From: Akkermansia massiliensis
GTDB taxonomy: Bacteria; Verrucomicrobiota; Verrucomicrobiia; Verrucomicrobiales; Akkermansiaceae
Length of the DNA stretch: 64,000 bases
NCBI RefSeq assembly: GCF_023516715.1
Contig: NZ_JAMGSI010000001.1
Coordinates: forward strand, 1,364,001 to 1,428,000
Direction: 5' to 3'
Below the pieces are notes generated by a model that was not told the origin of the DNA, made no database searches, and worked only from the letters and a program-made list of their open reading frames with translations. Below, in pieces: positions 1-64,000 of the stretch. The position numbers and the translations under genes are program-made. Every line of letters starts with the position of its first letter. Positions within the stretch are counted from its first letter, which is position 1.

Positions 1-2
1 CC

Positions 3-2354
3 TGGAAACGCTATGACAACTGGGCGGCGGAGTTTGACCTGGAACGCATCAACGACCTGGAAAAGCCCAGCATCATTTACGACCGGAACGGGGAGGAAAT
101 AGGCCGCATTTATGTGGAAAACCGCAGCTACGTCACGCTGGACAAGATTTCGCCCGCCATGGTCAACGCGCTGATCGCCCAGGAGGACTCCCGCTTCCGG
201 GAGCATCCGGGCTATGACTTCCTGGGGATTTTGCGGGCAGGCAGGGAATACATCCACAACAGCGGGGACGCCAACCAGGGAGCCTCTTCCATCACCCAGC
301 AGCTTGCCAGAAACGCGTACGACCTGAAGAACCGGGCCAAGGCCAGGAATGAAGGCAGCTTTGGCCGCAAATTCGTGGAAATAGCGCTGGCGCGCCGCAT
401 TACGGAACGGTACAGCAAGGACCAGGTGCTGGAGTTTTACCTGAACCGCGTTTACTTCGGCAGCGGGTTCTACGGCATCCGCGCCGCCTCTCTGGGCTAC
501 TTCGGCAAGGAACCTGCGGACCTCACTACGCGGGAGGCCGCCTCCATCGCCGCCCTGATTAAAAACCCGAACGGCCTTTCCCCCCTCAATAATCCGGAAA
601 GCAACCTGAAATGGCGCAACCATGTGCTCAACCGCATGGCACGGGAAAAGTACATTACGCCGGATGAAGCGGAACGCCTCTCCGCCATGGACCTGGGGCT
701 CAACCCCAGGCCGCTGAAACGCGGCGTCTCCCACATTTACGACCGCATTTCCGCAGAGATTACCGCCTATCTGGGGGAGGACCGCGTGAATGCCGCCGGC
801 CTCAAGATTTACACCACCCTTGACAGGAAGCTTCAGGAGGCCACCGGGAAATCCCTGGAACAGGCCCTGGAAAACATTGAAAAACGCCCCGGCTACCGCC
901 ACCAGAAGGCCGCGGACTACCACGGCGCCTCCGGGGACAAGCCGCGCTACCTGGAAGGAGCCCTGCTGGTGGTGGACAACCAGTCCGGCGCCGTCCTGGC
1001 CTACCACGGAGGCAGGGACTACACCAAGCGCCAGTATGACGCCATCAAGGACGGCGCCCGCCCCACCGGCACCGCCATCCTGCCCTTCCTGTACGCTACG
1101 GCCTTTGACACGGGCAAAAGCCCCGTCACCCGCATTCTGGACGACGCCATTGACAACCGCCTGACGGGCATCGGCGGCTCGGAAGGCATCCTGGGGGAAT
1201 GGGGCGCGGAAAGCTCCAAAAACCGCTATGAAGGCATGATTACCGCCCACCGCGGCCTGTCCGCCTCCAAGATTGCCGCCTCCCTGCGCATGGGGATGGA
1301 CATGGGCACATCCCCCTTCGTGAAAAAGCTCACGGACTTCGGCATCCGCAAGCCCGTGCGTGAAGCGGGCAGCACGGAGGTAAACCCCGTTTACCGCCCC
1401 AAGATTTTCGTGGGCACGGAACCCGCCTCCCTGAAGGAAATGACGCTGGCCTACACCGCCATCCCGAACGGCGGCTCCCGCCCGCAGGATATTTATTACC
1501 TGGACAGGATAGAGGATGAGGACGGCCAGTTGATCTGGGAATCCAACCAGGCCATTGAAACCCGGAACAACGCCCAGGTGCGGAAGGGGGCCACCTCCAC
1601 CGCCACGGCCTTCCAGCTCCACAACATCCTGAATTCCTCCCTGAAAAACGGCTCCGCCCAGCGCGTGGCCCCGCATCTGCCGAAAGACTTCAAGGGGGGC
1701 GTGAAAACGGGGACTACGTATGACTTTGCGGACAACTGGCTGTTCGGCTATGACAGCCGCATCACCTGCGGCATATGGGTAGGCTTCCTGGAAGGGAAAA
1801 AACCCATTTACAACGGGGCCTTCTCGTCGGACACCTGCGCCTCCGTCCTGGGCGCCGCCGTCACGGAGGCGGAACGCCTCTTCCCCGCCGGGGAACTGGC
1901 CCCGCCCCCCAGCGTGGAACGGGTGGAAATCTGCCTGACCACCGGGAAGAGAGCCACGCACAGTTGCTATGACATTGACCCGGTGGACAAGAAATACCGC
2001 CGCCACACCATGTTTGAATACCTCCGCAAGGGGGATTCCAGCCTTCCCTTCTGCGACCTCCACGGGGAGGACATCTCCGCCCCCGTCTCACCCTTCACGG
2101 CGCAGAACCGCATCCTGCCCCTGCCGCCCATCCTGCCCACCAAGGCCATCCTCCAGGGGGACGACCCCTACCACACGGAGCTGAACCAGGGCCCCGCCAA
2201 CCGCAACTATGAACTGCTGGGCGCGGGTGAAAACGTGCCGGAAGCCCAGGCCCTTTCCGCAGACCCCGTTTCTCCGGACCATACGGACACGAGCATCACG
2301 CTGCCCGCTCCCAAGCCCATCACCATCCCCGTTCCGGAATTCATCCACCTGTAA
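3..2354 (+). CDS. Class A penicillin-binding protein (GT51 glycosyltransferase plus transpeptidase fold), 5' end outside window
   Basis: Bifunctional peptidoglycan synthase that would polymerise and cross-link murein on the outer face of the cytoplasmic membrane. The open frame is already running at the window edge, so the membrane anchor is missing here; a GTG at 114 is not the real start. The GT51 domain is clear: EDSRFREHPGYD carries the catalytic Glu and QGASSITQQLARN follows. The transpeptidase domain keeps KTGTT (near 1710), but the position where families have S-x-x-K (PGSxFKPF) reads PTGTAILPFLY (near 1065-1098), so catalytic Ser and Lys are replaced by Thr and Leu. The SxN motif is also atypical (LSASK). 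Glycosyltransferase activity looks intact; transpeptidase activity is doubtful. The C-terminal tail is Pro-rich. Confidence 0.9.
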   Translation, partial: WKRYDNWAAEFDLERINDLEKPSIIYDRNGEEIGRIYVENRSYVTLDKISPAMVNALIAQEDSRFREHPGYDFLGILRAGREYIHNSGDANQGASSITQQLARNAYDLKNRAKARNEGSFGRKFVEIALARRITERYSKDQVLEFYLNRVYFGSGFYGIRAASLGYFGKEPADLTTREAASIAALIKNPNGLSPLNNPESNLKWRNHVLNRMAREKYITPDEAERLSAMDLGLNPRPLKRGVSHIYDRISAEITAYLGEDRVNAAGLKIYTTLDRKLQEATGKSLEQALENIEKRPGYRHQKAADYHGASGDKPRYLEGALLVVDNQSGAVLAYHGGRDYTKRQYDAIKDGARPTGTAILPFLYATAFDTGKSPVTRILDDAIDNRLTGIGGSEGILGEWGAESSKNRYEGMITAHRGLSASKIAASLRMGMDMGTSPFVKKLTDFGIRKPVREAGSTEVNPVYRPKIFVGTEPASLKEMTLAYTAIPNGGSRPQDIYYLDRIEDEDGQLIWESNQAIETRNNAQVRKGATSTATAFQLHNILNSSLKNGSAQRVAPHLPKDFKGGVKTGTTYDFADNWLFGYDSRITCGIWVGFLEGKKPIYNGAFSSDTCASVLGAAVTEAERLFPAGELAPPPSVERVEICLTTGKRATHSCYDIDPVDKKYRRHTMFEYLRKGDSSLPFCDLHGEDISAPVSPFTAQNRILPLPPILPTKAILQGDDPYHTELNQGPANRNYELLGAGENVPEAQALSADPVSPDHTDTSITLPAPKPITIPVPEFIHL

Positions 2355-2368
2355 CTCCCTTTTCTTCC

Positions 2369-3943
2369 ATGCCCTCCCCCTCCCAGGATACGGTAGCCTG
2401 CACATGCCCGTCATGCGGAAACCCCTTTGCCGTGAAAACGTCTTTTCTGGGAAGCCAGGTGCAATGCCCCATCTGCGCCGCTCCGGTCACCGCCCGGCAG
2501 GAAGAGAAAGTCAAGGATGAAACGGAAGAACAGGCCGCCGTCCCCTGCCGCTGCAACGTATGCAACAATTCCTTTGCCGTCAATCCCTCCTGCATAGGGA
2601 ACAAGGTGAAATGCCCCGTCTGCCATTCCACCGTCACGGCCACCCGGCAGGAGGAAGAGCCAGCAACGGCCCCGGAACGGATGCCTGAAGCTCCGGAAAA
2701 AGCTCCTGAAATCCCGGAAGGGACGCCTGAACCAGCAGCCTCCGTCCGGCACGGCGGCGCGCAGGAGGAAAGCCCCTCCGCTTCCCCGTCCGCATCTTCC
2801 CACAAATCTCTTACGCCTCAGAAAAAGACGGATAAACGGAGCATTGCCGTTACCAGGCCTTCCATCCCCATCCCTGCGGAACCCACTACCAAAATCCGCA
2901 AGCGGAAGGAAAAGGGGGACGCCGCCCCTGCCATCACAGCCGCCCGCAGCGCCTCCCTGGCGCATGAAGAGCCGGAATACCAGCCCACCGCCCAGGAAGC
3001 CGCCCGCAGCGAGCGCCGCCCCACCTGGCACATCTGGCTCTTTGTCTCCGGCCTGGTGCTGGCCTCGCTGGGCGTGTTCATGTTCCTGCGCGGAAAGGAC
3101 ATGGAAGCGGAAGGCTCCAAGATTCTGAACATTTCAGACCGGTTTGTGGACCATGAAGCGGTCTTCTCCCTGGACGTGAACAAGGACCTGCTGGCGGAAC
3201 TGGAGCAGAGGGAGCAGCAATACCGGCTCATGACCCATCCCCGCAGGGAGGAAGACCGGGAAGTGGAATCCGTCTCCGCCCACATCACGGCAGCCATGAA
3301 TGAACTGGCCCTCTACTGCATGGCGGAATCAGACGAAGAAAGGCTCAACTACGTGATGGAGCCCGAGGCCGTGCGCCCCAAAATGGCTCACTGGGCCTCC
3401 TACGGGCGGTACAAGGACTACCTGCCGCAGGAAGCGGGGAAAAGCTCCAAGAACGGGGACCTGCTCCAGATATCCGTGCTGATGGATGACAACACCGTCC
3501 GCCCGGCCGTCTTCCTGTATGACCGGAACTCCGGCAAATGGAAGCTGGACTGGGAAGCCTGGGAGGGTTACTCCCCCATGCTCCCGGCGGAGCTGGAAGC
3601 CAAAAAGCCCTCCAAACCCGTCCCCGTCAGAATAGCCCTCAGCATGCCCGGCATCTACCAGCCGCCCTTCCTGGAGGAATCCTCCGCGGAAAGCTACCGC
3701 AATACCGCCTACATCAACTTCTCCCTGGAATTCCCCAACGGGGAGCGCCTGAACGCGTACGTGGACAGGTATTCCCCGCTGGCGCTGGAACTGACCAAGC
3801 TCCTTTACAACGGCCCCGTGCGCGCCTGCGTGCTCATTCACTACCCGGCGGACCTGCCCGGCAACCAGTCCGTCATTATTGACAAGCTGCTGTATTCCGG
3901 ATGGATGAGCGACGCCACCCGCAACCTCCTTCCCACCAACTGA
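2369..3943 (+). CDS. Double zinc-ribbon, single-pass membrane protein of unknown function
   Basis: A 524-residue protein with two N-terminal zinc ribbons of the MJ0042/YjhX-like kind: CTCPSCGNPF...CPIC and CRCNVCNNSF...CPVC, about 55 residues apart, so it looks like an internal duplication. A long Pro/Glu/Ser-rich linker (about residues 90-205) follows, with one membrane helix (WLFVSGLVLASLGVFMFL, near residue 225) and an extracytoplasmic domain of about 280 residues that I do not recognise. It starts 14 bp after the penicillin-binding protein, so co-transcription is likely. A cytoplasmic metal- or nucleic-acid-binding head tethered to an envelope domain is inferred from topology only. Confidence 0.75.
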   Translation: MPSPSQDTVACTCPSCGNPFAVKTSFLGSQVQCPICAAPVTARQEEKVKDETEEQAAVPCRCNVCNNSFAVNPSCIGNKVKCPVCHSTVTATRQEEEPATAPERMPEAPEKAPEIPEGTPEPAASVRHGGAQEESPSASPSASSHKSLTPQKKTDKRSIAVTRPSIPIPAEPTTKIRKRKEKGDAAPAITAARSASLAHEEPEYQPTAQEAARSERRPTWHIWLFVSGLVLASLGVFMFLRGKDMEAEGSKILNISDRFVDHEAVFSLDVNKDLLAELEQREQQYRLMTHPRREEDREVESVSAHITAAMNELALYCMAESDEERLNYVMEPEAVRPKMAHWASYGRYKDYLPQEAGKSSKNGDLLQISVLMDDNTVRPAVFLYDRNSGKWKLDWEAWEGYSPMLPAELEAKKPSKPVPVRIALSMPGIYQPPFLEESSAESYRNTAYINFSLEFPNGERLNAYVDRYSPLALELTKLLYNGPVRACVLIHYPADLPGNQSVIIDKLLYSGWMSDATRNLLPTN

Positions 3944-3969
3944 CAATCCAGAACCGGTTCCCGTTTTCC

Positions 3970-5358
3970 ATGAGTTCCAAAGCATTAGCGCAAACACAGG
4001 ACAAAGCCCTCCAACTCAATCTGGCCACCACCATTTACGGCACCTTTGCGGAAATAGGCGCCGGCCAGGAAACGGCCAACTGGTTCTTCCGTGCCTCCGG
4101 GGCCGCCGGCACGGTGGCCAAGACCATCTCCGCCTATGACATGACCGTCAGCGACACGCTGTACGGCCCCGTCAAGCGCTACGTCTCGGAAGAACGCCTG
4201 AAAGGCATGCTGGATTACGAATTCACCCAGCTCGTCAACCGCCTGGGGCCCAAGCGCGGCAAGGACACCCGCTTCTTCGCCTTCTGCAATACGGTGAAGG
4301 TGAAAGGCTACCGGGACAACGGCCCGTGGAACGGCTGGATAGGCGTGCGCTTCCAATTGAAGCCGGAGGCGGAACCGTCCGACCTGATCATCCACGTGCG
4401 CCTGAATGACCCGGACCACGACAGCCAGATGAAGGACCTGGGCATCCTGGGCGTCAACATCCTGCACGCCGTCTTTTTCAAAAGGGACCGGCTGGAGGAA
4501 TTCATTGAATCCCTGGTGGACAATCTGGATCCCCGCCTGGTGGAGATAGACGTCGTCCGCTTTGAGGGCCACGGCTTCTCCATGGTGGACAACCGCCTTT
4601 TTGCGCTCCAGCTCGTCAAATCCGGTCTGACGCCGGCCACCCTGTTCCTGGCAAACGGCCAGGTGGCCCAGGCGGCGGACGTGCTGTACAAACGCCCCAT
4701 CGTGCTGATGAGGGGCAGCTTCAACCCCGTCTGCAACCTGCATCTGGAAGTCATGGCGCAGGTGAAAAAATGCTTCCTCTCGCACATCAATGAGACGCAG
4801 GCGGACCGCTGCCTGGAAATCTGTGAAATATCCATGAACAACCTGCTCCGCGGCGGGGACGTGGACCATCTGGAATTCCTGGACCGCGCGGACAGCCTGA
4901 AAGCCCTGGGCAAGAACGTGCTGATTACCAAGATGGCCCGTTTTGACAACCTGTCCGAGCTGCTGGCGCGCTACACGAACGAGCCCATCGCCATCGCCCT
5001 CTCCATCGGCCTGTTGAACGAACTGTTCAAGGAAAAATGGACGGAGGACATCCCCGGCGGCATCCTGGAATCCTTCGGCCGCACCTTCCAGAACAAGACG
5101 CGACTGTACGTCTCCCCCTGGCTCAACCGCAAATCCGGGGAATTCGTCACGGCGCGCACCTTCCGCGCCCCGGAACAATACGTGCACCTGTACCAGCACT
5201 TCCTGGCGAACGGCCTGGTGGTTGACGTCCCCTTCTTCAATGAATTCCTGCTGCGCCACACGCCGCGGGACATCCAGCGCATGATCGCCGCGGATGAAGA
5301 CATCTGGAAAACGCTGGTCCCCGCGGAAGCGCACCGCTCCGCCCTGCATTTCCGCTGA
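3970..5358 (+). CDS. Conserved protein of unknown function (YGTFAEIGAGQE family)
   Basis: A 462-residue soluble protein. The frame is open from an ATG at 3901 inside the preceding gene, but the ATG at 3970 (MSSKALAQ) removes that 43-bp overlap and starts just before the conserved-looking segment IYGTFAEIGAGQETANWFF. From memory, similar proteins occur in Bacteroidota and Planctomycetes, sometimes annotated as nicotinate-nucleotide adenylyltransferase because of a segment like RGSFNPVCNLHLEVM (near residue 240). That segment only loosely resembles the GSFNPxHxGH nucleotidyltransferase signature and lacks the HxGH pair, so I do not assign that activity. No signal peptide or membrane segment. 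Confidence 0.7.
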   Translation: MSSKALAQTQDKALQLNLATTIYGTFAEIGAGQETANWFFRASGAAGTVAKTISAYDMTVSDTLYGPVKRYVSEERLKGMLDYEFTQLVNRLGPKRGKDTRFFAFCNTVKVKGYRDNGPWNGWIGVRFQLKPEAEPSDLIIHVRLNDPDHDSQMKDLGILGVNILHAVFFKRDRLEEFIESLVDNLDPRLVEIDVVRFEGHGFSMVDNRLFALQLVKSGLTPATLFLANGQVAQAADVLYKRPIVLMRGSFNPVCNLHLEVMAQVKKCFLSHINETQADRCLEICEISMNNLLRGGDVDHLEFLDRADSLKALGKNVLITKMARFDNLSELLARYTNEPIAIALSIGLLNELFKEKWTEDIPGGILESFGRTFQNKTRLYVSPWLNRKSGEFVTARTFRAPEQYVHLYQHFLANGLVVDVPFFNEFLLRHTPRDIQRMIAADEDIWKTLVPAEAHRSALHFR

Positions 5359-7224
<1,866 letters not shown>

Positions 7225-7263
7225 CCCCCCTATTCCGGCTTTCCCAAGCCTCCCTTTACCTTC

Positions 7264-7307
7264 AAGGGCCGTTCCGCTTCCCCAGCGCGGAAGGGCCCTC
7301 TTTTTTT
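7264..7307 (+). terminator. Intrinsic terminator of purA
   Basis: Stem from AGGGCCGTTCCGC and GCGGAAGGGCCCT (one mismatch) followed by a run of seven T at 7301-7307. It lies 40 bp after the purA stop. Confidence 0.85.
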
Positions 7308-7336
7308 CTGCCTTCTCCGCCTTTTTCTTTGCGCCC

Positions 7337-7462
7337 CCACTCTCCACTCTCCACTCTCCACTCTCCACTCTCCACTCTCCACTCTCCACTCTCCACTCTC
7401 CACTCTCCACTCTCCACTCTCCACTCTCCACTCTCCACTCTCCACTCTCCACTCTCCACTCT
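7337..7462. repeat. Tandem repeat, 18 perfect copies of a 7-bp unit (CCACTCT)
   Basis: Eighteen uninterrupted CCACTCT units directly downstream of the purA terminator. Because 7 is not a multiple of 3, all three minus-strand frames encode the same heptapeptide (ESGEWRV in rotation) and all stay open; this explains long minus-strand open frames here, which I do not call genes. Perfect copy identity implies recent or ongoing slippage, so copy number is likely to differ among strains. Confidence 0.97.
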
Positions 7463-7832
7463 CTATTGAAATCCGTACAGGAGCCCCAGTTATAACCAGC
7501 CTTTTTGCCTTCAAAGCCCGCCCTTCCTTCTCTCATATTCCCATTCCCGTTCTTCTATGGAAGCGTTTCCACGGCCAACTGCCAACCAAGGGAATCCGGG
7601 ACGGAACAGGGGGCCTGCCTTTCCTCCTTCCTCCCCCTCCACGCTGTTTGGAATACGGCGGCACGGACGCCAGGAAACGGAGAACCGCATCTGCTTGCTC
7701 ATGCCCGGTTGAATGAGGCGGCGGGAGGGGCAGTCTTCCCTTTTTGCGGAAAGGCGGGAAAAAACAGGTATTCGTGTCAGCATTTCAGTTGAGTTATGAC
7801 ACTTCCGTCTGCTGTCTTGTCTGATTGTCTAT
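7463..7832. other. Intergenic region before the porin gene
   Basis: About 370 bp without a supported gene. It is unremarkable except for pyrimidine-rich stretches. Short open frames on both strands show no recognisable protein and no good start. The porin promoter should lie in the AT-richer last 60 bp (7770-7832). Confidence 0.35.
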
Positions 7833-9317
7833 ATGAAACATGTCATGCTTCCCTCCTTGTGCGCCGTCGCCGTCGTGGCCTCCTGCGATCCCGTCCTGGC
7901 CCAGCAGCCCGCACCCGTAGTGACGACCACGCCTCCCTACCTGAACACGGAACGCGGCCTGCGCGTGAAAACCCTGGAAGGCAGGGAAATAAGCCCCAGC
8001 CTGCTGAAGGGCATGCGTCCGGAAGAACAAATCACCAAGAGGACGCCCGGCGTTCCCACCAGGCCCAGCGTTCTTCTCCAGCATGAGGCCAGGCCCTCCG
8101 CCCCCGGCATTGAATGGTTTGCGGCCAAGCCTCTCAAGATGATGCCGTATCTGGACAGTTCCTACGTCTTCGGCAACACCTGCGCGGAACCGAACGCCTG
8201 GATCCGTGAAGACATGATTTCCACCGGGGCGCAGAAGATCAAGACCGCCCTGTCCAGATACGGCATCACCTATTCCGCCCAGTTCGGCTTCAACTACACG
8301 GGCCTGACGGGCGGCGGCCTGAACGGAAAGACGGATTTCCCCTCCTATAACGGCTCCCTGCTGACCAATATCACCATTTTCCGCAACAACTCCACGGGGA
8401 GCGGCCTGTACCTGGCCTCCGAGTTCGACTTCGGCAACGGCTTTGACTTCAATGAAGGGAGCAAGGGCCCCGCCACCACGCTGGGCTCCCTCCAGAATCC
8501 CACCAGTTCCTTCCAGGGGCCGGACCCCCACCTCAGCAACCTGAGCCTGGCATGGGTGGGAGCGGGCGGCAAGCTCCTGCTGATGGCGGGCCAGCTGGAC
8601 ACCACCAATTACATGGACCACAACGCCTACGCCAACTCACACAACAATAACCTGACCAACAGCGTCTTCGGCAACAACCCCATGCTGCCCCTGACGGACA
8701 ACTCCCTGGGCTTCCATTTCGCATGGCAGCCCACCACCTCCTTTTACGTGATGGGAGCCACCGCCGCCAACAACATGACCCAGAACCACAACCCGTTCAG
8801 GAACCTGAACTCGGACAACTGGACGAACGTGCTTGAATTCGGCTACGTGGCGGAGGACTTCTGCGGCATGGGTTCCGGCGTGTACCGCCTCCAGCCCTTC
8901 TTCACCACCAGCAACAGTGAAAACGGCGGCGGCGTGGCCGTGAACTTCCAGCAGCAGCTTGGCCGCAGCAGCCACCTGGGCTGGTTCTTCCGCGGCGGCT
9001 GGGCCAGCGATGACGCCGCCACGCTGACCGGCGTGCGCTGCGCGGCCACCACGGGGCTGGTGCTCCTCTCCCCCTTCCGCGGAAAAGGCGCCTCCAATGA
9101 CGGCTACCTGGGCCTGGGCTTCCTCTGGCAGCAGGGCGCCAAAAAGAACGGCCCGTACGTGAACAAGAATGAATACGGCATTGAACTAACCTATGTGGCC
9201 CAGGTGACGCCCACCATGACGCTCCAGCCTGACATTCAGCTCGTCAAGAATCCCGTCAACGGCCGCAGGGGCCAGACGGCCGTGGTTTTCCAAATCCAGA
9301 ACGTCTGGTCCTGGTAG
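7833..9317 (+). CDS. Outer-membrane porin, OprB-like (carbohydrate porin)
   Basis: A 494-residue protein with a signal peptide (MKHVMLPSLCAVAVVASC...LAQQ), a Pro-rich linker, then a long run of alternating aromatic and glycine segments typical of beta-barrels and a C-terminus ending in aromatic residues (QIQNVWSW), as outer-membrane barrels do. Segments such as YSAQFGFNYTGL, GLYLASEFDFGNGF, GQLDTTNYMDHN and GYVAEDFCGMGSGVYRLQPFF resemble OprB carbohydrate-selective porins. The substrate cannot be read from sequence. It precedes the hydrogenase operon but is separated by 85 bp, and I see no functional tie. Confidence 0.75.
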   Translation: MKHVMLPSLCAVAVVASCDPVLAQQPAPVVTTTPPYLNTERGLRVKTLEGREISPSLLKGMRPEEQITKRTPGVPTRPSVLLQHEARPSAPGIEWFAAKPLKMMPYLDSSYVFGNTCAEPNAWIREDMISTGAQKIKTALSRYGITYSAQFGFNYTGLTGGGLNGKTDFPSYNGSLLTNITIFRNNSTGSGLYLASEFDFGNGFDFNEGSKGPATTLGSLQNPTSSFQGPDPHLSNLSLAWVGAGGKLLLMAGQLDTTNYMDHNAYANSHNNNLTNSVFGNNPMLPLTDNSLGFHFAWQPTTSFYVMGATAANNMTQNHNPFRNLNSDNWTNVLEFGYVAEDFCGMGSGVYRLQPFFTTSNSENGGGVAVNFQQQLGRSSHLGWFFRGGWASDDAATLTGVRCAATTGLVLLSPFRGKGASNDGYLGLGFLWQQGAKKNGPYVNKNEYGIELTYVAQVTPTMTLQPDIQLVKNPVNGRRGQTAVVFQIQNVWSW

Positions 9318-9402
9318 GGGCAGCCCCTGAAAAATTGGAAAATATTGATCGCATTTCCCGGAAATCGTGTCTAAATGGAAACGATTTATTTGGACCACGC
9401 AC

Positions 9403-10623
9403 ATGAAGCGCACGCAGCAACCTTCCATGCAGGAGGCGGAGCAGGCCTCCCTGAATCATGAGATTTTAACCACATGGCGTCCCGGGGAAACCCTGGGGGA
9501 ACACATGGAGCGCCGCGGCGTCAGCCGGCGCGAATTCAATAAATGGTGCCTGAAAATGATCGCCCTGATGGGCGTCGCCACCGTGACGGGAGGCGTTTCC
9601 AACGCCCAGGAGATTGCGGACAAGATGGCCGCCCTGAAACGCCCGGTGGTCATCTGGCTCCAGCTCCAGGAATGCACCGGGTGCCTGGAAAGCACCATCC
9701 GCAGCTATAACGAGGAGATCGGGGACATGGTGCTTTCCGCCGTCTCCATGCCTTACGTGGAGCTGCTGATGGCCCCCTCCGGGGACGCAGCCAACGCCGC
9801 CCTGGAAGAAGCCATCAAGGAACCCCATATCCTCGTCATCAACGGGTCCGTCCCGGTCCATGACGGCGGAGTGTACTGCACTATAGCCGGGGATACCGTG
9901 GAAAACATGCTGCGCCATTGCGCGGAAAACGCCTCCTATATCCTGGCCGTGGGCTCGTGCGCGTACTTCGGCTCCATCCAGGCCGCGCGCCCCAACCCTA
10001 CCGGGGCCGTGGGCATCCGGGACATCCTGACGGACCGCACGGTCATCAACGTGCCCGGCTGCCCGCCCATCGGGGACGTGATTACGGCCGTCATCATGTA
10101 CATCCTTACGTTTGACCGCGCCCCGGAATGCGACCAGGAGTCTCGCCCGCTGATGGCGTACGGCACCCGCATCCACAATAATTGCCCGCGCCGCGCCCAT
10201 TTCGACGCCGGACAGTTCGTCAACGTGTTTGACGACGAGAACGCGCGGGAATGCTTCTGCCTGTACAAGGTGGGCTGCAAGGGCCCGGACACGTTCTCCC
10301 CCTGCCCCATCGTCAAATGGAACGGCGGCGTCAGCTTCCCCATCCAGTCCGGCCACCCGTGCATCGGCTGTACGGAGCTGCACTTCTTTGACCGCATGAC
10401 TCCGTTCTACAAGACGCTGCCGAACGTGAACGGCTTCGGCGTGGAAGCCTCCGCCAACGTCATCGGGGCTGTGGGCGTAGCCGGCGCCGGCGCGGCCATC
10501 GCCGCCCATGCCGTAGGCTCCGTCATCCATTACAAGAAGCAGCACATGAAGGAGGAAGCGAACGTCTCCCTGCCCGCCTTCGGGGACGCTCCCGGCTCGC
10601 CCGACAAGGAAACTGAAGAATAG
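9403..10623 (+). CDS. hyaA: [NiFe]-hydrogenase small subunit (group 1, Tat-exported)
   Basis: Electron-transfer subunit that carries three Fe-S clusters from the Ni-Fe site to the membrane cytochrome. A Tat signal is visible (SRREFNKWC followed by a hydrophobic stretch), so the complex faces the periplasm. Cluster ligands appear in order: ECTGC, VGSCAYFGS, VPGCPP (proximal); IHNNCPRRAHFDAG, CFCLYKVGCKGP (distal); CPIVKWN and HPCIGC (medial). A C-terminal hydrophobic segment (VIGAVGVAGAGAAIAAHAVG) is the membrane anchor. The frame is open to a GTG at 9367; I prefer ATG 9403, though the Tat motif then lies about 40 residues in. It leads a tight operon. Confidence 0.95.
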   Translation: MKRTQQPSMQEAEQASLNHEILTTWRPGETLGEHMERRGVSRREFNKWCLKMIALMGVATVTGGVSNAQEIADKMAALKRPVVIWLQLQECTGCLESTIRSYNEEIGDMVLSAVSMPYVELLMAPSGDAANAALEEAIKEPHILVINGSVPVHDGGVYCTIAGDTVENMLRHCAENASYILAVGSCAYFGSIQAARPNPTGAVGIRDILTDRTVINVPGCPPIGDVITAVIMYILTFDRAPECDQESRPLMAYGTRIHNNCPRRAHFDAGQFVNVFDDENARECFCLYKVGCKGPDTFSPCPIVKWNGGVSFPIQSGHPCIGCTELHFFDRMTPFYKTLPNVNGFGVEASANVIGAVGVAGAGAAIAAHAVGSVIHYKKQHMKEEANVSLPAFGDAPGSPDKETEE

Positions 10624-10650
10624 CCAGAAGCCCCTTACCACCAGATTACC

Positions 10651-12408
10651 ATGAGCAATTACACATCAGCGGACGTTCCGGAATCCAGCCGGGTGGTCAT
10701 TGACCCGGTGACGCGCATTGAAGGCCACCTGCGGGTGGAAATGGAGGCCGGGGACGGCGTCATCAAAAACGCCTGGACGTCCACCACGCAGTACCGCGGC
10801 ATTGAGGTGATCGCCTGCAAGCGGGATCCCCGTGACGTCTGGGCTTTCGTGGAACGCATCTGCGGCGTCTGCACGGGCACGCACGCCATCGCGGCCCTGG
10901 CCGCGGTGGAAGACGCGCTCCAGTACCCGGTGCCCGTCCAGGCCCGCCTCATGCGCGACCTGGTCAGCGGGGCCCTGGGCATCCAGGACCACGTCATCCA
11001 TTTTTACCAGCTCCAGGCCATGGACTGGGTGGACGTGATGTCCGCCCTGAAGGCGGACCCCGCGGAAACCGCCGCCATCGCCAAATCCCTTTCCGACTGG
11101 CCCCTGTCCTCCGCCGCGTATTTCGCCGGAGTGCAGAAAAAGCTGAAGGACTCCATCGCCTACGGGCAGTATTCCATCTTCACGAACGGCTACTGGGGCC
11201 ATCCGGCCTACAAGCTGCCGCCGGAAGTGAATCTGCTGGGCGTGGCGCATTACCTCCAGGCCCTGGTCTGGCAGCGGGACATGATCAAGATCCACACCAT
11301 TCTGGGCGGCAAGAACCCGCACCCGAACTTCCTGGTCGGCGGCATGGCCTGCGCCATCAACATGAACAATGACCAGGCCATCAACCAGTTCTCCCTGAGC
11401 TACCTGAAGCAGCTGGTGCAAACCTGCCACGATTTCATCCACAAAGTATATTATCCGGACATTGTCGCCATCGCCGGATTTTATAAGGACTACGCCCATA
11501 TCGGCGCGTCCAACCCCAACTTTTTCTGCACCGGGGCTCCGTCTGAAATCAACGCGGGCGCTCCCGCCGGCAAAGGCATGATCAAGCCCGGCGTGCTGCT
11601 GAACGGGGACTACAGGAACGTGCTCCCCTTTGACCAGGACAAGATCAGGGAATTCGTCACCAGCTCCTGGTACAAGTACACGGAAGGCCGGGACGCGGGC
11701 CTGGCCCCGTACGACGGGGAGACGAACGCGGATTACAACGGCCCCAGGCCGCCCTACAAGTGGCTCTCCGACCATCCGCAGTACACCTGGGTGAAAGCCC
11801 CGCGCTACGACGGCCACGCGATGGCCGTGGGCCCGAACGCCCGCATGATGATCGGCTACGCCCAGGGGGTGCCCGCCATCGTGGAGCGGGTGGACGCCGC
11901 CTGCGACAAGCTGGGGCTGCCGCGCGACAACGCCTTCATGAACTCCACGCTGGGCCGCGTGTACGGCCGCTCCCTGGACGCCCTGATCAACGTGGACATG
12001 ATGGTGAACCAGCTCCAGGAGATGACGGACCGCATCAAGAACGGGGAAACCGCCACCTTCAACCCGGAAAAATGGGAGCCGGAAACCTGGCCCTCCTCCT
12101 GCAAGGGCGTGGGCTGGGTGGAAGCGCCCCGCGGCAGCCTGAGCCACTGGGTACGGATTGAAAACGGCCAGACGGTGAATTACCAGGCCGTGGTGCCCAG
12201 CACCTGGAACAGCTCCGGCCGCGACGCGGAGGGGCAGATGGGGCCGTACGAATATTCCCTGGCCCATACCGGAAAACACCCGCTGGTGGACCCCACCCGC
12301 CCGGTGGAACCCCTGCGCACCGTTCACAGCTATGACCCGTGCCAATCCTGCGCCGTCCACTTGTTTGACGAAGAAGGGGAGGCCATTCTGACCAGACAGG
12401 ACCCGTGA
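10651..12408 (+). CDS. hyaB: [NiFe]-hydrogenase large subunit
   Basis: Catalytic subunit with the Ni-Fe(CN)2CO site, oxidising H2 (uptake direction is expected with this subunit set). Both Cys pairs that bind the metals are present: RICGVCTGTHA near residue 70 and DPCQSCAVH at the C-terminus. The family signature RIEGHLRVE is near the N-terminus. About 15 residues follow the final His (LFDEEGEAIL...), as expected for the peptide removed by the maturation protease encoded two genes downstream. Length 585 is normal. The stop overlaps the start of the cytochrome gene (GTGA). Confidence 0.96.
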   Translation: MSNYTSADVPESSRVVIDPVTRIEGHLRVEMEAGDGVIKNAWTSTTQYRGIEVIACKRDPRDVWAFVERICGVCTGTHAIAALAAVEDALQYPVPVQARLMRDLVSGALGIQDHVIHFYQLQAMDWVDVMSALKADPAETAAIAKSLSDWPLSSAAYFAGVQKKLKDSIAYGQYSIFTNGYWGHPAYKLPPEVNLLGVAHYLQALVWQRDMIKIHTILGGKNPHPNFLVGGMACAINMNNDQAINQFSLSYLKQLVQTCHDFIHKVYYPDIVAIAGFYKDYAHIGASNPNFFCTGAPSEINAGAPAGKGMIKPGVLLNGDYRNVLPFDQDKIREFVTSSWYKYTEGRDAGLAPYDGETNADYNGPRPPYKWLSDHPQYTWVKAPRYDGHAMAVGPNARMMIGYAQGVPAIVERVDAACDKLGLPRDNAFMNSTLGRVYGRSLDALINVDMMVNQLQEMTDRIKNGETATFNPEKWEPETWPSSCKGVGWVEAPRGSLSHWVRIENGQTVNYQAVVPSTWNSSGRDAEGQMGPYEYSLAHTGKHPLVDPTRPVEPLRTVHSYDPCQSCAVHLFDEEGEAILTRQDP

Positions 12409-13577
12409 AAACGACTCTTATCGACAAAGACCTCACCCTGGCGGTGGAGGACGCCATTCCGGCCAGCCCGGTTTACACGCCGGAGGAAATCCTGGCCCTG
12501 GCCGTGTGCGCCTCCCCCAACGGCAGCACGGACCCGGGGGACCTGGCCCTGCTCCACGCCGCGCGGGAACGGGGCGTGGCCCTGCCCTACGCCCAGCAGG
12601 AGAATTCCTGGGAGGCTCCCTCCCGGGAAAGGCCGTACAGCACGGCCATGCTGAAAGCCGCGGACAAGGAGGACGCCGCCCCCTTCATGGTGGCCCGCGG
12701 CAGCCTGAAGGCCCTGGAAAAGCTGTGTGAAGTCAGCCATCTGGAAAAAGAGCGCATGAACAAGGCTTTTGAGGAATACTCCCCCTCCGGCTTTGAACCC
12801 GTGGCCGTGGCCGTCCACCGGCCCGGCGCGCCGTGGCGCCTGCTGGGCGTGGTGCCCATGCATGCCATGAGAGACGTGCGCCGCCTTTCCATGGCCAAGG
12901 CCAATTTCCGCTACTTCCACGTCTGGGACTGGCCGCTGCGCGTGCTGCACTGGACCTGGGTGTTCTGCATCATCGGGCTGGCTTCCACCGGCATCTGCAT
13001 TGCGGAAGGGTGGTTCCTGAAAATGGGGGACCTGCACGGGGCCTTCCAGTTCGGCACGCTCCGCTTCGTGCACTACGCGCTGGGGTGGACCCTGGTGGTG
13101 GTGATGATGCTGCGCTTCTCCTGCTTCTTCATGGCCTCCAACAAGTACCAGAGCTTCCGGGCCCTCTTCCCCATCTCCAGGCAGCAGTGGAAGGACCTCT
13201 TCACCACGGCGGTGGACTACGTGTTCGCCCGCAGTTATGACGGCCCCCGCTACATCGGCCACAATCCTTTACAGCAGTGGACGTACACGGGCGTCTACGT
13301 CCTGTTCACCACCATGGTGGTGACCGGGCTGGCCCTGTACGCCCTGTATGAGCCGCGCCACTGGTTCTACCACTGGTTCATGCCCCTGAACGACCTGATA
13401 GGGGTTCCGTACGTGCGCCTGGTGCACCTGATCGGCATGTGGTGCTTCATCATCTTCGCCATGGTTCACGTGTACCTTTCCATCCTCTCCGGAAACGTGG
13501 ATCGGGACGGCACCATCTCCTCCATGTTCAGCGGAGGGCGCTGGCTGCGTAAGGGCGTCAAATTCCGGGATGAATAA
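12405..13577 (+). CDS. hyaC: Hydrogenase cytochrome b subunit with an N-terminal P-type ATPase-like extension
   Basis: The C-terminal about 225 residues are a normal HyaC di-haem cytochrome b that passes electrons from the small subunit to quinone: VWDWPLRVLHWTWVFC, HYALGWTLVVVMM, YTGVYVLFTTMVVTGLALY and HLIGMWCFIIFAMVHVYLS give four membrane helices with His ligands. The first about 165 residues are extra. They resemble the cytoplasmic N/P region of P-type ATPases: IDKDLTLAVEDAIPA (compare DKTGTLT), DPGDLALLHAARERGV, PYSTAMLKAA, VARGSLKALEKLC (compare KGAPE) and WRLLGVVPMHAMRD. The phosphorylation motif is altered, so a nucleotide-binding or structural relic is more likely than an ATPase. 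GTG start overlaps the large-subunit stop by 4 bp. Confidence 0.9.
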   Translation: MKTTLIDKDLTLAVEDAIPASPVYTPEEILALAVCASPNGSTDPGDLALLHAARERGVALPYAQQENSWEAPSRERPYSTAMLKAADKEDAAPFMVARGSLKALEKLCEVSHLEKERMNKAFEEYSPSGFEPVAVAVHRPGAPWRLLGVVPMHAMRDVRRLSMAKANFRYFHVWDWPLRVLHWTWVFCIIGLASTGICIAEGWFLKMGDLHGAFQFGTLRFVHYALGWTLVVVMMLRFSCFFMASNKYQSFRALFPISRQQWKDLFTTAVDYVFARSYDGPRYIGHNPLQQWTYTGVYVLFTTMVVTGLALYALYEPRHWFYHWFMPLNDLIGVPYVRLVHLIGMWCFIIFAMVHVYLSILSGNVDRDGTISSMFSGGRWLRKGVKFRDE

Positions 13578-14142
13578 CCCTTCCCCCGCATCTGCCATGG
13601 AATTGGAGCCATACACGGAAGAACTCCGGGGCTGCCCCGTGAAGGGGAACGCCTATCCCGTGCTCGTGCTGGGCGTGGGCAACCCGCTCATGGGGGATGA
13701 CGGCATAGGCGTGGAGCTTGCCCACCGTCTTCAGGAACGGGACTACGGCCCGCTGGTCCATGTGGAGGAGGGAGGCACGCTGGGAATGACCCTGCTGCCC
13801 CTGCTGGAAGACGCGGATACGGTCATCCTGCTGGACGCCGTCAAGACGGGGGCCCCGCCCGGAACCGTCGTCACGCGCAGCCGGGACGAACTCCCCCGCC
13901 ATTTCTCCCTCGTCATTTCCCCGCACCAGATCGGCATGAAGGAAGTGCTGGGCGCGGCCCAGCTGTGCGGAACCCTGCCGCGCATCATCACGCTGGTGGG
14001 GGTGGAGGCCGGGCATACGGACTTCTGCCAGCCCATGTCCGCGGAAGTGCGGGAGGCCGTGCCGCAGGCACTGGACCTGGTGGAAACCCTCATCGCCCGC
14101 GCCCTGGAGGAATACCAGGCCCGGAAAGACGCGCATGCATGA
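13570..14142 (+). CDS. hyaD: Hydrogenase maturation endopeptidase (HyaD/HybD family)
   Basis: Nickel-dependent checking protease that trims the C-terminus of the large subunit after Ni insertion. The family start VLVLGVGNPLMGDDGIGVELA includes the metal-binding Glu/Asp region (GDDGIGV), then LLDAVKTGAPPGTV with the second Asp, and SPHQIGMKEVLGAA with the His ligand. Length 190 is usual. Its ATG overlaps the cytochrome stop by 8 bp, and its own end overlaps hypA, so translation is coupled along the operon. The first about 25 residues are variable and an in-frame ATG at 13606 could also serve. Confidence 0.94.
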   Translation: MNNPSPASAMELEPYTEELRGCPVKGNAYPVLVLGVGNPLMGDDGIGVELAHRLQERDYGPLVHVEEGGTLGMTLLPLLEDADTVILLDAVKTGAPPGTVVTRSRDELPRHFSLVISPHQIGMKEVLGAAQLCGTLPRIITLVGVEAGHTDFCQPMSAEVREAVPQALDLVETLIARALEEYQARKDAHA

Positions 14143-14476
14143 AGTAGGCATCATGGAGGGGGCGCTGGACATGGCCCGGCGGCTCATGGAAAAGAACGGG
14201 GGAACCCGGCTGATGCGCGTGCACATGACCATCGGCAGCCTGAGCGGCGTGGTGCCGGAAGCCCTGCAATCCGCCTTCCTGGCCCTGAAGGACGCGTATG
14301 TCGCGCAGGACGCCGCCCTGGACGTCACGTGGGTGGAGGCCCTGTGCCGCTGCGACGCTTGCAGCGCGGATTTTTCCTTCACGGAGCACGGCTATATCTG
14401 CCCCGGCTGCGGAGACCCCGCCCTGGCCATCCTCCGGGGACGGGAACTGGAACTGACCCGGGTGGAATGGGAGTGA
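14135..14476 (+). CDS. hypA: Hydrogenase nickel-insertion protein HypA
   Basis: Delivers Ni to the hydrogenase large-subunit precursor together with HypB. The N-terminus MHEVGIMEGAL supplies the Ni-binding Met-His-Glu, and the zinc site is CRCDACSADF...YICPGCG. Length 113 is typical. Last gene of the hydrogenase operon, overlapping hyaD by 8 bp. None of hypB, C, D, E or F is in this window, so they must be encoded elsewhere if the enzyme is made. Confidence 0.94.
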   Translation: MHEVGIMEGALDMARRLMEKNGGTRLMRVHMTIGSLSGVVPEALQSAFLALKDAYVAQDAALDVTWVEALCRCDACSADFSFTEHGYICPGCGDPALAILRGRELELTRVEWE

Positions 14477-14605
14477 ACCGCGCTTTTCCCGTCCGGAAGA
14501 AAATAAGGTGAATTTACCCGAACATTTTACCCGCCCGGACGGTCTAATACCATTGGCGCGCATCCACCGCGCCTCAAACGTCAAACCAACTATGTAACCA
14601 GCGTC

Positions 14606-15553
14606 ATGAGCAATATCAACCCATTCATTCTAACAGGGATGATGCCGCTTTCAGCCTCATCCATGAACCGCGTCTCCTACATGTGCCCGGTCACCATCAG
14701 CAATGACGTGGTGCAGGGCCAGACGGACATTCAGGATTCCCTCACCGTTGATTCCGGCGGCAATCTTTACATCATCAACGCCCCCGTTTACGTGGGAGGC
14801 CCCAACCAGCCGGACCACGGGCACCGCACCGCCCACCTGGTCATCCGTAACGGAGGCACCATGACGCTCCTGGGCAACCTGCCGGACCACATGACCGTTT
14901 TCCTGGGAAACAAGGCCAACGGCAGCCTGGAGATCAACGGCGGCCGCCTTCTGATGGGCCAGGGCCGCATTCAGGGCTCCAGAGAGCATGAAGGCAGAAT
15001 CGCCATGACGGACGGCTGGCTCTTCGCCTCGGAAGTGGACCTGCCCGCCGAGGGCTCGGAACTCGTCATCAAGCACGGCCTGATGCGCATCAAAAAACTT
15101 TCCGGCAGCGTATCCACCCACATTTACGGCGGCGTGCTTCACGTGAAGGAGGAAGCCCACGCCAGCCGCATCCATTTGATAGATGACGGCGTGCTGCTTC
15201 TGGGCAGCGTCACCAGCCAGCCTTCCGCGGACGTCATGGCCGGAGCGGGCATCAACTTCCGCGGGGACGGCGGCGCGCTGGTCATCCGCGTGCCCCATCC
15301 GGAAAACGCGCTGACGCGCACGCGGGAGGCGGAACACGTCTTTGACGAACTGCTCCGGAGGGGCAAGCTCTTCCATGACAGCAAACCCATGACCAGCTTC
15401 CAGGGCTTCCACATGAGGGAATTCACCGGGCATGACAGCCTGACGTACGCCGCGCTGCGCCCCTCCGCCCAGCTGCGCGCGGAACAGAACCAGGTCACGC
15501 GCCTGCTCCATACGTTCATGTACGGCGGCAGTGAAAAGGACATGCCCATCTGA
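14606..15553 (+). CDS. Predicted beta-helix protein of unknown function
   Basis: A 315-residue protein with no clear signal peptide. The central part has short repeating beta-strand turns such as LVIRNGGTMTLLGNL, GSLEINGGRLLMGQG, LVIKHGLMRIKKLSG and IYGGVLHVKEEA, a pattern typical of right-handed beta-helix or autotransporter passenger-like folds. I recognise no catalytic motif. It sits alone after the hydrogenase operon, 129 bp downstream of hypA, and ends at a strong bidirectional terminator. No firm functional proposal. Confidence 0.6.
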   Translation: MSNINPFILTGMMPLSASSMNRVSYMCPVTISNDVVQGQTDIQDSLTVDSGGNLYIINAPVYVGGPNQPDHGHRTAHLVIRNGGTMTLLGNLPDHMTVFLGNKANGSLEINGGRLLMGQGRIQGSREHEGRIAMTDGWLFASEVDLPAEGSELVIKHGLMRIKKLSGSVSTHIYGGVLHVKEEAHASRIHLIDDGVLLLGSVTSQPSADVMAGAGINFRGDGGALVIRVPHPENALTRTREAEHVFDELLRRGKLFHDSKPMTSFQGFHMREFTGHDSLTYAALRPSAQLRAEQNQVTRLLHTFMYGGSEKDMPI

Positions 15554-15588
15554 ACCTCTCCGGAAAACGGATCCCATTCCGCAAAAAA

Positions 15589-15618
15589 GCCGCCGGCGCA
15601 GAATGCCGGCGGCTTTTT
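15589..15618. terminator. Bidirectional intrinsic terminator
   Basis: Perfect 9-bp stem GCCGCCGGC/GCCGGCGGC with a 7-nt loop, flanked by A6 upstream and T5 downstream. It separates the convergent beta-helix gene and the DUF4870-like gene. Confidence 0.9.
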
Positions 15619-15643
15619 CATAAATGGGCAAGTGGAAAAAACG

Positions 15644-16045
15644 TTACTTCAGGAACGTAATCGTGAGGGGCGCCACGTAATCGTAATCCCCGTTCGCCAC
15701 CTTGACGGCAGTGATAATGGCGAAAACAATCCACGCGATGACGACCGCGGGAGCCAGCACGAAGCCGATCAGGACAAAACATAACAGGAAGGCCGCAATC
15801 GAATAAATCGCCCAGGAAATCTGGGCATTCAGAACATTCTTTCCTACCTTGTCCACCAGGGGGTTGGCATCCTTCCAGACCAGCCAGCAGATCAGGGGCG
15901 GAATGATGTTCACGCCGGTGGAGAAACCGAAAAAGACGGATACCAGCGGAGAAACCGCCGTAAGAGTGGCCTGGGTCTTGTCGGGCTGTTTTTCAGGGGC
16001 GGGTTCCTGAACCGGCTCCTGGATAATTTGTTGTTCTTCGTCCAT
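15644..16045 (-). CDS. Small membrane protein, DUF4870-like
   Basis: A 133-residue protein from an ATG at 16045 (MDEEQQIIQEP). An acidic, Pro/Gln-rich N-terminus of about 30 residues is followed by four hydrophobic segments, including FFGFSTGVNIIPPLICWLVW, WAIYSIAAFLLCFVLIGFVLA and VVIAWIVFAIITAVKVANG with the ending NGDYDYVAPLTI. This layout matches the DUF4870/Tic20-like family of unknown function. The frame stays open to 16096 but the extra residues look unlike the family. Confidence 0.75.
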   Translation of the reverse strand: MDEEQQIIQEPVQEPAPEKQPDKTQATLTAVSPLVSVFFGFSTGVNIIPPLICWLVWKDANPLVDKVGKNVLNAQISWAIYSIAAFLLCFVLIGFVLAPAVVIAWIVFAIITAVKVANGDYDYVAPLTITFLK

Positions 16046-16226
16046 AAAAAATGCAAGGCGATGGGAAGCGGGAGGGCGAACGGAAACCTCTTCCATTCCT
16101 TTCCGCCTCAGTTAACCCCTTTTTCACATATTCCACCCGGTAGTCAAGCTTCCAGACCGTTCGTTTTCCGAATAAAAAGCGTTCTCCTGCAATCATCCTT
16201 GCCTCCGCGGCGGGAAGTGGCTACAC

Positions 16227-16967
16227 ATGCAGTCCATGACCAACACCCTGACGCTGCTCACCCTCTCCGCCTGCCTGGGGGCCTGTGTTCCCGGCGCGCC
16301 GGAAATCCTGCCTCCCGCTTCTTCCGTCACCCGCCGTGAAGCTCTGGAAACCAGCCGGGCCTATACTTCCATGGCCTGGCGGGGCTCTCCCCGGAACGTC
16401 CGCCACGGGACGGACGAGGACGGCATCCGGATAGACACGCCGGACGCCTCCGCAGCCGGAGGCCATGCCGGCGCGTGGTGGCGGCCCGGCGCGCGTTCCA
16501 CCGGCATGCCGTACAAATGGGGCGGGTTCGACACCCCGCGGCAGTTCGCCGAACGCCTGAAGGCGGATGCCGCCAACGGGGGCGCCCCCGCCGCGGCCGG
16601 GGACATGGGCACCCCGGAAAAGCAGGCCGCGGGGGATGCCGCCGTCAGCCGCTTTGCCGCCGGGGTGGACTGCTCCGGCTTCGTCTCCCGCTGCTGGCGC
16701 CTGTCCAGGCCATTTTCCACACGGGAGCTCCCCGCTCTTTCCATTTCCCTCCCCTCCTGGGATGAGCTGAAAACGGGGGACATCCTGATTGCTCCGGGAC
16801 GCCATGTGCTCCTGTTCATCCGCTGGGAGGGAGCGGAAAAAGACAGGTTCCTGGGCAGTGAAGCCGGCCCCCTGCCGGTCTGGAAGTGCGCGGAGCGCGT
16901 TTTCAGCCGCCCCATGCTGGAGAACAGCGGCTACCGCCCCATGAGGTACAGGGGCATGCGGGACTGA
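16227..16967 (+). CDS. NlpC/P60-type peptidoglycan hydrolase, probable lipoprotein
   Basis: A 246-residue secreted protein. The signal peptide ends in candidate lipoboxes (LSAC, LGAC), so membrane anchoring through a lipid is likely. The catalytic Cys motif of the family is seen at VDCSGFVSRCW (near residue 150) and the His at APGRHVLLFIRW (near 190), preceded by LKTGDILI. Such enzymes cut gamma-D-Glu-diaminopimelate bonds in cell-wall peptides. The region before the Cys (WWRPGARSTGMPYKWGGFDT) is the usual substrate-cleft start. Single gene. Confidence 0.83.
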   Translation: MQSMTNTLTLLTLSACLGACVPGAPEILPPASSVTRREALETSRAYTSMAWRGSPRNVRHGTDEDGIRIDTPDASAAGGHAGAWWRPGARSTGMPYKWGGFDTPRQFAERLKADAANGGAPAAAGDMGTPEKQAAGDAAVSRFAAGVDCSGFVSRCWRLSRPFSTRELPALSISLPSWDELKTGDILIAPGRHVLLFIRWEGAEKDRFLGSEAGPLPVWKCAERVFSRPMLENSGYRPMRYRGMRD

Positions 16968-17024
16968 ACCGCTGCGCGGAACTCCCCCATCTCCGGCGCT
17001 CCAGAATGGCACCGGGAACAGGAA

Positions 17025-17053
17025 CGCCCCGCAAGTCCGGAGACTGCGGGGCG
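17025..17053. terminator. Candidate hairpin between convergent genes
   Basis: Perfect 9-bp stem CGCCCCGCA/TGCGGGGCG with an 11-nt loop, lying between the NlpC/P60 gene and the end of the GH20 gene. No T-run follows on either strand, so terminator function is only possible. Confidence 0.4.
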
Positions 17054-17140
17054 CTGGAAAGAGTGCGGCGCATGCGGCCGCCCGGCTCCGGAAGAAGCCG
17101 CCCGGGATTATCCGGGCCGCGCCGCTTCCGGCACGGGCCG

Positions 17141-19396
17141 TTACAACGGCTGGACGTTCAGATCAAACACCTTCCCCTGGAAGGAGGAGCCGAGCACCTT
17201 CAGCGGGAGAACGAAGGTGGAGCGCACGCCCTTCGTGCGGGGTTCAAAGTTTTCGTCCGGATTGCGGAAGCTCTTGAGCACCATGGTGCCCGCAGGCTTG
17301 CCGTCAATGAGGAGGGTGGTTTTTTCCGGCTCTCCCACAATTTCCACCTTCACCTTCTTGCCGACGGGCAGCTTGGCGCCGAAGGAGAATTCCAGAGAGT
17401 CATCCCGCCGGAAGCCCATGGTGCCGTCCTTCATGACGGCGAACAGCTCCCCTTCCGGGCCGGAAAGCAGAACCTGCTCCTTCCCTTCCGGAGCGGCGGA
17501 AAGCTCAAGCTCCATGGTGAGGCGGTAGCCGGGCCCCAGGGCGGGCTGGTTCAACTGCTGGGGCAGCTTGCCCGGAACCACGGAGAAGGGCTTGGAATCC
17601 TTCCACTTGTGGAGGGGGTTGGTACGGGGGGCTTCCCCGATGGCCTTGACCAGCTCCCGGTGCTCTTCAAAAGAATCCGGAGCCTTGGCCTTCCCCCACA
17701 TCTTCTGGGCCAGCACGTCCATGGAGCCGGAAATAACGCCCCAAATGTCATAGGGGGCATAGCCGGAGTGCTTGAGGTCCGTCTCATCATTCCAGACGGC
17801 AAAAGCCGCGCCGATGAGCTGGGGATGGCCGGAAGGCAGGGTTTCATTCCCGATGCGGTTGGGAATCCAGTTATTATAAAGCCCCTTGTGGTTCCTGTCC
17901 ATGCGGTAATAGTTGGCGTAGGGCACCACGTACAGGGCGCCGTCATTGGTATTGATGACGTCGTAACCCAGGTTCACGGCCTCCCAGGCCCTCATCCATC
18001 CGGTACTCCAGAGGTTCATTTGAACGCCCTTGCTCACCACGGGGGTTTTGCCGGGCTTGGTGCTCAGGCTGCCCCAGATGCGGGGCGTATAACCGCGCTT
18101 CAGGGCGTGCTTCAGCACGGCGTCCGCAAAATGGCGGTAATCCTCCTTGTTGCCGTAAAACTCGTCCGCGCCCACATGCACCACCTTGCTGCCGAACACC
18201 GGGCGGCCCAGTTTGGGGTCTTTCAGCAAATACTCGTCAAATACCTTGCCCACCAGGCTGATCGTCTCCGGGTTGGCGGCGTCCAGCATCTCGCTGCGGC
18301 GCTTTTCATGGTTCATGGGGCCCTTGTAAATGAGGTCCGGGCGCAGGCGGGTGAAGGAAAGCGCGTGACCGGGAGTGTCAATCTCCGGAACGATGCTGAT
18401 GCCGCGGCGTTCGGCGTAATCCACCAGATCCGCAAACTCCTTCTTGGTGTAGAAAAGGTCCTTCGCCGTAAGAGGAACGCCGTCCTTGCCCTTCATGTTG
18501 GATTCCAGGCGGAAGGCGGCATAGAGCTCCTTGAACGGATCGCGGCCCTTGTCCACATACATTTCATGGAAAATGAAGTTATTGTTGATGACCAGGTGCA
18601 GATCATTCATCTTGTACCAGGCCATGGTGCGGATCACGTCCCTGAGGTAGCTGAGGGGATAGGGCGTACGCGCAATATCAAGCATGAAGCCGCGCAGCTC
18701 ATAGCGCGGGAAATCCACTGCCGTGCCGCAGGGAACGCTGCCGGGGGTCTGGCGCAGCATCTGCAGCAGCGTGCGCGTGCCCCAGAACAGCCCGGTGGGC
18801 GTAGCCGCGCCAATGCGGACGCCGTCCCTGGTCACCTGGAGCCTGTACCCCTCCTTGCCCAGGTTGCCGCCTTTCAGCAGGGAAAAGGAAATATCCGCCT
18901 TCGCGCCGGGCGGGACAAGCTTGACCTTCTTCCCCGCCACGTCTTCCAGATCAGCCGTGAATATCTGCGCCAGCTCTTTTTCCGGGCAGGCTACGGAAAC
19001 CGTGTTCCCCAGCTTGTACTCGCCCTGGCCGCCCTTCCATTGCAGGATTTCCGGAATGATACGCGGCTTGGGATTGCCCTGGGCGGCGTCCGGGGCCTGC
19101 AGCATGATTTCATAATCCTTGCTGATGGCTTCCTTGCCGTCCTTGGTCACCTTGAAGCTGACGTTGACGGGGGTGTCTGAAATAACGGGGGCTATCTTTC
19201 CCTTGCTGTTAACAAGCTGCTCATAGTCGGCCCCCAGGAATTTGATCTGGGCTCCGGAGGCGCTTGGCATCGGCAGTTGTTTCGCGCCCGCTTTCACCGG
19301 AGGGATGGTGAGGGAATCCGCAATCTGCTTGGCGTCCTGCCCCATCAAGGGAGATGCGGCAAAAGCGGCGATCATCAGGAATAGGTTCTTCTTCAT
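17141..19396 (-). CDS. Secreted beta-N-acetylhexosaminidase, GH20
   Basis: A 751-residue exo-hexosaminidase that would remove terminal GlcNAc/GalNAc from glycans, fitting a mucin degrader. Start ATG 19396 gives a clean signal peptide ([19 protein letters not shown]); the longer frame to 19441 adds a non-signal stretch. The N-terminal GH20b-like domain (about residues 40-230) precedes the (beta/alpha)8 barrel, which opens with [13 protein letters not shown] and has the catalytic Asp-Glu at HVGADEFYG (residues 407-414). The last about 130 residues form a lectin-like beta-sandwich ([16 protein letters not shown]). The canonical HxGGDE reads HVGADE. Single gene. Confidence 0.93.
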
Positions 19397-19769
19397 GTTA
19401 TCGTGTCGTTTCAGGGAAAAGGAGGATCTGATTCGTGCCAAGAACTACGCGCCCGCCGTCCTTTTCTTGCAGGGAAAGGGGAAAAAGCGGGTGAATTCTC
19501 CTTCGTTCCGCCGTCCGGGCAGGCATTCCGCCGGGCGGATTGCCGCGCGTCAGGTTTCATGAAGGAAAACCGCCGGGCCCGGGAGGACCGGCCAATCTTG
19601 TTCAGGCAAGTTATTATCTCAAACATCCCGTTCTTGGCGAGATTAAAAAACAGGCACGCTCCGGACGCGGGAATGCGCCCGGAAGGTAAACGCCCTGCCG
19701 GACAAAAAAAGGGGCCGGACCTCCAATCAGGAAATCCGGCCCCGGACAGGGGGAAAAGGGAAGGAGAAA
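19397..19769. other. Intergenic region between the hexosaminidase start and the nitroreductase end
   Basis: About 370 bp holding the upstream region of the hexosaminidase gene and the terminator of the nitroreductase/hisC unit. Short open frames here lack recognisable protein features. No RNA gene is visible. Confidence 0.4.
19704..19743 (-). terminator. Intrinsic terminator of the hisC-nitroreductase unit
   Basis: On the minus strand, GGGGCCGGA pairs with TCCGGCCCC around a 15-nt loop, followed by T7. It starts 27 bp after the nitroreductase stop. Confidence 0.88.
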
Positions 19770-20414
19770 TCAGGCGCGGATGTCGATCACCTCCCCGGCG
19801 GGGAAGCGCACCTTGGCCTCGCGGGCGTAATCGTCGTCCTTCGCGCGGTAGCCCAGCGCCACGCTCACCACGGAGCGGTACGGCGTGCCGTCCAGGCCCA
19901 GAATCTCATCATACTTATCGCGGTCCATGCCGCCGATGGTGCAGGAATCCACCCGCAGGGCGGCGGCCGCGCTGAGCAGGAAGCCTGCGGCAATGTACAC
20001 CTGGCAATCCAGCCAGGTGTGCATTTTTTCCGGAGTCAGGGATTTTACATAGCCAGTATAGAAATCAGCGGAGGAAGCCAGCTTTTCCGCGGACGGGTGG
20101 CGCGTGAACTCAATCTGGGCCAGGTAGCGGTCCACGTCCCGCTGGGTGGCCGTCCTGCGGGCGCAAAGCACCACGTAATGGGAGCAGTCCTCCACCTGGG
20201 ACTGGTTCCAGGAGACTTCCCGCAGGCGCGCCTTTAATTCCTTGTTCGTCACCACCACAAACTTCCAGAGCTGAAGACCCAGGGAAGACGGGCTGAGGCG
20301 CAGGCTTTCCGCCAGCGCATGCCAGGTGGGTTTCTCAATGCGGGCTTCGGGGTCAAACTTCTTGCAGGCGTAACGCCATTCAAGACCGTCAATGTACTGT
20401 TCCGGAGAGATCAT
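19770..20414 (-). CDS. NAD(P)H-dependent nitroreductase, NfsB-like
   Basis: A 214-residue FMN flavoenzyme of the nitroreductase family, cytoplasmic, with two-electron reduction of nitro or quinone compounds as the typical activity. Family features: WRYACKKFDPEARI at the N-terminus (FMN phosphate contacts), LRLSPSSLGLQLWKFVVVTN, and GFLLSAAAALRVDSCTIGGMD near residue 160. Length is normal. It lies 32 bp downstream of hisC on the same strand and shares its terminator, so they are probably co-transcribed, though no pathway link is evident. Confidence 0.88.
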   Translation of the reverse strand: MISPEQYIDGLEWRYACKKFDPEARIEKPTWHALAESLRLSPSSLGLQLWKFVVVTNKELKARLREVSWNQSQVEDCSHYVVLCARRTATQRDVDRYLAQIEFTRHPSAEKLASSADFYTGYVKSLTPEKMHTWLDCQVYIAAGFLLSAAAALRVDSCTIGGMDRDKYDEILGLDGTPYRSVVSVALGYRAKDDDYAREAKVRFPAGEVIDIRA

Positions 20415-20446
20415 AAAAGGTGAGACAGGAAAAACGGCGAAACTGT

Positions 20447-21538
20447 TTAAAGTACTTCCTTCAAAACTTCAATGCAGCGGGCATTTTCCGCGGGGGTGCC
20501 TATGCTGATGCGGATCCACTCCGGCAGCCCGTAGCCGTCCTGCGCGCGGACGATCACGCCCCTGGCCAGCATGTCCTGGAACACCTTCCTGCCCTGCCCC
20601 ACCTTCACCAGGATGAAATTGCCCTGGCTGGGAATCCATTCCAGCCCCATGTCCCGGAAAGCCTGTTCGTAAAAACGCATGCCCTCGGCATTGTTCTCCA
20701 CGGTGCGGCGCACGTGCTCCCGGTCTTCCAGGGCGGCCAGGGCCGCCTCCTGCGCCAGCACGTGCAGGTTGAACGGCGCGCGCGCCTTGTGCAGCATGCT
20801 GCACACGTGTTCCGGGGCAATGCCGTAGCCCACGCGCAGGCCCGCCAGGCCGTAAGCCTTGGAGAAGGTGCGGAGAACAATCACGTTGCGGCCTTCCCGC
20901 ACGAACTTGAGGGTATCCGGCGGATTGTCGGAAAACTCCCGGTACGCCTCGTCAAAGCATACCAGCACGTGTTCCGGCACCTTCGCCATGAAATCGTCAA
21001 TCTCCTGCTGGGTCACGACGGTGCCCACGGGATTGGTGGGATTCGTAATGAACACGATGCGCGTGTTGTCCGTAATGGCATCCAGGAAGCCGTTCAGATC
21101 GTGCGTCCAGTCCGGCTTGTTGGGCACTTCCACGTACGTGGCGCCGAACAGCTTGGACATGATGGGGTACATGGAAAAGGCGTGCCTGGCGGCCACTACC
21201 TCCGCCCGGGGATTCAGCAGGGCATGGCACATCAGCTCAATCACCTCGCTGCTGCCCGTGCCCACCACCGTCTGGCCAAACTCCACGCCGCAGAACTCCG
21301 CAATGGCGGAGCGCAGGCGGAAGGCCGCGCCGTCCGGATAAATGTTCACGCCTGCCGCCGCGCGGGCAATGGCCTCCACCGCCTTGGGGGACGGCCCCAG
21401 CGGGTTCTCATTGGACGCCAGTTTCACAATATCATGGGGATCCAGGCCCAGTTCCCGGGCCGTCTCCTCAATGGGCTTGCCCGGCTGGTAAGCCACCAAT
21501 TCCAGCACATGCCGGTTTGCGAAACTCTCAATACTCAT
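20447..21538 (-). CDS. hisC: Histidinol-phosphate aminotransferase
   Basis: PLP enzyme converting imidazole-acetol phosphate and glutamate to histidinol phosphate in histidine synthesis. Seen: SNENPLGPSPKAVEA (typical N-terminal substrate arm), YPDGAAFRLRSAIAEF, VGTGSSEVIELM, and the PLP lysine in RTFSKAYGLAGLRVGYG (near residue 225). Length 363 is normal. Some HisC homologues act on aromatic substrates, and no other his gene is next to it, so the exact substrate is not fixed by context. Confidence 0.9.
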   Translation of the reverse strand: MSIESFANRHVLELVAYQPGKPIEETARELGLDPHDIVKLASNENPLGPSPKAVEAIARAAAGVNIYPDGAAFRLRSAIAEFCGVEFGQTVVGTGSSEVIELMCHALLNPRAEVVAARHAFSMYPIMSKLFGATYVEVPNKPDWTHDLNGFLDAITDNTRIVFITNPTNPVGTVVTQQEIDDFMAKVPEHVLVCFDEAYREFSDNPPDTLKFVREGRNVIVLRTFSKAYGLAGLRVGYGIAPEHVCSMLHKARAPFNLHVLAQEAALAALEDREHVRRTVENNAEGMRFYEQAFRDMGLEWIPSQGNFILVKVGQGRKVFQDMLARGVIVRAQDGYGLPEWIRISIGTPAENARCIEVLKEVL

Positions 21539-22003
21539 AGCGGCGGAATGTTACCGCCATTCCCCACTTCTGGCAATACGGATTTCCATCCGGAGCGGAC
21601 CTTAAAAACATGCCTGTCATTCAGCCTCATCCACGCTGCGGGAAGCGGCGGAATTTCTTTCACCCCCGGAAAGGCCTTCCTTTCCAACCGGCTTAATCCT
21701 CTTCCCGCCGCCAAAATAAACGTATCCATGGCGCGAACAGCCGGAAGCAGGCTTTTTAATGCCGCGGCGGGCAAGTATTGCCCGGAAGGATAAAAATTAG
21801 ACTTCCGCTCTTTGGACAGTTTCCCAAACATGGAAAGGGTGGTTCAAAGCAGATGTCCCTCCGGAAAGGTCGTGCCAAATCCATGCCCTTGTGGACGACA
21901 ATGGAAGTTTCACCATCAAGCAAGTTTGGAATGTCCGCCTGCCCTTTCCTTCCGTCTTTCCGCGCATCCCCTGCCCTATAAAAAGCAACCCGGTTTAACG
22001 GCC
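21539..22003. other. Intergenic region upstream of hisC
   Basis: About 465 bp with no supported gene; open frames on both strands have no recognisable content. It should contain the hisC promoter and the end of the GrpB transcript. I see no good hairpin with a T-tract. Confidence 0.35.
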
Positions 22004-22693
22004 TTATTCCGGGACGTGCCTGCCGGGCATTTCTTCCCTCGCCCGGCGGGTCATGGCGGCGATCAGCTCCGTTTTTCCCTCCGTATAGGCATCCCGGTTG
22101 AATTCGAACTTCTCTTTCAGGGAACGCTTGAGGGCGGCGTACCTTTCCGCCTCATCCGGATGCGCGGCCAGGTAATCCCGGAAGTACAATTCATCCCAAT
22201 CCCGGCAGGGCCGCACATGCAGATGGAACGCCTGCCCCCGGAAGCCGTCCGCGGCATAGCCCTTCACCAGAACCAGGCGCATCTGCGCTTCGTCCCGGTG
22301 CATTTCCCGGTAGCCGCACTTTTCCAGCAGGGGAAGCGCTTCAAAAACAAATGAATCGGGCCGCACTTCCAGCAGAATGTCAATGGTGGGTTTGGCCGCC
22401 AGGCCCGGAACGGACGTGCTCCCGAAGTGGGAAAGGCGGCTGATGCGCGAGAGGGGCACCACCGATTCCAGCATCTCTTTCTCCCTCCGGTAGATTTCCG
22501 CCCACTCCGGCCTGGATTCGCTCAGGATGACGGGAAACAAGCGCCAGAGTTCTTCAAGGCTCATGGCGGACAGGGCGGCTTCATCCGAAACACGGCGGGA
22601 CATTCCCGGAAGATAAGGGAGACGAAGCCGTGAGTCAACCTCCCCGGCGTCCTCCCCGCCCTGACGCCGGGGAACCGCGGACCTTTTTGCCAT
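22004..22693 (-). CDS. GrpB-like nucleotidyltransferase-fold protein (UPF0157)
   Basis: Family typically 170-200 residues, with a nucleotidyltransferase-like fold; in fusions it accompanies CoaE, but its own reaction is not established. Diagnostic stretch: FGSTSVPGLAAKPTIDILLEV, then FHLHVRPCRDWDELYFRDYLAAHP. Three starts are possible: ATG 22693 (229 aa, 3 bp after the upstream stop, with GGAG about 10 nt before), ATG 22603 (199 aa) and ATG 22564 (186 aa). I give the longest because of spacing, but the first about 40 residues look unlike the family. Third gene of a compact minus-strand unit. Confidence 0.8.
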   Translation of the reverse strand: MAKRSAVPRRQGGEDAGEVDSRLRLPYLPGMSRRVSDEAALSAMSLEELWRLFPVILSESRPEWAEIYRREKEMLESVVPLSRISRLSHFGSTSVPGLAAKPTIDILLEVRPDSFVFEALPLLEKCGYREMHRDEAQMRLVLVKGYAADGFRGQAFHLHVRPCRDWDELYFRDYLAAHPDEAERYAALKRSLKEKFEFNRDAYTEGKTELIAAMTRRAREEMPGRHVPE

Positions 22694-22696
22694 TCC

Positions 22697-22834
22697 CTAC
22701 TTTCTCCGCTTGCTGCCGTCCCGCGGACGGCAGCGCAGGGCCTGGTACCCGGCCACGACAAAGGCGAAGGTAGTCACCGCCAGAAAAGAGCGGAACAGCC
22801 ACGCCAGAAGTTCCCAGTAAATCTCCTGAGTCAT
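22697..22834 (-). CDS. 45-residue single-pass membrane protein
   Basis: Small gene with the product MTQEIYWELLAWLFRSFLAV followed by TTFAFVVAGYQALRC and a basic tail (RPRDGSKRRK). This is one membrane helix with a positive C-terminus. Its ATG overlaps the stop of the 70-residue gene by 4 bp (ATGA) and its stop lies 3 bp before the longest GrpB-like start. The tight coupling supports it as real although it is short. No function can be named. Confidence 0.6.
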   Translation of the reverse strand: MTQEIYWELLAWLFRSFLAVTTFAFVVAGYQALRCRPRDGSKRRK

Positions 22835-23043
22835 GCGGAAGGTTTTTTACCGGAATCCGGGACGTTGCCCAGATCTTCCCGGAGACGTTTGACGGCACAG
22901 GCAATGAGGGTAGCCTTATCAAGCTGGCAGCGCTCCACGTTCAGGGCGTCCGCTTCCGCATCCCGGAAAAAATGGACGGATAACGGCATTTTTCCCTTGA
23001 TTTGAATTTTTTTCTGACTCTTTTTCTTATTTCCCGTCTTCAT
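22831..23043 (-). CDS. 70-residue basic protein, possible ribbon-helix-helix
   Basis: The start has a good Shine-Dalgarno (AAGGA, 6 nt before ATG), unusual for this window. After a Lys-rich N-terminus (MKTGNKKKSQKKIQIKGK) comes MPLSVHFFRDAEADALN, then LDKATLIACAVKRLREDLG, a strand-helix-helix pattern like small ribbon-helix-helix DNA-binding proteins. It is the first gene of a three-gene unit with the 45-residue membrane protein and the GrpB-like gene. It is divergent from an HTH gene across a 156-bp region with operator-like repeats. The fold is an inference from pattern only. Confidence 0.6.
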   Translation of the reverse strand: MKTGNKKKSQKKIQIKGKMPLSVHFFRDAEADALNVERCQLDKATLIACAVKRLREDLGNVPDSGKKPSA

Positions 23044-23060
23044 AAAAATCCTTCTTTTGG

Positions 23061-23140
23061 TGCAATAAGGGCTTCAATAACCCGCTTACGATGCAATAAT
23101 GCACCTGAAACGGTATTTTAGTCAACGAAAATATACCGTT
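23061..23140. promoter_or_regulatory. Operator-like repeats between divergent genes
   Basis: Two kinds of repeat lie between the 70-residue gene and the HTH gene. TGCAATAA occurs directly repeated at 23061-23068 and 23092-23099, 31 bp apart (three helical turns). An inverted repeat AACGGTAT/ATACCGTT lies at 23109-23116 and 23133-23140, arm centres 24 bp apart. Their place in a divergent promoter region suggests control by one of the flanking DNA-binding proteins. Confidence 0.5.
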
Positions 23141-23199
23141 AAAATGATATTATGCAAAAAAGGTTGAAAAATCGCACCATTTTCGTTACAAAGATATGC

Positions 23200-23700
23200 A
23201 TGAGTGAGAATCAGGATGAACTCAAAGTGCAGATCAAGGCTTGGCTGAAACAGCAGAACATCTCCCGCAATGATTTTGCGGAGGAATGCTTCGTGTCTCC
23301 CAACACGGTCCGCAACTGGCTTGCCAAGGTAGCCATTCCCAAAGACAAGGAAGCTCTCATCCGGCTCATGATGGAAAAGACGGAAAGGGAGAAAAAACTG
23401 AAGGAGGCGGCAAGAGCCCATTGGAAACCCTTCGCCGTCATGCTGAGCGCCGAGGATTACAAACTCATCGAAGAAGCCGCCAGAAGAGACAACATGACGG
23501 TGGAGGAATGGGCGGAAGCCACCCTGATCAAGGACGCCCAGAAGAGGATGAAGAATTATTACGACGACGAAAGCAGCCTCCCGAACGACATCCCTCTGGC
23601 AGCGGAAATTCCGGAGGAGTACGGCGCTCCCAGGCCTTCCTCCTCTTCCAGTTCCTCATTCTCCGAACCTTCTTCTCCCCGCCGCAAGCCTCGGCAATAA
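23200..23700 (+). CDS. HTH (Cro/CI-like) DNA-binding protein
   Basis: A 166-residue protein from ATG 23200 (MSENQDELKV); the frame is open to 23152 but the earlier 16 residues look non-coding. An N-terminal helix-turn-helix is visible: IKAWLKQQNISRNDFAEECF, then VSPNTVRNWLAKVAIP. A middle segment (FAVMLSAEDYKLIEEAARRD, then NMTVEEWAEATLIKDA) resembles a ribbon-helix-helix or second DNA-contact unit. The Ser/Pro-rich tail looks disordered. It faces the three-gene unit at 22.0-23.0 kb, so it may regulate that unit and itself. Confidence 0.7.
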   Translation: MSENQDELKVQIKAWLKQQNISRNDFAEECFVSPNTVRNWLAKVAIPKDKEALIRLMMEKTEREKKLKEAARAHWKPFAVMLSAEDYKLIEEAARRDNMTVEEWAEATLIKDAQKRMKNYYDDESSLPNDIPLAAEIPEEYGAPRPSSSSSSSFSEPSSPRRKPRQ

Positions 23701-23772
23701 CCCATGGCGGATATGGCAGGCGCGCCCCGTGCAGGGACACCGCCCTCCCGCTGAGCCCCTCTTCGGCTGAAA

Positions 23773-23804
23773 TCCCCCGGCTCCCTGCGGTTCCGGGGGA
23801 TTTT
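23773..23804 (+). terminator. Intrinsic terminator downstream of the HTH gene
   Basis: Perfect 8-bp stem TCCCCCGG/CCGGGGGA, 12-nt loop, then TTTT. It lies about 70 bp after the HTH gene stop; the rest of 23701-23986 shows no gene. Confidence 0.75.
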
Positions 23805-23986
23805 CCTGTCAAGGCCCCGGGAACGGCTCAAACACTTGCGGCAACTGAAACCGGGATGGGGTTCCGCAAACGATTTAAAATACGCGTATCCGCAGGGCAC
23901 GATGGGGATATTAATTACCGCAGGGGCTTGCGCCGCTCCCGTCCGCTCTTTTTTCTTGCCTGACGTGTTAGAGGGGTTCTATCATA

Positions 23987-25579
23987 TTGACCATGAGACA
24001 ACTACTCTGCCTGCTGTTCATTTCCGCCTTCTGGCTTCCGCTTTCCGCCCGTGCGGAGGCGGCTCCGCCGGCCGTTCCCTCCATTGCCGTCAGGATGGTG
24101 CATCCGGACAGCCTGGAGCTGGACCGGGAAGGAAAACCGGTTCCGGAAGGATACACGCCTTATGTGTATGAATTCCGCGACCGCCACGGAAAGATGCAGC
24201 GGGAACGTCTGTTCCTGAAAGATGAACCGGTCATTACGGAGGCGGAGGTGGAACGGGCAGGCGTCGATCCGAGCAGACCGGAGCATCTCAACATCACCCT
24301 GAACACGCCGGGAGGGAGGGCCATGAAAACGGCTACATCCGCCATGAGGCTGGGACATGACAGGCTGGCTGTCGTCGTTCAGGGAAAAGTCAATTCGGCC
24401 CCGGTGGTTCAGGCCATTATTTCCCGTGCTTTTGAAATTTCCGGACTGGACGGGGAGAATGAAGCCGCCAACTTGGCGGAACTGCTCAACCACCGGGCCG
24501 CCACGGGGAAAACCACCCCTTTCATTCCGCGGGATCTGGCCCTGTACGTCATCCATCCGGAGAACGCCCGGCTGGTGGAAGAAGGGACGCTTTCCGTACC
24601 GGGCTACCGGCTCTGGAGCCGCCCGGGCGCGGAGGAAGAAAAAGACGCGGAGAAGGAATACCTGTTTCTGGGGAACGCCCCCATCGTCACCGGGGATTAC
24701 GCCCAGTCCGCACGCCCCAATCTGGATTATCCAGGGCATCTGGACATCGTTTGGAATGAAGAAGCGTACAGGAACCTGGAACAGGCCTGCGCCGCCCTCC
24801 GGCCCGGCAAGGACAGAATGGCCGTGGTCCTGCGCGGCGCCATCCTGTCTACGCCCGTATTCCATAAAATGCCTTCCCACGCCACCCTCATTCCCGTGCC
24901 GGGAGATGACCGCCAGCTGGATGCCCTCTGCGCGGCCATCAATACCCAGTTTCCGCCGCTCACGGAACAACAGCAGAGGAAGGTGAAAAAGAAGCTGGCC
25001 GTTTATCCCGTGCATCCCCGCAGCACGGAGCTGGAACAGCGGTTCCTCCCGGAACTCCGGCAAGGGAAAACCATTCATCTGAAAAGCGGGTTCCGCTCCA
25101 TCCCCTACACCCGCCCTGATTTCCCGGAGCCTGTTCCATCCTGGGCCTTTATCCGGCCGGAATCCCTGATCGGCCCGGAGGATATCCGGTACGCGGCACG
25201 GGAGCAGGACGGCACGATTACCTGCCAACTGCTGCCCCGTGCATGGGAAAAAATGCATGCCTTCATGGACGCAAGCCCTGCGGGAACCGTGGCCGTGGCG
25301 ATTGTCTTTCAGGGGAAGGTTCACCAGATGTTCAAGATCAGAGACAGCTTGCTGCAGATGTGGGGAATCCCCGTGATCACATTCATTCAGCCCATTTCCG
25401 TCATTTACATCCTCACTCCGGAAGAGGAACGGCGCATGCACCGGGAATTCCTGTATCACGTCTTCAGGGATATGCTGTTTCCCGTCAGCCCGTGGTTCTT
25501 TAAAAACTGCGTTCCTTTCCGTACGCTGGGCGAACAGAAGCCTTTTTTAATGATTGATTCGGGCCTGAACCGCCCCTGA
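23987..25579 (+). CDS. Secreted protein with three tandem SecD-P1-like units
   Basis: A 530-residue protein with a signal peptide (MRQLLCLLFISAFWLPLSARA; an alternative ATG lies at 23993) and no transmembrane segment. Three units of about 152 residues start near residues 35, 186 and 338, each with a V-H-P element (RMVHPDSLEL, YVIHPENARL, YPVHPRSTEL). Each is followed by a segment like the P1 head of SecD: PVITEAEVERAG, LNITLNTPGGRAMKTAT, RLAVVVQGKVNSAPVV, GENEAANLAELLN in unit 1; API-VTGDYA, RMAVVLRGAILSTPV in unit 2; LIGPEDIRYA, VAVAIVFQGKV in unit 3. SecD itself has six helices and one P1 domain, so this is a different architecture. A periplasmic, possibly Sec-related role is inferred. Confidence 0.7.
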   Translation: MTMRQLLCLLFISAFWLPLSARAEAAPPAVPSIAVRMVHPDSLELDREGKPVPEGYTPYVYEFRDRHGKMQRERLFLKDEPVITEAEVERAGVDPSRPEHLNITLNTPGGRAMKTATSAMRLGHDRLAVVVQGKVNSAPVVQAIISRAFEISGLDGENEAANLAELLNHRAATGKTTPFIPRDLALYVIHPENARLVEEGTLSVPGYRLWSRPGAEEEKDAEKEYLFLGNAPIVTGDYAQSARPNLDYPGHLDIVWNEEAYRNLEQACAALRPGKDRMAVVLRGAILSTPVFHKMPSHATLIPVPGDDRQLDALCAAINTQFPPLTEQQQRKVKKKLAVYPVHPRSTELEQRFLPELRQGKTIHLKSGFRSIPYTRPDFPEPVPSWAFIRPESLIGPEDIRYAAREQDGTITCQLLPRAWEKMHAFMDASPAGTVAVAIVFQGKVHQMFKIRDSLLQMWGIPVITFIQPISVIYILTPEEERRMHREFLYHVFRDMLFPVSPWFFKNCVPFRTLGEQKPFLMIDSGLNRP

Positions 25580-25627
25580 TTTTTTTGCTCGAACCGGGGG
25601 CGGCGCTCCGCTATATTGCCTCCCGTT

Positions 25628-27274
25628 ATGGCAACACCGGATTTTCATTACCAGGATCCTTTTCCCATTGAAAAGGACGACACCCAGTACCGCCTCATCA
25701 CGTCCGACTACGTGAGCGTGGGTGACTTTGAAGGACACCCCATGCTGAAGGTGGAACCAGAGGGCCTGCGCCTGCTGGCCGCGGAAGCCTTCCATGACGT
25801 GGCCTTTTTCCTGCGCCCCGCCCACCTGAAGCAGGTGGCCGCCATTCTGGACGACCCGGAAGCCAGCGCCAATGACAAGAGCGTGGCCCTGACGATGCTC
25901 CGCAACGCGGAAGTGGCTTCCGCCGGAATCCTGCCCTTCTGCCAGGACACGGGCACCGCCACCATCGTGGGCAAGAAGGGCCAGCAGGTCTGGACCGGCT
26001 GCGATGACTGCGAACAGCTTTCCCACGGCGTTTACGACGCCTACACCCAGAACAACCTGCGCTATTCCCAGACCGTGGCGCTGGACATGTATACGGAAAA
26101 GAACACCGGCACCAACCTGCCCGCCCAGATTGACATTGAAGCCGTGGAAGGCATGAAGTACTCCTTCCTCTTCGTCGCCAAGGGCGGCGGCTCCGCCAAC
26201 AAGACCTACCTTTACCAGGAAACGAAGGCCCTGCTGAATCCGGCCACGCTGAAGAAGTTCCTGGTGGAGAAGATGAGCACGCTGGGCACGGCGGCCTGCC
26301 CGCCCTACCACATCGCCTTCGTCATCGGCGGCACATCCGCGGAAAAGTGCCTGAAAACCGTGAAGATGGCTTCCACCAAGTATTACGACAACCTTCCGAC
26401 CACGGGCAACGAGTACGGACGCGCCTTCCGCGACCTGGAGCTGGAAAAGGAACTGCATGAGGAAGCCTGCAAGCTGGGCCTGGGCGCCCAGTTCGGCGGC
26501 AAGTGGTACGCGCTGGACGTGCGCGTCATCCGCCTGCCCCGCCACGGAGCCTCCTGCCCGGTGGGCCTGGGCGTCTCCTGCTCCGCGGACCGCAACGCGA
26601 AGGCCAAGATCACGCCGGAAGGCATCTTCATTGAACAGCTGGAAACCAATCCCGGACAGTACATTCCGGAAGCGCTGCGCATGACCTCCAGCGAGGCCGT
26701 CTCCATTGACCTGAACCGCCCGATGAAGGAAGTGCTGGCGGAACTGAGCAAGTACCCCGTCACCACGCGCCTGAGCCTGAACGGCACCATCATCGTGGCG
26801 CGCGACATCGCCCACGCCAAGCTGAAGGAACGCCTGGAAAAGGGTGAAGGCATGCCCCAGTACATGAAGGACCATCCCGTGTACTACGCGGGTCCGGCCA
26901 AGACCCCGGAAGGGTATCCCTCCGGCTCCTTCGGCCCCACCACCGCGGGGCGCATGGATTCCTACGTGGACCTGTTCCAGGAAAACGGCGGCTCCATGAT
27001 CATGATCGCCAAGGGCAACCGCAGCCAGCAGGTGACGGACGCCTGCCAGAAGCACGGCGGCTTTTACCTGGGTTCCATCGGCGGTCCCGCCGCCATCCTG
27101 GCCAAGAATAACATCAGGAAGGTGGAACTGCTGGAATACCCGGAACTGGGCATGGAAGCCATCTGGAAGATTGAGGTGGAGGACTTCCCCGCCTTCATTC
27201 TGGTGGACGACAAGGGCAACGATTTCTTCGCAAAGATCCGCGAAGGCTGGGCCTGCGCCGGCTGCGCCCATTAA
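25628..27274 (+). CDS. Class I fumarate hydratase (4Fe-4S)
   Basis: Interconverts fumarate and malate in the TCA cycle or reductive branch. A 548-residue protein from ATG 25628 ([13 protein letters not shown]), length as for FumA/FumB. Typical segments: [17 protein letters not shown] (first cluster Cys), [20 protein letters not shown] (second Cys), [12 protein letters not shown]-like [16 protein letters not shown]. Oxygen-sensitive cluster enzymes of this class fit an anaerobic gut lifestyle. Single gene followed by a strong terminator. Confidence 0.93.
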
Positions 27275-27304
27275 GCCGCCCGGACAGAGCGCCGGATTTT
27301 TTCT

Positions 27305-27342
27305 CCCTGTTCCGCCATGCCGCGCGGAACAGGGATTTTTTA
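27305..27342 (+). terminator. Intrinsic terminator of the fumarase gene
   Basis: Perfect 11-bp stem CCCTGTTCCGC/GCGGAACAGGG, 8-nt loop, followed by a run of seven T. Confidence 0.92.
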
Positions 27343-27489
27343 TGGCCCCTTTACGGGAAAACTCGTTTCATCTCCCCTCCTTTTTCCCTTGAGCTTTTGG
27401 GTAGATTCTTCCGAATATCCCCGGCCTGCCGTTTCAAGCATTCATTAAATCCGGAAGGAGGAAGAAGCGCAGATATAAACAGGTGGAAT

Positions 27490-27509
27490 CCGCCACCCGT
27501 TACAGGGAG
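27490..27509 (+). repeat. Copy A of a 20-nt hairpin motif shared with 36899-36918
   Basis: CCGCCACCCGTTACAGGGAG here matches the element upstream of nuoB at 17 of 20 positions. Two of the three differences change the hairpin loop (CCC-GTTACA-GGG against CCC-ATTATG-GGG). It lies about 150 nt after the fumarase terminator and 128 nt before the next one, in DNA without a plus-strand gene, so a small RNA is possible. Confidence 0.45.
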
Positions 27510-27636
27510 AATCTCCAGCCTTTAAAAAACCGTTTGTAAGACATTGCCGGAAGTTTTTCCCGCTTGACTATTTATGGAAATTTTTCATAGTAGTTCCGGT
27601 TAGTATCATACAAATCACATTTACCTCTAATAAATC

Positions 27637-27668
27637 GCCCCGTCCTGCTGCTACAGGACGGGGCTTTT
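27637..27668. terminator. Strong hairpin terminator, usable from both strands
   Basis: Perfect 11-bp stem GCCCCGTCCTG/CAGGACGGGGC with a 6-nt loop. TTTT follows on the plus strand; on the minus strand it is followed by GATTTATT. It ends the 19-codon gene on the minus strand and could end a plus-strand small RNA carrying the motif at 27490. Confidence 0.85.
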
Positions 27669-27670
27669 CG

Positions 27671-27730
27671 TTAGCTGAACATTACAATGAGTAACTCAAT
27701 CAGCCTGGTTAGTATGATACAGTCATTCAC
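27671..27730 (-). CDS. 19-residue hydrophobic peptide gene
   Basis: GTG start at 27730 preceded by a full Shine-Dalgarno AAGGAGG at 27739-27745 (8-nt spacing), one of the best ribosome sites in the window. The product is MNDCIILTRLIELLIVMFS, amphipathic to hydrophobic and long enough to reach into a membrane. A promoter (27776-27803) lies upstream and a strong terminator directly downstream, so this is a complete transcription unit of about 130 nt. Function unknown; leader peptide or type I toxin-like peptide are both possible. Related minus-strand sequence at 27568-27618 shares TGTATSATACTAACC. Confidence 0.45.
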   Translation of the reverse strand: MNDCIILTRLIELLIVMFS

Positions 27731-27775
27731 ATGGTACACCTCCTTTTCTTAATCCGGGATCAACCCGGCGCGGAG

Positions 27776-27803
27776 ATTTTACAGAAAAACAATATTATTT
27801 CAA
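27776..27803 (-). promoter_or_regulatory. Sigma70-like promoter of the 19-codon gene
   Basis: On the minus strand, TTGAAA (27798-27803) and TAAAAT (27776-27781) are separated by 16 bp. A small hairpin CCGGG/CCCGG sits in the leader between the promoter and the Shine-Dalgarno. Confidence 0.5.
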
Positions 27804-28046
27804 GATTTTCAATTTCAGCAAATTTCCCCGTCCCGGAGAGTATTCCTGTCTTTCCGCGCCATTCTCCCATGCCCGGGGCGGGCGTTTCAGGGAAAGAACG
27901 GCAATAGAGCACGTCCATTCCAACAACTCCGGAGATGGCCGCCAGGCTGGCAGGGCAACGCGGTTCCCCCATTGCAGCAAGCGCCACGGAAAAGCCCCCG
28001 TCCACGGGAAGGCCGGGGAACACGCCGGATACACAGTGCGCCCGCT

Positions 28047-28583
28047 TCACGCAAGCAGGGAATAAAGCAGCATCAGCGCCAGATTGGCGCCAGCGGCCAG
28101 CAACAGCCTGCCCGGCTTCAAATACCGTGCCTTTCCCAGGAAAACCGTCAGCACCGTAAAGACGGCATACAGGGATATCCACATCAGGAAGAATTCCGCC
28201 AGATTCCTTCCGTTCCCGAGACTGTCCAAGGGCATTTTCCAACCGGAAAACAGGAGGGGCAACACCGGAAGCACGGCATAAACGGCATATACCCAGTTCC
28301 TCACCACCGGCCTGAAGACGACTGTCAGCGGGTCCCGGCCAAAGAGGATATTCCTGGAATGGACGCTCTGCACCTTTTCCTTCCGCAGGGCGAAGGGGAG
28401 ATAGAGGAGGAGAAGCATCGGCAGCAGAACAGGCCAGGCGTACCAGACCGTGGCCGCCCCCAGCATGAAGACGAAGAAGGCGGTAAAAATGATGGGAATG
28501 CCCGCCATGAGCAGGAAAAGGAGGCTTGTCCTGCGATCCGATTTTTCTCCCATTTTCAGGAAGGACCATGAGAGGTAGGCCAT
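28047..28583 (-). CDS. Membrane protein of unknown function
   Basis: A 178-residue protein with about five hydrophobic segments: LLFLLMAGIPIIFTAFFVFM, VWYAWPVLLPMLLLLYLPFA, WVYAVYAVLPVLPLLFSG, FFLMWISLYAVFTVLTVFLG and LLLAAGANLALMLLYSLLA. Start could be ATG 28583 or the in-frame ATG at 28553 (MGEKSDRR), which fits better with charge at the cytoplasmic N-terminus. No family recognised. An open frame continues the strand at 27795-28034 but its content is not protein-like. Confidence 0.6.
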   Translation of the reverse strand: MAYLSWSFLKMGEKSDRRTSLLFLLMAGIPIIFTAFFVFMLGAATVWYAWPVLLPMLLLLYLPFALRKEKVQSVHSRNILFGRDPLTVVFRPVVRNWVYAVYAVLPVLPLLFSGWKMPLDSLGNGRNLAEFFLMWISLYAVFTVLTVFLGKARYLKPGRLLLAAGANLALMLLYSLLA

Positions 28584-28756
28584 AGGGCAAGAGTCTGGTT
28601 TTCCGAAGGTTGCCAGAAATCACAGCCGCCCGCAAGGAAAAGCCGCCCACGGCCGGCAGAATCCGTTACGAACCCCGTTCCGCACACAGAGAACCGGACC
28701 GCAGGCAGACTCTGATTGGGATTGCCCCCCGCCCCTTCCCACGCTATCCTGCCTTC

Positions 28757-29209
28757 ATGGCCTACCGAATCTGCAAATCCATTGAACTGGAAAGCGGGCA
28801 CCTTCTGTCCAAGCACCCCGGCAACTGCAAATTCCCCCATGGCCATACGCGTTCCGTGGAGATGGTGTTCCGGGCGGATACGCTGGACGCCAACGACATG
28901 GTGGTGGATTTCAAGGCCATCAAGCAGATGATGGGGGATTTTCTACAGCAGTTTGACCATTCCCTGTGCGTGAATACGGATGACCCCAATTACGCCGCCT
29001 TCGTGGCCGCGTACGGGGAGCGCATCATTCCGTTTGACCGGGAGGACCCCACCAGCGAGGTAATGGCCCGCACCATTTTCAACTTCGCCCGGCATGCGCT
29101 GGAAAAGGCCAGGGAAGGTTCCGGCGAATACCCCGTGCGGGACTGCGTCACCCTGGAACGCGTGCGCGTGTGGGAGACCAGCAGTTCCTGGGCGGAATAC
29201 GGAGAATAG
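28757..29209 (+). CDS. queD: 6-carboxytetrahydropterin synthase (QueD/PTPS family)
   Basis: Zinc enzyme turning 7,8-dihydroneopterin triphosphate into 6-carboxytetrahydropterin for queuosine synthesis; some relatives serve folate or biopterin. A 150-residue protein from ATG 28757 (MAYRICKSIELESGH); the frame is open to 28610 but that stretch is not family-like. Zinc ligands are His in LESGHLLS and the HGH of NCKFPHGHTRSVE, where the Cys is the catalytic residue. VVDFKAIKQMMGDFLQQFDHSL and SEVMARTIF are also typical. No other que gene is adjacent. Confidence 0.9.
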   Translation: MAYRICKSIELESGHLLSKHPGNCKFPHGHTRSVEMVFRADTLDANDMVVDFKAIKQMMGDFLQQFDHSLCVNTDDPNYAAFVAAYGERIIPFDREDPTSEVMARTIFNFARHALEKAREGSGEYPVRDCVTLERVRVWETSSSWAEYGE

Positions 29210-29342
29210 AAGCGCGGGCTATTCCTTCCGCCACGCGTTCCGCCGGGAATGCCGTTTCAACCGCATTTCACGGTTCTCCTTTCAGGACGGTTACCCGGTT
29301 GCCGGGCAATTCCCCCGCATACGGTCTGCGGAGGCTTATCCC

Positions 29343-30101
29343 TTAAAAGGGGTTGAATGAGATCATGCGCTTCTGCGTCCAGTGCCCGTACGTAGAGGAA
29401 TACACATCCGTAATTTCACGGGCCCATTCGTCAATGGTGCGCTGGTGGTGGGCGTATTTTTTAAAATCCTTGGTATCCACGCCCAGCAGGGCGCTGTGGT
29501 CTTCCTCGTAGTCCGCAAATTCGGAAACGATGCGTCCGTCCTCATCCCGCAGGCGTCCCGCCATGGCGATGTGGCCCTTTTTGATGAACCGCTTGACCAG
29601 GCCGCCCCCCTTGATGCCGCTCAACGCCGTGACAAAAATGCCGGCTTTGGCGTTCGTGGGCGTGATGGAGATGATGGCGAGCTCCAGCGTATAGGCCCCC
29701 CTGGTTCCCGGAGGCACCATCTCAAAGTGCGGATTTTCCGCAACTTCCTTTTCCATGCTGGCCGTGACGCTCTTCCGGAAGTATTCCGCCAGACGGTGCA
29801 GGGCATCAAATCCTTCCGCGGTATCCGGCCTCACATCCATGTGCACCGTATCCACCGGAACGACGGCCATCAGGACTTTTTTGCCGTCCACGCCGTTTAC
29901 CTTGTCATTCCAGATTTTTTTATCATCAGCATTCCAGTAGGCATCAAACGGGATATGGGAGTCGCAATTTTTTACCTGATGAGTCACGAAGCCCGTCCGG
30001 GGCACATGCTTGAAGTTATTGGAGCAAGCCACTACCGCCATGCCGCCAAGCAGCACGAGCGCCATCAGGGAAGCGAGGAACAGGAACCGGTGTTTCTTCA
30101 T
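29343..30101 (-). CDS. Lipoprotein, DUF3313-like
   Basis: A 252-residue protein from ATG 30101 (MKKHRFLFLASLMALVLLGG) with a lipobox at VVACS, so outer- or inner-membrane lipid anchoring is expected. Later segments (VKNCDSHIPFDAYW, VLMAVVPVDTVHMDV, YTLELAIISITPTNA, GHIAMAGRLRDEDGRIV) resemble the DUF3313 lipoproteins, whose role is unknown. The frame is open to 30134, but that start would hide the signal peptide. Single gene. Confidence 0.72.
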   Translation of the reverse strand: MKKHRFLFLASLMALVLLGGMAVVACSNNFKHVPRTGFVTHQVKNCDSHIPFDAYWNADDKKIWNDKVNGVDGKKVLMAVVPVDTVHMDVRPDTAEGFDALHRLAEYFRKSVTASMEKEVAENPHFEMVPPGTRGAYTLELAIISITPTNAKAGIFVTALSGIKGGGLVKRFIKKGHIAMAGRLRDEDGRIVSEFADYEEDHSALLGVDTKDFKKYAHHQRTIDEWAREITDVYSSTYGHWTQKRMISFNPF

Positions 30102-30485
30102 AAACAGGCAATCAGCTAGAGTCATTTCATACATGACCCGGCATCCGCTGTCAATAAAACCCAGGAAACAAACCGCTCAAGACCGGAAACCGGAGCCTTC
30201 CTCGTTGAGGCGGCAGGAGAGGGAACGCAGATTTCCGGCATCCCCCCGGTCAGGAAGAAGGGAAACGGAAGGAAATTCCCCCCTCCCTGCATCCGGAAAT
30301 ATCCCGGCAGGGATGTTGACAAGGGTGGAAACTTTTTATCAGAAGCGCACGGGAGGAGACAGGGGCCTCCGGCCTGTTTTCCCTGTTACCGTTCGCGAGA
30401 ACGGAGCCGTCCGGGAATGCTAAAAGGAAAAGGCGCGGCAGGTCCATGAAAACCCTTTTAAAGGAACGGCCACCCGGGAGGGGCC
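30102..30485. other. Intergenic region between two minus-strand genes
   Basis: About 380 bp without a supported gene. On the plus strand TTGACA at 30316 is followed 16 bp later by TTTATC, a passable promoter, but no gene follows. Short open frames show nothing recognisable. Confidence 0.35.
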
Positions 30486-32135
30486 TTAATCCTCTTCATC
30501 CATGGGACGGTATTTCACGGCCAGTTTTTCCAGAAGCTTCAGGGCCAGGGCGGCACGGCTGCGGAAGGATTTATAGTCCCGCGGGTCGCAGTCGCTCCAG
30601 GCCCGTTCGGCCAGCGCCAGGGCGCGGGGCCACGCCATGTATTCCACCAGCCCCATGTCGTACAGGTATTCCGTCCAGATATTGGCCTGGAGGCCGCGCA
30701 CCTTGGAGGCTTCCTCCGGGGACAGCTCCGGCAGTTCATAGCCGTACACCTGCCTGAGCGGTATGAGGCCCCCGATGGCCTTCGGTTCCGTGGGAGCAGA
30801 AGACTGGTAGTAGTCAAAGTAGAAGTGGGAGCACGGGGCCAGGATGACGGGATGCCCCTTTCTGGCCGCCGCCGCGGCAAAGTCATTGCCGCGCCATGCC
30901 ATGACGAAGATGTGTTTGTCCGCCTCCAGTTCCCCTGCCTCATCCCAGACGATGGCGTCATAACCGTCTTTCCGCACGTAGTCCGCAATTTGCTGCAGGA
31001 AGTCCCGGCTCAGGGCCTTGAGATCCGTCTCGTTCAGGTCTTTCAAACGGTTCTGGCAGTACCTGCATTTTTTCCATGCTTCCGCGGATACCTCGTCATG
31101 GCCCAGATGAATGGGGGAGCCGGGCGGGAAGACGGCCTTGAGTTCATCCACCACGTCTTTTACGAAGCGGAGCGTTTCCGGACGCCCCATGCAGACGGCG
31201 TCCCGGCCTTTTTTCCCTTCCACGGGAAAGTCCACCCCGTCGCAGATCAAGTCCCCGTAGGCATGCATGGCCGCATAGGAATGGCCGGGAAGGTCTATTT
31301 CCGGCACAATGGTGACCTGGCGGCTGCGGGCATAGGCAATGATTTCCCTCATCTGCTCCCGGGTGTAAAAACCTCCGTAGGTGGCCTCCGGGTCATGCTC
31401 CTGAATGGCCAGCTTCACTTCCTGCCAGTTCCATTCTCCATTGGCCAGCGGCACGCGCCACGCGCTCATGGAGGTGAGAAGGGGGTATTTCCTGATTTCC
31501 ATCCGCCAGCCGGGGCCGTCCGTCAGGTGCAGGTGAAGCCGGTTGAGCTTGAAGAGGGACATGGTGTCAATCATGCGCTTGACCTCCGCCATGGTGAAAA
31601 AGTGGCGGGATACGTCCAGCATGATGCCCCGCCATTCAAAACGGGGGACGTCCCTGATGGAGAAGACGGGCACGGAGAAACCGTCCTCCGTCCGGTTGGC
31701 ATTCAGTACCTGCACCATGCTCTGCCACGCGTAGAAGAGGCCTGCGGACGCCCCCGCTTTCAGATGCAGCACGCCCCGGCCCCCCTGCCCGGCGTCCAGG
31801 CGCGCCTCATACCCTTCCCCGGTTCCCGCGGGGTTTCCTTCCACCGAACAAACCACGTCCGCCGAATCCCTGTCACGGGTCATGGAGAGGCCGGACAGGA
31901 CGCCCTGGGCGTTAAGCACATTCAGGATGGCTTCCACTGCGGGAGCATCCTTTTCAGGAGCATAGACCGCCAGCCGCAGCGGAAGATGCGCCACGGCGGA
32001 CCGGTCGGACGTGCATGCGGAAGGAGCGGGGAGCAACACATCCTCCGCCGGGAGCATTTCCGCCATGCCGGCGTTCAGGAACCCGGCCAGAGCCAGCCAC
32101 GCCGCCATCCGGTAAAAACGCCCCTTATTCATCAT
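30486..32135 (-). CDS. Secreted beta-N-acetylhexosaminidase, GH20 (second copy)
   Basis: A 549-residue exo-hexosaminidase. Starts at ATG 32135 or the next codon ATG 32132 give a signal peptide (FYRMAAWLALAGFLNAGMA). An N-terminal GH20b domain (about 30-150) is followed by the barrel, which opens with RFEWRGIMLDVSRHFF and has the catalytic pair at HLGHDEVS (residues 343-350), then VTIVPEIDLPGHS. Compared with the GH20 at 17.1 kb, it lacks the C-terminal beta-sandwich and the two share little outside the active site, so they are not a recent duplication and probably differ in substrate. Confidence 0.93.
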   Translation of the reverse strand: MMNKGRFYRMAAWLALAGFLNAGMAEMLPAEDVLLPAPSACTSDRSAVAHLPLRLAVYAPEKDAPAVEAILNVLNAQGVLSGLSMTRDRDSADVVCSVEGNPAGTGEGYEARLDAGQGGRGVLHLKAGASAGLFYAWQSMVQVLNANRTEDGFSVPVFSIRDVPRFEWRGIMLDVSRHFFTMAEVKRMIDTMSLFKLNRLHLHLTDGPGWRMEIRKYPLLTSMSAWRVPLANGEWNWQEVKLAIQEHDPEATYGGFYTREQMREIIAYARSRQVTIVPEIDLPGHSYAAMHAYGDLICDGVDFPVEGKKGRDAVCMGRPETLRFVKDVVDELKAVFPPGSPIHLGHDEVSAEAWKKCRYCQNRLKDLNETDLKALSRDFLQQIADYVRKDGYDAIVWDEAGELEADKHIFVMAWRGNDFAAAAARKGHPVILAPCSHFYFDYYQSSAPTEPKAIGGLIPLRQVYGYELPELSPEEASKVRGLQANIWTEYLYDMGLVEYMAWPRALALAERAWSDCDPRDYKSFRSRAALALKLLEKLAVKYRPMDEED

Positions 32136-32315
32136 TCCGGGAGTACGGGAAGCAGCATTCCGTTCTTTCAATAAAAGAGGAGCGCCGCAGGCCCCTGCGG
32201 GAACGGAAGATAAAGGCGGGCGGCGGTGAATTCTTTTTCCCAAGAACAGGACGTCCTGACGGATGTATTCATTTCAGCCGGCGCAAGGGTTTGCGGCGCT
32301 CCCCGCCCTTTCTTT

Positions 32316-32344
32316 AAAAAAGGCGCGGCCATGTTCGCCGCGCC
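32316..32344 (-). terminator. Intrinsic terminator of ffh
   Basis: On the minus strand GGCGCGGC pairs with GCCGCGCC around a 7-nt loop, followed by T6. It begins 23 bp after the ffh stop. Confidence 0.85.
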
Positions 32345-32367
32345 CCGGGTTAAATCCGTTTTTGCGC

Positions 32368-33807
32368 CTATTTGCGACCGCCAAAGAGACCGCCCAGGCC
32401 TCCTCCAAGCCCACCAAGGCCTTTCAGGCCGCCAAGACCGCCGCCCATGCCGGGAAGGCCGGGCATCTTGCCCCCTTTCCCCTTCATGGCGCCCATCTGT
32501 TTCATCATGGCGCCCATCTTGCCCTTGCCGGACATCATCTTGCGCATTTCGGAAAAGTTCTTGATGAGCTTGTTCACCTCCATCAGGGAGCGGCCGCAGC
32601 CGGCGGCAATGCGGCGGCGGCGGGACGGGTTCAGCAGGTTGGGATTGCTCCTTTCCTTGGCCGTCATGGAGAGCACGATGGCTTCCATGTGCTTCATCCT
32701 CTTGGGATCTAGCGCGCCGTCCGGAAGCTGCTTCTTGATTTTGCCGAAGCCGGGGAGCAGGCTCAGCAGGCCTTCCAGCGGCCCCAGGTTCTGCATCATC
32801 TTCATCTGGTCCAGGAAGTCGTTAAAGTCAAATTTGCCGGACATCATGCGGTCCATGGATTTGGCCGCCTGTTCCTCGTCAATGCGGGCGGCGGCATGCT
32901 CCACCAGCCCCACGATGTCACCCATGCCCAGGATGCGGTCCGCCATGCGGCCGGGGACGAAGGGGCCGAACTGGTCCAGCTTTTCCCCCTCGCCGGAGAA
33001 TTTGATGGGCTTGCCCGTCACGGAACGCATGGAGAGGGCAGCGCCCCCGCGGGCGTCCCCGTCCAGCTTGGTCAGGACGATGCCCGTGACGTTCACGGCC
33101 CGGTCAAAGGTCTGGGCCACGTTCACGGCCTGCTGGCCCGTGGCGGCGTCCACCACCAGAAGGGTTTCCCGCGGGGAGAGGAAGGCGTGCAGGTGGCGCA
33201 GCTCGTCAATCAGGGCTTCATCCACTTCCTGGCGGCCCGCCGTGTCAAAGATCATGACGGTCCCGTTCTGGGTCCGGGCCCATTCCAGGGCCTCACGCGC
33301 CACGGCCACCACGTCCCGGCTGCCGGGAGCGGGCTTGTACACGGGCACTTCTATCTGTTCCGCCAGCGTAGCCAGCTGGTCCACGGCGGCGGGGCGCACC
33401 AGGTCGCAGGCCACCAGCAGGGGGCGGCGCCCCTCGTTTTTCAGGCGCAGGGCCAGCTTCGCGCTGGTGGTGGTTTTGCCCGCGCCGTTCAGGCCCACTA
33501 CCATGATTCTGGCGGGGTCCGTCAGGTCCAGTCCCACGGCGTCTCCGCCCAGCAGGGCGGCGATTTCATCACGGAAGATTTTGACGATCTGTTCCCCGGG
33601 CTTGATGGATTTGAGCACTTCCTGCCCCATGGCCCGCTCCTTCACGCGGCCGATGAATTCCCGGGCCACGCCAAATTCCACGTCCGCTTCCAGCAAGGCC
33701 AGCCGGATGTCCCGCAGGGCGTCCGCAATGTTCTTTTCAGAAATCTTGCCCAGGCCCCGCAGCTTCCGGAACGTGTTATCCAGTTTATCAGCTAAAAGTG
33801 AAAACAT
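32368..33807 (-). CDS. ffh: Signal recognition particle protein (SRP54/Ffh)
   Basis: Binds 4.5S RNA and signal sequences and targets ribosomes to FtsY at the membrane. A 479-residue protein from ATG 33807 (MFSLLADKLDNTFRKLRG); the frame is open further to 33870. Domains: helical N (1-90), GTPase G with P-loop GLNGAGKTTTSAKLA, DTAGR, and TKLDGDARGG, then the Met-rich M domain and a Gly/Leu/Lys-rich tail (GGGLGGLKGLGG). The Gly-rich tail is longer than in E. coli. Divergent from nadA. Confidence 0.97.
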   Translation of the reverse strand: MFSLLADKLDNTFRKLRGLGKISEKNIADALRDIRLALLEADVEFGVAREFIGRVKERAMGQEVLKSIKPGEQIVKIFRDEIAALLGGDAVGLDLTDPARIMVVGLNGAGKTTTSAKLALRLKNEGRRPLLVACDLVRPAAVDQLATLAEQIEVPVYKPAPGSRDVVAVAREALEWARTQNGTVMIFDTAGRQEVDEALIDELRHLHAFLSPRETLLVVDAATGQQAVNVAQTFDRAVNVTGIVLTKLDGDARGGAALSMRSVTGKPIKFSGEGEKLDQFGPFVPGRMADRILGMGDIVGLVEHAAARIDEEQAAKSMDRMMSGKFDFNDFLDQMKMMQNLGPLEGLLSLLPGFGKIKKQLPDGALDPKRMKHMEAIVLSMTAKERSNPNLLNPSRRRRIAAGCGRSLMEVNKLIKNFSEMRKMMSGKGKMGAMMKQMGAMKGKGGKMPGLPGMGGGLGGLKGLGGLGGGLGGLFGGRK

Positions 33808-33918
33808 AATCGTATGATGCGCCAGACTGTGCCACATTTCCCGCCCCCCGTCAACAAGTGCGCCCTGCATGGGACATGATGCTTGACTTGCCGGGGGCTT
33901 CCCCCCATCTTTTCCCGC

Positions 33919-34854
33919 ATGGCACCTTTTGACCTGAAAGAGGAAATTTTACGCCTGAAAAAAGAACGCAACGCCATCATTCTGGCGCACAGCTACCAGA
34001 CCGGGGACATCCAGGACATGGCCGACTACGTGGGCGATTCCCTGGGGCTGGCCTACAAGGCGCAGCATACGGATTGCGACGTGATCGCCTTCTGCGGCGT
34101 CCATTTCATGGCGGAGACCGCCAAGATCCTCAATCCGGACAAAACCGTCATCCTGCCGGACGCGGACGCCGGCTGCTCCCTGGAAGCCTCCTGCGACGCC
34201 GGGGAACTGGAAGCCTTCCTGAAAGAGAACGCCGACAGGAATTATTACGTGGTGGCGTATGTGAACTGCTCCATCGGCGTGAAGGCTCTGGCGGACGTGA
34301 TCGTCACCTCCGGGAACGCCGTGAAGATTGTCTCCCAGGCTCCGGAGGACCGTCCCATCCTGTTCGTGCCGGACCAGAACCTGGGCGCCTGGGTAGGCCG
34401 CCAGCTGGGACGCCCCATGGAGTTGTGGAACGGGGCCTGCCACGTGCACATGGAGTTTACGCGGGACCAGATTCTGGCCCTGAAGGAGAAGCACCCCGGC
34501 GCGCTGGTGGTGGCCCACCCGGAATGCACGGAGGCCGTGCGCCTGCTGGCTGACCACATCTGCTCCACGGAGAAGATGATTCCCTACTGCACGGAAAGCC
34601 CGGCTTCATCCTTCATCATCGTCACGGAATCCGGCATCCTGCACCGCCTGCGCAAGCTGGTGCCGGGCAAGGAGTTCATTCCCGCCCCCACGGAGCAGTG
34701 CTCCTGCAGCACCTGCCCGTACATGAAGATGAACACGCTGGAAAAACTGTACCTGGCTCTCCGGGACCTTTCCCCCGCCGTGGAACTGCCGGAAGACCTG
34801 CGCAAGAGGGCGGAAGCCCCGCTGCTGCGCATGCTGGAGCAGTCCAAATCCTGA
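33919..34854 (+). CDS. nadA: Quinolinate synthase A
   Basis: [4Fe-4S] enzyme condensing iminoaspartate with dihydroxyacetone phosphate to quinolinate in NAD synthesis. A 311-residue protein from ATG 33919 (MAPFDLKEEIL). Typical segments: ILAHSYQTGDIQDMADYVGDS, VIAFCGVHFMAETAKIL, VVAHPECTEAVR and the C-terminal CSCSTCPYMKMNT, which supplies cluster Cys. No nadB or nadC is adjacent. The next gene starts 16 bp downstream. Confidence 0.95.
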   Translation: MAPFDLKEEILRLKKERNAIILAHSYQTGDIQDMADYVGDSLGLAYKAQHTDCDVIAFCGVHFMAETAKILNPDKTVILPDADAGCSLEASCDAGELEAFLKENADRNYYVVAYVNCSIGVKALADVIVTSGNAVKIVSQAPEDRPILFVPDQNLGAWVGRQLGRPMELWNGACHVHMEFTRDQILALKEKHPGALVVAHPECTEAVRLLADHICSTEKMIPYCTESPASSFIIVTESGILHRLRKLVPGKEFIPAPTEQCSCSTCPYMKMNTLEKLYLALRDLSPAVELPEDLRKRAEAPLLRMLEQSKS

Positions 34855-34870
34855 CCTGTTTCCCCCCCGC

Positions 34871-35869
34871 ATGATACGCCTTTCCGACCACATCGCGGCC
34901 GCCGGCGGCTGGCTTTCCCTGGAAGCCTTCATGCAGCTGGCCCTGCACCACCCGCAGGAGGGGTATTACTCCACCGCCATTGAGAACATCGGGAGCCGCG
35001 GGGATTTTTCCACCACCCCCACGCTGTCCCCCATTCTGGCAAAGGCCGTCGCCGCACGCTGGAAGGAGGCCTGCGCCCGCTGCGGCAGGCGGCTGCCCCT
35101 GCTGGAGATAGGCGCCGGTTCCGGAGCCCTGGCCGTCAAGGTCCTGGAACAGCTGGGCTTCTGGAACCGCCTGAATACGGATTACGTGATTGTGGAGTCC
35201 TCCCCCCGGCTGCGCGAATTCCAGCACCTTCTGCTGGGGAGCCAGGCCAAGATTTACTCCACCATGGAAAAGGCGCTGAAGCACTGCGGCGGAAAAGCCT
35301 TCATTTTCTCCAACGAGCTGGTGGACGCCTTCCCGGCCCGCGTGTTTGAGTACACGGAAGAGGGCTGGCGGGAAGTGGGGCTTACCGTAAAGGACGGAGC
35401 CGTGCGGGAGGAACTGCGCCCCGTCCGTCAACAGCCGCTTTTTTCCCACATGCTGGAATATGATTCCCAGCCGGGGCAGCGTCTGGAGATTCACGATTCC
35501 TACGCGCGCTGGTTCACCGGGTGGCTGCCCCTCTGGAACATGGGCGTCATGACGGTCATCGACTACGGGGACGAAATGGAGCGGCTTTACTACCGCCGCC
35601 CCCAGGGTTCCCTGCGCGGGTATAAAAGCCACCAGGTGCTGACCGGGGAGGAACTGTACCGGCACCCCGGCCTCACGGACCTGACCTGCGACGTGAATTT
35701 TACGGACCTTCTGGAGCTTTCCCGCAACTGCCTGGGGGATACGGTCACCCTGATGACCCAGCGGGATTACCTGCTCCCCTACGCGGAGAACACGCCGCAG
35801 GACGCCTTCCTGACGGACGAACACGGCGCAGGAGGCCATTTCCACGTGCTGATCCAGGAACGGCTGTAA
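34871..35869 (+). CDS. SAM-dependent methyltransferase, MidA/NDUFAF7 family (COG1565)
   Basis: A 332-residue class I methyltransferase. N-terminal ALHHPQEGYYSTAIENIGSRG and FSTTPTLSPILAKAVA are diagnostic of this family, followed by the SAM motif LLEIGAGSGALAVKVL, FSNELVDAFPARVFEY and VIDYG. In eukaryotes NDUFAF7 dimethylates an Arg of a complex I subunit (NDUFS2); the bacterial substrate is unknown. nuoB and nuoC lie 1.3 kb downstream, which is suggestive but not proof of a link. Close behind nadA (16 bp). Confidence 0.88.
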   Translation: MIRLSDHIAAAGGWLSLEAFMQLALHHPQEGYYSTAIENIGSRGDFSTTPTLSPILAKAVAARWKEACARCGRRLPLLEIGAGSGALAVKVLEQLGFWNRLNTDYVIVESSPRLREFQHLLLGSQAKIYSTMEKALKHCGGKAFIFSNELVDAFPARVFEYTEEGWREVGLTVKDGAVREELRPVRQQPLFSHMLEYDSQPGQRLEIHDSYARWFTGWLPLWNMGVMTVIDYGDEMERLYYRRPQGSLRGYKSHQVLTGEELYRHPGLTDLTCDVNFTDLLELSRNCLGDTVTLMTQRDYLLPYAENTPQDAFLTDEHGAGGHFHVLIQERL

Positions 35870-35921
35870 TGTTCGTCATTCCTTTCCCGAATTTGCATCG
35901 TTAAACTTCCTGTGTGCCCCT

Positions 35922-36173
35922 ATGTTCGATCTTTCCGATTTTTTGAAAGATATTTTATCCTCATTGATTGGACCTCCCGGGAGTGGCAGGGATGACGAAC
36001 AATCCCGGAGGCGTCAATGGACGGGTATTATTCTCCTGGCAATCGTCATGGAATCTCTGCTCTTATGGATACATATGAACAGCATGGCGGCTCTTGTTCT
36101 CGGCATGGTCTTTGCCTTTTGGCTGATCGCTTATATTATTGTCCAATCCCTCCGGAATCATGACTATAAATAA
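35922..36173 (+). CDS. Small membrane protein, twin A
   Basis: An 83-residue protein with an N-terminal MFDLSDFLKDILSSL segment, a charged middle (GRDDEQSRRRQW) and two hydrophobic helices (GIILLAIVMESLLLWI and ALVLGMVFAFWLIAYIIV) ending in a short basic tail. It is clearly related to the gene at 36413: same length, same order of parts, near-identical start and ending. No family recognised; function unknown. Confidence 0.65.
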   Translation: MFDLSDFLKDILSSLIGPPGSGRDDEQSRRRQWTGIILLAIVMESLLLWIHMNSMAALVLGMVFAFWLIAYIIVQSLRNHDYK

Positions 36174-36208
36174 AATTGCCGTGGTTATGCCTAGGGGAAG
36201 TTTAGATA

Positions 36209-36327
36209 CGAAGGCCGGGAGGCCTTCGTTCCCAGGCGACCGCTTCTCATGCATGTCATTGGAATTGTCCCATCCCGGATTTCCTATCATGACCGCGCTT
36301 TTGGGAACAAGGGCCTCCCGGCCCTTG
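36209..36327. repeat. Pair of perfect palindromes between twin genes
   Basis: Two perfect hairpins with 4-nt loops: CGAAGGCC/GGCCTTCG at 36209-36228 and CAAGGGCC/GGCCCTTG at 36308-36327. A second-level symmetry also exists, because GTTCCCA after the first pairs with TGGGAAC before the second. The pattern resembles a REP-like unit. It lies between the twin membrane-protein genes. Confidence 0.7.
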
Positions 36328-36412
36328 TAAATAAGTTAGTCCATAACATCCCGGCCTTCCGATAACAAAGCTCATCCACCAACTTCCTCCTTCCAACTCC
36401 TTTCACAAAACC

Positions 36413-36667
36413 ATGTTTGACCTTCTTTCCTTTCTGCTGGATATCCCGTCCCTTCGAGCAGAGTTTTCCCCGCGCGCCAGACATGACGGGGAATCCCCGT
36501 ACTGGCGTTTCATGGGCATCCTTCTTCTGGGAGCGGACCTGGCCGTGCTGTTGTTAGGAGACATCACGGAAAGCATGCCGGCTCTTTTAGCCACTATTGC
36601 CCTCAGCCTCTGGCTAGTCGCGCACCTTGTCATCCGCTCCTCCCGGCACAGGGATAACCGAGGATAA
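36413..36667 (+). CDS. Small membrane protein, twin B
   Basis: An 84-residue protein, MFDLLSFLLDIPSL then a charged stretch (RARHDGESPYW), two hydrophobic helices (FMGILLLGADLAVLLLG and ALLATIALSLWLVAHLVI) and a basic tail (RSSRHRDNRG). Homologous to the gene at 35922, so the locus is a tandem duplication that has diverged strongly at the protein level. Function unknown. Confidence 0.65.
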   Translation: MFDLLSFLLDIPSLRAEFSPRARHDGESPYWRFMGILLLGADLAVLLLGDITESMPALLATIALSLWLVAHLVIRSSRHRDNRG

Positions 36668-36898
36668 AGCATCCTCCCTCCTTCCCAAAAGCACCCTTCA
36701 CGCCAACATTGCAGGGAAACCGGGTCTACCCTCTATTTCCACTTTCAGGGCAGTAAAAACATGATGCATTCATTCTCAAAGCATCCTGTATTTCCTTCCA
36801 TGGGCCTGTCATAAAAATTTTCTCCTTTTTGAACGCAAGCCCCCACCCGGGACTCTAACCTGCATCAGTAACAAACCGGGCGGCGGGAGGTAGAGAGA

Positions 36899-36918
36899 CC
36901 GCCACCCATTATGGGGAG
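36899..36918 (+). repeat. Copy B of the shared 20-nt hairpin motif
   Basis: CCGCCACCCATTATGGGGAG; see copy A at 27490-27509. A stem GGCGG/CCGCC (36879-36903) precedes the CCC-ATTATG-GGG hairpin. Upstream of the nuoB terminator. Confidence 0.45.
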
Positions 36919-36950
36919 TTCTGAGTTTCATAGGTAATATAGTTGGATAA

Positions 36951-36982
36951 AAACCCGCACGGGGGAAACCCTGTGCGGGTTT
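36951..36982 (+). terminator. Intrinsic terminator-like hairpin upstream of nuoB
   Basis: Perfect 10-bp stem AAACCCGCAC/GTGCGGGTTT with a 12-nt loop, followed by ATTCATCC. It ends 132 bp before the nuoB start. Confidence 0.75.
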
Positions 36983-37114
36983 ATTCATCCCCGCTCCGGG
37001 GCACCCGGAAAACAGGGCCGGAACAGGCCGCAGAAAATCATGGCTGAACCAAATTAAGGCTTGAGAGTTGAAGGCATCTCGCTAATCTGGCTTCAGCAAG
37101 AATCATCTGTTATC

Positions 37115-37696
37115 ATGGTCACCACGAACGAACCGAATGTTTACGAAACAGGAGTACTGGACTCCAACGCGGAAGGCAATTTTGTCTACACCACCCTGGA
37201 CGCCGCCATCAACTGGATTCGTAAAAATTCCCTCTGGCCCATGCCGATGGGACTTTCCTGCTGCGCCATCGAGTTCATGGCCGTGGCCTGCTCCCGGTAT
37301 GACCTTTCCCGCTTCGGTTCGGAAGTAACGCGCTTTTCCCCCCGCCAGGCGGACGTGATGATCGTGGCCGGCACCGTCACCTACAAGATGGCCCTGGCCG
37401 TCCGCCGCATCTGGGACCAGATGCCGGAGCCCAAGTGGTGCATCGCCATGGGCGCGTGCGCCTCCACCGGCGGCATGTTCCGCTCCTATTCCGTGCTCCA
37501 GGGCGTGGACAAGATTATTCCCGTGGACGTTTACATTTCCGGCTGCCCTCCCCGCCCGGAGGCCATCCTGGAAGCCCTGCTTACCCTCCGCAAGAAGCTG
37601 GATACCCAGCAGCCCGCACGCACGTTCTTCAAGAAGGAGGAACCGCGCGAAGCCAACGCCCCCGTGCCGGTCGAGACGGAAATGCCTCTCGAATAA
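37115..37696 (+). CDS. nuoB: NADH-quinone oxidoreductase subunit B
   Basis: Carries cluster N2 that hands electrons to quinone in complex I. A 193-residue protein from ATG 37115 ([11 protein letters not shown]); the frame is open to 37061. Cluster Cys are visible in [37 protein letters not shown] and [14 protein letters not shown]. Directly followed by nuoC. Other nuo genes are not in the window, so the operon is split. Confidence 0.96.
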
Positions 37697-37745
37697 ACCT
37701 TTTCCGACCGTTTTACTCCGTTCCATCTTTTACCATTTCTTCTCC

Positions 37746-38330
37746 ATGCCTTCTCTAGAATCACAGATCAAGACCGCCGCAGACAACGCCCAGAACCGCT
37801 TTGGGAAAGACGTCATCACGGACCGCTACGAGTTCCGGGGCGACATCACGCTGACCGTCGCGCGCCATGCCGTGGCGGACGTAGTCCGCTGGCTGCGGGA
37901 TTCCGCCGGATTTGACATGATGGTGAACCTCTGCTCCGTGGACAACATGGGGGAAAGCCCCCGCTTTGAAGTCAATTATACGCTGACGCAGGCGGAAACG
38001 GGCGTGAACCTGAGCCTCAAGACGAAGGTGGACGACGGAGAGGAAGTGCCCAGCGTCACGGAAATCTTCCAGTCCGCCAACTGGCACGAGCGTGAAGTAT
38101 GGGACCTGATGGGCATCAAGTTCTCCGGCCACCCGGATTTGCGCCGCATTTTGATGTGGGAAGGCTATCCTTATTTCCCCCTGCGAAAGGATTTCCCCGT
38201 TCAGGGCGTACCTACTGAACTGCCGGGCGTCGCCTTTACGGAGGCGGCCCCCACCCAGGGAGCGCCGTTCGCCACGGAACAGGGCCGCTGCCCCAGCGCC
38301 TGCCGCGAACCCCGGTCCCATAAATTCTAG
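37746..38330 (+). CDS. nuoC: NADH-quinone oxidoreductase subunit C
   Basis: Peripheral arm 30-kDa subunit of complex I. A 194-residue protein. Diagnostic parts: LCSVDNMGESPRFEVNYTL, SVTEIFQSANWHEREVWDLMGIKFSGHPDLRRILMW spread over the middle, and YPLRKDFP-like FPLRKDFPVQG. The C-terminus (GAPFATEQGRCPSACREP) is longer than usual. 49 bp after nuoB. A GC hairpin without T-tract (38343-38357) follows before the next gene. Confidence 0.95.
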   Translation: MPSLESQIKTAADNAQNRFGKDVITDRYEFRGDITLTVARHAVADVVRWLRDSAGFDMMVNLCSVDNMGESPRFEVNYTLTQAETGVNLSLKTKVDDGEEVPSVTEIFQSANWHEREVWDLMGIKFSGHPDLRRILMWEGYPYFPLRKDFPVQGVPTELPGVAFTEAAPTQGAPFATEQGRCPSACREPRSHKF

Positions 38331-38365
38331 CCCATTTTCCAGCCCCGCAAGGCGGGGTCCCTCCC

Positions 38366-39175
38366 ATGACCCGACTCCCCCTCATCCTGCCCGTATGTAT
38401 CATCAGCCTGCTCAGCGGCTGCCAGGACGCCAACCCGGCAGAGCGGGAATGGAAGGACCAGTTATATAAAAACCTGGCGATCGTGGGAGCCAGAAACTGG
38501 ATTGTCATTGCGGAGTCCTCCTTCCCGGCCTATACGGGAGCCGGCATCAAGACCATGGTCTCCGACAAGACGTCCGATGAAGTGCTTCTGGACGTGCTGA
38601 ACATGCTGGAGGAGGAAGCCCACGTGGTGCCCCGCATCATGATCAGCTCGGAATTGCGCAGCGTTACGGAGGATTACGCCCCCGGCATCAAGCGCTACCG
38701 CAATAATATCAATAAAATGCTTCCGGGACGCCAGCATTTTGAATTGATGAGCCGCACGATCAATTCCCTGATCGAAGACGCCGCCAAGCAGTTCAACGTG
38801 CTGGTCATCAAGACCAAGACATCCCTCCCCTATTCCAACATTTACATTGAACTGGATTCCGGGTACTGGAATTCGGAATCGGAGACGGCGCTCCGCAAAT
38901 CCCTGGAGGCCAAGGATGCGGTCAACCGCCGCGCGGCCCAGGACAGGGTGCTGGACGTGCCCCTTACGCCGGGAGCCGCCCCTGCGCCGCAGGACCGCAA
39001 GGAGAATCCCCCGGCGCCCGGCGCGCCCGCATCCACCCCCACGGACAACCTGCCGGAGCTTCCGCGGGAAAACCGCCAGCCGGCCTCCCCCGCCGGGAAC
39101 CAGGCTCCCGGTGTGCCCCCGCCGCCCATCAAGGATCCGCTGGGAGGGAAAACCGCCATTGCCAGATTTTCATGA
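38366..39175 (+). CDS. Lipoprotein with RbsD/FucU-like domain (tentative)
   Basis: A 269-residue protein with a lipoprotein signal (LILPVCIISLLSGC). Residues about 30-175 (KNLAIVGARNWIVIAESSFP, AYTGAGIKTMVSDK, LDVLNMLEEEAHVVPRI) resemble the RbsD/FucU sugar-mutarotase fold, including the IVIAES-FPAYTGAGI stretch; the resemblance is by eye. The last about 90 residues are Pro/Ala-rich linker sequence. If the fold call is right, an extracytoplasmic location for such a domain is unusual. It overlaps the next gene by 4 bp. Confidence 0.55.
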   Translation: MTRLPLILPVCIISLLSGCQDANPAEREWKDQLYKNLAIVGARNWIVIAESSFPAYTGAGIKTMVSDKTSDEVLLDVLNMLEEEAHVVPRIMISSELRSVTEDYAPGIKRYRNNINKMLPGRQHFELMSRTINSLIEDAAKQFNVLVIKTKTSLPYSNIYIELDSGYWNSESETALRKSLEAKDAVNRRAAQDRVLDVPLTPGAAPAPQDRKENPPAPGAPASTPTDNLPELPRENRQPASPAGNQAPGVPPPPIKDPLGGKTAIARFS

Positions 39176-39483
39176 ACCATCATATGGACAAGGCCACAGA
39201 AGAACGCCTCCGCGTGGAGGCATGGGTAGGGGACGCCATTCTGGCGCTGTACGTCAGGGAATGGATTCTGGCGGAGGAAGGAGCGATCAACGGAAAGCTT
39301 TTCATCGAATTCACCAGCAATGATTTCCTGCGCCGCACCGGCAACGCCACAGGCGTGGAAGCGGAAATAGGCCGCACCTTCAAGGCAGGAGGCCTGGAAG
39401 CGGCCTATGCCTGGATTGAGCATCATTTGAAGCCCCGCATGGAGGAACGCTGGCACACCCTGCGCAGAAAAGCCCTCCGGTAG
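39172..39483 (+). CDS. Mini-ribonuclease III-like protein
   Basis: A 103-residue protein. VEAWVGDAILALYVREWIL matches the RNase III signature (E-x-x-G-D-A-x-x-x-L) as found in MrnC, the dimeric mini-RNase III that matures 23S rRNA in Firmicutes. Shorter than Bacillus MrnC (about 140). The start ATG overlaps the lipoprotein stop (ATGA); an in-frame ATG at 39184 is an alternative. The second acidic position typical of RNase III is less clear, so activity is not assured. Confidence 0.6.
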   Translation: MNHHMDKATEERLRVEAWVGDAILALYVREWILAEEGAINGKLFIEFTSNDFLRRTGNATGVEAEIGRTFKAGGLEAAYAWIEHHLKPRMEERWHTLRRKALR

Positions 39484-39495
39484 CCTGCCGCCGCC

Positions 39496-40623
39496 ATGTC
39501 CGCCTCCGGAACACCCCTGCCCTGGGACCGGGACAACGGCCCCTGCGTGATGGCGCCCCCCCATTTGAGGGATTGGGCGGAAGAGGCCGCCGCCTTCCTT
39601 TCCCGCCGGGGCATGGATGGGGTCACGGCCTTTGCCACGTCCGGTTCTTCCGGTTCGCCGCCCAAAGCCATTTTATTCACCCGGCGCGCCCTGGACGTCT
39701 GCGCGCGCGGAGCCCTGGAACACCTGCACGCGGAATGCGGGGACTGGTGCTGCCCCCTGCCCGTCTGGCACGTGGGGGGCGCCATGATTTACCTGCGCGC
39801 GGCCCTGGCCGGGACCGCCGTCCATGCGCTTCACGGCAGGTGGAATCCCCAGGCCTATGCGGACCTGATGAAAAGCTCCGGGGCCTGCTGGTCCTCCCTG
39901 GTTCCCACGCAGGTGGTGGACCTGGTCAATCTGCGCCTCCGCGCGCCTTCCACCGCCGGATGCATCATCGTAGGAGGGGGGGCGCTGGACATGGAGACGG
40001 GCAGGAAAGCCCGCGCCCTCGGCTGGCCCGTGGTGCAGAGCTACGGCATGACGGAGTCCGGCTCCCAGCTTGCCACGGCTTTCCCCGGCGATCCGTACCA
40101 CACGGACTGCCTTTCCCTGCTGCCCCACTGGGAGGCAAAGACGGATGAGGACGGCCTCCTGCGCTTCCAGGGGGAAGGCAAGCTGTGCGGCCGCCTGATG
40201 ACGCAGCCTCATGGAGGTTTTCTGCTGGAACGGGTGGAGCCGCAGGAGTGGTGGAGTACCCGCGACCTGGTGCGCCTGGAGGGGCGTCTGCTGACCTTCC
40301 TGCGCCGGGCGGACAGGCTCGTCAAAGTCCTGGGGGAACTAGTGGACCCGGACGCCGTCCAGGACGCGCTGCGCCGCCGTGTTCCGGAGGCGGTAGTGGA
40401 GGCCGTTCCGCACCCGCGGGCCGGAATGGAGCTGGTCGCCTGCGGTCCCGCCGCTGTGCCGCTGGAACGAGCGTGCCGCGAATGGAATGCAGCTGCTCCC
40501 GGCCCCCAGCGCATCCGGGCCGTCATGGAAACGCCCATTCCCCTGACGGTGATGGGAAAACTGGACCGCCGCCAGCTGCGCGCGCTGCTGGAGGAATACC
40601 CGGAAAAACTGCGGGAGGTTTAG
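39496..40623 (+). CDS. menE: O-succinylbenzoate-CoA ligase-like acyl-adenylating enzyme
   Basis: A 375-residue ANL-superfamily enzyme, shorter than most and close to small MenE proteins. Motifs: FATSGSSGSPPKAILFTRRAL (A3), VWHVGGAMIYLRAAL, GGGALDMETG, VQSYGMTESGSQLAT (A5) and TRDLVRLEGRLLTFLRRADRLVKVLGE (A7-A8), ending with LDRRQLRALL that carries the C-terminal Lys region (MGKLDRR). MenE makes o-succinylbenzoyl-CoA in menaquinone synthesis. No other men gene is adjacent, so substrate is inferred from the sequence alone. 12 bp after the mini-RNase III-like gene. Confidence 0.8.
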   Translation: MSASGTPLPWDRDNGPCVMAPPHLRDWAEEAAAFLSRRGMDGVTAFATSGSSGSPPKAILFTRRALDVCARGALEHLHAECGDWCCPLPVWHVGGAMIYLRAALAGTAVHALHGRWNPQAYADLMKSSGACWSSLVPTQVVDLVNLRLRAPSTAGCIIVGGGALDMETGRKARALGWPVVQSYGMTESGSQLATAFPGDPYHTDCLSLLPHWEAKTDEDGLLRFQGEGKLCGRLMTQPHGGFLLERVEPQEWWSTRDLVRLEGRLLTFLRRADRLVKVLGELVDPDAVQDALRRRVPEAVVEAVPHPRAGMELVACGPAAVPLERACREWNAAAPGPQRIRAVMETPIPLTVMGKLDRRQLRALLEEYPEKLREV

Positions 40624-40924
40624 TGAGGCGCATCCTCCCGGGGCTCTTTTTTAAATAATCCGGACTGGATGGACTGGATGGACCGGATGGACGGAAGGGG
40701 CACAGGGGAGGCTTAATATCCCTTGTTTACTTTGTCCATTCCGCCTTTCCCGGCTATCATTATCCTTTGCCTTGGGAGCTGCCGCACACGTGCCCGGAGC
40801 CTCCCGTCACAGCTTCATTTGTCTTCTTTAAAAAAAGAACGTGACATCATCAATAATTAAACATTCAGGCACGTGAAAAACGCTTGTAGGGCAGAGGTTT
40901 TTCCTGTTAGAAAAGAGTTGATCC
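40624..40924. other. Intergenic region with a 9-bp tandem repeat
   Basis: About 300 bp without a gene. A small tandem repeat lies at 40662-40697: GGACTGGAT twice, then GGACCGGAT and GGACGGAAG. The second half (40790-40925) is AT-richer and probably holds the promoter of the Sel1 protein gene. Confidence 0.55.
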
Positions 40925-43717
40925 ATGCGTGCCCGTCTTCTGCTTATTCCCTTTATTTTTTCCGTTCCGGTTCATGCCCAGGACGTTCCGTCCCAGGCAG
41001 GGGCAAATCCACCCGTGCAGGTGGAGCAAGTCCCGGTCCGGGACCTTTCCCAGCTGCCCATGGACGGCGGCTGGACGTACGGGGAATTGCTCGGCAAGGC
41101 TGCCGCGGGAGACTTCCGGGCCAACATGCTGGCCGGGGAGTACTGGATGGGGCTTTATTACCTGAACCGGGGGGACCTGCCGCTGGCCTGCCTGGAGCAC
41201 ATGCAGCATTTCTTCCGTGAAGCGGCCGCCAAATCCGGTCATCCGGCTCCCAAGCTCATGATGACGGACCCCTACGGGATTTTCGGGATTTTCAAGGCGC
41301 AGTCCATGCAGCCGGAGCACGCGGAATGGCTGGACGCCTGCCGCAAGCTGGCCGAGAAGGGAGACCTGGACGCCGTCACGGCGCTGTACACCGTTACGGA
41401 CCTGCCGGAAGCCGAGTTGAAGCGCTACCTCGCCCCTCTGGAAAAGAAAGCCGCCTCCGGCGACCAGGACGCGCTTGCCCAGCTCGCCTTTATCAGGGTG
41501 GACTGGCTGAAGGAAGACCCCGGCAAGGTGCTTGAGTCCCTGGAGAAGCACCGGAAAAACGCCAAACCGGTTCTTCTGGCCCGGATGGGGGAACTGGCCC
41601 TTTCCCTGGGCGGGGGACCCTCCGGCAACGATCCGGACGGCAGGGAGTGGCGGAACATGGCCGTCCAGCCCCTTTCCCAGGCCGCGGAGAAGGGACACGC
41701 GGCAGCCATGCGCCTGCTGGCGGAGATGACGAAGGGTACTGCCGCGGAGCAGTCCGGAAAGCTTCTGGCGGAATTGCGCTCCAGGGGAGATTTGGAAACC
41801 CTGCTGGGCGACCTCTCCGGCTGCATGAAGGAGAAAAGGGGAACCGTGGACGGCTACCTGCTCCAGACCCTGTTTGACCAGGCCCGCAAGCTGGGCAGCA
41901 ATAATGCCTATGCCTGGTACGCCCAGTTGGTTTCCGAAGCGAAGCCACCGCAGGAGCAGGAGCTGCGCAAGGCCGCCCTGGACCTGCTGGCCCTTCATGA
42001 CGAACGGGGCATGCCCTTCCTGAAGGAACCGCTTTCCCTTCCCCAGAAAAAGCTCAACCAGCTTCCCCCCTATGCCAAAACGCACAAGGAGCTGGAGCTG
42101 GCCTCCCAGCTTGGAGACGCGGATTCCAGCGTCCAGCTGGGCGAGCTGTGGAAGGAGGAACTGGCCAATACCATGGATTCCATAGGCAAAGCCCATGAAG
42201 CGCAGGAGAACATGCGCACGTGGTACAAGCAGGCGGCGGAAGAAGGACATCCCCTGGCCAAGCTGCGCCTGGCCCAGATGGAAAACCCGGATTTGATGGA
42301 CAAGCCGGCCGCGGAACCCGCCAGAACGCTGCTGAACGACTGCCTGGCGAAAGCCGCCTCCGGGGACTTCATTACGCTGAGAGGCATTTCCGAATACGTC
42401 ACGCCGGAACAGTGGGAGGAGCTGACCGCCAGCCTCCGCAAAAAAGCTCAGGAAGGGGACGCCCGCAGCCAGGCGGACCTGGCCTACCTGATGCTGTTCA
42501 GCTACAGGAGCGAGGAATCCGGCTATCCGGAAGCCCTGGCCTGGGCCCGGCTTTCCGCCGGACAGGGGGATCCCTGCGGCATGTACGTGCTGGGCCGCGC
42601 CCTTATTTACGAATTCGGCTTGGAAAAACGCATGGCGGAAGGGGATTCCTGGATGTTCCGGGGGGCCCTGAAGGGCCATGTGGACGCGGCGGACATGTGG
42701 AGCTCCAATAATGAAAACCTTCAGCCTTACAGCGCCATGATGCACGGCCTGGCGGCACGGGGCCACATTCCCTCCCTGCTCTTCCTCGCCAACCAGGCGG
42801 CCTATCCCCAGGATACGGCGGAAACGGCGGCGCAGAACGCCAGCCGGAATACCTCCCATTCCGCCTACCAGCAGGTCAAGCTGAGCTTGAATAGCGAGGA
42901 AGGAAACACCCCGCCGTGGCTCCGCAAGCCGGGGCAGAAGGATAACGCGGAAGATACGCTGACGGACGCCGGAGCCGTCCCCCCCTGGATGACGCCGTCC
43001 GGCAGGGAACGCCAGGCCCCTGCCCCGAAAACCATCAATCCGGAAGCCGTGAAGTTCTGGGAACAGGCCGTGGAACTCGGCAGCCTGACCGCCCTGGACG
43101 AATTGGCCAATTATTATGAAACCGTGGCCGGGAACGTGCAGGACCCTGCGGAACGGCAGCAGCTGCTGGCCTCCGCCATGACGGCGGCCACCGCGCTGGT
43201 GAAGAAGGAGGACGTGCGCGGCCTCAAGAGGCTGGCCCGGTATTACGAGCAGGGGATCGGCGTGCAGCCGAACAAGGAGCTTCACAAGGATTATGTGCTG
43301 AAAGCCGCCGCAACCAAAGACCCGGAAGCCCTGGTGGAAAAGGCGCGCCTGCTCATCAAGGGAGAGGATATGGAGCCGGACCCGAAAACGGCGATGGACA
43401 TCCTGACCAAGCTGGAACAGAACCAGACGCATGCCGTGCCCGGCATGTATTTCCTGCTCGGCTACCTGCATGAGGAAGGGCTCGGCACTCCGCAGGATAT
43501 GGCTCTGGCCTACCAGTTTTACATTAAGGGAGCGGAACAGGACGACGCCAAGTCCATGAACAACCTGGGCTCCATGTACGAACGCGGAACGGGCGTGGCC
43601 AAGGACCTGGCGGAAGCCAGGAAGTGGTATGAACAGGCGGCGGAGCTGGGGAATGAAGACGCCCGCGCCAATGTGGAGCGGGTGAAGGAAAAGATTAAGA
43701 AGAAGGCGGGGAAATAG
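40925..43717 (+). CDS. Secreted Sel1/TPR-repeat protein
   Basis: A 930-residue protein with a signal peptide (MRARLLLIPFIFSVPVHAQ) and many Sel1-type alpha-alpha repeats, for example AAEEGHPLAKLRLAQM, LARWARLSAGQGDPCGMYVLG-like WARLSAGQGDPCGM, LARYYEQGIGVQPN and the last ones FYIKGAEQDDAKSMNNLGSM and WYEQAAELGNEDARAN. Between repeats is a Pro/Asn-rich linker (about residues 640-700). Such proteins scaffold protein-protein contacts in the envelope. No partner is suggested by context. Confidence 0.85.
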   Translation: MRARLLLIPFIFSVPVHAQDVPSQAGANPPVQVEQVPVRDLSQLPMDGGWTYGELLGKAAAGDFRANMLAGEYWMGLYYLNRGDLPLACLEHMQHFFREAAAKSGHPAPKLMMTDPYGIFGIFKAQSMQPEHAEWLDACRKLAEKGDLDAVTALYTVTDLPEAELKRYLAPLEKKAASGDQDALAQLAFIRVDWLKEDPGKVLESLEKHRKNAKPVLLARMGELALSLGGGPSGNDPDGREWRNMAVQPLSQAAEKGHAAAMRLLAEMTKGTAAEQSGKLLAELRSRGDLETLLGDLSGCMKEKRGTVDGYLLQTLFDQARKLGSNNAYAWYAQLVSEAKPPQEQELRKAALDLLALHDERGMPFLKEPLSLPQKKLNQLPPYAKTHKELELASQLGDADSSVQLGELWKEELANTMDSIGKAHEAQENMRTWYKQAAEEGHPLAKLRLAQMENPDLMDKPAAEPARTLLNDCLAKAASGDFITLRGISEYVTPEQWEELTASLRKKAQEGDARSQADLAYLMLFSYRSEESGYPEALAWARLSAGQGDPCGMYVLGRALIYEFGLEKRMAEGDSWMFRGALKGHVDAADMWSSNNENLQPYSAMMHGLAARGHIPSLLFLANQAAYPQDTAETAAQNASRNTSHSAYQQVKLSLNSEEGNTPPWLRKPGQKDNAEDTLTDAGAVPPWMTPSGRERQAPAPKTINPEAVKFWEQAVELGSLTALDELANYYETVAGNVQDPAERQQLLASAMTAATALVKKEDVRGLKRLARYYEQGIGVQPNKELHKDYVLKAAATKDPEALVEKARLLIKGEDMEPDPKTAMDILTKLEQNQTHAVPGMYFLLGYLHEEGLGTPQDMALAYQFYIKGAEQDDAKSMNNLGSMYERGTGVAKDLAEARKWYEQAAELGNEDARANVERVKEKIKKKAGK

Positions 43718-43865
43718 GCTGCGCCTTTGCCCGGTGAATGCCCCGGAATGGGTTTGCGGGAGCAGGGAGCGCCGCAGGCCTCTGCGGCCGGCTGGGAATG
43801 AGGTGAGGAAAGCGAGCGCGATTCTTCAACGGGACATTCCCTGTTTTTAAGATGAGGAGGCCCAT

Positions 43866-46800
43866 TCAAGGTTCGTGCATTCTGCCATGCGTGGCTGTTC
43901 GGGCCGCCCGCATGGGTATATGGCGCTCCCTGTTCCGGCCATGCCGTGCCGGGACGGATTTTGCTTTCCAAGGCGTAAGCAGGGGCGGAAAGGCACCTCC
44001 ACAAGGAGGGCTGCTGAAGTTTTCCCGTGTCACTTTCAGGCGCAGGAAGCGCCGCTTCATGGCGCTGTCCTGCACGGGCTCCGCATCCCGGAATTCGGCA
44101 GACGTTTTTCCGGCGGTTTCCACTTCCCCCAGGGAAGTCCAGTTAACCAGGTCCGGGGAGACTTCCACTTCATGCTTTACCTCCGCCGCCTGAGGATTTA
44201 CCGGCCACCGCAACACCAGATGCCTGCTTCCTTCAACGCCTTCTTCCACGGATACCTTCGTCACGCTTCCGCAGGGTTTCAGCGGGTCCAGGCCCGTGGC
44301 GTATTTCATCAGGTTGGTGACGCCGTCCCCGGCGGGAGCGGCATCCGCAGCCGTCCGGTCCGCCGTGGCGTCCGGCGGGAAGGAGTCCTGCACCCACTTG
44401 TCATAGCCCGCCAGGTCAGCCCCGGCCTGCGTGACGGTGACGGCGCATTCCTGCTTGTCGGAAGCGCGGAACACCACCGTTCCGGACCGTCCGGCGGCAG
44501 ATTTGTTTTCCGACGCCGTCAGGATGACCGTGGTCCGGCCGATGCCGGAAGCGGCGGAAACGGAAATCCATTCCGGGGAGTCCGCCACCACCCAGCCCAG
44601 GGCTTCCTCTTCCATTTGAATTTCCACATCCACCGCCCCTCCTGCGGCGGGAACGGACGCCCCCACCCGGGACAAGCCGAACGGTGAAGCCGTGACGGGA
44701 AACGACGTGGAAGACACGTAGCGGTTGGCGGCGCGCAGGAGGGAATGGCGGTCAAAGTAGTTATTGCTTCCGGAAGCGTCCGCCACGTCCAGCCCCATGT
44801 CCCAGTACATGAAGCCGGCCAGCTTCTGGTCGCTGATGTATTTGGCTTTCTTTTTGACGGTGGTGACGCCGTTGTAATGGAGCGTCAGATTGAGGCCGGA
44901 ATAGGAATAAACGGCCGTGTCATGATCGGGGTTGTCCGCTTCCGGACAGTTGGCGGCTATGTCCCTGTAGCCCTTGATGTAGTCCCCCGGCTTTTTGCCG
45001 TCAGGCAGCCCGGCGGTTCCGGGCGTTCCCTGGAATGGGGCGCTCAGGATGATTTTGTTGTCCGGAAAGCCCTGATTCCGGAATTTTCCGCAGGCGGAAA
45101 CCATGCTGTTATAAGTATTCACGTCAATGGCCGGCCCGTAGTTCTGGAAGGTGAAGTAGTCCACATACTGCATGTACGCGGCGGGGAACCAGTAGGCGAC
45201 GGTATGCAGGGAGATGGAAAAGAACATGTCCGGATTCGTCTCCCGGATGGCCTGGGCCAGTTGCCCGTAGTTGGTCCACTTTCCATCCCCCTGGTACAGC
45301 CATTCAAAGTCCAGGTCCACGCCGTCCAGCGGATATTTTTTCAACAGGTCCCTGATGCCGTCCGCAAACCTCTGGCGGGCGGCGGCAGCCGGCAGCATGG
45401 CGCTCCACGCGCCTCCGGCAATGCCCAGGCGGATGCGCATGCCTCCCACCCCTTCCGTCATGCTGCGCAGCGTGCGGACATGTTCCGCCCAGGAGGCGGT
45501 ATCACGGCCGAAGACGTCGCTGTTCCCCCAGTGAGCCACGATGAGACGGTCATTCCAGTTGGGCTGTACTTCCGTGCCCAAACGGTTGACGGGCCGGGCC
45601 AGATGCCACACGCGCATGTCGTCTATTTTCCCCTTCAGGTTCCGGCCCACGACGGCATTCGGCGTGCCGTTCATTTCCCCGGCGGCGACCGCTGCCGTCT
45701 GCAGGGGGGAACCGTTGACGTAAAAGATGCCCGTCCCCGCCGTGGAATTGCGGATGAAGGCCAGCCAGAAGTATTCATGAAGGGCTACGGCGGGCAGGTC
45801 CGCCTCCCAGGCAGCCGTGGAGCCCGCCTGCAGGCGCGCCTTGTAATGGCCGTCCGCCCACGCCAGCGTCATGGACACGCTGTCGTTTTCAAACAGGGTG
45901 ACGTTCTGCTCCCCGGCGGATAGAGCCAGGTTCACTTCAATCGTGAACGCGTTGGCATTGCTGCCCGCCAGCAGTCCGTTGCCCACGTTCATATAAGCGT
46001 CTTCTCCGGTGAATTCCAGAACGTTCGTCCGCGCGCCGTCAGCGGGGAGAAGCTGCACGCCCCGGCTTTCCGTCACGTCGTTGTCCGGGTAGGAAAAGCT
46101 GATGTCCCCATTGGCGGCGGCGGAAGCGGCGCCGATGTAAATGATATCCGAGTTATTGATCATGTGGGGCCGGGACGGCCAGTTCCACATGATATGGCTT
46201 TCGCGGACGTATCCGGTCACCAACATGTAGCGGAAGGCGGCGTTGTCCGTGACGATGGAGAATTCCGTGCCGGACGGCGTCACCGCCTGGTACGGGCGGG
46301 TGAAGGAGCTGCCCGTTTTATCCGCGAATTCCGTCCACTTGGCGTCCCGGAAGTCTCCGTCCAGCCGCCACAGCCCCACCAGGCGGCCATACCTGGGGTG
46401 GGCCATGGGCAGCGGCCCCGTCAGGAAAAAGTCGTCCGCTCCGGTCCCCAGCTCCGCATTCCAGAACCGCAGTTCGTCCCGGGCGCCCTTGAACTGCGCA
46501 GCCAGCACCAGGCCTGTCCAGCCGTTTTTCATGGAGGCCAGGTAAGGCGCGGCAGGAGCGGTTCCCGCCAATGTTCCGTCCACATACAGGCTGACGTTTT
46601 CCGTTCCCAGGGCCACGGCCACATGGTGCCAGGTTCCGGCGGCGAAGGGCTGGCCGGAAGCCTCCACGGAGGCGGGAGTTTCCGCATTCCCGGATTCCAG
46701 ATGCAGACGGCCTCCGTTCAGGGAGAGCGTGGAAGCCCCCAGGGAAAGAATAGCGCCGGAGGCGGCGTCCCCATCCGGCCTGACCCAAAGTTCGCAAGTC

Positions 46801-46904
46801 ATTTCCCCCGTTCCGGTCCAGGCATCCGCAGGCACGGGAAGCGCCACCGGGGAGGAAAGAACGGTCAGCGCCCTGTTGTGGAGCACGCTGATGTGACCAA
46901 GCAT
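43866..46904 (-). CDS. GH18 glycosidase with LamG and BACON domains, 5'-truncated by prophage
   Basis: A 1012-residue readable frame. Order: LamG-like domain (about 8-155), second LamG-like domain (about 295-440), GH18 barrel with catalytic DGVDLDFEW (Glu near residue 534) and the late strand AGFMYWDMGLD, a BACON domain (EWISVSAASGIGRTT, then VVFRASDKQECAVTVTQ), and a C-terminal module common in secreted verrucomicrobial proteins (DGVTNLMKYATGLDP). Family members cut beta-GlcNAc linkages of chitin or N-glycans. The first ATG (46904) gives no signal peptide and its first few residues lie in prophage DNA; the frame is therefore truncated at the insertion. The last about 45 residues after RRFLRLKVTRE look like read-through past a lost stop. 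Confidence 0.85.
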   Translation of the reverse strand: MLGHISVLHNRALTVLSSPVALPVPADAWTGTGEMTCELWVRPDGDAASGAILSLGASTLSLNGGRLHLESGNAETPASVEASGQPFAAGTWHHVAVALGTENVSLYVDGTLAGTAPAAPYLASMKNGWTGLVLAAQFKGARDELRFWNAELGTGADDFFLTGPLPMAHPRYGRLVGLWRLDGDFRDAKWTEFADKTGSSFTRPYQAVTPSGTEFSIVTDNAAFRYMLVTGYVRESHIMWNWPSRPHMINNSDIIYIGAASAAANGDISFSYPDNDVTESRGVQLLPADGARTNVLEFTGEDAYMNVGNGLLAGSNANAFTIEVNLALSAGEQNVTLFENDSVSMTLAWADGHYKARLQAGSTAAWEADLPAVALHEYFWLAFIRNSTAGTGIFYVNGSPLQTAAVAAGEMNGTPNAVVGRNLKGKIDDMRVWHLARPVNRLGTEVQPNWNDRLIVAHWGNSDVFGRDTASWAEHVRTLRSMTEGVGGMRIRLGIAGGAWSAMLPAAAARQRFADGIRDLLKKYPLDGVDLDFEWLYQGDGKWTNYGQLAQAIRETNPDMFFSISLHTVAYWFPAAYMQYVDYFTFQNYGPAIDVNTYNSMVSACGKFRNQGFPDNKIILSAPFQGTPGTAGLPDGKKPGDYIKGYRDIAANCPEADNPDHDTAVYSYSGLNLTLHYNGVTTVKKKAKYISDQKLAGFMYWDMGLDVADASGSNNYFDRHSLLRAANRYVSSTSFPVTASPFGLSRVGASVPAAGGAVDVEIQMEEEALGWVVADSPEWISVSAASGIGRTTVILTASENKSAAGRSGTVVFRASDKQECAVTVTQAGADLAGYDKWVQDSFPPDATADRTAADAAPAGDGVTNLMKYATGLDPLKPCGSVTKVSVEEGVEGSRHLVLRWPVNPQAAEVKHEVEVSPDLVNWTSLGEVETAGKTSAEFRDAEPVQDSAMKRRFLRLKVTRENFSSPPCGGAFPPLLTPWKAKSVPARHGRNRERHIPMRAARTATHGRMHEP

Positions 46905-46912
46905 AAATAGGC

Positions 46913-46967
46913 GAAAGGGTGAAACGGTAATTATCCGAAAGGGTCAACCCGGAAAATTTGAAAGGGT
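46913..46967. promoter_or_regulatory. Three end repeats, probable transposase-binding sites
   Basis: GAAAGGGT occurs at 46913-46920, 46937-46944 and 46960-46967, spaced 24 and 23 bp. The first two share longer similarity (CGAAAGGGTSAAMC then a short AT stretch). In Mu, MuA binds three 22-bp sites at each end that also contain a CGAAA core, and the element starts with TG, as TGTGACC at 46892 does. Confidence 0.6.
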
Positions 46968-46989
46968 CAGGAGCGTGTTGTGACACGTG

Positions 46990-48402
46990 TCACTGCTTGG
47001 TGGAAGGGGACGGCTCACGGGTGGAGAAGCGCATGAGTTCCGCTTCAAAGTGGAGCGGTATGTCCCCGGTGGGGCCGTTGCGGTTTTTGGCGAGGTGAAG
47101 GCTGGCCTGTCCTGCCAGTTGTTGCCGCTGGGCCTCGTCGTCCGCGTAGTAGTCAGAACGGTAAAGCAAGCCTATCATGTCCGCGTCCTGCTCAATGGAA
47201 CCGGACTCGCGCAGGTCAGACATGCGGGGAATCCCCACGCTATTTCCGGTGCGCGTTTCCGGTCCCCGGTTAAGCTGGGCCAGGACGATGACCGGAACCT
47301 TGAGTTCCTTCGCCAGGGCTTTCAGTCCCGCGGAGATTTCCGCGACTTCGCGTTCCCGGCTGTTGGCGGCTTGCTTAGACGTGGACCGCATCAGTTGCAA
47401 GTAGTCTACGCCAATCGCGGCAAGGCCCCCCAGGTCCCGCATGACGCGGCGGGCCTTGGCCCGTAGCTCGTTGATGGAAATGGCCGCTGTATCGTCAATG
47501 ACCAGCTGGGCCGCCCCAAGGTCCGATACGGCCCGCTTGAAATGCTGCATTTCCAACTGGGTGAGAGTACCGCGCCGGACAATCTCCCCGCGGCGGACGC
47601 CGGAACGGGCGAAAAGAAGACGCTCCGCAATCTGCACGGCGGGCATTTCGCACGAGAAAAGCAAGGTTGGCTTCTTCTTGTTCAGGGCGATATGCTCTAC
47701 GATATTAAGAAGAAAAGAAGTCTTCCCCATGGAAGGCCGGGCCGCAATGACGAACATGTCCCCAGGCTTGAGGCCGTTGCTCTTGCGGTCCAGTTGGTCA
47801 AACCCAGTGGAAAGCCCCTGAATCTGCCCCTTGCTGGCAATGAACTGTTCAAAGTTGGTGACGGCCTCCTTGACGATGGAAGCCAGACTTTGGCCGTCCG
47901 CGTGATTCTTGGCCCGCTCCCGGATTTGAAAGATATGAGTCTCCACGGCATCCAGGAGGGCCGCCACGTCCTCCGGATTGTCGAAGGCCTGCGTCATGGA
48001 CTTGGTGGAAGCGTCAATAATGGACCGCAAGAGGGACTTATCGCGCAGGGCGCGGAGATAATGCTCAAAATAGGCCCCGGTGGTGGTGAACGTGTAAATG
48101 TCCGCCAAGCCTGCGCTCCCCCCCACGGCGTCCAACTGGCGCATGTCCGCAAGAGCTTGCGTTATGGAAATAATATCCAGGGGCAAATTGGCGTTGTACC
48201 GGGCGAGGAACAACCGCCACAGTAACTGGTGGGCCGGGATGTAGAAAAAATCCTCCGTCACGCCGAACGTGACGGCCTGGGGCATGTAAGTCGCCGGGTC
48301 CATGACCAGCAAGGCCAGGACGCCCTTTTCCGGGCCGGGGGCCTGGGGAATGTCCCTGCACCCGGCAAGAACCGCGGAGGAAGGATCGTGAAAGGAAGTC
48401 AT
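46990..48402 (-). CDS. DnaB-family replicative helicase, phage-encoded
   Basis: A 470-residue protein with an N-terminal primase-interacting region (PEKGVLALLVMDPATYM, LWRLFLARYN) and a RecA-like helicase core: Walker A in FVIAARPSMGKTSFLLNI, Walker B region AAIGVDYLQLM, VPVIVLAQLNRG, and MSDLRESGSIEQDADM. Length is normal for DnaB. Last gene of the late run and next to the prophage end; its stop lies in a 14-bp palindrome (46980-46993). Mu itself recruits host DnaB and encodes none, so this gene is a departure from Mu. Gap to the upstream gene is 3 bp, so late co-transcription is likely. Confidence 0.93.
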   Translation of the reverse strand: MTSFHDPSSAVLAGCRDIPQAPGPEKGVLALLVMDPATYMPQAVTFGVTEDFFYIPAHQLLWRLFLARYNANLPLDIISITQALADMRQLDAVGGSAGLADIYTFTTTGAYFEHYLRALRDKSLLRSIIDASTKSMTQAFDNPEDVAALLDAVETHIFQIRERAKNHADGQSLASIVKEAVTNFEQFIASKGQIQGLSTGFDQLDRKSNGLKPGDMFVIAARPSMGKTSFLLNIVEHIALNKKKPTLLFSCEMPAVQIAERLLFARSGVRRGEIVRRGTLTQLEMQHFKRAVSDLGAAQLVIDDTAAISINELRAKARRVMRDLGGLAAIGVDYLQLMRSTSKQAANSREREVAEISAGLKALAKELKVPVIVLAQLNRGPETRTGNSVGIPRMSDLRESGSIEQDADMIGLLYRSDYYADDEAQRQQLAGQASLHLAKNRNGPTGDIPLHFEAELMRFSTREPSPSTKQ

Positions 48403-48405
48403 GAA

Positions 48406-49143
48406 TCAGTAGCGGCGAAGGGTTGGCGGAAGGTCCGCGGCGGCCCGGCGGAGGTTGGACATGACCGTCGCGCGGGCAAGGGAAGGAAACGGGGAATAAC
48501 AGGGGTTGCCCGTCGTGACCACGTCATAGCGTCGGGCGTAGGTGGTTGCTTGGGCCTTGCCCCCGCATCCCCACCGCCATGCGGTAAACAGGCCGTCCCA
48601 CCGCTCCGGCGTCCACGGGTAGTACATCTTGCTACCGTCGTAGTGGTCCAGGATGTAGCGGCCTATCGTAATATCCTCCGGACAAATAGGAGAAAGCGGG
48701 GCGTCCTGCATGATGGCGGAAAGCTCCCTGGCGATATGGCCCCGGAGGGCGTAGCAACAACCGTAGGCGGCTTGCCGCTCGTCCCCGCATGCGGAAAAAG
48801 GAATCTCCGGATTGGTCAGCATGGGCTGAAGCCAGGAGCGGCCAATAAGGGCCGTATCCGGGTCAACCTTGAGGACAATATCATCATCCGCCGCCTCATT
48901 GGACAAAAGCGCAAGAATCCCCCTGACGGCCTCCGGGCCGTTGAGGTTGCGCCCGCGGTCAAAATCCGTCGTGACAATGTCCGCACCATAAGAACAGGCG
49001 TCCCGGTACTGCTCCGGCATGGGTGAGTTGGAATCATCAGCGACAATGACGCGCGCCTCCGGGAACGTCCGACTGGCACACGCTACACACTCCACGGCCT
49101 CCGGGCCGTTGCCCGCATAGGTAGGTATATATATAGTAGTCAT
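48406..49143 (-). CDS. GT-A-like glycosyltransferase, phage-encoded
   Basis: A 245-residue protein starting TTIYIPTYAGNGPEAVECVA and RVIVADDSNSPMPEQYR, a Rossmann-like nucleotide-sugar fold, with DIVLKVDPDTALIG containing a D-x-D type metal site, and later CPEDITIGRYILDHY. Such enzymes in phages modify host surface sugars, virion proteins or DNA. No partner gene is adjacent. Sits between tail genes and the helicase in the late run. Confidence 0.72.
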   Translation of the reverse strand: MTTIYIPTYAGNGPEAVECVACASRTFPEARVIVADDSNSPMPEQYRDACSYGADIVTTDFDRGRNLNGPEAVRGILALLSNEAADDDIVLKVDPDTALIGRSWLQPMLTNPEIPFSACGDERQAAYGCCYALRGHIARELSAIMQDAPLSPICPEDITIGRYILDHYDGSKMYYPWTPERWDGLFTAWRWGCGGKAQATTYARRYDVVTTGNPCYSPFPSLARATVMSNLRRAAADLPPTLRRY

Positions 49144-49148
49144 AAATC

Positions 49149-50546
49149 TTACTCGGCGGGGCCAGGAGCGAAAAACGTGGCGGCGTCAAAAATGCAGTAG
49201 ACGGCCCCCAGCGCATACTGCTTAACGGAACCGTCAGCCGCCACATCAGCCAGATGAAAGGCGTATTGCCCGCGGATGCCCGTTGCCTCCGTGGACAGGA
49301 TAAACGGCGTCAGTGTGGCCGTGCTCGGTTGTTCCGGGGCCAGCCACGCACCCTCGAAAACGCCCCACACGTCAAATTGCACGACAAGCCAAACGGCCCC
49401 GGAAGTGGCGGAATGAGTAACCCAGCCGTCAGCGTCTCCCTCCAATGCGGACGTGCAGAAACGCCCCTGGAAGTAAACGTGGCCGGGCCGGACTTTTACC
49501 GCCGTAATTTTGCCAGTGTCGTCTTTTTCGACTTTGACGCGGAATCCTTCGTTGCCGTCTTCCGGCTTGGCCTCCTGCACGTCGCTCTTGGCAAGCTCAC
49601 AGAACACGGAACCCAGGATGAACTGGCGCACATTGACGAACGAGGCGGGGTTGCCGTCATCCTGGAAAGGCTCCGCGCACGTGCTGATCGTCGCCAACTT
49701 GAAGCTATAGGAAACGCTTTTTTGTTTTTCCCCGTCCTTGTCCAAGCCGTCCGCTCTAAGCGGGGTTTCCTCGCCCTTGGAAGTTGCCAAGGAAAAACTT
49801 TTATAATTACCGTCCCCATCACATTTGACATTGAGCCAGATGTCCCCCTCCTTGGCAGGAGCAATTTCCCAATTTGCCGAGGCCTCCGAAACAAGCTTGC
49901 CGAACGCATAAATGTTGCCGCGCCGCAAGTATGCGGCGGACGGGCCACCGTCCTTATTAGCCACGGCCAGCACACGCCACCCCTCGTTACGGGAGCCATT
50001 GGCGTAAGTAATGCACCCGGTCAAGTAAGACTCATACGTGATGTCATCAATAGACGCCCCAGACCCGGAATTGGCACCAACGAACTTACCCAAGACCAAC
50101 CGCACAAACCGTCCTCCGGGCTGTGAATCTCTCGTGGAAATAGTGGCGGATGTGATACAGTCGTGGCTACTGTCTCCCCACACCAAATCAAGATAGACCT
50201 TTTTGTTTTTTTCAGCTTTTAAGGAAGGATAAGGGACAACGTCCATCTTGACGCTGTTTATCCTGGGAATGATGATCCGTGTACCACCCGCGTGGACCTC
50301 CAGAATCCTACCAGGATTGAAATAGGCCGTCCAGGTTTGCCCCTCCTTGGTCATGGAGCGTAAGGAAAAGCCGCCCTTGTTGTCTGCATACCGCCCGCCT
50401 GTCCAGCGTCCAGAATTAGGGACAGAAGGAAGCATCGTCTGAAAATCGGACGACCTGTTTAGCGCGTCCTGGATGGCATCGACACTGTTATTCCAATTGG
50501 CCGCCGTCAGAACAGTGCCCTTAACCTTGTGGGGGAGTTGATACAT
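49149..50546 (-). CDS. Distal tail / receptor-binding protein (putative)
   Basis: A 465-residue protein from ATG 50546 (MYQLPHKVKGTVLTAANWN); the open frame to 50687 overlaps the previous gene and is not needed. Its start with L-T-A-A-N-W-N and the many beta-strand segments (WTAYFNPGRILEV, IYAFGKLVSEASANWEI, GAVWLVVQFDVWGVF) resemble distal tail or fibre proteins of siphophages. Similar strand-rich blocks recur, suggesting repeats. The call rests mainly on position after the tape-measure and adjoining tail genes. Confidence 0.5.
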   Translation of the reverse strand: MYQLPHKVKGTVLTAANWNNSVDAIQDALNRSSDFQTMLPSVPNSGRWTGGRYADNKGGFSLRSMTKEGQTWTAYFNPGRILEVHAGGTRIIIPRINSVKMDVVPYPSLKAEKNKKVYLDLVWGDSSHDCITSATISTRDSQPGGRFVRLVLGKFVGANSGSGASIDDITYESYLTGCITYANGSRNEGWRVLAVANKDGGPSAAYLRRGNIYAFGKLVSEASANWEIAPAKEGDIWLNVKCDGDGNYKSFSLATSKGEETPLRADGLDKDGEKQKSVSYSFKLATISTCAEPFQDDGNPASFVNVRQFILGSVFCELAKSDVQEAKPEDGNEGFRVKVEKDDTGKITAVKVRPGHVYFQGRFCTSALEGDADGWVTHSATSGAVWLVVQFDVWGVFEGAWLAPEQPSTATLTPFILSTEATGIRGQYAFHLADVAADGSVKQYALGAVYCIFDAATFFAPGPAE

Positions 50547-50550
50547 AAGG

Positions 50551-51291
50551 CTATTTTCCGTAGATTTCTGAATCCCAATTGCCGCCAATGTAGGTAATTT
50601 GCGTGACCGTCTTGCCGTTGCGGCGAGTAACACCCCCACCCGCGCAAAGCCAGACCTGACCCTCCGGCAAGTTGGGCAATCCAGCACGGGAACTAATTTT
50701 CCCGGAATCGGAAATATCCACCTTGCTGGGGATGGTCAGACGACACTGGGTATAGGCAGCCTTGTAGTGGGTCTGCCCGCGCAAAATTTTAGAAAGTAGG
50801 GAGGGAGGCACTTTGCCGTTAAGCTTATCTGTCAAGCTGACGCCTTTTTCATCAGACAACTGACCTCCCATCAGGGCGCACAGGTCTTTCAGGGTGGTGT
50901 TGTCCAGGGCATCCACTTCCCCCTTGTAAAGTTTGCATTGCGTGATCGGTTCGTCGACCAGGGCCACGGTGATTTCACTTTCCCGGCCGTCAAATTCAAA
51001 AGTGGGGTCATCAGGATTATCCGGATTGTCCGGGTCAGGCGGCTCTTCCCGCGTGGCTGAATAAGTCAAAGTAACAAAATCAATCTTGTTGCTTTCGTGG
51101 GTTTCGATGCTGATGTCTGTCAGGGGTAATCCTTGCTTGATGGAATGGATGCGTGGAACTAATGAACGAGCCTCACCCTTAGGACACTTAAAATACTCCT
51201 TGAGAGATTGGGTGTCATAAGTCTCATTGTATTGGGACGGCTTCCACCATGTCAGCACGCCTGACGGGATACCTAAAATGTCATTGTTCAT
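50551..51291 (-). CDS. Phage tail protein of unknown function
   Basis: A 246-residue protein. A Pro/Asp-rich hinge (PPDPDNPDNPDDP, near residue 85) separates two domains; the second ends in a strand-rich region (WLCAGGGVTRRNGKTVTQITY). No family recognised. It lies between the tape-measure gene and the putative receptor-binding gene with gaps of 1 and 4 bp, so a tail-tip role is an inference from position. Confidence 0.5.
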   Translation of the reverse strand: MNNDILGIPSGVLTWWKPSQYNETYDTQSLKEYFKCPKGEARSLVPRIHSIKQGLPLTDISIETHESNKIDFVTLTYSATREEPPDPDNPDNPDDPTFEFDGRESEITVALVDEPITQCKLYKGEVDALDNTTLKDLCALMGGQLSDEKGVSLTDKLNGKVPPSLLSKILRGQTHYKAAYTQCRLTIPSKVDISDSGKISSRAGLPNLPEGQVWLCAGGGVTRRNGKTVTQITYIGGNWDSEIYGK

Positions 51292-51292
51292 A

Positions 51293-52963
51293 TTAACCTA
51301 AAACAGCTAGGGCACCGCCCTGTTTCTGCAGCAGCTTGTCGAGTAGTTCGTTGGTCTTTTTCTGCTCGGCGAGTTGCTTTTGCGGCACGTTTTCAGCAGA
51401 GAGCATCATCCGGCCATATCCACCACCGCCAACTTTGGCGAGAGACCCAGCCAGCACGGTTTCCCAACTGACTTTAATTTTGGGGGTATCATCTACGGTT
51501 TTTTGACGCTGGGGTTTACCCTTGGCGGCATCTTCCTTTTCTTTGGCAGTCCGTGCCGCATCCTGTTTTTCAAGTGCTCCCGTGATGCGGTCGCTGATAG
51601 ATGCCATCTCGGCTTTAATGCCGGAGGTGTCCATGACATCCGCCGCGCTGGAAAAACCTTCGGAAAAGGCGTGTTGTAAGGCGGAAAAGTTATCAACAAC
51701 CTGTCCAAGAATGCGGTCGCCGTAGGAATCAATAAATGACTTGGCGGCCCCTCCCGCCTGAGCGGCACCCTGGTCAGCGTCCTTTTCAAACTCGCGGGAA
51801 AGACCGTGCATCCAGGCGGCTTGCTTCCCCATGCCGGGGATGTACTCAATCAAGTTGGCGATACCCTCCGACAATAACGCCAGGATACCATTGACGGCTG
51901 TCCGCATGACGCCGACAAAAGCGTTACCTACCATGCCCCAAAAAGCAGCATCCGTCAAAATGTCAAAGACCATGACGCCAGTCTTGAAGGCTTGGATGAG
52001 AAATTGAGGGATAGCTTGGAAAGCTCCCATCAGGGTGCGCCATAAAAAATTCACGCTCTCCTGAAAAGCGAGAGTCAAGCCCAGCTTGGCGAGATTCCAA
52101 GCCTCACCCTGTTTGAACGCTTCGATCATGAATCGCATGGCATAAGCAATAGTTTCCCCTATTTCACGAGCCTTGACCGCCATATTTTCGATAGTGCTGA
52201 TACCGTCGTCCAGCAGAGGCTTGAGTGCGTCCATGATGGGTTCTCCAAATTGGGCACGGACCTCGGACCAGGCGTCTCCCAGGGTTGAAAGCTTGCCGTT
52301 CCACGTTTGAGACTGCAATTCCATCCCTCCGGAAAAGCGGGCCAAATCCTCCGCGGCCACCCTCCAAACCTCCGACCCCTTCTTGCCCTCCGCCTGGAGC
52401 TTCTCCAGCTTGGTCCGAACCTCCGGAGTGATGGCTCCAACCTCCTGGAGACGCTGCATAGCTTCCCCTACGGGACGGCCTGAATCCAATCCGGAATACA
52501 GGCGGCCAATGGTCACGGCGAGCTCTTCAAAGGGCGTGTTAGTACCGGAGGCTACGTCGCCAACCATCGTTAGCCCCTGGCCCGTGGACAGCGCGCCATC
52601 TGTCAGGGTTTCCAGGGTGCGCGAGGCTGCGGCAATCTCCGGTAACTGGAAGGGTGTGTGTGCGGCAAAATCCGCCAGTTCCATCATGCGATCCTTGGCG
52701 GCCTTGGCCGAACCAAGAAGCGGGATGAATGCAGTCTGCATCGTCTCCCGGTCCGCGGCTTCACCAACGGCAGCCTTGGCCTCCGTCCAGGCGGCATGAA
52801 GCCCTTTGACGGCCAGCGCGGCCCCGGCCACAGCCGCGCCGACAACAGCCATGGACCCGACGCTGAACGTCTTAAACCCGCCAAGAGACGACCGGGCCTC
52901 GGTCAAAGGTCCGTTAAAACCGGAGTTGTTCAGCCGGAGATTATATTCTACGCCGTTGCTCAC
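51293..52963 (-). CDS. Tape measure protein
   Basis: Sets tail length and is ejected with DNA. A 556-residue protein from GTG 52963, which overlaps the upstream stop by 4 bp (GTGA); the longer frame to 53050 is not needed. Typical: FKTFSVGSMAVVGAAVAGAALAVKG, FIPLLGSAKAAKDRMMELADFAAHTPFQLPEI (tape-measure N-domain), a hydrophobic middle (LWRTLMGAFQAIPQFLIQAF, VFDILTDAAFWGMVGNAFVG) and a coiled end. Short, so a short tail (roughly 80-90 nm by the usual proportionality). Confidence 0.85.
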   Translation of the reverse strand: MSNGVEYNLRLNNSGFNGPLTEARSSLGGFKTFSVGSMAVVGAAVAGAALAVKGLHAAWTEAKAAVGEAADRETMQTAFIPLLGSAKAAKDRMMELADFAAHTPFQLPEIAAASRTLETLTDGALSTGQGLTMVGDVASGTNTPFEELAVTIGRLYSGLDSGRPVGEAMQRLQEVGAITPEVRTKLEKLQAEGKKGSEVWRVAAEDLARFSGGMELQSQTWNGKLSTLGDAWSEVRAQFGEPIMDALKPLLDDGISTIENMAVKAREIGETIAYAMRFMIEAFKQGEAWNLAKLGLTLAFQESVNFLWRTLMGAFQAIPQFLIQAFKTGVMVFDILTDAAFWGMVGNAFVGVMRTAVNGILALLSEGIANLIEYIPGMGKQAAWMHGLSREFEKDADQGAAQAGGAAKSFIDSYGDRILGQVVDNFSALQHAFSEGFSSAADVMDTSGIKAEMASISDRITGALEKQDAARTAKEKEDAAKGKPQRQKTVDDTPKIKVSWETVLAGSLAKVGGGGYGRMMLSAENVPQKQLAEQKKTNELLDKLLQKQGGALAVLG

Positions 52964-53157
52964 GATAGGTTTTTCAGAAGTTGAAGCTCTAAAAAGGAAA
53001 GGCCTCCGGAATCCGCGCCATTGCGCTGGGCAATGGCAGCCCTTAGACACAGGGCGCGGGCCACGGCGATATCCAGGACGGCGTCAAGGCTCCATCCATA
53101 CTCGGAGCAGAGCAAATCCACCAGGGTCAGCCACCAGCCCACACCCGAACAATTCAC
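52960..53157 (-). CDS. Small tail-assembly protein, chaperone downstream partner
   Basis: A 65-residue protein, MNCSGVGWWLTLVDLLCSEY then LDAVLDIAVARALCLRAAIAQ. Overlaps the preceding gene (ATGA) and the tape-measure gene (GTGA), and sits where many siphophages encode the second tail-assembly chaperone, often made by frameshift. Here it has its own ATG overlap instead. Called by position and size. Confidence 0.55.
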   Translation of the reverse strand: MNCSGVGWWLTLVDLLCSEYGWSLDAVLDIAVARALCLRAAIAQRNGADSGGLSFLELQLLKNLS

Positions 53158-53537
53158 GGTTTGCGGCCCGTCGCCTTCTTCTTTTTTTCCCCGTCCTCCG
53201 CTGGGGCAAAGGACGCCTTAATGACATCCGCAATCCTGCGCCCAGCAGCAGGTAGCATGGAAGGGGAAATGCTATCCGCCCATACGTGCAAGTCCTCTTT
53301 AAACGTCCCGGCATCAAGGGCAGCGGCAAAGGCGTCACGGTCCGCGAACAACCACATGAACGCGGTTATTTCGTAAGCGGAGGGCTGGCCGCCAAGTGCG
53401 ACAAAATTCACGCCAGCAGATTCAAGGAGCAGCAAATCCCGCATGGTCAGGGATTGCCTCTTAGCAAAAGCATCCTTAACAACATCCGGGAACAAGGCGG
53501 CAGTGGCCGCGGCAATATTGGTAGAGGTCTTAGACAT
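53154..53537 (-). CDS. Tail-assembly chaperone-like protein
   Basis: A 127-residue protein from ATG 53537 (MSKTSTNIAAATAALF); the frame stays open to 53576. SLTMRDLLLLESAGVNFV and AYEITAFMWLFADRDAFAAAL resemble phage tail-assembly chaperones of the GpG type, which coat the tape measure. Lys-rich C-terminus (EKKKKATGRK). Located directly before the tape-measure partner gene. Confidence 0.6.
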   Translation of the reverse strand: MSKTSTNIAAATAALFPDVVKDAFAKRQSLTMRDLLLLESAGVNFVALGGQPSAYEITAFMWLFADRDAFAAALDAGTFKEDLHVWADSISPSMLPAAGRRIADVIKASFAPAEDGEKKKKATGRKP

Positions 53538-53594
53538 GCATTGACTATGGCACAAAACAGGCCTCAGCTTGTCCACTGCGGCCTGGATGGCAAA

Positions 53595-53969
53595 TCATAC
53601 CGTCATGAAGTGATTGAAGAACGCCACAGCGGCAGAGTCCTCAATCAGCAGGGAGGGGTCATCATCAGGTGTAAAAGTGCGGATTGCCCCGGTGCCGTCC
53701 TGCCGGGCCTCCACCTGGAGAGACACCTTGTCCGGGCCAGCCTTGCGTGCCCATACCTGCGTTGCAGCCCAGTTTTCTCCCTTGCCCTGGATAGCTCCGG
53801 CAAGGGCTAAATAGATAGGGGCCTGTTCTTCTGGCAACTCCACAAGGGGCATTTCATCACCATAACTCCAACCGTCAGGCTTGGGGCCTAAAAATCTGAT
53901 GGTGCCTTTCAGGGGGTCAAATGCGGTGCCTTCCGTTTGGGAACGGTCATAAATAATGTGTATTAACAT
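53595..53969 (-). CDS. Phage protein of unknown function
   Basis: A 124-residue protein, mixed alpha/beta by composition (TIRFLGPKPDGWSYGDEM, LPEEQAPIYLALAGAIQG). No motif recognised. Between the fibre gene and the tail chaperone gene, 17 and 57 bp away, in the same run. Confidence 0.5.
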   Translation of the reverse strand: MLIHIIYDRSQTEGTAFDPLKGTIRFLGPKPDGWSYGDEMPLVELPEEQAPIYLALAGAIQGKGENWAATQVWARKAGPDKVSLQVEARQDGTGAIRTFTPDDDPSLLIEDSAAVAFFNHFMTV

Positions 53970-53986
53970 GATAGTGTAGCGTTAAA

Positions 53987-55612
53987 TTAGTTAAGTGCTC
54001 TAGTGCCGATATAGACTTTCCCTGTATCGGACGTGATATAAAAAGTAGTCGCGCCTTTTTCGGGGAGGGCGGCATATTGTTCCTCTGTCAAGTCCGTTCG
54101 GACTTGAGCCCAGCGGGCATCTCCCTCTGCCCTGTTAAGCAGTGATTTGTCAGTAAGGCCAAGACTTCCGGCATTTGTCTTAGTGATAGACGTCGAAAGG
54201 GGAATGCCATCTTTAAATTCAATACAAATGTTCCTAACGCCGTTAGCTTTGCTAATGACCATTTTGCCAGAATTTGCATACACACGAGCCTCACTGCCCA
54301 TGGACGACAATATTAGAAGCCCATCGTTTAGAACAAGCCTCTTGCAAAAAATATCGCCCTCCACATTTAGCGATTGCTCCATCGTCACCCCTCCGGAAAA
54401 AGTAGCCCCGCCAAAATTCCATGTCCCACTTGTCGTCGCCCTGGTTGGATTGTCCGGGTCAAAACCGATGCTATTAGGACCAAATTGAAAAGTACTAGCC
54501 GCACATGCCCCATCTATATCAATGGGAGCCAGCCGTGGAAGGCGAAGAGCAGAGCCGGGAATAGGGAGTAAAATATCTACATACTTGTCCGCAGTATTAT
54601 ATTTGATACGGCAAAATCCTGACCCACCGCTATGACCTAATTCCACCCCGCTCTCGTCCGGACTAATGTACAACCCGGTTATTGTCGACGCTTGAATGCC
54701 ATAATCATCATAGCAGACAATGGACCCGCCAACCCCCAGACCACCCTTTAGGGTTGCCAGCCCCTCCACCGTCAAAGACTGCGCCAGAGTGACGCCCCAA
54801 GAAAAAGACGCCGGACCAGCAACGTCAATACGCTGGACAGAGATATTAGCCGTGATGACATTACCAAGAGTAGTTGTTTCGCCTGTTGCCGTAACCCCCC
54901 CCAGGAAGGATTGAGCACCAGACCATGTATTACTTGCTCCCAGTCTGCCATACCGCGCATTAAGCTGTTCTTCGGTCAATCCGTCTTTCCCCGGTTCCCC
55001 GGCGTCCCCCTTCGGCCCCTGGGGGCCTTGCGGCCCCGGTTCCCCGGTTTCCCCCTTCGGCCCCTGGGGGCCTTGCGGCCCCGGTTCCCCGGTTTCTCCC
55101 TTCGGCCCTTGGAGTCCTTGCGGTCCCGGTTCCCCGGCGTCCCCCTTCGGCCCCTGGGGGCCTTGTGGCCCGGTCAAATCCTGTTCAACCATGTACCTTG
55201 CTTGCTCATAGGCCCACCACGCCAGATCAACGGAGTCAACGGACACGGTCACGGCGTCGCTAAGGCGCACAATCATACGGTGTGTGGACGGGTTGCCGCC
55301 ATCCCTAGGGTCAATCCGTTCCGCCACCGTCACCAATCCGGATAGGATGCGTTCCCTGGGCGTTTCCGGTGCAGCCTGCAACCAGACTTCCCAGGACAAC
55401 ATCCCCAGACCTTGAGGGGGGATATGCACCAGAACGACCCCATCAGCGGCAATGGTCATATCCAGGCTGGTTACGGTTTCCCCTGTCTTGAGCGTGGCGG
55501 CGAGGTCGGCGGCGGACAGGTCCAGGGGAACGCCTGCTGCGTCCTGGATAAGGAGGGAGACGTCATAGGCAGTCCCCCTGGCAAGGGACAGATTGGCAAC
55601 GGCGGCAATCAT
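53987..55612 (-). CDS. Collagen-like phage fibre protein
   Basis: A 541-residue protein. An N-terminal beta domain (about 1-130, [20 protein letters not shown]) resembles baseplate-attached BppU-type N-domains. A collagen-like Gly-X-Y segment (about 150-210) follows, then a long fibre body and a C-terminus ([31 protein letters not shown]) common in fibres. Collagen segments trimerise and stiffen fibres. Position among tail genes suggests host adsorption, perhaps to gut mucus-layer targets, but no receptor can be named. Confidence 0.75.
54991..55170. repeat. Four 45-bp tandem units encoding collagen-like repeats
   Basis: Units begin at 54991, 55036, 55081 and 55126 and encode [15 protein letters not shown] with small changes. 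High identity at DNA level means unit number can change by recombination, altering fibre length. Confidence 0.92.
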
Positions 55613-55620
55613 GGCGGCAA

Positions 55621-56046
55621 TTAGACTGTCTCTTCCGAATTCTCCGCCTGGGCTGGTTCCTGGGCTGGTTCGACAGGGTCCTTAACGAAGGGCAGATGCA
55701 GCAGTTCCACCGTGTATTTCTGCGCGCCTGTGCGCTCCCTGGAATCGTCCAGATTTTCCACGTAATAGTTTTTACTTTCAAATTCTACCTTGTCCCCAAT
55801 CTGGGGCACAGGCAGGGAGGATGCTTTTTGACCCTGTTTGCCTCCGCGGATGACATCCAGCGTCACGGTCTCTTGCGGGTCCCAGTAGACCACGGATTCC
55901 GTGTTTCCGGATTCCCCAACGAATTTTTCACTGGAACGGGACGGCTTGCGTTTGACGGATGTGACAACGCCCCAGGGGACGGTCACGCCGTCAAGCCCGA
56001 AGCAGATGTCATTACCGCGCACGATGTAGGAATTTTGTTCAGCCAT
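55621..56046 (-). CDS. Tail tube-like phage protein (putative)
   Basis: A 141-residue protein ([52 protein letters not shown]). Small beta-rich proteins at this place, just after gp37-like genes, are often tail tube or tail terminator proteins. The acidic C-terminal tail ([15 protein letters not shown]) is disordered. Evidence is position and composition only. Confidence 0.5.
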
Positions 56047-56066
56047 ATATTATATAGTGTATGAGG

Positions 56067-56525
56067 TTAGAATTCGGTTTCAAAAGACGTGACTTCCACG
56101 GTCATGGTCCAGACCGCCCGGCCCGGCGCGTCTTCCCAGACGATGGACAGGGGGGCCGCGGTTCGGGGCTTGCAGATGACCAGGCCATCCTGACCCAAGG
56201 AATTCCACATGAGCTTCTGCAGCACGCGGTCAGTCATGTGGTTGGCGGTGTCCATGTCTCCGCCGGGAACGCCAGTAGCGGCGGCGGAGATGAACAAGGT
56301 CACTTCGCGGGAAATGTCCGCCTTGATGGGCATCCCTCCCTCAATATCGTGGGAAACGTTGAGGGCACCGGGAAGAACGAAAATGACGCTGGCCGGATAT
56401 TGGTTGAGGTCCGCCAGGGCGGCCTCGTAGGTCAGGACATTGGGAGCCGTGACGCATTGGGCGATTCCGGCTTGTTCGAGTTCCGCAGTTACGGCGCGGA
56501 GCAACCATTGTGTGTCTGTAATCAT
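56067..56525 (-). CDS. Mu gp37-like tail completion protein
   Basis: A 152-residue protein (MITDTQWLLRAVTAELEQAG, SVIFVLPGALNVSHDIEGGM, REVTLFISAAATGVPGGDM). Layout, length and place after the gp36-like gene fit the Mu gp37 group. Its start overlaps the gp36-like stop by 4 bp (ATGA). Confidence 0.55.
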   Translation of the reverse strand: MITDTQWLLRAVTAELEQAGIAQCVTAPNVLTYEAALADLNQYPASVIFVLPGALNVSHDIEGGMPIKADISREVTLFISAAATGVPGGDMDTANHMTDRVLQKLMWNSLGQDGLVICKPRTAAPLSIVWEDAPGRAVWTMTVEVTSFETEF

Positions 56526-56890
56526 ATGATTTTACGGTTGGAGCCATAAGCAATGGCTCCGGATTTTTTGCCGCAGGAAGAGGGGAAAGGGAACGTGCCG
56601 TCCCTAACCTCCTGCAAGGCTTTAAGTGCTGCATCATAGGCGGTCCGCTGGTCGTCCGTCGTCTTGTGCAGCAGCTTGACCAGATCGAACACGGCGATAT
56701 CCCTTGCCCATCTGGTCATGAGATTGGCCGGAACCTCGCGGCCCTGGCAATATCCATCCACCAGGGCCGCCGCACTGAGCATGTTGTCTGCCACGGGGTC
56801 TTCCCCTGCCGGGGCCTGCTTGCGGATGTCGGCGAGCTGGCTGGCCGTCAGGGAGGCCAGGAGGTTGGATTCTGTCAGGAGTGTTTTCAT
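56522..56890 (-). CDS. Mu gp36-like head-tail connector (DUF1320)
   Basis: A 122-residue protein. LLTESNLLASLTASQLADIR, then AAALVDGYCQGREVPANLM and RWARDIAVFDLVKLLHKTTDD match the DUF1320/gp36 pattern of a small helical head-completion protein. Located between capsid and gp37-like genes as in Mu. Confidence 0.7.
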   Translation of the reverse strand: MKTLLTESNLLASLTASQLADIRKQAPAGEDPVADNMLSAAALVDGYCQGREVPANLMTRWARDIAVFDLVKLLHKTTDDQRTAYDAALKALQEVRDGTFPFPSSCGKKSGAIAYGSNRKII

Positions 56891-56960
56891 GGGAGGATAT
56901 AGGCCCGGCGCGCTGGCAAATCGGCAGACACGCCGGGCAATTCATGCGGGGTTAATTTTC

Positions 56961-57866
56961 TTATGCTCCAGCCGGGATAGCAGGCATCAGAATCAAAGCA
57001 TCATTGAGTCCGACAGCAGACCCGAAGAAACATTCAAAGGTCAAGAAGTGCTTGCCCTTGCCCTCGGCGTAATGGCGGCGATAGGACAGGGTAATTCCGG
57101 TGTCGGGGTCCGTGATCGTTCTGGTTTCGAGGTAGGCTTTGGGTTCGCTGGGAGTCACGGCACGGGTGGCAACCGCCATGGCGGCAGGATGCACCACAAA
57201 TCCGTTAGGGGCAGCAGCCGAAGGCGGCAGAATAGTAGATTCGAAAAGGTCAAAACCCAACAGGCGGGGAATGACCCCGTCGCGAATGTATTCCGTGCCG
57301 CCGTAAGCCAGCGCAGATGCAACCTGAACGGAAGAATCCTTAGACAGGGCCGTATAAGCGGAGGGAGAGGGGAAATAAGTGCGGTTGGTCTTCGGCACTT
57401 TCAGGGTCCCCATCTTTTCCCGCGCCAGCACGAGCAGGTCGGCAACCGACATTCCCGCCGTCGGCGTTAATGTCGTGGGATAATTGGCTTTGGTCATTTT
57501 CGCGAACGTATCCGTGATGACCTTGGCTGCCACAGCATTCCCCATTTGTCCGGCCCATATTTTCAGGTCGGCAGCAGAGCTTTCCAGGAATTGTCGGTCC
57601 GTCAAGCCAACTGTGGCTTTGGCATAGCCATCCAGCGAGACCGATACCGCCCCAAGTGTCCCCGTGTCGGTTTCATAGTCGTTTTCTTTGTCGGACGCTT
57701 CAATAGACCCAATCAAGGGCACCTTCAACGTGTCACCGCGATTGGCCGCGTCCTTGGAGTAATTCCGGGAAAACATGTTGAGAGCCGCAAGGGATTCTTT
57801 GAACGCTTCCAGGCCGTCAGTAACGATGATGTCATCGTTCAGTTTAATATCAATAGTAGTAGACAT
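56961..57866 (-). CDS. Major capsid protein
   Basis: A 301-residue protein directly downstream of the protease/scaffold gene. FLESSAADLKIWAGQMGNAVA, NRTYFPSPSAYTALSKDSSV and GFDLFESTILPPSAAAPNGF are consistent with a HK97-fold capsid of the P22-like or Mu gpT-like group. An 8-residue C-terminus is hydrophobic (ALILMPAIPAGA). Position and size make the call firm, exact subfamily open. Confidence 0.8.
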   Translation of the reverse strand: MSTTIDIKLNDDIIVTDGLEAFKESLAALNMFSRNYSKDAANRGDTLKVPLIGSIEASDKENDYETDTGTLGAVSVSLDGYAKATVGLTDRQFLESSAADLKIWAGQMGNAVAAKVITDTFAKMTKANYPTTLTPTAGMSVADLLVLAREKMGTLKVPKTNRTYFPSPSAYTALSKDSSVQVASALAYGGTEYIRDGVIPRLLGFDLFESTILPPSAAAPNGFVVHPAAMAVATRAVTPSEPKAYLETRTITDPDTGITLSYRRHYAEGKGKHFLTFECFFGSAVGLNDALILMPAIPAGA

Positions 57867-57905
57867 AGCTATTATATATAGTGTGTGAGTGAATTTTCAG
57901 GGCTG

Positions 57906-58874
57906 TTAGTGCTTCGAAGAAAGCAATTCTTTCCGGTGCTTCGCGAAAAACGCTGTTCGTGCAGCAGGGTCTTTAATGGCATCATAAGAGGCCAGCAGGG
58001 CTTGCCCCTGGGGATTGCCGTCCTTGTTGTCCTCCGGCTTGTAAGCCGCCTGGAACACAGGATTGACAGGCAGGGAGGCCAGCAGTTTTTTTGCATCCGG
58101 ATTTTTCAGGAGGGTTTCCTTCCAGGATGCTTTCATATCAGGCGAGATTTTCCCCTCCGCGCAGGCGGCTTCCACGGAATCTTCCGCGGCCTTGGCCTGC
58201 ATGTCGGAAACAATCTTCTGCGTTTCTTCCAGTTGCTTTTTCAGGGTGGCGTTTTCGTCCTGTAAAGCTTTGATTTCTTCGTCGGTCATGGTTGTCGTTT
58301 CTGTTTTTGTGTTTTCAGGACCACCGCCCGCAGGGGCGGAGGCAGAAAGGGATTGAATGGCTCTGAATGCGGCCCGGTTGACCAAACCGCCCATGTTGGC
58401 GGAAGTACCTGTCACGGTGCAAATGCCGTCGCCGTCCGGCTCGGAGAGGTCGAAAGAAGGAGAAAAACGCTTGAGGGACTTGCCCTTCTTGGCCCGCCCC
58501 TCATCGGTCCAGGAGACTACCAGGCGGATGCCTCCCGTCTTGGGGTCATCCCCTCCCCAGTACACGCGGTTAACCCAGGCGGATGCCTCGCCATCGGCAT
58601 GCAGGAAATCAATATAAGGTGCATCTCCCGTCCCGGCGTCAAATTCAGCCTGGTACCTGGCGCGGCATTCTTCCACGCGTGCTGCCGCGGCCTCGTCAAC
58701 CAGGATGGTCACGGTTACGACCTTGCCCTCCGGAGTGTGTGGGGAAACCGTCTGGACGCCGGGGGGCATCCACTGAATGTCGTCCGTATCGTCATCCGTC
58801 AGGCCGGACGCGGAGAAGTTGGCGTAAAACATCATGCCCTGACTATGCCACAGACGGAGGGTCAGCTTGGACAC
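57906..58874 (-). CDS. Mu gpI-like prohead protease with scaffold domain
   Basis: A 322-residue protein. The N-terminal protease part (MSKLTLRLWHSQGMMFYANF, KRFSPSFDL) is followed by an acidic linker and a coiled coil (TDEEIKALQDENATLKKQLE, then EETQKIVSDMQAKAAEDS), the scaffold layout of gpI/gpZ. An in-frame ATG at 58289 (residue 196) could make a separate scaffold, but no Shine-Dalgarno precedes it. Confidence 0.82.
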   Translation of the reverse strand: MSKLTLRLWHSQGMMFYANFSASGLTDDDTDDIQWMPPGVQTVSPHTPEGKVVTVTILVDEAAAARVEECRARYQAEFDAGTGDAPYIDFLHADGEASAWVNRVYWGGDDPKTGGIRLVVSWTDEGRAKKGKSLKRFSPSFDLSEPDGDGICTVTGTSANMGGLVNRAAFRAIQSLSASAPAGGGPENTKTETTTMTDEEIKALQDENATLKKQLEETQKIVSDMQAKAAEDSVEAACAEGKISPDMKASWKETLLKNPDAKKLLASLPVNPVFQAAYKPEDNKDGNPQGQALLASYDAIKDPAARTAFFAKHRKELLSSKH

Positions 58875-58891
58875 CGAGGCCTGAATGGTAA

Positions 58892-59437
58892 TCAGGGGCG
58901 TCCCTGGCGGCGAAGAAAGATGCGGGCGGCACTGTTGACTGCCTTCAGTACTTTGTCGTCGGGAGGCAAAGCCCGCGGGTCTTTGGGGATGCGTTGCCCT
59001 CGCTTGAATACATAGTACATTTTTTGTCCGAGAGCCAACCCCACCGGGCGGCCTCCGGACCAGACAGACCGTAGGTCTTTAATGACGCGGGGACTTTTTC
59101 CGTGGGCTTCTGCTGTGACCGGGATAGCCAACATTTTGGCTTTCTTGGGGGTAATGTTCCCCCCGTAAATGTGGATAGCCACATGGGGATGGTTAATGCG
59201 GACCATGATGCCGCTACCTCCTACCATGGGAGCCGTGCAGGAATTAGCGACAGCCAGCCAGAAATTGGTCCGCGTGCCCCCCAGCCGGTTCGGCCTGGCG
59301 TTCTTGGCCCGGAAATGGCTGATGAGCGTGTTCCTCATGGAAATCCCCATGATTTTTTTTAGGGCAGGCTGGCGTGAGGCCAGTCGTTCCAGTTCCGGCG
59401 TCACCGTGTCCCTAGTCAATTTCAGGTCAATGCTCAT
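58892..59437 (-). CDS. Mu gpG-like virion morphogenesis protein
   Basis: A 181-residue protein. Start MSIDLKLTRDTVTPELERLA and NTLISHFRAKNARPNRLGG, then PVTAEAHGKSPRVIKDLRS, are typical of the phage virion morphogenesis (gpG) family. Start overlaps the upstream stop (ATGA). In Mu, gpG takes part in tail-head joining. Confidence 0.82.
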   Translation of the reverse strand: MSIDLKLTRDTVTPELERLASRQPALKKIMGISMRNTLISHFRAKNARPNRLGGTRTNFWLAVANSCTAPMVGGSGIMVRINHPHVAIHIYGGNITPKKAKMLAIPVTAEAHGKSPRVIKDLRSVWSGGRPVGLALGQKMYYVFKRGQRIPKDPRALPPDDKVLKAVNSAARIFLRRQGRP

Positions 59438-59718
59438 ACGCGGGGGACGGAGGTTTTGCCGATAACTGCCGCCGTGCCCATGGCGTGTTCCATGGCTTCC
59501 GCCAGGGCGGCAGGATGCAGGCTTTTGAGCAACTTGCCGGATGCCAGGTAGTCGGCCACCATGCGCCGGAATTCGTCGTCCGTGAGGGTGTCGTCACAGG
59601 CGGCGCGGGTCAGTTTTTCCAACCCTGGCCGGGCATCCCCCAGCCAGGCGTCCAGGATGTCCGGCAGGTCCCGGAGGATGGACTTGTTCAAGGCTGCCAG
59701 TTGGTCGTCCCTGGTCAT
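59434..59718 (-). CDS. Small phage protein between portal and gpG
   Basis: A 94-residue helical protein from ATG 59718 (MTRDDQLAALNKSILRDLPD), which overlaps the portal stop by 4 bp; the longer frame to 59889 lies inside the portal gene. Mu has gp30 (gpF-like) in this place, but this protein is far shorter. No family assigned. Confidence 0.6.
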   Translation of the reverse strand: MTRDDQLAALNKSILRDLPDILDAWLGDARPGLEKLTRAACDDTLTDDEFRRMVADYLASGKLLKSLHPAALAEAMEHAMGTAAVIGKTSVPRV

Positions 59719-61319
59719 AGAGAGGCAGCCGCTTTGTTGAGTTCCCCCAGATAGTATTCCCTGGCCGCGGAGGGCATGCCATCCAGGGCTTTTGCCATCA
59801 GGGCCGGATTGCCAATCCCGGAGGCGGGAGGCGTGATAACGGCTTCCCCTGCCGCGGGGGCTGGGAAGCCCATATAGCTGTAGGCCCATGCCTGGGACAC
59901 GGGGAGGCCGTTGCTGACCATGGACGTTAACGCCAGGGCTTTGGGATATACTTTGTCGTCTCCCTGGCTTTCAAACAATTCTTCATCATCACCGGGCATA
60001 GGAGCTTCAATTGTCTCGTAGACGTAGCTCTTGGACAAGGGTATCCCCTTGTCGAGTATTTTGCCGATACGGTCCACGGCGGCATTGCGGTCTTTGACTT
60101 CCTTACTAGTGGGGGCGAAATAAGGCAAAGACGAATCTTCATTTCCAGCTGGTCCGTTAAAATCGAAAACGGCAGTCAATAACTGTTCATTCATGACTTC
60201 CGCGACCCAGTCCGCGGCGGCGTCAATGATGTCGCTCCGGACATTGTAGTGGACTTCTCCCAAGGCACGGCTCCCGGCTTCGCCCGGCGAGGAGGTCAAG
60301 GTCTGCCCCAATATCAGCAGGTCGCAGGCGGTATCCGCCATATCAATCATCTGGTTTTGCGGGTTATCGCTGCCCTTGTTGGACGGCTCCTTGAGTTCAA
60401 GAGTGCTGCCAGTAGGTGCGGCAGCCCAAGCGGCGGCACCCATGTTTTCAAGCATGGACTCCATAATATCCTTTAACTCCGGGTCACTCTTGTCATAAGT
60501 AGCCCAGCGGATCGGTTGCCCAAAAATTTGAGCGAAATTTAGCAGCCAGTCCGCGCTAAAATTGGCCGCGCACCAATACCAAGCAAGAGAGCGCAACAAT
60601 GCCCCGCCGGACGGATGGCCGAAAGAGACGTTATTGACAGCCACTAAGAATTTGCTCGGGAGGAAATCCCCTAGGGTATCAGACCCAGGGGACCGCATTC
60701 CGAACAATCCGCTTTCCACGTCCCATCCATACCAGCGGGGATGGACTTTCCGCGTTTGGCGAGGAAGCCACGCTTGCGGCATGTGGACACAGCCACGAAC
60801 TTCCCAGTCAATTTCCCATACTGTGACCCCGCAGAACCAGCCGTCAAGCAGTCCGTTGACTGTCCCACGCCAACCTTGGCCGTTCTCGCGGTAGTTACCT
60901 TTCATCCCGTCCCTGGTACGTTCGGCCAGATGTTTCATCTCTTCCCGTCCTTCCTCATCCTGGACATTCCACTGCAGGCCGCACACCGCATTTTTCAGTT
61001 CGGTTACATTCTTCACCAACCGCGGCCAGGTCCGGCACATGAGGTCATACAGGGCATGTTCTTCTTCAGGGCAATCTCCGTTCAGGGATGCGTCAAGTAC
61101 GCGGGCAATGTAATCCGGAGTTACCCAGGCTAGGTCCGGCATCATCCAGCGCGGACGCGCAGGGGGTATGAGGATGCGTTGTAGGTCGGATGCCTGACGG
61201 GCGTTTTTAGCCGCTAAAATCTGCTTGACGGTCATTGACCCGGCTGCGGGTGGCAAGCTCGCGCTAGAGGGTCCGCGGTGCGCCGCGGAGGCAATATTCT
61301 TTTTGAGGGTGATGGTCAT
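59715..61319 (-). CDS. Mu gp29-like portal protein (DUF935)
   Basis: A 534-residue protein. PDYIARVLDASLNGDCPEEEHALYDLMCR and NAVCGLQWNVQ, then GWFCGVTVWEIDWEV and RWATYDKSDPELKDIM are classic DUF935 features. The portal forms the dodecameric DNA channel. Starts 2 bp after the terminase gene. Confidence 0.92.
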   Translation of the reverse strand: MTITLKKNIASAAHRGPSSASLPPAAGSMTVKQILAAKNARQASDLQRILIPPARPRWMMPDLAWVTPDYIARVLDASLNGDCPEEEHALYDLMCRTWPRLVKNVTELKNAVCGLQWNVQDEEGREEMKHLAERTRDGMKGNYRENGQGWRGTVNGLLDGWFCGVTVWEIDWEVRGCVHMPQAWLPRQTRKVHPRWYGWDVESGLFGMRSPGSDTLGDFLPSKFLVAVNNVSFGHPSGGALLRSLAWYWCAANFSADWLLNFAQIFGQPIRWATYDKSDPELKDIMESMLENMGAAAWAAAPTGSTLELKEPSNKGSDNPQNQMIDMADTACDLLILGQTLTSSPGEAGSRALGEVHYNVRSDIIDAAADWVAEVMNEQLLTAVFDFNGPAGNEDSSLPYFAPTSKEVKDRNAAVDRIGKILDKGIPLSKSYVYETIEAPMPGDDEELFESQGDDKVYPKALALTSMVSNGLPVSQAWAYSYMGFPAPAAGEAVITPPASGIGNPALMAKALDGMPSAAREYYLGELNKAAASL

Positions 61320-61321
61320 GT

Positions 61322-62734
61322 TTATTTACGGTTTAAAGTTCTTCTCTTGTGGTGGTATTTACCCCGGCCACGGCCCATGATGACGCCGTCCACCGTTTCA
61401 CGTGTCCAGGTGCCTTCTTGCGCTTTCATTGTCAGGGAATGATAGGCGAGAGCCAGGGCCCAGAAGAGGTCGGCGTGGCCGCTGTCGGTCCGGTCCGCGT
61501 TGTAACAGACCAGTCCCGTCTTGGTGTAGCCTTTTTCAATAGCGGCAATATGAGCTCGCAGGAGGTCGTGGTTGGGGATGATGATTTTTCCGGCTTCCAT
61601 AGCCCGCGCCAGATTGGATGCTAGTTCTTCCTTTGTAGCATTATTGAAAATGACGCCGCGCACTTTGTGCCCGTTCTTCCGTTCCTTGGCGTCCATAACA
61701 TACTTGTCGCCTATACTTGTCTGGTCGATGACTACCAGCTTCACGCCCTCCGTTCCGGTCATCTCGTCGAGTTTTTTGTCCCGGCTTTTCCAGGAATGGT
61801 CTTTGTGATAGTACACCAAGCGGACGATAAAGCGGTCGTGCCAGGGCTTGAGCGCAATGTAACAGTGCAGGTCCGACATGCGCGCCACGTCCACGCCAAT
61901 CCCAAATTCTCCTTCTTCCTCCGCAATATTCCCCGCGGCGGAAGCATAACGTTCATTGGTACATGCAATGATCGTGTCCCAGGGGATAAGCTGCCCCGCC
62001 GTATCCTGCGGTACGCACATGTATTCTTCCAGATAATCGGCTTCTGTAAGACATTTTGCCCGGCAGGATTTGAGGAATTCCTCATGGGTCATTGACTTGC
62101 CCGTCTTGGCGTTGATGCGTTCGACAATGCCTGCATTCACCGCGTCCACAATGGTGACTTTATGGAAGCTCCATCCCATCGGATTGCCGTTATTGACACA
62201 ATCGTTAATGAGCTGGTTAAAGACGGATTGTTTGCCGCGGTGAGTCGAGATGACGATGCGCTGGCCGCCCCACTGCGTCACGGCGGAGGATACCTTCAAC
62301 AGTTTCTGCTGCTGTTTATGAACCGCATATTCATCCAGTACCACACAACCACGCTTGCCTGCCAATACATCCGGGTTGCTGGACAGGGCAAAAATGGTCC
62401 GGCCTGTGGAAAAAGTAATGCTGAAGACCGTTTCGTCTTCAATGATTTCTTCTCCGAGTTCAACGGCCCCAAGATTATAGATTTCCGCCCATTTTTTGCA
62501 GTCATCGACAAACAGTTTTGCCGCAGTCTTGTCCCGCGAGCATATCCACCAATCATATAATGCGCCTTTTTTGACGCAGGCACGCACCGCCTTGAGGGCG
62601 GTGTATTCCGAAAAGCCCTCCTGGCGGCCTTTTTCCACCAGAATATTGTCGCTTTCGTCTTCCAGGTAACTCGCCTGGTAAGACATGCTCCGCGGCATCC
62701 GTTCCGCCTTCTTGATAACATGGACCTTGCTCAT
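61322..62734 (-). CDS. Mu gp28-like terminase large subunit
   Basis: A 470-residue DNA-packaging ATPase/nuclease. WWICSRDKTAAKLFVDDCKKW is the Walker A-type region, VVLDEYAVHKQQQKLL the Walker B, and GEFGIGVDVARMSDLHCYIAL, LVVIDQTSIGDKYVMDA, SGHADLFWALALAYHS form the RNase H-like nuclease with its Asp residues. A basic tail (KYHHKRRTLNRK) follows. Confidence 0.92.
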   Translation of the reverse strand: MSKVHVIKKAERMPRSMSYQASYLEDESDNILVEKGRQEGFSEYTALKAVRACVKKGALYDWWICSRDKTAAKLFVDDCKKWAEIYNLGAVELGEEIIEDETVFSITFSTGRTIFALSSNPDVLAGKRGCVVLDEYAVHKQQQKLLKVSSAVTQWGGQRIVISTHRGKQSVFNQLINDCVNNGNPMGWSFHKVTIVDAVNAGIVERINAKTGKSMTHEEFLKSCRAKCLTEADYLEEYMCVPQDTAGQLIPWDTIIACTNERYASAAGNIAEEEGEFGIGVDVARMSDLHCYIALKPWHDRFIVRLVYYHKDHSWKSRDKKLDEMTGTEGVKLVVIDQTSIGDKYVMDAKERKNGHKVRGVIFNNATKEELASNLARAMEAGKIIIPNHDLLRAHIAAIEKGYTKTGLVCYNADRTDSGHADLFWALALAYHSLTMKAQEGTWTRETVDGVIMGRGRGKYHHKRRTLNRK

Positions 62735-62738
62735 GGCG

Positions 62739-63293
62739 TTAAATCAGGTTCATGGCATTTTCAATGGCGGCAATTTGTTCTTCCGTGAGGCCATTGCCGG
62801 ATTGGGCCTTTTTCTGGCTGGCCGCTTCCGCCGCGGCGGCTTCGCGGTTTTCCCGGCGGATGTCCGCCATTTCCCGGCGAAGGGACATCATGAGTTTGAT
62901 AATATCCAGCATCTTGCCGGGCTTGTCGGCAATCATGGTTTGGATGTCGGACACGTCCAGGCCGTCAAGTGCGCCTTCCAGCATGTCCATGGCAGCCGCC
63001 AGTCCGGCTTCCGCAGGGCCTCCCTCTTCCGTGTATTTTTTGAGCAGGTCCACTTTCCAGGCATAGCGGTCACGGGCGGCAACCAAACGTTCCTGGCGGG
63101 CTAACCAGTCCTTGTGTGCGCCCTTGCGGTAATTGGTGACGTTCTGGGCATTAACATTGGGGTATCCCTCCGCGGCACACAAGGATGCCACATCACGCCA
63201 GGTTCCACCGTCGGCCAGACATCGGCTGACGGCATCCTGGACCCTGGCAGGCATGCGGCTGATTGCCGCCGCGGCTGTCCGGACGGTGGTCAT
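62739..63293 (-). CDS. Mu gp27-like small terminase (DUF3486)
   Basis: A 184-residue protein. SRMPARVQDAVSRCLADGG and NAQNVTNYRKGAHKDWLARQ are the DUF3486 helix-turn-helix region, followed by a helical body. Overlaps the upstream gene by 4 bp (ATGA) and precedes the terminase by 4 bp. Confidence 0.88.
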   Translation of the reverse strand: MTTVRTAAAAISRMPARVQDAVSRCLADGGTWRDVASLCAAEGYPNVNAQNVTNYRKGAHKDWLARQERLVAARDRYAWKVDLLKKYTEEGGPAEAGLAAAMDMLEGALDGLDVSDIQTMIADKPGKMLDIIKLMMSLRREMADIRRENREAAAAEAASQKKAQSGNGLTEEQIAAIENAMNLI

Positions 63294-63529
63294 GACAGCA
63301 GGGCCTCCTTTCCCGCGGTGAGAATTTTCCAGCGGACGCCAAACGGAGAGGGAGGCAGGCGGAGGACATATCCCAGGGCAGACAGGGTTTCCAGTTCCGC
63401 CTCTACCTGGCGGTGGTCAAATCCGGCAAGCCTCACTTCTGTAACCAGTTTTTCCGTGGACATGGAGAGGCCACCGCTGATGTTCAGCAGTTCAAGGATA
63501 AGCTGTCTTACTTTCTGCGCTTCGGTCAT
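63290..63529 (-). CDS. Winged-helix-like phage protein (Mu gp26 position)
   Basis: A 79-residue protein (MTEAQKVRQLILELLNISGG, LVTEVRLAGFDHRQVEAELE) with a compact winged-helix pattern. Equivalent position to Mu gp26. It is the first gene after the hairpin at 63551-63582. Confidence 0.65.
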   Translation of the reverse strand: MTEAQKVRQLILELLNISGGLSMSTEKLVTEVRLAGFDHRQVEAELETLSALGYVLRLPPSPFGVRWKILTAGKEALLS

Positions 63530-63550
63530 GATGGTGGGATTTTAAAACAA

Positions 63551-63582
63551 TTCAGGCCGCGGCTTGCACACCGCGGCCTGAA
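63551..63582 (-). terminator. Strong hairpin inside the phage late region
   Basis: Perfect 12-bp stem TTCAGGCCGCGG/CCGCGGCCTGAA with an 8-nt loop; on the minus strand TTGTTTTAAAAT follows. It sits 6 bp after the gp25-like stop and 21 bp before the next start, so it would separate late structural genes from what lies upstream unless read through. Confidence 0.75.
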
Positions 63583-63588
63583 TGGCAG

Positions 63589-63945
63589 TTACTTCTCCGT
63601 AAGGCGGCCCCCTTCCAGGCGGCCTATTGACCGTTGGAGGCCCTGTAAATATTCGTTGGTGTCGTTTCGTATCTTGATGATTTCCGTGATGATGTCTTTT
63701 TTGTCCTGGGCCTGCGTTTGTTCCAGCCTGTCAATGCGGCCATCAATGCCATTGATACGCTTGTGCAGCACTTTCACATTGTCCATTGTGGCGGCTTGAC
63801 GGCTTTTCAAGATGGATACAGGCTGCTTTTCAATCTCGACGGATTGTGGTTTCCCCTGGGACTTTAGCCGCACCCACGCTTGCAAGGCGTTACCGACAAC
63901 AGACGCGACGGTGACGGCCTGCCACAGGAATTCACTGTTTTCCAT
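63589..63945 (-). CDS. Mu gp25-like phage protein with membrane helix and coiled coil
   Basis: A 118-residue protein from ATG 63945 (MENSEFLWQAVTVASVVGNA); the frame is open to a TTG at 63966 inside the previous gene. N-terminal hydrophobic helix, then a coiled coil (VKVLHKRINGIDGRIDRLEQ). DUF2730/gp25-like by size, layout and position before gp26 and gp27. Confidence 0.6.
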   Translation of the reverse strand: MENSEFLWQAVTVASVVGNALQAWVRLKSQGKPQSVEIEKQPVSILKSRQAATMDNVKVLHKRINGIDGRIDRLEQTQAQDKKDIITEIIKIRNDTNEYLQGLQRSIGRLEGGRLTEK

Positions 63946-63952
63946 GTTGGGG

Positions 63953-64000
63953 CTAGTAGTTGGCAATGCCTACGGCAATGGCTCCGCACAGATTAGAGGC
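63953..64000 (-). CDS. C-terminal 15 residues of a phage gene, partial
   Basis: The minus-strand frame entering at the window edge reads ASNLCGAIAVGIANY then stops at 63953, 7 bp before the next gene's ATG. Spacing suits the previous gene of the same run. Too short to identify; the hydrophobic end would suit a small membrane protein. Confidence 0.4.
   Translation of the reverse strand, partial: ASNLCGAIAVGIANY

What the first reader, a model, noticed from the sequence alone, without database searches (positions are those of the whole stretch)
23987..25579. Secreted protein built of three SecD-P1-like units
Three about 152-residue units with a shared V-H-P start, and each with a stretch matching the P1 head of SecD (strand R-LAVVVQGKVNSAPVV and neighbours). 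Signal peptide, but no SecD membrane helices. It is a stand-alone use of a Sec translocase periplasmic domain and could help substrates leave the Sec channel, or work elsewhere in the periplasm.
Basis: partly seen in the sequence, partly recalled or inferred. Interest (0 to 1): 0.65.

Follow-up and report, generated by a model that had tools for sequence, protein, structure and literature searches.

The report
Exported protein of three SecD heads
An Akkermansia gene encodes what looks like an exported protein made of three copies of the part of the protein-export motor SecD that grips emerging proteins, without the membrane engine; it descends from the SecDF of its own genus, is kept by some relatives and lost by others, and hints that detached SecD heads are a recurring accessory of protein export.

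Summary
The 528-aa ORF (ATG 23993, stop 25579) has a signal peptide (by eye) and three head-to-tail units (V/I-H-P at residues 36, 187, 340). All three match the same stretch (residues ~190-334) of the genome's own 830-aa SecDF: the last P1-base strand, which carries V-H-P, plus the P1 head. Unit 1 is canonical (Pfam SecDF_P1_head 4.6e-16), unit 2 diverged, unit 3 strongly diverged (no Pfam hit; 0/300 shuffles reach its score). The modelled unit 1 superposes on SecDF P1 (Z 13.5). SecD's membrane part is missing. Among the 12 genomes with an 830-aa SecDF frame, 5 keep three intact units (65-82% identical); in 7 the gene is broken, cut to one unit, or a remnant. Other stand-alone P1 genes occur: nine genomes carry a base-plus-head protein head-to-head with secDF, and an outgroup has one 0.6 kb upstream of secDF. 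It is a new variant of a known domain; the tree suggests several origins from SecDF. Most likely it is an exported polypeptide-binding helper acting after Sec translocation; that function is inferred, and this gene is dispensable.

The parts
23956..23985 (+). promoter-like hexamers TTGCCT-18-TATCAT, close to the ATG
   Evidence: consensus scan only; not evidence of function
23993..25579 (+). CDS of the three-unit protein, 528 aa (P0001)
   Evidence: four other intact orthologues align over the full length
23993..24055 (+). signal peptide, residues 1-21 (MRQLLCLLFISAFWLPLSARA); cleavage site judged by eye
   Evidence: sequence, similar in orthologues; no signal-peptide predictor was run
24083..24535 (+). 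unit 1: strand with VHP plus P1 head, canonical
   Evidence: Pfam 4.6e-16; 60/140 identical to own SecDF 190-329; Z 13.5 to SecDF 5yhf over 124 residues, 3.7 A
24197..24490 (+). Pfam PF22599 SecDF_P1_head best match, residues 69-166
24536..24994 (+). unit 2: strand with IHP plus diverged P1 head
   Evidence: 40/142 identical to own SecDF 193-334; Pfam 2e-4, below cut-off; hhalign E 9.9e-24 to SecDF P1
24995..25576 (+). unit 3: strand with VHP plus strongly diverged P1-head-like domain with its own C-terminal tail
   Evidence: own SecDF score 63 against shuffle maximum 52; hhalign 84.5% and 91.6%; same order of strands and helices, with one extra short helix, in the full-length model; model of unit 3 alone is poor
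23200..23700 (+). flanking gene: small helix-turn-helix-like protein (name by eye), not part of the system
   Evidence: ORF; found beside the gene in the seven other loci checked
25628..27274 (+). flanking gene read here as class I fumarase (name recalled; the one family search that held it failed), not part of the system
   Evidence: ORF; found near the gene in the seven other loci checked

Best explanation
It is an exported protein of three tandem copies of the SecD P1 head, each with the preceding P1-base strand, descended from the P1 domain of a SecDF of its own genus and then multiplied in tandem (shown by sequence, profile and tree; the third copy less firmly). Lacking SecDF's membrane engine it cannot itself use the proton gradient. 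Most likely it works in the periplasm as a passive multi-site polypeptide binder: its heads, unit 1 above all, bind chains leaving the Sec channel, or partners that normally dock on the SecD P1 head (chaperones of the SurA/PpiD kind), and hold or pass on these chains (inferred). Units 2 and 3 have diverged and probably bind other partners or serve as spacer and anchor (inferred). It is an accessory and not essential.
For: All three units match one stretch of own SecDF; PF22599 over cut-off; structural match of unit 1 to SecDF (the model's alignment held six SecDF rows, so this is not independent of the sequence match). The tree puts the unit 1 and unit 2 clades among SecDF P1s of the same genus (fork 96/93). 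Constraint: dN/dS 0.2-0.5 in 27 of 30 unit-by-pair values. The P1 head is described as the substrate-binding part of SecD and as contacting PpiD (passages of PMC7793623 and PMC11470409), and SurA is predicted to dock on it (passages of PMC9987972). Other stand-alone P1 genes sit head-to-head with secDF in 9 of 9 genomes of one kind and 0.6 kb upstream of secDF in L112, which ties detached P1 domains to the Sec pathway.
Against: No binding or localisation data. This gene is not beside sec genes. Of 12 close genomes only 5 keep it whole. Units 2 and 3 lost many conserved P1 residues (14 and 11 of 27 kept). In the structural comparison only unit 1 was matched to SecDF; rows over unit 2 or 3 were unrelated folds with Z of at most 4.3. 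The SecD pulling cycle needs the membrane part, which is absent.
Confidence: 0.45

Rival explanations
1. Repurposed domain: the P1 head has been taken over for a job outside Sec, such as an envelope scaffold or partner-binding module in the periplasm.
For: No sec genes beside it; units 2 and 3 diverged; patchy distribution; whole-gene dN/dS of 0.30-0.40 in 9 of 10 pairs, higher than SecDF of a different clade of the genus (0.04-0.12).
Against: Unit 1 keeps 21 of 27 conserved P1 columns; other stand-alone P1 genes do lie beside secDF.
Confidence: 0.27
2. Trans regulator or decoy: the detached heads compete with SecDF's own head for substrates or chaperones, or report Sec activity, and so tune export.
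For: Head-to-head placing with secDF in nine genomes of the genus suggests joint control for those relatives; in Vibrio, secD2-secF2 expression is controlled by a secretion monitor (abstract openings in the listing).
Against: This gene is far from secDF (G000:C1 1.388 Mb against 0.340 Mb); no evidence of co-regulation.
Confidence: 0.13
3. Decaying paralogue with little present function.
For: Broken, cut or reduced to a remnant in 7 of 12 close genomes.
Against: Five intact copies with whole-gene dN/dS of 0.30-0.40 in 9 of 10 pairs (0.60 for the closest pair), over dS up to 0.83; the one-unit remainder in G004 shows dN/dS 0.37-0.38.
Confidence: 0.15

Closest known systems
SecD/SecDF P1 head (Pfam PF22599; Thermus SecDF 3aqo, 3aqp, 5yhf)
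   Same: Sequence, the fold of unit 1, the strand entering the head, and the V-H-P motif of the genus' own SecDF
   Different: Three copies in one exported-looking protein; most of the P1 base, the membrane helices and the SecF part are absent
Stand-alone P1 proteins of the genus (306-308 aa, L031-L035; 392 + 621 aa tandem in L117; 647 aa L116)
   Same: Proteins with P1 and too short for SecD's membrane part; hydrophobic N-termini by eye
   Different: The 306-308 aa proteins have one base-plus-head P1 and lie head-to-head with secDF; they and the G013 units fall elsewhere in the tree, so probably separate origins
Stand-alone P1-head proteins outside the genus (L112-L115; open frames of 168-229 aa)
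   Same: Signal or lipoprotein-like N-terminus and no membrane helices, both by eye; one P1 head
   Different: Single unit; L112's is 120/171 identical to the P1 region of the SecDF encoded 0.6 kb downstream

Membership tests
SecD / SecDF protein translocase subunit | P1 head domain | tested here: met
   PF22599 78 bits, cut-off 27; own SecDF match
SecD / SecDF protein translocase subunit | full-family model score (TIGR01129) | tested here: not met
   48.5 bits against cut-off 244.4
SecD / SecDF protein translocase subunit | RND-type membrane helices | tested here: not met
   two 19-residue windows of 1.6 or more after residue 25 (highest 1.74 at residue 456); own SecDF has 12 segments
SecD / SecDF protein translocase subunit | complete P1 base | tested here: not met
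   local alignments of all three units start at SecDF residues 190-193; only the last base strand is matched
SecDF P1-head domain (each unit) | unit 1 is a P1 head | tested here: met
SecDF P1-head domain (each unit) | unit 2 is a P1 head | tested here: met
   hhalign 99.6%, E 9.9e-24; own SecDF score 149, shuffle maximum 53; Pfam alone is below cut-off
SecDF P1-head domain (each unit) | unit 3 is a P1 head | tested here: inconclusive
   sequence and profile support but no Pfam or PDB-sequence hit, and the stand-alone model has low confidence (pLDDT 43.9) and no match at E <= 0.001
SecDF P1-head domain (each unit) | binds unfolded or exported chains | not testable with these tools
   needs a binding assay

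The most novel reading that the evidence does not exclude
Verrucomicrobiota, Akkermansia above all, repeatedly detach the SecD P1 domain and use it as a soluble or lipid-anchored exported factor that works in trans with SecDF, a distributed version of the Sec motor's hand; the triple-head protein is a multi-grip form of it.
Probability: 0.35. Interest if true: 0.75.

Novelty: new variant of a known kind. Interest (0 to 1): 0.5.

Why it matters
How SecDF's P1 head grips chains and hands them to chaperones is not settled. Naturally soluble heads without the membrane motor, one of them tripled, would be ready reagents to test head-substrate and head-chaperone binding apart from proton-driven pulling. 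Their likely repeated origin, and the head-to-head pairing of one kind with secDF, suggest an overlooked Sec accessory in Akkermansia and relatives.

Tried and rejected
Rejected: other folds for unit 1. Below SecD/SecDF, the rows for the full model had Z of at most 4.3. Units 2 and 3 were hardly tested there, since one domain fills the list; the rows over them were unrelated folds, Z at most 4.3, and I do not use them. The low-confidence model of unit 3 alone (pLDDT 43.9) gave no match at E <= 0.001; I do not use it for or against. A profile of unit 3 found nothing among PDB sequences at E <= 10.

Rejected: chance repeat, though unit 2 against unit 3 alone is not significant. Rejected: a fixed operon with sec genes. 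The neighbours are an HTH-like and a fumarase-like gene; in G040 the latter lies about 1.2 kb away.

Literature: searches for 'SecDF P1 head', for Akkermansia with SecD, for 'SecDF P1 head subdomain-containing', and combinations with paralog, unfolded, soluble or tandem. No listed title or abstract opening concerned a stand-alone P1-head protein; some searches listed only 20 of 61, 15 of 90 and 10 of 49 papers. Passages were read of PMC7793623, PMC9987972, PMC8669966 and PMC11470409, no whole paper. Most subscription papers are not in the library. A plasmid search with a 158-aa piece of the L114 head found only places annotated secD or secDF, or without annotation, among the 40 of 42 records listed.

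Caveats: the tree (53 rows from 38 of the 117 loci then held; domain E <= 1e-3 and at least 60 model positions) has long branches. It does not place the 306-308 aa proteins with their own SecDF, puts the 392-aa G013 protein with the SecDF of G015 on a branch of 3.76, and groups L113 with L114 (98/85), so separate origins are likely but not proven. Unit 3 is in the tree only for G067, on a branch of 3.61. G046 and L040 appear to be the same MAG contig (81,790 bases); its frameshift could be an assembly error. The genus name rests on that record's title. The four longer stand-alone candidates (316-402 aa: G007, G009, G022, G054) were judged by open-frame length alone, a contig-edge match in G076 was left out of the count, and in G065 the secDF frame is only 487 aa.

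Full report
What is there. The ORF at 23993-25579 (+) encodes 528 residues. The first-stage coordinates start two codons upstream at a TTG; the orthologues begin at the ATG or its equivalent. The N-terminus is a typical signal peptide by eye; no predictor was run. Three units follow, with V-H-P, I-H-P and V-H-P at residues 36, 187 and 340.

Are they SecD P1 units? Pfam finds SecDF_P1_head in the whole protein at 78 bits against a cut-off of 27; unit 1 alone 4.6e-16, unit 2 alone 2e-4 (below cut-off), unit 3 none. NCBIfam's SecD model scores 48.5 against a cut-off of 244.4. The genome's own SecDF (830 aa; L030, L039) contains LQILPVHPRNNEL just before its P1 head: the shared V-H-P start is simply the strand that leads from P1 base to P1 head in this SecDF. 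All three units align to that SecDF within residues 190-334: 60/140, 40/142 and 31/101 identical, scores 288, 149 and 63, against maxima of 53, 53 and 52 in 300 shuffles each. Self-comparison supports unit 1-unit 2 strongly and unit 1-unit 3 weakly, and does not support unit 2-unit 3 alone (27/500 shuffles). Profile-profile comparison puts unit 3 (7 rows) on P1 with 84.5% (ten SecDFs) and 91.6% (units 1, 2 and two SecDFs). With 5 rows the probabilities were lower (32% and 48% against SecDF sets, 61% against unit 2, 1% against unit 1), but no column shuffle of 150 reached the two scores tested. Of 27 positions conserved in at least 9 of 10 SecDFs, the units keep 21, 14 and 11.

Structure. A full-length model (19 rows, six of them SecDF P1 segments; mean pLDDT 72.9, pTM 0.41) shows the same order of strands and helices in the three units, with one extra short helix in unit 3; residues 451-468 and 505-528 are below 50. 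Foldseek's seven matches at E <= 0.001 are all SecDF. VIA-align gives Z 13.5, 3.7 A over 124 residues for unit 1 against 5yhf residues 110-249, and nothing outside SecD/SecDF above Z 4.3; units 2 and 3 were hardly tested in that list. A model of unit 3 alone, from 7 rows, is poor (43.9) and uninformative. There is no SecD-like set of membrane helices; a borderline hydrophobic stretch near residue 456 is noted.

Relatives. Among 76 genomes of the genus, 12 have a SecDF in an 830-aa frame; these are the close relatives. Five of the 12 (G000, G040, G043, G044, G045) have the intact three-unit gene, 65-82% identical to ours. Whole-gene dN/dS is 0.30-0.40 in 9 of 10 pairs and 0.60 for the closest pair; per-unit values run from 0.11 to 0.83, both extremes in the close pair G044-G045. 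In the other seven: frame broken in G046 (= L040) and G067; reduced to unit 1 in G004, with an out-of-frame C-terminal remnant, the unit at dN/dS 0.37-0.38; in G041 a signal peptide running straight into the last ~29 codons (by eye, L063), with the same 29-residue match in G042; and in G048 and G069 only short C-terminal remnants, read by eye from stretches similar to G004's. So 5 of 12 are intact. The HTH-like and fumarase-like genes are present in the seven other loci checked.

Detached P1 domains recur. A search with the 306-aa protein of L031 shows nine genomes (G005, G011, G012, G017, G020, G049, G057, G062, G065) with a 306-308 aa frame that aligns to SecDF over base and head; in 9 of 9 it is head-to-head with secDF on the same contig (in G065 the secDF frame is only 487 aa), the open frames 54-287 bp apart in the five measured. 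Four more genomes have 316-402 aa candidates on contigs other than secDF's. G013 has a tandem pair of 392 and 621 aa with one and two P1 units (L117), and G070 a 647-aa frame (L116). Counting stand-alone forms, damaged ones included and mere remnants excluded, at least 23 of 76 genomes carry one (8 + 9 + 4 + 1 + 1). Among 145 genomes of the phylum (match list cut) four outside the genus showed open frames of 168-229 aa with a P1 head (L112-L115); L112's lies 0.6 kb upstream of its own secDF frame and is 120/171 identical to it. The tree (53 rows) places both units of the 621-aa G013 protein with G013's SecDF (99/97), the L112 head with L112's SecDF (100/100), and units 1 and 2 of our family among SecDF P1s of the genus (96/93). 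It leaves the 306-308 aa proteins on a long branch away from their own SecDF, the 392-aa protein with another genome's SecDF on a very long branch, and L113 beside L114. Several origins from SecDF are thus likely, not proven.

How it may work. In the literature the P1 head is the substrate-binding part of SecD and moves with cation flow (passages of PMC7793623 and PMC11470409); it contacts PpiD (same passages), and SurA is predicted to dock on it (passages of PMC9987972). A head without the membrane part cannot pull, but could bind. I therefore favour an exported passive polypeptide- or chaperone-binding helper (0.45), over a job outside Sec (0.27), near-loss of function (0.15) and a decoy or regulator of SecDF (0.13). 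Shown: descent and anatomy (unit 3 less firmly), constraint, patchy loss, recurrence. Inferred: export, binding, any role.

Verdict. The finding is real and its anatomy was read correctly; the Sec role is open. New variant of a known kind; interest 0.5.

Noticed in passing
window 24065-24544 against L041-L044: Mosaic divergence: in the pair G000-G043, unit 1 has dS 0.65 while units 2 and 3 have 0.18 and 0.20, and unit 1 of G000 has a lower dS to G040 (0.49); suggests recombination within the gene.
   Followed up: partly
L031-L035, L118-L126: Stand-alone base-plus-head P1 protein head-to-head with secDF in nine genomes; in five compared, dN/dS 0.11-0.58, against 0.04-0.12 for SecDF in four of them.
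   Followed up: partly
L117:194-3125: Tandem genes of 392 and 621 aa with one and two P1 units in G013.
   Followed up: partly
L112:1872-2555: Lipoprotein-like (by eye) stand-alone P1 head about 0.6 kb upstream of the secDF frame, 120/171 identical to that SecDF; perhaps a recent copy.
   Followed up: partly
window 23200-23700: Small helix-turn-helix-like gene upstream, with several paralogues per genome (1 to 10 matches in 15 genomes).
   Followed up: no
L063:209-1360: In G041 a multi-span, acyltransferase-like ORF (by eye) lies convergent to and overlapping the end of the gene remnant, before the fumarase-like gene.
   Followed up: no
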